From a virus: DNA of 21,666 nt. The notes under the pieces are model-generated. The model was not told the DNA's origin. It saw only the letters and a list, made by a program, of their open reading frames with translations, and did no database searches. Positions 1 through 21,666 of this stretch are shown here, one piece after another. The translations under genes were made by a program, and so were the position numbers. The stretch covers positions 1-21,666 of IMG/VR virus record IMGVR_UViG_3300032294_003025, one strand, 5' to 3'. Each line of letters starts with the position of its first letter. Position 1 is the stretch's first letter.

Positions 1-482
1 AACCGCTAGTTCCACTCGAACCAGAACTACCACTTGTCCCTGATGAACCACTTGTACCAGAGCTACCACTTATTCCTGATGAGCCAGATGTACCTGATGA
101 ACCACTTATTCCTGATGAGCCAGATGTTCCTGATGAACCACTTATTCCTGATGAGCCAGATGTTCCTGAGCTTCCACTTGTACCTGATGAACCCGCCTTA
201 CCAGATGAACCAGAACTTCCACTTGTACCAGATGAACCAGAACTTCCACTTGTACCTGATGAGCCAGATGTTCCAGAGCTTCCACTTGTACCTGATGAGC
301 CAGATGTTCCAGAGCTTCCACTTGTACCTGATGAACCCGCCTTACCAGATGAACCAGAGCTTCCACTTGTACCCGATGAACCAGCAGAACCAGATGTTCC
401 ACTTGAGCCAGAACTTCCTGATTTTCCGGATGAACCAGAAGAACCTGAAGTACCGCTTGACCCTGAAGAACCAGAGCTTCCA
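1..482 (-). repeat. Gly-X-Y coding tandem repeat with 36-nt local units
   Basis: The coding repeat is also a DNA repeat. A 36-nt unit (12 codons) is tandemly duplicated at 84-119 and 120-155 with one mismatch, and another at 264-299 and 300-335 with one mismatch. A roughly 50-nt block containing the rare Gly-Lys-Ala triplet occurs at 181 and again at 325, nearly identical, 144 nt apart (16 triplets). Near-identity at the DNA level, including codon choice, suggests recent duplication by slippage or recombination rather than only protein-level selection. Confidence 0.85.
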
Positions 483-1024
483 GAGCCAGCTCCACCTAAA
501 CTAATTCTATTCCACCCTGTTTGTAAGGTTGTGCCTGTGTTGATTGCGTCTGAACCGAAGTCCGCAATTATTGTCGCATCACTTACATCATATCCTACGA
601 CTACATCTACTGTAGTTCCATTAACGTCTACTTGTGTTCCTGGGTTTAACGCAATATCACCATTACTTTCAGCAGCATTCCATTTATCAGGGTAATCTAC
701 AATATAAAATACGTAAAATGAATTTTCCTCAATCACATAGACAAGCATACCAATTTTTCTTCTACCACTTGTCAATTGGTCACCCTCAATAATCAATAAT
801 GAACCCTCAAATTCTATCGGAATATTTGTCAGATTAAGGTCGGAAATACTGTAAACGGACATGTACCCACCCGCAACAAACATATCGTATGTAACAGGTA
901 CACTCGAACCTAATTGAACTGCGGTACCTGGAGCGTATGGTGCAAATCCAGCATTAAACCCTAATCCTCCATCAAACCATGTGGATTCCGAATCTTGCTG
1001 AGGTAATTGAAAATTAAATGGCAT
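1..1024 (-). CDS. Collagen-like tail fibre/adhesin, C-terminus missing (partial)
   Basis: Reading on the minus strand from the ATG at 1024, the frame stays open for 341 codons to the window edge, so the C-terminus is missing. Residues 1-176 form a non-repetitive, aromatic- and Gly-rich head that I do not recognise. From residue 182 there is an unbroken run of about 53 Gly-X-Y triplets, with X mostly Ser or Thr, sometimes Lys or Ile, and Y mostly Ser, sometimes Ala. This is collagen-like periodicity without proline. Collagen-like stretches are known in phage tail fibres, where they form trimeric shafts. The gene starts 21 nt after the stop of the Thr/Pro-rich protein and is the last visible gene of the tail cluster, so a fibre or host-contact role is inferred. 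AGGA lies only 2 nt before the ATG, too close for a classical ribosome binding site. Forward-strand and other-frame ORFs here are shadows of the repeat. Confidence 0.8.
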   Translation of the reverse strand, partial: MPFNFQLPQQDSESTWFDGGLGFNAGFAPYAPGTAVQLGSSVPVTYDMFVAGGYMSVYSISDLNLTNIPIEFEGSLLIIEGDQLTSGRRKIGMLVYVIEENSFYVFYIVDYPDKWNAAESNGDIALNPGTQVDVNGTTVDVVVGYDVSDATIIADFGSDAINTGTTLQTGWNRISLGGAGSGSSGSSGSSGTSGSSGSSGKSGSSGSSGTSGSAGSSGTSGSSGSSGKAGSSGTSGSSGTSGSSGTSGSSGTSGSSGTSGSSGSSGTSGSSGSSGKAGSSGTSGSSGTSGSSGISGSSGTSGSSGISGSSGTSGSSGISGSSGTSGSSGTSGSSGSSGTSG

Positions 1025-1045
1025 TTCCTATAATTATAATAATAA

Positions 1046-2380
1046 TCAAATTAATGTGCCTCCTCTAAAGAAAATATTTGTATTGTTTTGAGTAATTCTT
1101 AACCCCGTATTAGTAAAGCTAGAGTAAACTCTATAAACACCGTTAGGAATATTTGTACCTCCCGTATAATTAAAAACAATTGATGACATATTAGTTCTTT
1201 GCGTAACTTGAGTCGTTCCTGTTGGTGAATTGAATAATCTAACAAGAGTATTATATCTTTGGGTTCCTGTTGCCCCTGTGGGTATTATCCAAGTATACCA
1301 TCCAGCAACACCATTTGGTGTTGTAGTCCCTGAAAGAACACGAGTTGTTGTCATCCTGTTTGCAACAATGGGAATGCCATACGCATCAACTCCTCTTGTT
1401 ATATTATATGTTGTACCAGTTCTGATTGATGGTTCTGTAACACCCCATCCAGAATATCTGACATATGAATTCATTTGACGATTAAATGTCGTGGTGTTGT
1501 TTAATGTTGGAGAATTAATATTGAACCCTCTAAAGGTACTACCTTGTGCCAACATATAGTTGTCTAATTGTGTCCTGACTGCCGCTTGGTTTGAATCAAT
1601 AAACAAGAAAGAAACAAATTCGACCGCAGGTGTTAGACTTGGAGTAACTGTATTTGTAGGTGTAATTGTTGGAGTTGGAGTTGTAGTTTCAGTTACTGAA
1701 GGAGTTGGAGTTTGTGAAGAGGTTTGAGTAGGTGTAGTTGTTTGTGTTGGAGTTGCGGTCTCTGTTACAGATGGAGTTGGTGTACCTGTTTCAGTTGGAG
1801 TTGGAGTTTGAGTTGGGGTTTCTGTCGGTGTTTCTGTATTAGTCGGTGTACTAGTAGGTGTCTCTGTATTAGTGGGTGTACTGGTAGGTGTTGTTGTTGG
1901 AGTTTCCGTTTGGGTTGGTGTTGGTGTTGAGGTTGCACCAAGTGAAAGTGTAACTGTTGGGGTTGGTGTTGATGTTGGTGTTGATGTTGGTGACTCACAT
2001 GGTGGTTGTGGGGTTTGAGCAGGAGTTCTCGAAGGTGTGGGTACGGGAGGGGTTTTAGTAGGGGTAGGAGTTGTTGTGGATGTTGGTGTTTGACTTGTTG
2101 TTGGTGTGTTTGATGGAGTTGTTGAGGGAGTTAAAAAAGGTGTATTCGTTGTTGTTGGAGTTGGTGATGGTAAAATGTAAAGATATTCTTCTATTGTACA
2201 ATTCGCCGAATCTGTAATTTTAACTATAAAGTTTTGATTATCGTATGGTGAGGGCACATCGAAAAAATATGGAAAAGTTGTAACACTTGCAACGAACACA
2301 CAATTTGCACTCATAGAATCACAATAGTAGACTTGTGCTGGTGTATTACCTGTAAAACTTATTATCTCTACTCTTGTCAT
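1046..2380 (-). CDS. Tail-associated protein with Thr/Pro-rich mucin-like stalk
   Basis: A protein of 444 residues if started at the ATG at 2380. A TTG start at 2389 is possible, but the ATG forms an ATGA overlap with the stop of the upstream gene and is preferred. Three parts are visible: an N-terminal domain (about residues 1-70, Cys at 20, 27 and 61) with a VKITDSxxC segment resembling the end of the SprB-like repeats in the neighbouring gene; a linker of about 180 residues (71-251) made almost only of Thr, Pro and Ser in TPT/TPTxTPT patterns with one Cys; and a C-terminal domain of about 190 residues rich in Thr, Asn, Gly and aromatics, which I do not recognise. The layout, anchor then extended stalk then head, suggests a fibre or spike with the C-terminal domain displayed outward. 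That role is inferred from architecture and from its place between two other repeat proteins. Confidence 0.8.
1628..2170 (-). repeat. Thr/Pro-rich (TPT) low-complexity coding repeat
   Basis: On the minus strand this stretch repeats ACN-CCN-ACN codons and encodes about 180 residues of Thr/Pro/Ser. On the plus strand it appears as gtt-gga/ggt repeats, which produce spurious Cys/Trp-rich and His/Gln-rich ORFs in other frames. The linker is likely extended and rod-like. The repeat is degenerate, mixing [15 protein letters not shown] and similar phrases, rather than a perfect tandem array. Confidence 0.8.
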
Positions 2381-4509
2381 TGCTCGCAAATTATGTCGTA
2401 ACTAATCAACAAATCTACCGTTAGTTGTTGACTATTTAATGGACCATCAGGTGCCGCTTGAATTGTTATTTGATTTGAGAATTCATTTACCGTCACAGTT
2501 TGAATCCCCGGTATAGTAAGTATCAACGTTCTCACTGTTGTGAGCCATAAACTATCTGACGGTGGTAATAAAAGTGACGTAGTTGTATAAAACTCACTCT
2601 CGTACACATCCCCCGCAGGTTGAACTAAAACTCGTGCGGTAAATGTTGCCGAACTCAAAGTGCAACCACTATTGGATTGTGTTAAATCATAAAACCCTTG
2701 ATTTAACATTTGTAGTAAACCACATTTAGTTCCATTTGTTAATTGGAACAGTTCACTACCCATTGAATATACTTGGTAAGAAACATAACTTGAGTCACAA
2801 GTTATTTCAGTTGTTCTTTGTAGAGTACATCCACTACTATCTATAATTGAAACTGAATAAGTTCCTGCAGTCAATCCTGTAACCGTAATAGTTTGAGGAT
2901 TGTTTGGTACATTAGGAGACCAACTAAATGTAAATGGTGGTACACCTGATGAAATAAACGAGGTTATTGTTCCACCACTTCCACTTCCACAAGATGATGA
3001 ATATAAACTGAAGGAAATTGGTTCAGAATAATCAACATAAAATTGATTAGAGATTGAACATCCGTCAGCATCGACAACTGAGACCGTGTGAAAACCTGAT
3101 GAAACATTTGTGAATGTTACTGCAGATTGTGTAGTGTCTAATATTTGTGTTGTATTATCTAAAATATAATCAAAAGGTGATGTACCTCCTGAACTTTTGA
3201 GAACTCTAACCACTGCGTTTGAACCACCGCAAGTTGCTCCCGTAATTTGTGTTGAAATATCGAACTTATTTGTTGCTAATATTGTTTCTTCTTCTTGATA
3301 CGAACAACCTGAACTATCACTAACAACAACTGTGTAAGTACCCGCAGTTAAATTTGTAAAATCTTGAGAAGTACTCAAGGTGGATACTGAAGTTGTGTTT
3401 GATGTTGGGTATATCAACGTATATGTATACGGTGTAGTTCCTCCAACAACATCTATTGAAATTGAACCATCGTTTTGAGAACAATTTGAATTTGTACTAT
3501 TAATCGCAACCGAAGTCATTCCGTTAGGTGGGACTAATTGAGCTGTTTCAGTTATACTACAAAAACCTGAGTCAGTAACTTTAATTGTGACCGCACCTGC
3601 AGTCAATCCTGTAACAGTAAATGTTTTAGCATATGATATTTGAAAAGCTCCTGTGGACGCCGAATAAAAATAAGGTACAGTTCCACCAGTAATAACCATA
3701 GTTATTGACCCATTATTTTGAAAACAAGTAGGTTGACTAACTATAAAATTGCCAAACCCGATTGGGTCGACTTTTGGTACTGTAAAACTCTTGCTTAGAA
3801 CACAACCAACATAATCTGTCACCGTAACACTATAAACACCTTCAGTCAATCCAGTAATTGTATCACCTGTCTGACCATTATTCCAAAGGTAAGTGTAAGG
3901 ATAAAATCCTGTCTGTCCTGTTATATATATTTTTCCTATTGCAGAACCACCACAAGATGAATTTGGAACAACATATGCACCATAATCAAATGGAGTTGAG
4001 TCACCAATTACCATAGTTTGACTTTGTCCCGTACAACCTCCTAAATCAAGTACTGTAACATAATAAGTCCCAGCACTCAGACTATCGAAATTTACAAAGT
4101 TTGTGTTTGTGGTTGCAGAATTAACTAGTGTTCCTGCAGATGTATAAAGATAAAAATTAGTCGAAGAGTAATTCGAACTTGAACTTGCACTTATTGAACC
4201 GTTGTCTAAATCACATGTTGTATTAAAAACATTAGTTATGTCAGTACATACACCGCTTGATACGGGTATATTAACCAAAAATTGAAGGTTTGTAGGTAAA
4301 GTACTATCACTAACCCTAACACTGTAAGTTTGAGCATTTAGTCCAGTTCTAATTGATGGGAAAGTTGTGATATTATCAAACCCTAAATTAGGAATTTCCC
4401 ACGTTACGATATAAGGTGGTGTTCCTCCGAAGGGAAGGATACTTATACTTCCAGATGAATTACTTTCACAATCACCTGTAATCAATATGGTATAATTAAA
4501 TTCAGCCAT
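2377..4509 (-). CDS. Tail protein with seven SprB-like adhesin repeats
   Basis: This 710-residue protein carries about seven repeats of 75-80 residues (about residues 12-571). Each contains an NGSI-type strand, a GGTxPYxYxW-like segment, a GLTAGTYxVxVxD turn and a GC near its end. This matches the SprB repeat family found in Flavobacteriia surface adhesins used in gliding. Clear examples are [17 protein letters not shown] and [17 protein letters not shown]. The last 140 residues (571-710) are not a repeat and align without gaps at several positions with the C-terminus of the upstream 992-residue protein. There is no signal peptide or membrane segment, which fits a virion component better than a cellular adhesin. 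The ATG overlaps the previous stop by 8 nt (ATGGCTGA) and the stop overlaps the next start by 4 nt. A tail-tip or fibre role is inferred. Confidence 0.85.
2797..4476 (-). repeat. Seven degenerate SprB-like repeats (protein level)
   Basis: Approximate repeat boundaries in the encoded protein are residues 12-85, 86-168, 172-245, 250-327, 331-411, 415-494 and 497-571. Similarity is clear in the protein (Gly-Thr/Pro-Tyr core, LTAGTY turn, terminal Gly-Cys) but weak in the DNA, so these are old, diverged repeats, unlike the nearly identical collagen-like repeat at the left edge. The first two copies are the least regular. Confidence 0.75.
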
Positions 4510-7480
4510 TACAACTTATTTCTATATTTATACCCACGTTTAGGAACAAATTCTCACCAATGTTTATTGGTGTCATTGTTAAATTATATATAGTCAAATC
4601 ATTACCATTTAGAAAATATCCCAAATTGTATTCCGTCAATTGTGGTAAGTTATTTATAAGAGCAGTTCTCCATGCAATATTTGTCGGAACATCTGTGGGA
4701 CCAAACCCTGTATAGAATTGTTCTTGGATTATTATTTCATTACCAAGTCTTAAATCAACGTACCAATTCGATTTCAAAGAATTTAACACACAATCAGTTA
4801 TTAATAAACCTTGTGATGTTAAAAAATTATTCAACCTATTGTTTAATATTGCACTGAAATTTGAAACATTGATGTCCCCATTTAACCAAGGATATATTGA
4901 AAAGTCAACAAACTCCCTACTACATGTGTAATCAAAAATATTTGATATTATGTAACAAGATTGTATTGGTACTGGTACAAACTCACATCCTCTCTGTCTT
5001 CTATAAACAAATTTTTGTCTATGGAATATTGAGTTCTCATATTTAATCCCCGATGTCCATATTGTTGTTGCAGGAACCATTTGTTCCACAAGTTTCATCC
5101 AATAAGGACCTAAACCCTCAACATAGTCAATTAACTTTTGATATGTGTATTTGTTATTTGGAATACCCACAGTCTGTTGAGATTCGATGTATTTCCAAAA
5201 TATAGATTGTAGTGTTGGGTACCCTCCAGTCTTTCCATCAGTAATGAATTGTCTGTTTCTTGTGTTGATTGTATTTTGCCAAAATGTTTGGAGAAATTCA
5301 AAGAACGTTTTCTTTTTTGGTTCAGGATTTATATACGTACTATCAATACCACCAGGTGTTACGAAAGTCGCACTAAAACCTGATTCAGGAATCGGATAAT
5401 CAAATTTCACAGATTCATCCCAAACATCGTAAGCTAACCCTTGTCCAGGATTTAACGCTATTTCAACATTTTTGGCATTTAATACTAATTTTTCATTATC
5501 AACGAAATAATATGCATTATAATTTCCTTGTTTAGATATTCTTATTTTTTCATCGTCCGCCAACCAAGATTTATTATTATCAACGATTTTTCTAAGTTTG
5601 AACCCTTCTGTCATGTAAGGGAATTGTCTATATAAATCCAAATAAATTTGACCGTATGTAAAAGGTTGAAGTTGGGTCTGTATGTTGTAATTTTGTCCAG
5701 TGAAGATTGCACCTGTCACAACTACCTCATCAGGACTTCTGTGTTGTGGTGTAACTTGGTACCAACCAGCACCTTTCTGAAAAAACATATTTTCATTTGG
5801 TGTTGGTGCATTTGGAAATCCTTCGGCATCAACAGGATAATCAGCTCTGTCCACATTAACTTCTTGGTATATGTCTGTGACAGTAAAAGCAGTATAAAGT
5901 TGTCCCTTAATTTTGTAAGTGTCGCCAGGTAATAATGAAGGTAATTCTTGAACATATGTTCCTCCTGAAATTGCAGCATATTGACTATTGAACACCTCCA
6001 TGTTTATTTTTTGGTCAGCCAAATAAATGTGTTCGTTAAATTCTACTAACGAGTCGGGAGCACCTATTAGTCTCAAAAGAAACTCTATCGACCTTCTTGT
6101 ACCTTTCGATTTGAATAGGTATGCTGAATTCAAAATCAAATTTCTATAAAACTGATAATTCAACTCTGTTGGAGTCAAACTTCTTGAAAATCCTGGAAAC
6201 TCATTTATTGCTTGATTTCCGAAAACACTTTCTAAAAAATTACCATCCGCGATTGGAGAAAAATTTGAAGACCAACCTAATGTTCTTGCCAAATTAACTA
6301 GTAATTGTGATGGTATGTCGTTTGCGGGTACATAATCAACTGAAGTCATGTATGCCAACCCGTCAATGAATATTTTTATTTGGTCGAAACTTCTTCCGTA
6401 TATTTGGAATATTTTTTCTACCTTTTGACCTAAAGTATCGAACTCTTTCAAAGAACCTGAAACTAAGAATCTTGATAATAAATTAGTTTTGAAGTCATCC
6501 ATGTTGACTGCAATCGATTCCAATTTCTCAAGATAGTTGTCGAATCCTATTGACCTAATATCCAAATTCCATGTTCCGTCTTTCGGCCATGTAACTATTT
6601 GATTTGATAGATAAAACTGTCCAAAGTCGTCTTGAAGAGGGACTTGGAATTCTGCAGTATACTCTGGTCTAACTAATCTATTTGCCAAGTATTTTTCAAT
6701 AACATCAAAGTTTTCTTCAAATACTTTGTCTACTGTCATGTTATTAGGTCTAATAACAAAATCCTGAAAATATGTTGAAGCTGTTGTTCCAAAAGGTGCC
6801 CCTGACACGTAAAAAGAAATTGACCCTGATGTGAGTGATTGTGATGGTGTGAAGGATTCAATTTGATATTCAACTCCGTCAATGTGTATTGCGTAATCTA
6901 AGTACGTCTTGTGTAAGTTTCTGTACCTAGAAACTTCCATCTCCCTCAATTGCAAATTGGTTGTTGCATTTACAGAATAATCTATTTCAAAAGGATTGTT
7001 AATCCTACTAACATTTACTTCAAAATATGTCTCATTATTTATAGAGTCAAAAGAAATATTTGTAGCTGTAGCTCCTGTGGTGAAGTTAATTTGTGAAAAG
7101 AGAACATCCAATCCTGCGGGGAAATAATTAATTATTTTTGTTACTGAAACACTAAACCTTTTTGCTAGTGAGCCATATAATGAAAAATTACCTACTTGTG
7201 AAACATCAAAATTTGGAAAAACTCTGAATTGAGATTCTAATATTCTATCACCTTCTAAAGTAGAATTTAATTGTAAATTTTCTAAACTTATCGGAGTTGA
7301 AAATGCACCGACATTAAAAGTCCTATTAACTTTTTCAGCAACAGATGTTGTAAACTCAAAATTTCCTTGGGTCAAACCTCCTCCATTAACCGTTTGTAAT
7401 CCGACGATTTCATCCGAAAATGTACCCGCTCCATTACCAGGTCTCGGAGGATAAAAATATTTTTGTCTTGTTGACGCCAT
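4502..7480 (-). CDS. Large baseplate/tail protein with tail-protein-I-like motif
   Basis: A 992-residue protein. Around residues 446-474 it has a helix-like block with FKSKGTRRSIEFLLRLIGAP. This resembles the 'YRxRGTrxgLexlLrl' block of phage tail protein I/gpI and the tail_TIGR02242 families, which are baseplate components. The N-terminal 300 residues look beta-rich and are not recognised. After residue 480 there is a long mixed region, then a Cys-containing segment near 830-855, and a 140-residue C-terminal domain (853-992) shared with the next protein. The start ATG overlaps the preceding stop in TAATG (1 nt) and the stop overlaps the next start by 8 nt. The baseplate role is inferred from the motif and position. 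It could act as the third wedge component beside the gp6-like protein or as a fibre-attachment adaptor. Confidence 0.75.
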   Translation of the reverse strand: MASTRQKYFYPPRPGNGAGTFSDEIVGLQTVNGGGLTQGNFEFTTSVAEKVNRTFNVGAFSTPISLENLQLNSTLEGDRILESQFRVFPNFDVSQVGNFSLYGSLAKRFSVSVTKIINYFPAGLDVLFSQINFTTGATATNISFDSINNETYFEVNVSRINNPFEIDYSVNATTNLQLREMEVSRYRNLHKTYLDYAIHIDGVEYQIESFTPSQSLTSGSISFYVSGAPFGTTASTYFQDFVIRPNNMTVDKVFEENFDVIEKYLANRLVRPEYTAEFQVPLQDDFGQFYLSNQIVTWPKDGTWNLDIRSIGFDNYLEKLESIAVNMDDFKTNLLSRFLVSGSLKEFDTLGQKVEKIFQIYGRSFDQIKIFIDGLAYMTSVDYVPANDIPSQLLVNLARTLGWSSNFSPIADGNFLESVFGNQAINEFPGFSRSLTPTELNYQFYRNLILNSAYLFKSKGTRRSIEFLLRLIGAPDSLVEFNEHIYLADQKINMEVFNSQYAAISGGTYVQELPSLLPGDTYKIKGQLYTAFTVTDIYQEVNVDRADYPVDAEGFPNAPTPNENMFFQKGAGWYQVTPQHRSPDEVVVTGAIFTGQNYNIQTQLQPFTYGQIYLDLYRQFPYMTEGFKLRKIVDNNKSWLADDEKIRISKQGNYNAYYFVDNEKLVLNAKNVEIALNPGQGLAYDVWDESVKFDYPIPESGFSATFVTPGGIDSTYINPEPKKKTFFEFLQTFWQNTINTRNRQFITDGKTGGYPTLQSIFWKYIESQQTVGIPNNKYTYQKLIDYVEGLGPYWMKLVEQMVPATTIWTSGIKYENSIFHRQKFVYRRQRGCEFVPVPIQSCYIISNIFDYTCSREFVDFSIYPWLNGDINVSNFSAILNNRLNNFLTSQGLLITDCVLNSLKSNWYVDLRLGNEIIIQEQFYTGFGPTDVPTNIAWRTALINNLPQLTEYNLGYFLNGNDLTIYNLTMTPINIGENLFLNVGINIEISCNG

Positions 7481-8388
7481 TAGCTAGTTATTGTGTTAAA
7501 ATTCTTACTGAAATCTATATTGTTTCCTCTACTTTCTCTAACCTCGTACAACAACGCATTAAATTGGTCTCTAATCTCGTATAAGTTGTATTGTCTGTAG
7601 ATATTATTAGCAGAATCATAAATTGTATAAATGCCGTCGTCAATTGATTTAGTCTGATTACCGTATAGAGCAATCGCAAGTGATGAAATATCGTATTCAA
7701 CCATTTCCACCTCAATTGTAACTGGATTGAAGTATGTGTTAGTTATAATAATATCTTGGTCAGGCTGACCTATAAATGGTGTTGCGTTAGGTTTGTTGGT
7801 TGGTGATGAAGATGGTGATACGGTCAAGAACAATAAATTTGTTTGTCCATCAACATATCTATATCTAATAGCCTTTTGTGAGGTATTAACTTGATTAGTA
7901 ATCACAGGCTCACAATAAAAACATGAAGTAACTATTCTAAAAAAATTAGGGATTTTAGAACCGTCGGCATTTAGATATTCTATTCTAAATCCAACTAATC
8001 CTTGGGGGACAAATTTATTCAAGAAATTTGATGGTACGTTGGATAGGTCAATTACTAAACCTTTAACGTTTGGTAATGCACTAAGAACACCACAATCAGT
8101 TATTGTTGTTCTGATTTGTGCAGGTCTCAAATATAATGTATATATTCCTAATTGATTAAACTCATCTGCAGGTAATGTTAAATTATATAATCCACCTAAA
8201 ATTTCAACTCCATTGTTTCCTCCAGTCTCGGAGTTATTGAAGTAAGGTCTTAATATTGTTGGAGCGTCCAACGTTTTCAACACAAAAGAATTAGTAACAT
8301 CTCGAGATGGTGTGTAGTTCAAAATAATCTCTACATCATCTGGTGAGACATCACTTGGTCTAAGTGTTCCATATGTTCCTATTGCCAT
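7480..8388 (-). CDS. Uncharacterised tail/baseplate protein (302 aa)
   Basis: I do not recognise a family. The protein is beta-rich in appearance, with no signal peptide or membrane segment. A CFYCEP motif near residue 156 is preceded by a short hydrophobic strand; two close cysteines could bind a metal or form a disulfide. It starts with ATG behind an A/T-rich leader (AATATAAAAAAATGG) with no Shine-Dalgarno, 26 nt after the previous stop, one of the few real gaps inside the cluster. Its TAA shares one base with the ATG of the 992-residue gene, so the two are probably translationally coupled. A virion structural role is inferred from position only. Confidence 0.75.
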   Translation of the reverse strand: MAIGTYGTLRPSDVSPDDVEIILNYTPSRDVTNSFVLKTLDAPTILRPYFNNSETGGNNGVEILGGLYNLTLPADEFNQLGIYTLYLRPAQIRTTITDCGVLSALPNVKGLVIDLSNVPSNFLNKFVPQGLVGFRIEYLNADGSKIPNFFRIVTSCFYCEPVITNQVNTSQKAIRYRYVDGQTNLLFLTVSPSSSPTNKPNATPFIGQPDQDIIITNTYFNPVTIEVEMVEYDISSLAIALYGNQTKSIDDGIYTIYDSANNIYRQYNLYEIRDQFNALLYEVRESRGNNIDFSKNFNTITS

Positions 8389-8414
8389 TTTTTTATATTA
8401 TATTAATAAATAGT

Positions 8415-9497
8415 TTATGTCCTTTTTTCAACATTGAAAAATCCATAACCATAATTCAGTAAGTCCCCTAAATTATCAACTTCTCCCAATCTTTGTACTC
8501 TTTCGAATGCACTATTTTTCCCTCTCTCCACAAAGATGTCCGTTTGAATTTGTCCTTGGTCAATAATTTTTATTAATGACTCGTCTTTTGTTATTGGTCC
8601 TGCAGTAATATTATTCTCTGTAAGACCTGATGATTGTACGAAACTTAGTGTGAACCCTTCCTTATAATCATAATAATCAACATTTTGTATTGTGTATGCA
8701 GTAAAAATTGGATTCATGTCAGTTATTGCACCATAGATTTCTCCATTCTTTATGACAGGCGCTCCAACCACATATGTATTTAATCCGTATTGTGCCAATT
8801 CTGTAATTCTTGATTTTGTATCAGATGAAACCGTAAAAGGTACTTTAGTGTAATTGGAGCTTACTTGTGGTGCAACTGAATTTACGGCATCTCCACTGAA
8901 AATATAATCATAACTTATTGGCGTTGCAGACCAACTTCCAATGTTCGAAGTAAAAAATACTCTCCCGAGAGGATTATATATTACTTGAGATTTGAAAGGG
9001 ACATGAATTTTTTTAAACACATCAACCACACCCCAAGGATTAACTTGTTTCAATCTTATAGTATAAGAATTAGTTCCATTCGGATATGTGTGTGAAATAT
9101 AGTTTGGTGTATATGCCGTAATGACTTCTATTTGTGAACCGTCCCCCCAATCAACAGAATAAGTAGATAGGTCAATAAACTTTTGATAGTTTTGTGAAGT
9201 GTTATAAAAGAAGTATGTATATGGAGAAGATGTTGTTGCAGAAAATAAAAAGTTTGTTACAATATCTTGTTGCACAATATCACCATCAAAAGGGCTGAAA
9301 TACCCCGAGTCGTAAGCCGACTGAGTCAACATTATCGGTACAGTAAGTCCAGTCAAAGTAGAACTTCCGTTAGGTCCTGAACTAATAAGTTTTTGCATGG
9401 ACTCATAATATCCCACCTTAACACCATCAACGGTTGTGGTCTTGATGTCAGAGCTGATTGTCTCAGGAGATATAATAAACCTATATGTATCACTCAT
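8415..9497 (-). CDS. Structural protein with PKD-like domain (360 aa)
   Basis: Residues about 85-168 look like a PKD/Ig-like beta sandwich: a VDWGDGS segment at 115-121 followed by HTYP at 136-139, the usual order in PKD domains. The N-terminal 80 residues and the C-terminal 190 residues are not recognised; the C-terminus is charged and contains several short hydrophobic strands. PKD-like domains are common in phage tail proteins as decoration or carbohydrate-contact modules. The ATG overlaps the preceding gene's TGA in ATGA. Its TAA lies 26 nt before the next ATG. Tail or baseplate role inferred from the operon. Confidence 0.75.
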   Translation of the reverse strand: MSDTYRFIISPETISSDIKTTTVDGVKVGYYESMQKLISSGPNGSSTLTGLTVPIMLTQSAYDSGYFSPFDGDIVQQDIVTNFLFSATTSSPYTYFFYNTSQNYQKFIDLSTYSVDWGDGSQIEVITAYTPNYISHTYPNGTNSYTIRLKQVNPWGVVDVFKKIHVPFKSQVIYNPLGRVFFTSNIGSWSATPISYDYIFSGDAVNSVAPQVSSNYTKVPFTVSSDTKSRITELAQYGLNTYVVGAPVIKNGEIYGAITDMNPIFTAYTIQNVDYYDYKEGFTLSFVQSSGLTENNITAGPITKDESLIKIIDQGQIQTDIFVERGKNSAFERVQRLGEVDNLGDLLNYGYGFFNVEKRT

Positions 9498-10300
9498 GGT
9501 CTAGGTGGATTTACATATTCAAACCATTTTATTGGGGTTGTCGTACCCACTCTTGTTCCCGTCTTTACATCGAATATTTTATAGTTCAAATCGATATAAT
9601 CCAAAACAACCCTGTAATAGAAATATATTGTATTATCGAAAGCATAAACATTACCACCTAAAGATGATGTTTGTAATGATGACTGAGGTTCGTTCATCAT
9701 TTTTGTGAACTGACCTGTACTGGCATTATAAAATTTTGCCGTCATATAAAAAGTATTGAGCGGTAAAAACTTCAAACTTTTTAACCAATAAATGAAGAAC
9801 CCTTCTTTATCACCAATATAATCTAACTTGTATTTTGGTTTCCTAATTCTCACAGGAGTTCTAGCCATATTAATATCCATGAATTCTCCCTGTTGAGTTG
9901 GAATAATAATTGTAAAATAATTCTTTTGTCTTTTTTCATCCACACTATCGTAAAAGTCCAATTTGAAAAAAGAATTAGAAAAACTATTTCTATAATAAAA
10001 AATATCTTGTGTTGTAAATCCTTCCCCTAAGTAACTGTTTTGCCAATTGCTTGGACTTGTTAAACTTCCTCCCGAATAAAAAAAGAATTCATAATTAATT
10101 TCAGTTTTACCGTTAGTGTCCGCATCATGAGGAAATCTGTTGACTTCAAAATCATAACCCACACCTACAACTTCTTTAACAGATTTGATTTCATATTCAT
10201 CTACCGCATCATCCAATCCTTCATAATCCCATTTTAGTTCAATGGGTATATTGATTTGCTTGTTGAGTAGAATATTTTGTAAAATACTAAATTTATTCAC
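9494..10300 (-). CDS. Uncharacterised tail/baseplate protein with GTG start (268 aa)
   Basis: No family is recognised. The protein is rich in aromatic residues (many Tyr and Phe), typical of beta-structured virion proteins, with no signal peptide or membrane helix. The start is a GTG embedded in GTGAATAA, where the last three bases are the stop of the upstream gene, giving an 8-nt overlap. The same GTG-AAT-stop design is used by the upstream gene's own start. The stop TGA overlaps the next ATG by 4 nt. Structural role inferred from context. Confidence 0.75.
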   Translation of the reverse strand: MNKFSILQNILLNKQINIPIELKWDYEGLDDAVDEYEIKSVKEVVGVGYDFEVNRFPHDADTNGKTEINYEFFFYSGGSLTSPSNWQNSYLGEGFTTQDIFYYRNSFSNSFFKLDFYDSVDEKRQKNYFTIIIPTQQGEFMDINMARTPVRIRKPKYKLDYIGDKEGFFIYWLKSLKFLPLNTFYMTAKFYNASTGQFTKMMNEPQSSLQTSSLGGNVYAFDNTIYFYYRVVLDYIDLNYKIFDVKTGTRVGTTTPIKWFEYVNPPRP

Positions 10301-12002
10301 ATCTATCTATTAAAGGTTTATAAGGAACTTCAAGTCCTGTTAATCCGTCGTTAAAATCAAAATCTCTATCGTCGGGTATTAACTTAAATATTGTGTTCGA
10401 GTATGGGTATTGAGCCCCATTAAAAAATGGATAATCAACTCCTCTACCCAAATTATCAATAAATCCGTAAGTATACAAATCTCTCCATCTGAAATTTTCA
10501 TCAGATGCTGAATAAAAAGAATAACTTGGGACTGATTCTATTTCATTAATTTTTGCGGTTTCAATATAATCCGAAAAAACTCTTATTGTTATAGGATGAT
10601 GAGGTTGATAATAATATCCTGATGGATTTGTGGAGGTTGAAGTTTGAAACACATTCTGATTAAATTTCAACTTGTGATAATATTTCGAAATTACTCTTTC
10701 GACTTGAAAGTAATCGTTCCACTCACAAAAGTCTCCATCTATAATATCACCAACTTTTAAGTTTTGATTATAATAAAAAGTTTTGGTTACTCCATTTGTT
10801 TGAGTATAAGAGCTAACTCCTATATTTGAGTTTGAGTTTACATTTGTAGAAGACCACCAAGAGTTATTTGTTTTAGTTATATTGAATAACCAACCCTGTT
10901 TTAATGCCACACCGTTTGTTGGGGGGTTGAAATACCCTGAGTATCCTCTATTGATTATAGTGAGAAACAATTCAGACAAAGGTCTTTGTTGATTATCCAA
11001 AAGGTTGGCTAAATTCAAATCTCTAAGTGGTGTTATTGTATAAGTGTTTGAACTATTTTTTTGTGAGATTCTTGTAATTTTGTTTGGTGTAATCGAACTT
11101 AATTCTAATTTCTTTTCATCATTAAAAGAATTTTTTTCGAACCCTGTTTTAGTAACAACCGCATCATCAATGTTGGAAATTATTTTATGTTGTCTTATAT
11201 AATATTTTGATTTGGTTTCTTGGATATTATCAAAGTTCACAACTCTTTTGAAGGTCCCAATAACTGAATTTGCAAATGTATTACCCGTATATCCAATATC
11301 GTAAATACTGAAAATGTAAACCTCGCTTCCGAGTAATCCATTTCCTAAATCAAAAACCTCAAATAAGGTTTGAGTTCTATAACTTAAAATCTCATTATTA
11401 ACTTTGAGTTCAACGGATTCACCTATTGTTAGTCCGTGTGGAGAAATACATTCAAAAGAAATTATAGGATTACCATTGACTGTAGTTCTTTTTATTACAA
11501 ATGGAATTCCATCCTTAGCCACCCAATCAAAAGTGGTATCATTCAATGTTGCAGATAAGTTTACATCAAAATTATTTTGGAATGGATACGAATAATAATA
11601 CGTCCAATTATATGTGAAAGCACTTTTTGACTTATAATTTATGTGGGTGTTTGTTATATCATCTCTAAAGAAATCAAACTCATAATACTGTGGGAAACCT
11701 TTCCATACGTTTGTAAATACAGAAGTTTGTCCGTCAACCAGATATAAATTATATTGGAATGGTAAGTATTCTGTTGTACCTGTAAAAACATTTTCATACA
11801 AATAACTTACCTTAAAAGTAGGTCTGAATATTGTAGATGTTTGTCTTTCCTCATCAAAAACTTGAGCCAAACTCACATTCGCAGTTCTATCATATTCAAC
11901 TAAAGACTGACTTTGTTCCTGCAAACTTACTTGCAGTTGTTGGTCTTCGGACGGTGCCGATTTGTATTGTTGAGAACTTGGTATGATTGTAAATCTATTC
12001 AC
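10293..12002 (-). CDS. Uncharacterised structural protein with GTG start (569 aa)
   Basis: No confident family. The first 45 residues are Gln/Ser-rich and polar, possibly a flexible arm; the rest is Asn/Tyr/Phe-rich and beta-looking with no membrane segment. It starts with GTG inside GTGAATAG, overlapping the stop of the 1584-residue gene by 8 nt, so translation probably depends on ribosomes finishing the upstream gene. It sits two genes after the gp6-like gene, where T4 carries wedge gene 8, but I see no sequence support for equating it with gp8. A baseplate or tail role is inferred. Confidence 0.75.
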   Translation of the reverse strand: MNRFTIIPSSQQYKSAPSEDQQLQVSLQEQSQSLVEYDRTANVSLAQVFDEERQTSTIFRPTFKVSYLYENVFTGTTEYLPFQYNLYLVDGQTSVFTNVWKGFPQYYEFDFFRDDITNTHINYKSKSAFTYNWTYYYSYPFQNNFDVNLSATLNDTTFDWVAKDGIPFVIKRTTVNGNPIISFECISPHGLTIGESVELKVNNEILSYRTQTLFEVFDLGNGLLGSEVYIFSIYDIGYTGNTFANSVIGTFKRVVNFDNIQETKSKYYIRQHKIISNIDDAVVTKTGFEKNSFNDEKKLELSSITPNKITRISQKNSSNTYTITPLRDLNLANLLDNQQRPLSELFLTIINRGYSGYFNPPTNGVALKQGWLFNITKTNNSWWSSTNVNSNSNIGVSSYTQTNGVTKTFYYNQNLKVGDIIDGDFCEWNDYFQVERVISKYYHKLKFNQNVFQTSTSTNPSGYYYQPHHPITIRVFSDYIETAKINEIESVPSYSFYSASDENFRWRDLYTYGFIDNLGRGVDYPFFNGAQYPYSNTIFKLIPDDRDFDFNDGLTGLEVPYKPLIDRCE

Positions 12003-15000
12003 TTAATCCGTATTTTTCTTTGAATTTTTCTAATGCCGTAGCCCCTACAATTGTTCCAAAATAAAAATGAAAAGGTGCACCAACTAAAAATTTACTACTG
12101 ATGGATGGACCACTTGGTTTGAATTCTGTACCAGAACTTAAAACCGTGTCATTAGACACGTTGAAAATATATCCTCTCATATTTTGGTCGTTTACAATTC
12201 CGCTACCCTTAAAATATTGAGTTAATACTCTATCTAATGATTGATACCCATATTGTAATATATCACCCTCGTTAGTCGCCCAATTATTTAGTTCGGTTCC
12301 AAATATGTTTGAGTTATTCTGAAGACTCCATTTATAAAATGGTACTTCTTGGGTTTTTATTCCATAATAGTATGGTGTTGAGTTTGCGGTTGGTGAACTT
12401 CTAAAGTTTATTCTCCCTGGTGTGATAAAATCCTTAAATTGAAGATTCTCAGTCGTAGATGAGAAAAATATACCAATTGTAGGATTGGTTGGTGTTCCGT
12501 AAATGCCAACTGGACTATTGTCAGTATTTGTACTATAAAACTCAGGACTGAATTTAATTACCCCTTCTTCTGAATTTATCGACATCATTTGAGCTAAGTC
12601 ACCGTCAACTCGTCTTTTACTTTCACCCCTATTACCACTCGAATTCCTTGTAAAGAAATTTTGTATTGAGTCTCTTTCTAAGAAAGATGAATTCAAAATT
12701 CTTGAGATTACGAATAAATTTATTATATCAGATGTGTCAGAATAACTTGTCGGATTCAGATTGTCTAATATAAATGCGTTAGTTGACGGGTCTAATGTTA
12801 TTTCATCGTAAAAACTATCTTTGTATCCCAAATCAATAATTGTTGTAGGGAATAATAAATTTTTATCATTAACTGAGGTGGGTTCCAAAGATGCTGATTT
12901 GCCGACAAACTTATTCGAACTGAATATATATGGACTACTTCTATAGTAGAAATTTGAGGTTTCATCCTCAAAGAAAACCAAATCTTTACAAAAATTTACA
13001 TCTGAAGGTTTATTTTCTCTATCATAGTAAGTGTCCACCTGAATTGGAAAAGCGAATAACGTTCCATTCACCCAATTATTTGTAAATGTTTGTGAAAGAA
13101 CTCCTCGACAAATACCATAAAATAACTTATATCTTGTTCCCCACTCATCAAATTTTTCCAAATCTTTAGTCAACCCAATAAGTGGTCTCGTAAATAAAAC
13201 ATAACAACCATTTTCAACTTGGTCATTTTTTGCGCAAGATTGACTGATTCCAAAAGTATTACTAAAACCCGTATAACAATCTAAAGAAACCATGTTAGAA
13301 CAGTTGAAACTTTCCAAAACATTTGACGCATAAAGTTGTCCTTCTATATCGGGTTCTTCTTGTTGAGCATTAGTTGGATATTGTGATGACAAAAGTGTTG
13401 AATCTGTTGTGGGGTCAATTATTTCGTAGAGTGCAAAATTTATATTTTGTTGTAGTAATGCAACATTAGGAGCATCCCAAGCAATCCCATCTAACACATC
13501 TGATGATGGTAATCTATCCGTTCTCATCACGATTTTGTTTTTATCCGAAATTAATAAAGGGTTTTGTAATAAATCAGGATAAAGATTTGGCGAAGTATAC
13601 CTATAATCTAACTCATTGTACGCAATATTACTTGCATCTAAAATTTGAAAAGCTCTTCCTAAAATATTAACACTAAAAATAGGAGTTAGAAAAGCTAAAG
13701 CACTAGTTCTATTGAGTTCTCCATCCAATATTGCGTTTCCTGATAAATCCTCCGAGTCGTCATATTTTCCAGAGCTTACAGTATTACTATAAAAATCATT
13801 CGCTGATTTCGATGATATTCCATTTGCACCATAGAAAGGGTCATTATTAACATTTGAATTATATACACTATAATTGCTAACATCTAATTTACCATAATAT
13901 CCAACTGAAGATGATGTAAATGCCGAAAACTGTGTACCAGGTGTGAAAAAGTATGAATTATAAAAAATGTTGTTTTGATTATTAAATTGTTGTACTGTTG
14001 AATTTGGTGTTACTTTCTGTATTGGGATATTTATTCTTGCTTCTAAAAGAAATGAAAATCTACTGTCATCAACATCATATCCAAATATTTTTCCTAAATT
14101 ATATTTGTTCTTAAATTTAGGAGAATAAGGGTCAACCCCTCTTTGAAGTATTAAAATATATTGATTATCGAAGTTTTCGTAAAAATCATTGAATCCAAAA
14201 ATTCTTGTCGGTACACTTCTTTCCCTATATTGTATCCCGTTGTTATGTTCCATCCATCTTAAAACAGTTTCTGCCGTTAAAATATCTGGAAAGGTTTGAA
14301 CACTATTGAGGTTTGCAAGACTTATAAACTCATTTACTGTTATTGCCGTTATTACTTGGAAATATTCTCTATCAATTGGGAAATATTGCCTATTGAAAGT
14401 ACTACCCGTAGTCAGATTATATGTTGACGTTTTTTCTAAAGTTTGGTTATTTTCATTAGCATATTTAACAGTGATTTGTTGAGCTTGTGTAATCGAAGTA
14501 CCTGAAATGCCAAAAAGAGTTCCGTTATTTGTTACCTCTTCGTATAATACGTTTTTATCTGATGTCGTTCCAGGATTGACTGTTGTTAATAATTGTCCCG
14601 GTAAATAACTTCTTGTAGATATAACAGTTATTGTGTTGTCCAAATGACTTAAACCCACATTACTTTCGTGGTCAAAACTAACTCTAATTCTATTTATGCC
14701 AGAAAAATATGAATTTCTTTGGTTAAAGAGATTAACTCTTTCTCCTATTGGTAAATCCATACTCCATACAAACATTTTATCTTCTCCCTCGGAAACCTCT
14801 CTTAACACATCTGATTTCGGAACTTTATAAACAGTATCAACTCCTGAGGAAATATTTCCGCCCATAGCTTGTGAATATAAATCCGCGATTATTGTTATAT
14901 CCTCAGCTGGTTGATAGTTAATTCCGTACAAGTATTCAGTAAACTTTTCGTAGTATTTAACTGGAGATGATACAGGAGTTAGGACACCATTACCTGTTGT

Positions 15001-16749
15001 ATCAATTAACGTTGTTGAAGTTTCCGCGGGTTTACAATCACAACTTTGACATTCAGGATATGTAATCATTGGTAATCTTACAGGTATACCTCCAGTCCTA
15101 GGTCTTCCTCCAATTATATTTCTGAGAAGGTTAATAATTTGGTAAATTGTTCCGATGATTACGTGAGCAAGAACCAATAAAAATGAACCAATGTATTGAA
15201 ATATTGTAAATAATATTGAAAATATGAAAAATAAAGTATCAAAGTTTCTGTACCCTTCATTCACAGGAAACTTGTTTACGGTCGCAGCACAATCATTATT
15301 ACCTATTTCTTTAATCCCTATAAATCTAGCCCTGTTCCCTTTCTTATATTGGTCTATAAGTCCAGAGACCGTATATACTTTATTGAATCTAAATTCATAA
15401 AAAGTATCCTCGCAGTTGATAATGCTGTCAAGTTTTTTATTTGTATCCGAACCGAAACCATTTGTATAACCAGACCAATCTAATCCAAAATAGTACGAAC
15501 TCCTCAATTGTTTATATCGAGAAGAAAAACTTGGTTGGGTTAAATACGGGTCTGCAGTTGTGTTGGCTAACCATCCGTATTCTCTAACGTTTGGAACTAA
15601 AAAATCAGCTCTTCTGGTTTGTTGGGATAGTCCTTTGGCTTGTTGCCATTTTATTTTGAACCTATAGTTTGCCTTAGTTGGAATTCCAACATTTGGGTCA
15701 GGAGAAATGACTCTCTCACCAAATTCATTCGTTGTTATATAATCCAAATTCATTGGTAATTCAGTAACCCATGTCCCATCCTCATCAATTACATTTCCTG
15801 ATTGTTCCAACTGATATTGTTCCAAAATTGGATTACCGTCACTATCTTGCTGAATTGTTTGTCTAACAGCTAAAATCTGTCCAGGTCCTGACTGTAGACT
15901 ACAAAGTTCACCTGTATTATCTCTAGGTTTACAATTCTTTCTCACTCTATATTCATCCGAATTAGAAAATATAGAACCTATAAAAACAGATGTTGGTTGT
16001 ATGTCAATATTAGCATCTTCTCTCAAATCAAAATCCACCCTATTAATTGCAATCTGACAGATTTCAGGTTCCCCCCATAGAGGAGAAACTTCAACCGTTT
16101 TTGTTAGATTAACAATTTGAGGAAGAGAGTTTAAGTCAGTTGATGTTCTGAAACTACCACCTGAAACTTGAGCCTCGGTAGCTCTACCTATTCTTATTAA
16201 ATCTTGAGGTGTCAAAGAAAACTCTCCGATGTCTGAAAGGTCCACATCCATTACAACCGTTTGGAATCCTAATGGAACCCCCATAATCATATAATCACCA
16301 CTTTCGTTTGTTTTTACAGTAAATTTGAAATACTTGTCATATATTTCAGCGGCAGTTGCATTTGTTAGTACGTCTAACCTTGTTGGAAAAGTTCCTGTAG
16401 CTGCGTGTTTACTGTATGACTTTTCATAGGGTAACAAGTTATACCTGTACCCGTCTTCATTAGTATCTTCAATAGACGTATAAGGATATATCGAACGAAG
16501 TTCTTGATTTAACAAATCTTGTTCTGAAGCAGGAATGAAAACCGATATTTTCGCATTAGGAACACCTGTTCCATTGTTTGCAGTAACTCTTCCAACAACT
16601 ACTCCATAGTCGGCACAATATCTTGTATAAACATCTGCTTGTTGAATCTTCAAAGATAAAATCTCTAAAAATTCAAAGTCTTGGTCTAATTGTAAATTTA
16701 TTGTTTTGTCTACGCCTACTTCAGTTCTAATTCTATAACTTTGACCCAT
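11995..16749 (-). CDS. Giant baseplate-region protein with internal hydrophobic segment (1584 aa)
   Basis: The largest gene of the window follows the gp6-like gene, where T4 has gene 7 (about 1030 residues), but the sequence is not recognisably gp7. Residues about 45-172 contain VVGRVTANNGTGVPNAKISV and later ESGDYMIMGVPLG, a pattern like CarboxypepD-regulatory or Cna-B Ig domains. Residues about 505-547 form a strongly hydrophobic stretch long enough for one long or two short membrane helices, followed by a CxxCxC cluster at 567-572. The rest of the protein is long, Asn/Ser/Tyr-rich and unassigned. The ATG at 16749 follows an 89-nt gap and has no clear ribosome binding site. Possible roles are wedge scaffold, membrane-contacting injection component or tail-tip protein; only the structural context is firm. 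Confidence 0.8.
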   Translation of the reverse strand: MGQSYRIRTEVGVDKTINLQLDQDFEFLEILSLKIQQADVYTRYCADYGVVVGRVTANNGTGVPNAKISVFIPASEQDLLNQELRSIYPYTSIEDTNEDGYRYNLLPYEKSYSKHAATGTFPTRLDVLTNATAAEIYDKYFKFTVKTNESGDYMIMGVPLGFQTVVMDVDLSDIGEFSLTPQDLIRIGRATEAQVSGGSFRTSTDLNSLPQIVNLTKTVEVSPLWGEPEICQIAINRVDFDLREDANIDIQPTSVFIGSIFSNSDEYRVRKNCKPRDNTGELCSLQSGPGQILAVRQTIQQDSDGNPILEQYQLEQSGNVIDEDGTWVTELPMNLDYITTNEFGERVISPDPNVGIPTKANYRFKIKWQQAKGLSQQTRRADFLVPNVREYGWLANTTADPYLTQPSFSSRYKQLRSSYYFGLDWSGYTNGFGSDTNKKLDSIINCEDTFYEFRFNKVYTVSGLIDQYKKGNRARFIGIKEIGNNDCAATVNKFPVNEGYRNFDTLFFIFSILFTIFQYIGSFLLVLAHVIIGTIYQIINLLRNIIGGRPRTGGIPVRLPMITYPECQSCDCKPAETSTTLIDTTGNGVLTPVSSPVKYYEKFTEYLYGINYQPAEDITIIADLYSQAMGGNISSGVDTVYKVPKSDVLREVSEGEDKMFVWSMDLPIGERVNLFNQRNSYFSGINRIRVSFDHESNVGLSHLDNTITVISTRSYLPGQLLTTVNPGTTSDKNVLYEEVTNNGTLFGISGTSITQAQQITVKYANENNQTLEKTSTYNLTTGSTFNRQYFPIDREYFQVITAITVNEFISLANLNSVQTFPDILTAETVLRWMEHNNGIQYRERSVPTRIFGFNDFYENFDNQYILILQRGVDPYSPKFKNKYNLGKIFGYDVDDSRFSFLLEARINIPIQKVTPNSTVQQFNNQNNIFYNSYFFTPGTQFSAFTSSSVGYYGKLDVSNYSVYNSNVNNDPFYGANGISSKSANDFYSNTVSSGKYDDSEDLSGNAILDGELNRTSALAFLTPIFSVNILGRAFQILDASNIAYNELDYRYTSPNLYPDLLQNPLLISDKNKIVMRTDRLPSSDVLDGIAWDAPNVALLQQNINFALYEIIDPTTDSTLLSSQYPTNAQQEEPDIEGQLYASNVLESFNCSNMVSLDCYTGFSNTFGISQSCAKNDQVENGCYVLFTRPLIGLTKDLEKFDEWGTRYKLFYGICRGVLSQTFTNNWVNGTLFAFPIQVDTYYDRENKPSDVNFCKDLVFFEDETSNFYYRSSPYIFSSNKFVGKSASLEPTSVNDKNLLFPTTIIDLGYKDSFYDEITLDPSTNAFILDNLNPTSYSDTSDIINLFVISRILNSSFLERDSIQNFFTRNSSGNRGESKRRVDGDLAQMMSINSEEGVIKFSPEFYSTNTDNSPVGIYGTPTNPTIGIFFSSTTENLQFKDFITPGRINFRSSPTANSTPYYYGIKTQEVPFYKWSLQNNSNIFGTELNNWATNEGDILQYGYQSLDRVLTQYFKGSGIVNDQNMRGYIFNVSNDTVLSSGTEFKPSGPSISSKFLVGAPFHFYFGTIVGATALEKFKEKYGLSE
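15109..15237 (-). other. Coding segment for about 43 hydrophobic residues (membrane-like)
   Basis: This part of the 1584-residue gene encodes a stretch dominated by Phe, Ile and Leu, beginning FDTLFFIFSILFTIF and ending near IINLLRNIIGG, with no charged residue until the terminal Arg. It is the only clearly membrane-like segment in the structural cluster. A Cys cluster (C567, C570, C572) follows about 20 residues later. Whether it inserts in a membrane or packs inside the baseplate cannot be told from sequence. Confidence 0.7.
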
Positions 16750-16838
16750 GGAGTCTTTTATGATAAATAGTTTACCCCAAAATTTTAATGGAAGATGGGT
16801 AATTGAAATTTAGAAATAGATGTGAATAAATAAATCTA
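16750..16838. other. 89-nt intergenic gap before the giant gene
   Basis: AT-rich gap between the gp6-like stop and the next ATG. It holds a 7-bp inverted repeat, AATAGAT at 16815-16821 and ATCTATT at 16834-16840 with a 12-nt loop, whose right arm runs into the stop codon of the gp6-like gene. It also holds a 5-bp TACCC/GGGTA pair around an AAAATTTT core. Neither has the GC-rich stem plus T-run of an intrinsic terminator. No small ORF is convincing. It could house a promoter or a processing site, but nothing decides this. Confidence 0.4.
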
Positions 16839-18677
16839 TTAAGAAAGAGTTGTGTTTTGGAAATTCTTAACGCTCACTCTGATGTCTCTTGTTGGGTACC
16901 TAATTTGATAAACCTGACTCGGTTCTGCAAAAATTGTATCATCAACAGGTCTTATTTGTCTTGTCTCACTATTTGAGTACGCCATAGAAGTTTCAAATGA
17001 AGAATATTGTCCTCCAACATTATTGAATACCTCCATTCCTGCAACAGTTATAACACCATTTTGATTTTGAATGATACTTCTTATTTCGGATAGATATACG
17101 TTTTGTCCCAATTCTCTAAACAATGGATTAAAATACTCTGAAACTTTATTAACAATATCAGTAATAATTTGTCCTGAGTTTTGAGTTGTACTTAAAACAA
17201 CAGAAACTTCTATACTTAAGTCAATTACTTTAGCTGTCTCAATAGATATATAATCATTCATCATTCTATAGTTCGACAGATAATTTGCAATGTTTTGTCT
17301 TAATGTATTCGATACAATACTTGTAAGTTTTCCTTGTGAGTCGTAAGACAATATTTGAATTAATATCTTATTATTATTTTCTGTTATTGCGACTTTAGCC
17401 GGTGCACCGAATTCCGCGGGCATGTTTCTAATTATTGATTCGTAGTCAGAAACTGTAACCGCTCTTTTTTGTGCTGCGAAGTTAAATGAAACGTAATTTC
17501 TAATTTCTTCTGTGGTAGGTTGATTTGCACCTCCAATAGCCGCAGTCACATTCACACATCTCAAGGAATTGATTACTGAGTTGTTTGTTGATTCCGAAGG
17601 TCCGTTTACATAAAAAGTTACATCACCAACTTGATTAATTATATTTGTACCTAAGTTAGTTCCTAATCCACCACCCACTCTGTATTGAACAAACAAAGTA
17701 GAGTTTGGTACAAGAGCTGAACCAAGTGAAAAATTGTTGAGGTAATTTTGGATATTGAGAGGTCCTCCCAAATTTGTAAACAAATTTAATTGGTCTTGTG
17801 ATGAGGTCGTTCCTCCACCAAAAGTCATTTTTTTGAAACCTTCAGGTGTAAATTCAGAAATGAATCTATTATTAGTTTGAATGTACCTTCCAACTTTTAT
17901 CCCTGGTTGGTCTGATACTTTAGTTGGGTCTTCTACAAAAATTCTATCTTCAGCCAACGCATCAACTTCAAACCATCTATTTGCTGCACCTAAAAATTCT
18001 GCAACTGTAGGTACATTTGTATAGTCTGTTCCATTTTTTAACAAAACACTGGTAATACCTAAAACATTTTTTTCAGGTAAAAATAACTCGAAGAATGGTC
18101 TAACATCGTTAGGTGAAATTACTCTTTTGAATACTTTTGTAATTCCATTAACAACCAATTCTCTTTTTGTTATTGTATAATTCACAATTACATTATTCGA
18201 ATTGAAGTTAGGTATTTTTAATCTATTTGGATACCCTTGAGCATTATACGGAGAAGCAAAATCAATATCATATACGTTCTCAAATACTATTCCCGCCCCT
18301 GTAACTTGCGAGCCTCTAACTAACTGTCCCAAATATCTTTCGTCTTCTTTGTCACCAAATGCGGGCACTGTTATGGAAAAATCAACCAATGAAACTGAAG
18401 GTCTTTGTCCAGGTATTTTAAGTCCGTATGTTCTAGCTATGTTATATATAGATGACCTCTGCTGAGCATATTGTAAAACAGTTTCCTGTATACTCCTATC
18501 AATATGATAATGAAGATTATCCGCAACAGCTGCATTCAAATCCAAAAACACAGAGAATACAGACGCGTCGTTAAAATCTTGAATTAAATCAGGATAATAA
18601 GTTTGAACATAATTCAATAACTCGGCTCTGATTCCTTGATAATCTCGGACCGTATAAGATATTCTATTGTTTGCCAT
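16839..18677 (-). CDS. gp6: Baseplate wedge protein, gp6/baseplate J-like
   Basis: A 612-residue protein matching the gp6/J family of contractile tails in length (T4 gp6 is 660) and in its N-terminal pattern: an opening YTVRDYQGIRAELLNYVQ block, then DASVFSVFLDLNAAVADNLHYH and an AQQRSSIYNIARTYGLKIPG segment, the helical part that in T4-like phages precedes the beta-domains. The middle contains a KKMTFGGG motif typical of J-like proteins. A repetitive V-x-V-x-DYE segment near 420-430 corresponds to the conserved core that joins wedges into the baseplate ring. It starts 6 nt after the gp25-like stop, with AGAAG just before the ATG. In T4 and in R-type pyocins this protein forms the wedge triplex and the inter-wedge ring. 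Assignment is from pattern recognition, not a database search. Confidence 0.9.
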   Translation of the reverse strand: MANNRISYTVRDYQGIRAELLNYVQTYYPDLIQDFNDASVFSVFLDLNAAVADNLHYHIDRSIQETVLQYAQQRSSIYNIARTYGLKIPGQRPSVSLVDFSITVPAFGDKEDERYLGQLVRGSQVTGAGIVFENVYDIDFASPYNAQGYPNRLKIPNFNSNNVIVNYTITKRELVVNGITKVFKRVISPNDVRPFFELFLPEKNVLGITSVLLKNGTDYTNVPTVAEFLGAANRWFEVDALAEDRIFVEDPTKVSDQPGIKVGRYIQTNNRFISEFTPEGFKKMTFGGGTTSSQDQLNLFTNLGGPLNIQNYLNNFSLGSALVPNSTLFVQYRVGGGLGTNLGTNIINQVGDVTFYVNGPSESTNNSVINSLRCVNVTAAIGGANQPTTEEIRNYVSFNFAAQKRAVTVSDYESIIRNMPAEFGAPAKVAITENNNKILIQILSYDSQGKLTSIVSNTLRQNIANYLSNYRMMNDYISIETAKVIDLSIEVSVVLSTTQNSGQIITDIVNKVSEYFNPLFRELGQNVYLSEIRSIIQNQNGVITVAGMEVFNNVGGQYSSFETSMAYSNSETRQIRPVDDTIFAEPSQVYQIRYPTRDIRVSVKNFQNTTLS

Positions 18678-18683
18678 CTTCTA

Positions 18684-19154
18684 TTAAATATTGATTATAA
18701 CAAAATCAGATTGAGCAAAGACTGAATTACTCGATGAATAATCAATCCTAACTTTTGCAGTATATTCACTTGTGTTTTTTCCTGGAACCCTGTAAATGTC
18801 AAAAACTTGATTTCCTCCCGCGGTTGTAACGTAGTCACCATCGACCTCGTCCTCCGGTGTTATTGGTTCAATTGAAATATTATTTACAATTAAATTTGGT
18901 AAGTAGGTTGAAATTGAGTCTCTTATATCTGATTCTAAAGCCGAGAAAGTTAATCCGTCAAAAGGTTCAAATATATATTCATATAGTCTTGTTCCAAAAT
19001 CAGGAAGAAAGTATCTTGACCCTTTCCTTGTAAGTAATAAATGGATTAAGTCTGACCTTATCTCTTGCTGTTCATACTCAGTCAATCCCAAATAATCACC
19101 TCTTTGTGAATCTTGGAATGGAAAAAAGAGACCGTAAGTAATACCGTTTGCCAT
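18684..19154 (-). CDS. gp25: Baseplate wedge protein, gp25/GPW-like sheath initiator
   Basis: A 156-residue protein with the GPW_gp25 family core: LLTRKGSRYFLPDFGTRLYEYIFEP at about residues 40-64, where the R-x-x-x-PDFGTRL-x-x-x-x-FEP pattern is the family hallmark, followed by the amphipathic helix ALESDIRDSISTYLPNL. T4 gp25 is 132 residues, so this one is slightly longer at the C-terminus. The protein starts the tail sheath and joins it to the wedges. The ATG has an A/T-only leader (TTTATTTAATATGG). It lies 20 nt after the DUF5522 stop and 6 nt before the gp6-like gene, the same gp25-then-gp6 order seen in many contractile phages. Confidence 0.92.
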   Translation of the reverse strand: MANGITYGLFFPFQDSQRGDYLGLTEYEQQEIRSDLIHLLLTRKGSRYFLPDFGTRLYEYIFEPFDGLTFSALESDIRDSISTYLPNLIVNNISIEPITPEDEVDGDYVTTAGGNQVFDIYRVPGKNTSEYTAKVRIDYSSSNSVFAQSDFVIINI

Positions 19155-19174
19155 ATTAAATAAATATACAAATG

Positions 19175-19372
19175 CTATTTTTCAACTAAAGTGGTATTAC
19201 CCTTTAATCCTTTAGGTTCATATGGACAATGTCTACATCCCCCATGAGAACCACAACAATGACCTCTTCGTATGTGATACTCTTCGGTAAAAACTACTCT
19301 GTTATTCTCCACGTAATAATCAGAAGGGAGAATCTCATTTGGATTCTCCCTTTCTTTATTTGTATTTTCCAT
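19175..19372 (-). CDS. DUF5522-like cysteine-rich mini-protein
   Basis: A 65-residue protein whose second half fits the DUF5522 family: VVFTEEYHIRRGHCCGSHGGCRHCPYEPKG. Usual members read close to FTExYHlxRGxCCxxGCRHCPYG; here two extra residues seem to sit between the CC pair and the next Cys. Cysteines 39, 40, 46 and 49 with nearby His suggest a small metal-binding knuckle, but no biochemical role is known. The family is typical of Bacteroidota, supporting that host group. The gene begins 6 nt after the ribonucleotide reductase stop and ends 20 nt before the gp25-like gene. Its first 15 codons are variable sequence and carry a strong hairpin. Possible roles include metal delivery or redox support of the reductase, which is only inference from adjacency. 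Confidence 0.85.
   Translation of the reverse strand: MENTNKERENPNEILPSDYYVENNRVVFTEEYHIRRGHCCGSHGGCRHCPYEPKGLKGNTTLVEK
19324..19352. repeat. Perfect 11-bp inverted repeat (hairpin) in the DUF5522 start region
   Basis: AAGGGAGAATC at 19324-19334 pairs perfectly with GATTCTCCCTT at 19342-19352 across a 7-nt loop. In the mRNA (minus strand) it covers codons 7-17 of the DUF5522 gene, and no T-run follows, so it is not a normal terminator in that direction. On the plus strand it is followed by a T-rich run (to about 19368) and would look like an intrinsic terminator, but no gene is transcribed that way here. It may act as an mRNA processing, stability or translation-damping structure between the reductase and the baseplate genes. 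Confidence 0.7.
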
Positions 19373-19378
19373 AGGTTT

Positions 19379-21235
19379 TTATACTAAAACACATGCTCCG
19401 CCAGCACAAGCCAACTCACCACTTAAATCAGTTTCATCTTCAAGTTCAACGATTTTAGACAAGTCAACTTCATGTAAGGTCTGCATTAATTCATCATACT
19501 TTTCTTTGGTACAATCTTCGAAAGGTGCCTGGATATAACTACCCCCATCATATGGTAATACCGATAGTCCATTGTAGTGGTCTCTATTTTCCCACATCCA
19601 CTCACCTACTGCAGGCCATTCGTGTTCACGAATAGAAACTGTTGCAGATACGTTATGAGAATTACTACCACTTCTGTGACCTGGCTTAATCCAATCAACA
19701 TGAACTTTCTTAACTCTTTCAAGAAGTTGAATCGGTGATTCATTTCTCAAAATAGAACCTTCTGGAGCTTTTTGAGGAATACCAATCACTGCAGTATCAT
19801 GTGGTCTGAAGTATTCATCTTCAATAAGTTCAGGATGGTTTTCTTTGAGGTATGTATAAATTGATTCGTTCTTTCCAACCCTAACTCTTCTGATATAGTA
19901 CTCATTATGCCAAGCATGAATTCCTGATGATGTACCAAGTGTCAACGAAGTTGTACCTGCTGGTTTAACCGTTGTCGTTCTAGCCGCAGGATTTATACCA
20001 AGAAGTTCAGCAACCCTTTTATTTTCTTCTTTAACAATTTTTGATGCTGCTTTCATGTCCAACTTCAAAACAGCACCTGACCCTATACCTGTCATTGACA
20101 CCCCAATCAAAGCATCTTTCTCAGTTGTTCTTTGCCAAATAGGTCTTAAATAATGGAAGTTAGTATAACCAGCTTGTAGTGTACCACAGAAAGCCGCAGC
20201 TCTAACTCTATCTTCATAGTCTTCTTGTGATACTACATTTGATACATTCACCTCTGTTAAATTACAGAATTGGAATGGTCTCAATGCGATTTCACAACAA
20301 GGATTGGTTCCCCAATCTTTATCGTTAGTTAAGTAAATACCGGGTTCACCAGCTCCGCTTGCTTCAATTCTCTTCCAAAGGTCCATGAAGTAATCTTTTG
20401 TAATTTTGTGTCGGAGCAACACAGCCGAGTTATTAGCTCTACCTCTTTGTGGATTTGTTTCCCACCAAGCACCTGACTTACAACCAATCATTTCATCATC
20501 AGTTGCCGAGAACAATGAAATAAGTGCAGCTCTTCTGATACCACCTGCCAATACTGCATCTGCAATATGACAAACCATATCATGTACTTCGATAGCTCTT
20601 AATTTTTCACCATTTTCTTTAGCGTCCAAAATACCTTCAAGTTTAATGAGACATTCTTTCAATGGTTGAGGTCCAGGAGCCTTTCCACCTGAAGTAACAA
20701 GTCTTGCACCTTTTGGTCTGATGTCACTGAAATCAAATTCAATTTGTGAACCACCAAAGAAGTAAGATTTTACCAAAATTTTGACAGCGTCTGCCCATCC
20801 TTCAATAGAGTCAGCAACTAACCATCTTCTTTTTCTTTCTTTATTTGGTTTTAGAATTTCAGGAAGTGTTTCAACATGATGTTTTTGAACAGAATATCCT
20901 ACACCCGTTCCACCTAACAACAAGAACATGATTTCAGAAAAAACTCTCCAATCATCAATTGGTGCGAAAGCGCAGTTATAAATTCTGTTTGGTGAGATTT
21001 CAATTGGTTTACCTGCAAACTGCATTGACCTCATTGATGGGAGAACTTGTTTCTTAAAAACATACATGTAGTTCTCTCTTATTTCTTTTTCTAAATTTGG
21101 AAACTGCTTAATATGCATCTCCATGTTTCTTGTGACTAGTTCTTGCCACGTCTCTCTTCTGTTCAACTCAGGAATAAATTTTGCATACTTCATGTATACT
21201 GTAATATCACTGAGTATTCTGTTTGAAATGTCCAT
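19379..21235 (-). CDS. nrdJ: Adenosylcobalamin-dependent (class II) ribonucleotide reductase
   Basis: A 618-residue enzyme that reduces ribonucleotides to deoxyribonucleotides using coenzyme B12, feeding phage DNA synthesis. Residues match the monomeric RTPR type: substrate-reducing Cys88 in YNCAF and Cys324 in FCNLTEV; the NxCxE motif with Asn311, thiyl-radical Cys313 and Glu315; and a C-terminal CxxxxC pair (Cys610, Cys615) that re-reduces the active site. Spacing agrees with Lactobacillus RTPR: 11 residues between the radical Cys and its partner, and five between the C-terminal cysteines. Also visible are a GGTGVGYS segment and KPAGTTSLTLGTSSGIH, the phosphate-binding loop. The Lactobacillus enzyme is about 739 residues, so this is a compact form. 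The ATG follows an A-rich leader without Shine-Dalgarno, 126 nt after the helicase fragment. Class II needs no oxygen and no NrdB subunit, and none is seen. Confidence 0.95.
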   Translation of the reverse strand: MDISNRILSDITVYMKYAKFIPELNRRETWQELVTRNMEMHIKQFPNLEKEIRENYMYVFKKQVLPSMRSMQFAGKPIEISPNRIYNCAFAPIDDWRVFSEIMFLLLGGTGVGYSVQKHHVETLPEILKPNKERKRRWLVADSIEGWADAVKILVKSYFFGGSQIEFDFSDIRPKGARLVTSGGKAPGPQPLKECLIKLEGILDAKENGEKLRAIEVHDMVCHIADAVLAGGIRRAALISLFSATDDEMIGCKSGAWWETNPQRGRANNSAVLLRHKITKDYFMDLWKRIEASGAGEPGIYLTNDKDWGTNPCCEIALRPFQFCNLTEVNVSNVVSQEDYEDRVRAAAFCGTLQAGYTNFHYLRPIWQRTTEKDALIGVSMTGIGSGAVLKLDMKAASKIVKEENKRVAELLGINPAARTTTVKPAGTTSLTLGTSSGIHAWHNEYYIRRVRVGKNESIYTYLKENHPELIEDEYFRPHDTAVIGIPQKAPEGSILRNESPIQLLERVKKVHVDWIKPGHRSGSNSHNVSATVSIREHEWPAVGEWMWENRDHYNGLSVLPYDGGSYIQAPFEDCTKEKYDELMQTLHEVDLSKIVELEDETDLSGELACAGGACVLV

Positions 21236-21361
21236 TTTTTAATTTTTTGGGATTATTTTTTAATAAAAATCAACGATTTTTTTAATAAATATGATGTTCT
21301 GCCGGAAGCGAACCACATTTTTAATTAAAAATTATAAGTTTTTTTTGAAAAAAGTAGATAT
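21236..21361. promoter_or_regulatory. AT-rich intergenic region between helicase and reductase
   Basis: A 126-nt gap with repeated A-tracts (four ATTAAAAA-like elements on the minus strand), a perfect 16-nt palindrome ATTTTTAATTAAAAAT at 21317-21332, and a single GC-rich island, GTTCGCTTCCGGCAGAAC on the minus strand (21298-21315), whose GTTC/GAAC ends can pair. A TATAAT hexamer on the minus strand just after the helicase stop could be part of a promoter, but no good -35 partner is visible. This is the most plausible place in the window for a promoter serving the reductase and possibly the baseplate genes. The exact site is not determined. Confidence 0.4.
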
Positions 21362-21666
21362 TTAGTTTGATGTGTTTTTATGTTGTTCTTTTTGTTTTCG
21401 TTTTTCTAAAAGCTCTCTAACTCTATCTCTATTTTTTTCTTCTTTTTGTTCTTCGAATCCTAAGAAAGTTACTGATGATTCAGTATCAATCTCTAATAAT
21501 TCGTTATTGAATTTACAGTTCTCAAAAATTACACCATCTTTTCCTAATCTAGATTTTGTAATTGCGATAGTCGCTAAATTCATTTCTTTTTGTTGTAGTG
21601 TTTTTGCAATTGATATAATTACGTGTCCTACTTGTGCTTTTTTAATTGACCCACCCATTTGGTCTG
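21362..21666 (-). CDS. Replicative DNA helicase (DnaB/gp41-like), C-terminal fragment
   Basis: The frame is open to the window edge (codons for Asp-Gln precede the first visible Met), so the N-terminus lies outside and the Met at 21658 is internal. The visible 100 residues hold the end of a RecA-fold ATPase: GGSIKKAQVGHVIISIAK, then IAITKSRLGKDGVIFENCKFNNELLEID, matching the last strands of DnaB-like hexameric helicases (the I-x-K-x-R-x-G-x-x-G-x-x-F block). The last 35 residues are Lys/Glu/Arg-rich, probably a disordered or coiled tail. It would unwind DNA at the phage replication fork. Other RecA-fold proteins such as a UvsX-like recombinase are less likely, but the fragment is short. Confidence 0.75.
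   Translation of the reverse strand, partial: DQMGGSIKKAQVGHVIISIAKTLQQKEMNLATIAITKSRLGKDGVIFENCKFNNELLEIDTESSVTFLGFEEQKEEKNRDRVRELLEKRKQKEQHKNTSN

Follow-up and report, generated by a model that had tools for sequence, protein, structure and literature searches.

A 710-aa protein with seven tandem SprB-type repeats is encoded within a phage baseplate gene block in the 21,666-nt stretch of viral DNA analyzed here (IMG/VR record IMGVR_UViG_3300032294_003025, positions 1 to 21,666; referred to below as the window). The protein is probably an ancient seven-SprB-domain structural rod of the baseplate or of the fiber base, carrying variable adhesins further out and acting as a spacer, not as the component that chooses the receptor. 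The following features were assigned:

1..1045 (approximate), minus strand: beginning of a collagen-like protein with Gly-Ser-Ser/Thr repeats, cut off by the end of the contig, predicted from L007:11498-14482 and low-complexity ORFs
1046..2380, minus strand: 444-aa protein, candidate adhesin, with a short N-terminal domain bearing a weak SprB-like signature, a Thr-Pro-rich linker and a C-terminal head
2377..4509, minus strand: SprB-repeat protein of 710 aa, predicted virion structural protein (ORF; Pfam SprB; kept in related loci)
2788..4509, minus strand: seven SprB/Ig-like repeats, R1 (residues 1-90 of the 710-aa protein), R2 (91-171), R3 (172-252), R4 (253-334), R5 (335-416), R6 (417-500) and R7 (501-574) (shuffles, profile comparison, AlphaFold2 beta-sandwiches, Foldseek match to GhpA)
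2377..2796, minus strand: C-terminal alpha/beta domain (residues 572-710; from the model), lacking the SprB signature, candidate attachment or multimerization domain
4502..7480, minus strand: 992-aa baseplate-module protein, directly upstream (profile match, E=1.2e-10; synteny)
7480..8388, minus strand: 302-aa protein, the most conserved of the block (median identity 83%)
16839..18677, minus strand: gp6/baseplate J-like wedge protein (Pfam Baseplate_J, 4e-7; PHROG baseplate wedge, 1.8e-22)
18684..19154, minus strand: gp25-like baseplate wedge protein (Pfam GPW_gp25, 1.1e-10)

According to the ORF listing, the 710-aa gene starts with the ATG at 4509 and stops at 2377 on the minus strand. It overlaps the 992-aa gene by 8 nt (4502-4509) and the downstream gene by 4 nt (2377-2380, provided that the latter starts at the ATG at 2380), as the preliminary description of this DNA had stated. 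The repeats span residues from about 5 to 571, are diverged and measure 74-90 aa each; the non-repeat C-terminal domain follows. The interval originally given for the array, 2797-4476 (residues 12-571), thus covers repeats and leaves out the first residues of the array as well as the C-terminal domain. Each repeat has a cysteine near its start, and R2-R7 also have Gly-Cys or a similar pair near the end. The signature reported earlier (GGTxPY, GLTAGTY..V.D and GC) is real and clearest in R3, R4, R5 and R7, but it is only partial in R1, R2 and R6.

In most of the 21 pairwise repeat comparisons the real score beat all 200 shuffles; the exceptions were R1-R2, where 48/200 shuffles reached it, R1-R6 (5/200), R2-R4 (3/200) and R2-R3 (1/200). 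Profile-profile comparison joined R1-R7 into one family. SprB (PF13573) is by far the best Pfam family for the protein (E=1.6e-23; it scores 82.5 bits where the cut-off is 28), a SprB search of the window returned five separate significant repeat matches, and all 41 aligned homologues match SprB (E <= 0.001). The presence of seven SprB repeats in the gene is borne out by these Pfam matches together with the repeat comparisons.

The gp25 and gp6 homologues in the window and the conserved synteny confirm that these host-type repeats lie within a phage baseplate/tail block. By profile comparison the 992-aa protein is related to the large protein encoded after gp6 by Microcystis phage Mel-JY01 (1.2e-10), and more weakly to the counterpart in Flavobacterium immuto phages. 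No SprB match was found in immuto, Mel-JY01 or LR756508, which are phage relatives outside the clade, and its absence from the first two indicates that the SprB part is specific to the clade. The C-terminal domains of the 992-aa protein (window 4502-4980) and of the 710-aa protein (window 2377-2796) align end to end and are perhaps a shared assembly domain; we do not claim homology between them, since the hhalign P was 0.16 and became 0.012 with more sequences.

With a profile of the 992-aa gene, and likewise with one of the 302-aa gene, more than 500 viral contigs were matched, and the best 80 of each were taken, giving about 130 distinct contigs with ~30 common to both sets. Among the loci from these sets that contain the 992-aa gene, the SprB gene adjoins it in 146/158; the SprB start lies no more than ~12 nt from the 992-aa stop, and the two genes often overlap. 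Of the other 12 loci, 11 are on contigs that end at most 148 nt past the 992-aa gene. In the remaining one (L174) the 992-aa homologue is intact, but the gene after it (L174:11884-12873) encodes an unrelated cysteine-rich protein; this is a true replacement, so the SprB part is replaceable. Neither the 992-aa nor the 302-aa gene matched anything in annotated phages (isolated relatives), and tblastn detected SprB in no isolated phage, the only matches being in two uncultured huge phages. All 18 larger contigs examined contain SprB matches, several of them with a second SprB-bearing gene elsewhere. Such a second gene, with Thr-Pro linkers, lies at L188:1379-4228 (homologues at L189:211-2700 and L190:798-2573); in contig G008 it is located about 20 kb downstream.

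The length of the protein hardly changes: 118 of 132 complete copies measure 708-717 aa, and across 41 homologues R2, R3, R4, R5 and R7 show zero length change. Repeat cysteines are in register in nearly all of the 39 representatives; in one of them, L079, two are missing. Measured against the window copy, median identity is 55.6% for the SprB protein and 53-60% for four neighboring block genes; the 992-aa gene (69%) and the 302-aa gene (83%) are both above the SprB protein. In the closest pair, where dS is near saturation, the SprB gene has a dN/dS of about 0.04, a sign of purifying selection, and the downstream gene one of about 0.09. Invariant length, cysteines and position combined with a baseplate-like divergence are what is expected of a structural rod.

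According to the proposed mechanism, the clade would consist of contractile-tailed phages whose 710-aa gene encodes a virion structural protein. Its seven SprB-type Ig-like domains, ending in the alpha/beta domain, would form a rod of fixed length that assembles on the baseplate beside the 992-aa protein encoded just before it. The resulting stalk or fiber base would carry the products of the genes that follow, exchangeable adhesins in the form of Thr-Pro-linked heads and collagen-like fibers; the SprB domains would serve as a spacer that owes its stiffness to conserved cysteine pairs, with the choice of receptor made elsewhere. We infer the virion/tail location from gene order only, and the stalk role and the disulfide bonding of the repeats are likewise predictions.

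Receptor binders of tailed phages are usually variable, whereas the 710-aa protein keeps its length, its cysteines and its seven repeats in more than 100 contigs. Variability is seen instead in the genes next to and downstream of the SprB gene, which are thus better receptor-binding candidates. In addition, repeat number differs widely among host-type SprB proteins (14 versus 45). It is therefore unlikely that the 710-aa protein is itself the receptor-binding adhesin, with SprB domains that bind host surface glycans or cell-surface partners. What keeps this explanation alive is that SprB acts as an adhesin in Bacteroidota (PMC12635249) and that gut phages of Bacteroidota have Ig-like proteins (mainly BACON and PKD) whose display on another phage led to epithelial-cell binding (PMC13370021). 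A conserved binding face on surface-exposed residues of the 710-aa protein is possible.

The next gene downstream, encoding the 444-aa protein, was found in 15/80 loci and is variable between phages; its product has no Pfam match. In a relative it is followed by a collagen-like homologue (L007:11498-14482), and downstream of the SprB gene relatives encode a collagen-like protein as well as Thr-Pro-linked proteins whose heads differ. In four contigs (L043, L051, L077 and L099) a Thr-Pro linker and extra sequence are fused after the C-terminal domain of the SprB protein, which suggests that this end points towards the adhesins. A beta-propeller was suspected by eye as the extra domain of L051; Pfam gave no match and we do not claim it. 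On contig L187, a 1899-aa collagen-like protein (L187:1101-6800; PF01391, 8e-210) with a non-repeat C-terminal domain is encoded downstream of the SprB gene, and minus-strand genes of the adhesin island (L187:6849-12144) resemble, by eye, glycosyltransferases and methyltransferases.

The structure of the 710-aa protein was predicted with AlphaFold2 from 41 sequences, resulting in seven beta-sandwiches with a mean pLDDT of 82.4; the pTM of 0.34 makes the model uninformative on the domain arrangement along the chain. The three best Foldseek matches in the PDB all belong to GhpA, with which Aureispira (Bacteroidota) forms its grappling hooks, with values from 1.1e-21 to 1.1e-17, the top match being the neck/base of GhpA over 710 alignment columns (1.1e-21). 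GhpA shares the tandem Ig-like domains and is the best match of the whole model; it differs in being a 5898-aa cellular protein with 19% identity in the structural alignment. The Ig-like beta-sandwich fold is thus supported by the model and by the matches to GhpA and to Ig/FnIII arrays. VIA-align also placed GhpA among its top rows, interspersed with fibronectin-type arrays, so that the structural comparison speaks more strongly for an Ig-like fold than for any particular relative. The SprB search and the structure prediction had been set beforehand as the tests on which the SprB assignment could fail; a SprB match was found and the predicted fold is Ig-like. Modeled alone, the C-terminal domain reached a pLDDT of 85.9 and a pTM of 0.80, and Foldseek against the PDB gave no match to it below 0.001. 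Its best VIA-align matches, the little-finger domains of Y-family DNA polymerases (Z 8.4, rmsd 3.5, 112 aligned), are read as a common alpha/beta arrangement and not as a function.

To which proteins the repeats are related was addressed by sequence comparisons. In a plasmid collection searched by tblastn, relatives of the 710-aa protein were found in Bacteroidota only, the best match being a T9SS type A protein of Runella (plasmid of Runella sp. SP2; 8e-30, 30% identity over 584 aa). A profile built solely from phage repeats detected 45 repeats in this Runella protein (best domain E 1.7e-20) and 14 repeats in an adhesin of the 642-kb phage LR756502. In a tree of phage and bacterial repeats, the phage repeats cluster by position (R1-R7) across phages, while the deep branches are weakly supported. 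This grouping indicates that the seven-repeat array is older than the phage clade; each repeat position is orthologous across it, in line with the early view that the acquisition was not recent. The phage repeats and those of Bacteroidota T9SS adhesins have a common ancestry. Most probably the SprB domain came from a Bacteroidota host before the phage clade diversified, a direction of transfer that we infer.

The domains could also be generic Ig/PKD-like virion decoration domains, merely SprB-like and arisen within phages as in Hoc, neck whiskers and T5 pb10. A PDB sequence search with the whole 710-aa protein or the alignment found nothing; in a profile search, the PDB entries ranking highest come from phages, namely gp24 of the neck whiskers (2.3e-9), a Hoc protein (6.4e-7) and a decoration protein (7e-6), with GhpA behind them (0.015). 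The PHROG matches are to 'virion structural protein' and, weakly, to 'Hoc-like head decoration' (2.4e-6) and head/packaging. However, the PDB contains very few SprB proteins, so that a ranking with phage proteins first is biased and the repeat matches in Runella and LR756502 were weighted higher; the phage profile aligns with complete repeats of bacterial T9SS proteins at E values down to 1e-20, and SprB leads the Pfam families by a wide distance. An origin as decoration domains within phages is therefore quite improbable, even though SprB is not sharply delimited from other Ig-like virion domains. T4-type Hoc, T5 pb10, neck whiskers and the BACON/PKD gut-phage adhesins resemble the 710-aa protein in profile matches and as virion-displayed Ig-like domains, but they belong to other Ig-like subfamilies, and none was found with seven SprB repeats in a baseplate block.

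With the SprB proteins of Bacteroidota, such as SprB of F. johnsoniae and the Runella T9SS adhesin, the phage protein shares PF13573 and Ig-like repeats of ~70-80 aa. It differs from them in having exactly seven repeats, in starting at the first repeat, in lacking a T9SS sorting domain and in being encoded in a baseplate block. The N-terminus opens directly with repeat 1, with no signal-peptide pattern seen by eye, and a search of the 710-aa protein for the T9SS sorting domains TIGR04131 and TIGR04183 gave only a sub-threshold internal TIGR04183 match (110-153) in R2. A different type of protein is the adhesin of LR756502.1, an uncultured phage of 642 kb (L011:9784-14796): its 1670 aa comprise a signal-peptide-like start, 13-14 SprB repeats, PKD and a T9SS type B sorting domain (TIGR04131, 2.4e-13). 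Unlike the 710-aa protein, it has all the parts of a host-type exported adhesin, and it is encoded by a huge phage.

The preliminary description had suggested that the repeats bind the same glycans as the host adhesin or the gliding machinery. This idea is not upheld: the protein has no T9SS sorting domain, its rigid conservation looks structural, and variable adhesin-like genes lie immediately downstream. It is highly improbable that the SprB part, fixed in the tail, directly engages the T9SS/gliding apparatus or host SprB filaments, with adsorption exploiting moving surface adhesins. Decoration of the capsid or neck instead of the baseplate or fibers, to which the weak Hoc-like and head/packaging PHROG matches would point, is very improbable, given that the gene has a fixed place in the baseplate block, flanked by the 992-aa gene on one side and the adhesin genes on the other.

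Ig-like domains are familiar components of phage virions and have mostly been described as variable, dispensable decorations or adhesins. A protein of an uncultured Caudovirales phage (A0A6J5LD72, UniProt/BFVD; 714 aa, 34% identity, full-length structural match 1.6e-59) very probably belongs to the same family as the 710-aa protein and bears the name 'SprB repeat' by automatic annotation only. Among the open-access papers surveyed, none was found to describe a SprB/PF13573 phage family. While Ig-like virion proteins and this automatic name were already known, the SprB type fixed in a baseplate block appears to be new. Across a large group of phages that are uncultured and in some cases have large genomes, a surface-adhesin repeat of Bacteroidota is now nearly invariant in the baseplate module, an example of an adhesin domain from bacteria that has been fixed in what is probably a component of the virion. 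The SprB gene can serve as a sequence marker for finding the clade, and the structural-rod reading suggests that host range is set by the variable genes beside it.

The host is likely a member of the Bacteroidota, judging from the sequences, since SprB and the nearest homologues come from this phylum. The 992-aa and 302-aa profiles gave no confirmed match in a bacterial genome collection, and Bacteroidota-type promoters yielded a few scattered, uninformative matches in the window. Next to the baseplate genes, a 65-aa DUF5522 protein (window 19175-19372; PF17653, 5.9e-15) is encoded between them and a B12-type ribonucleotide reductase (window 19379-21235). The reductase shows 68.5% identity to that of Microcystis phage Mel-JY01 and >60% to those of Vibrio and Oceanospirillum phages; it is far closer to other phages than the baseplate genes are, and was thus possibly exchanged between phages.
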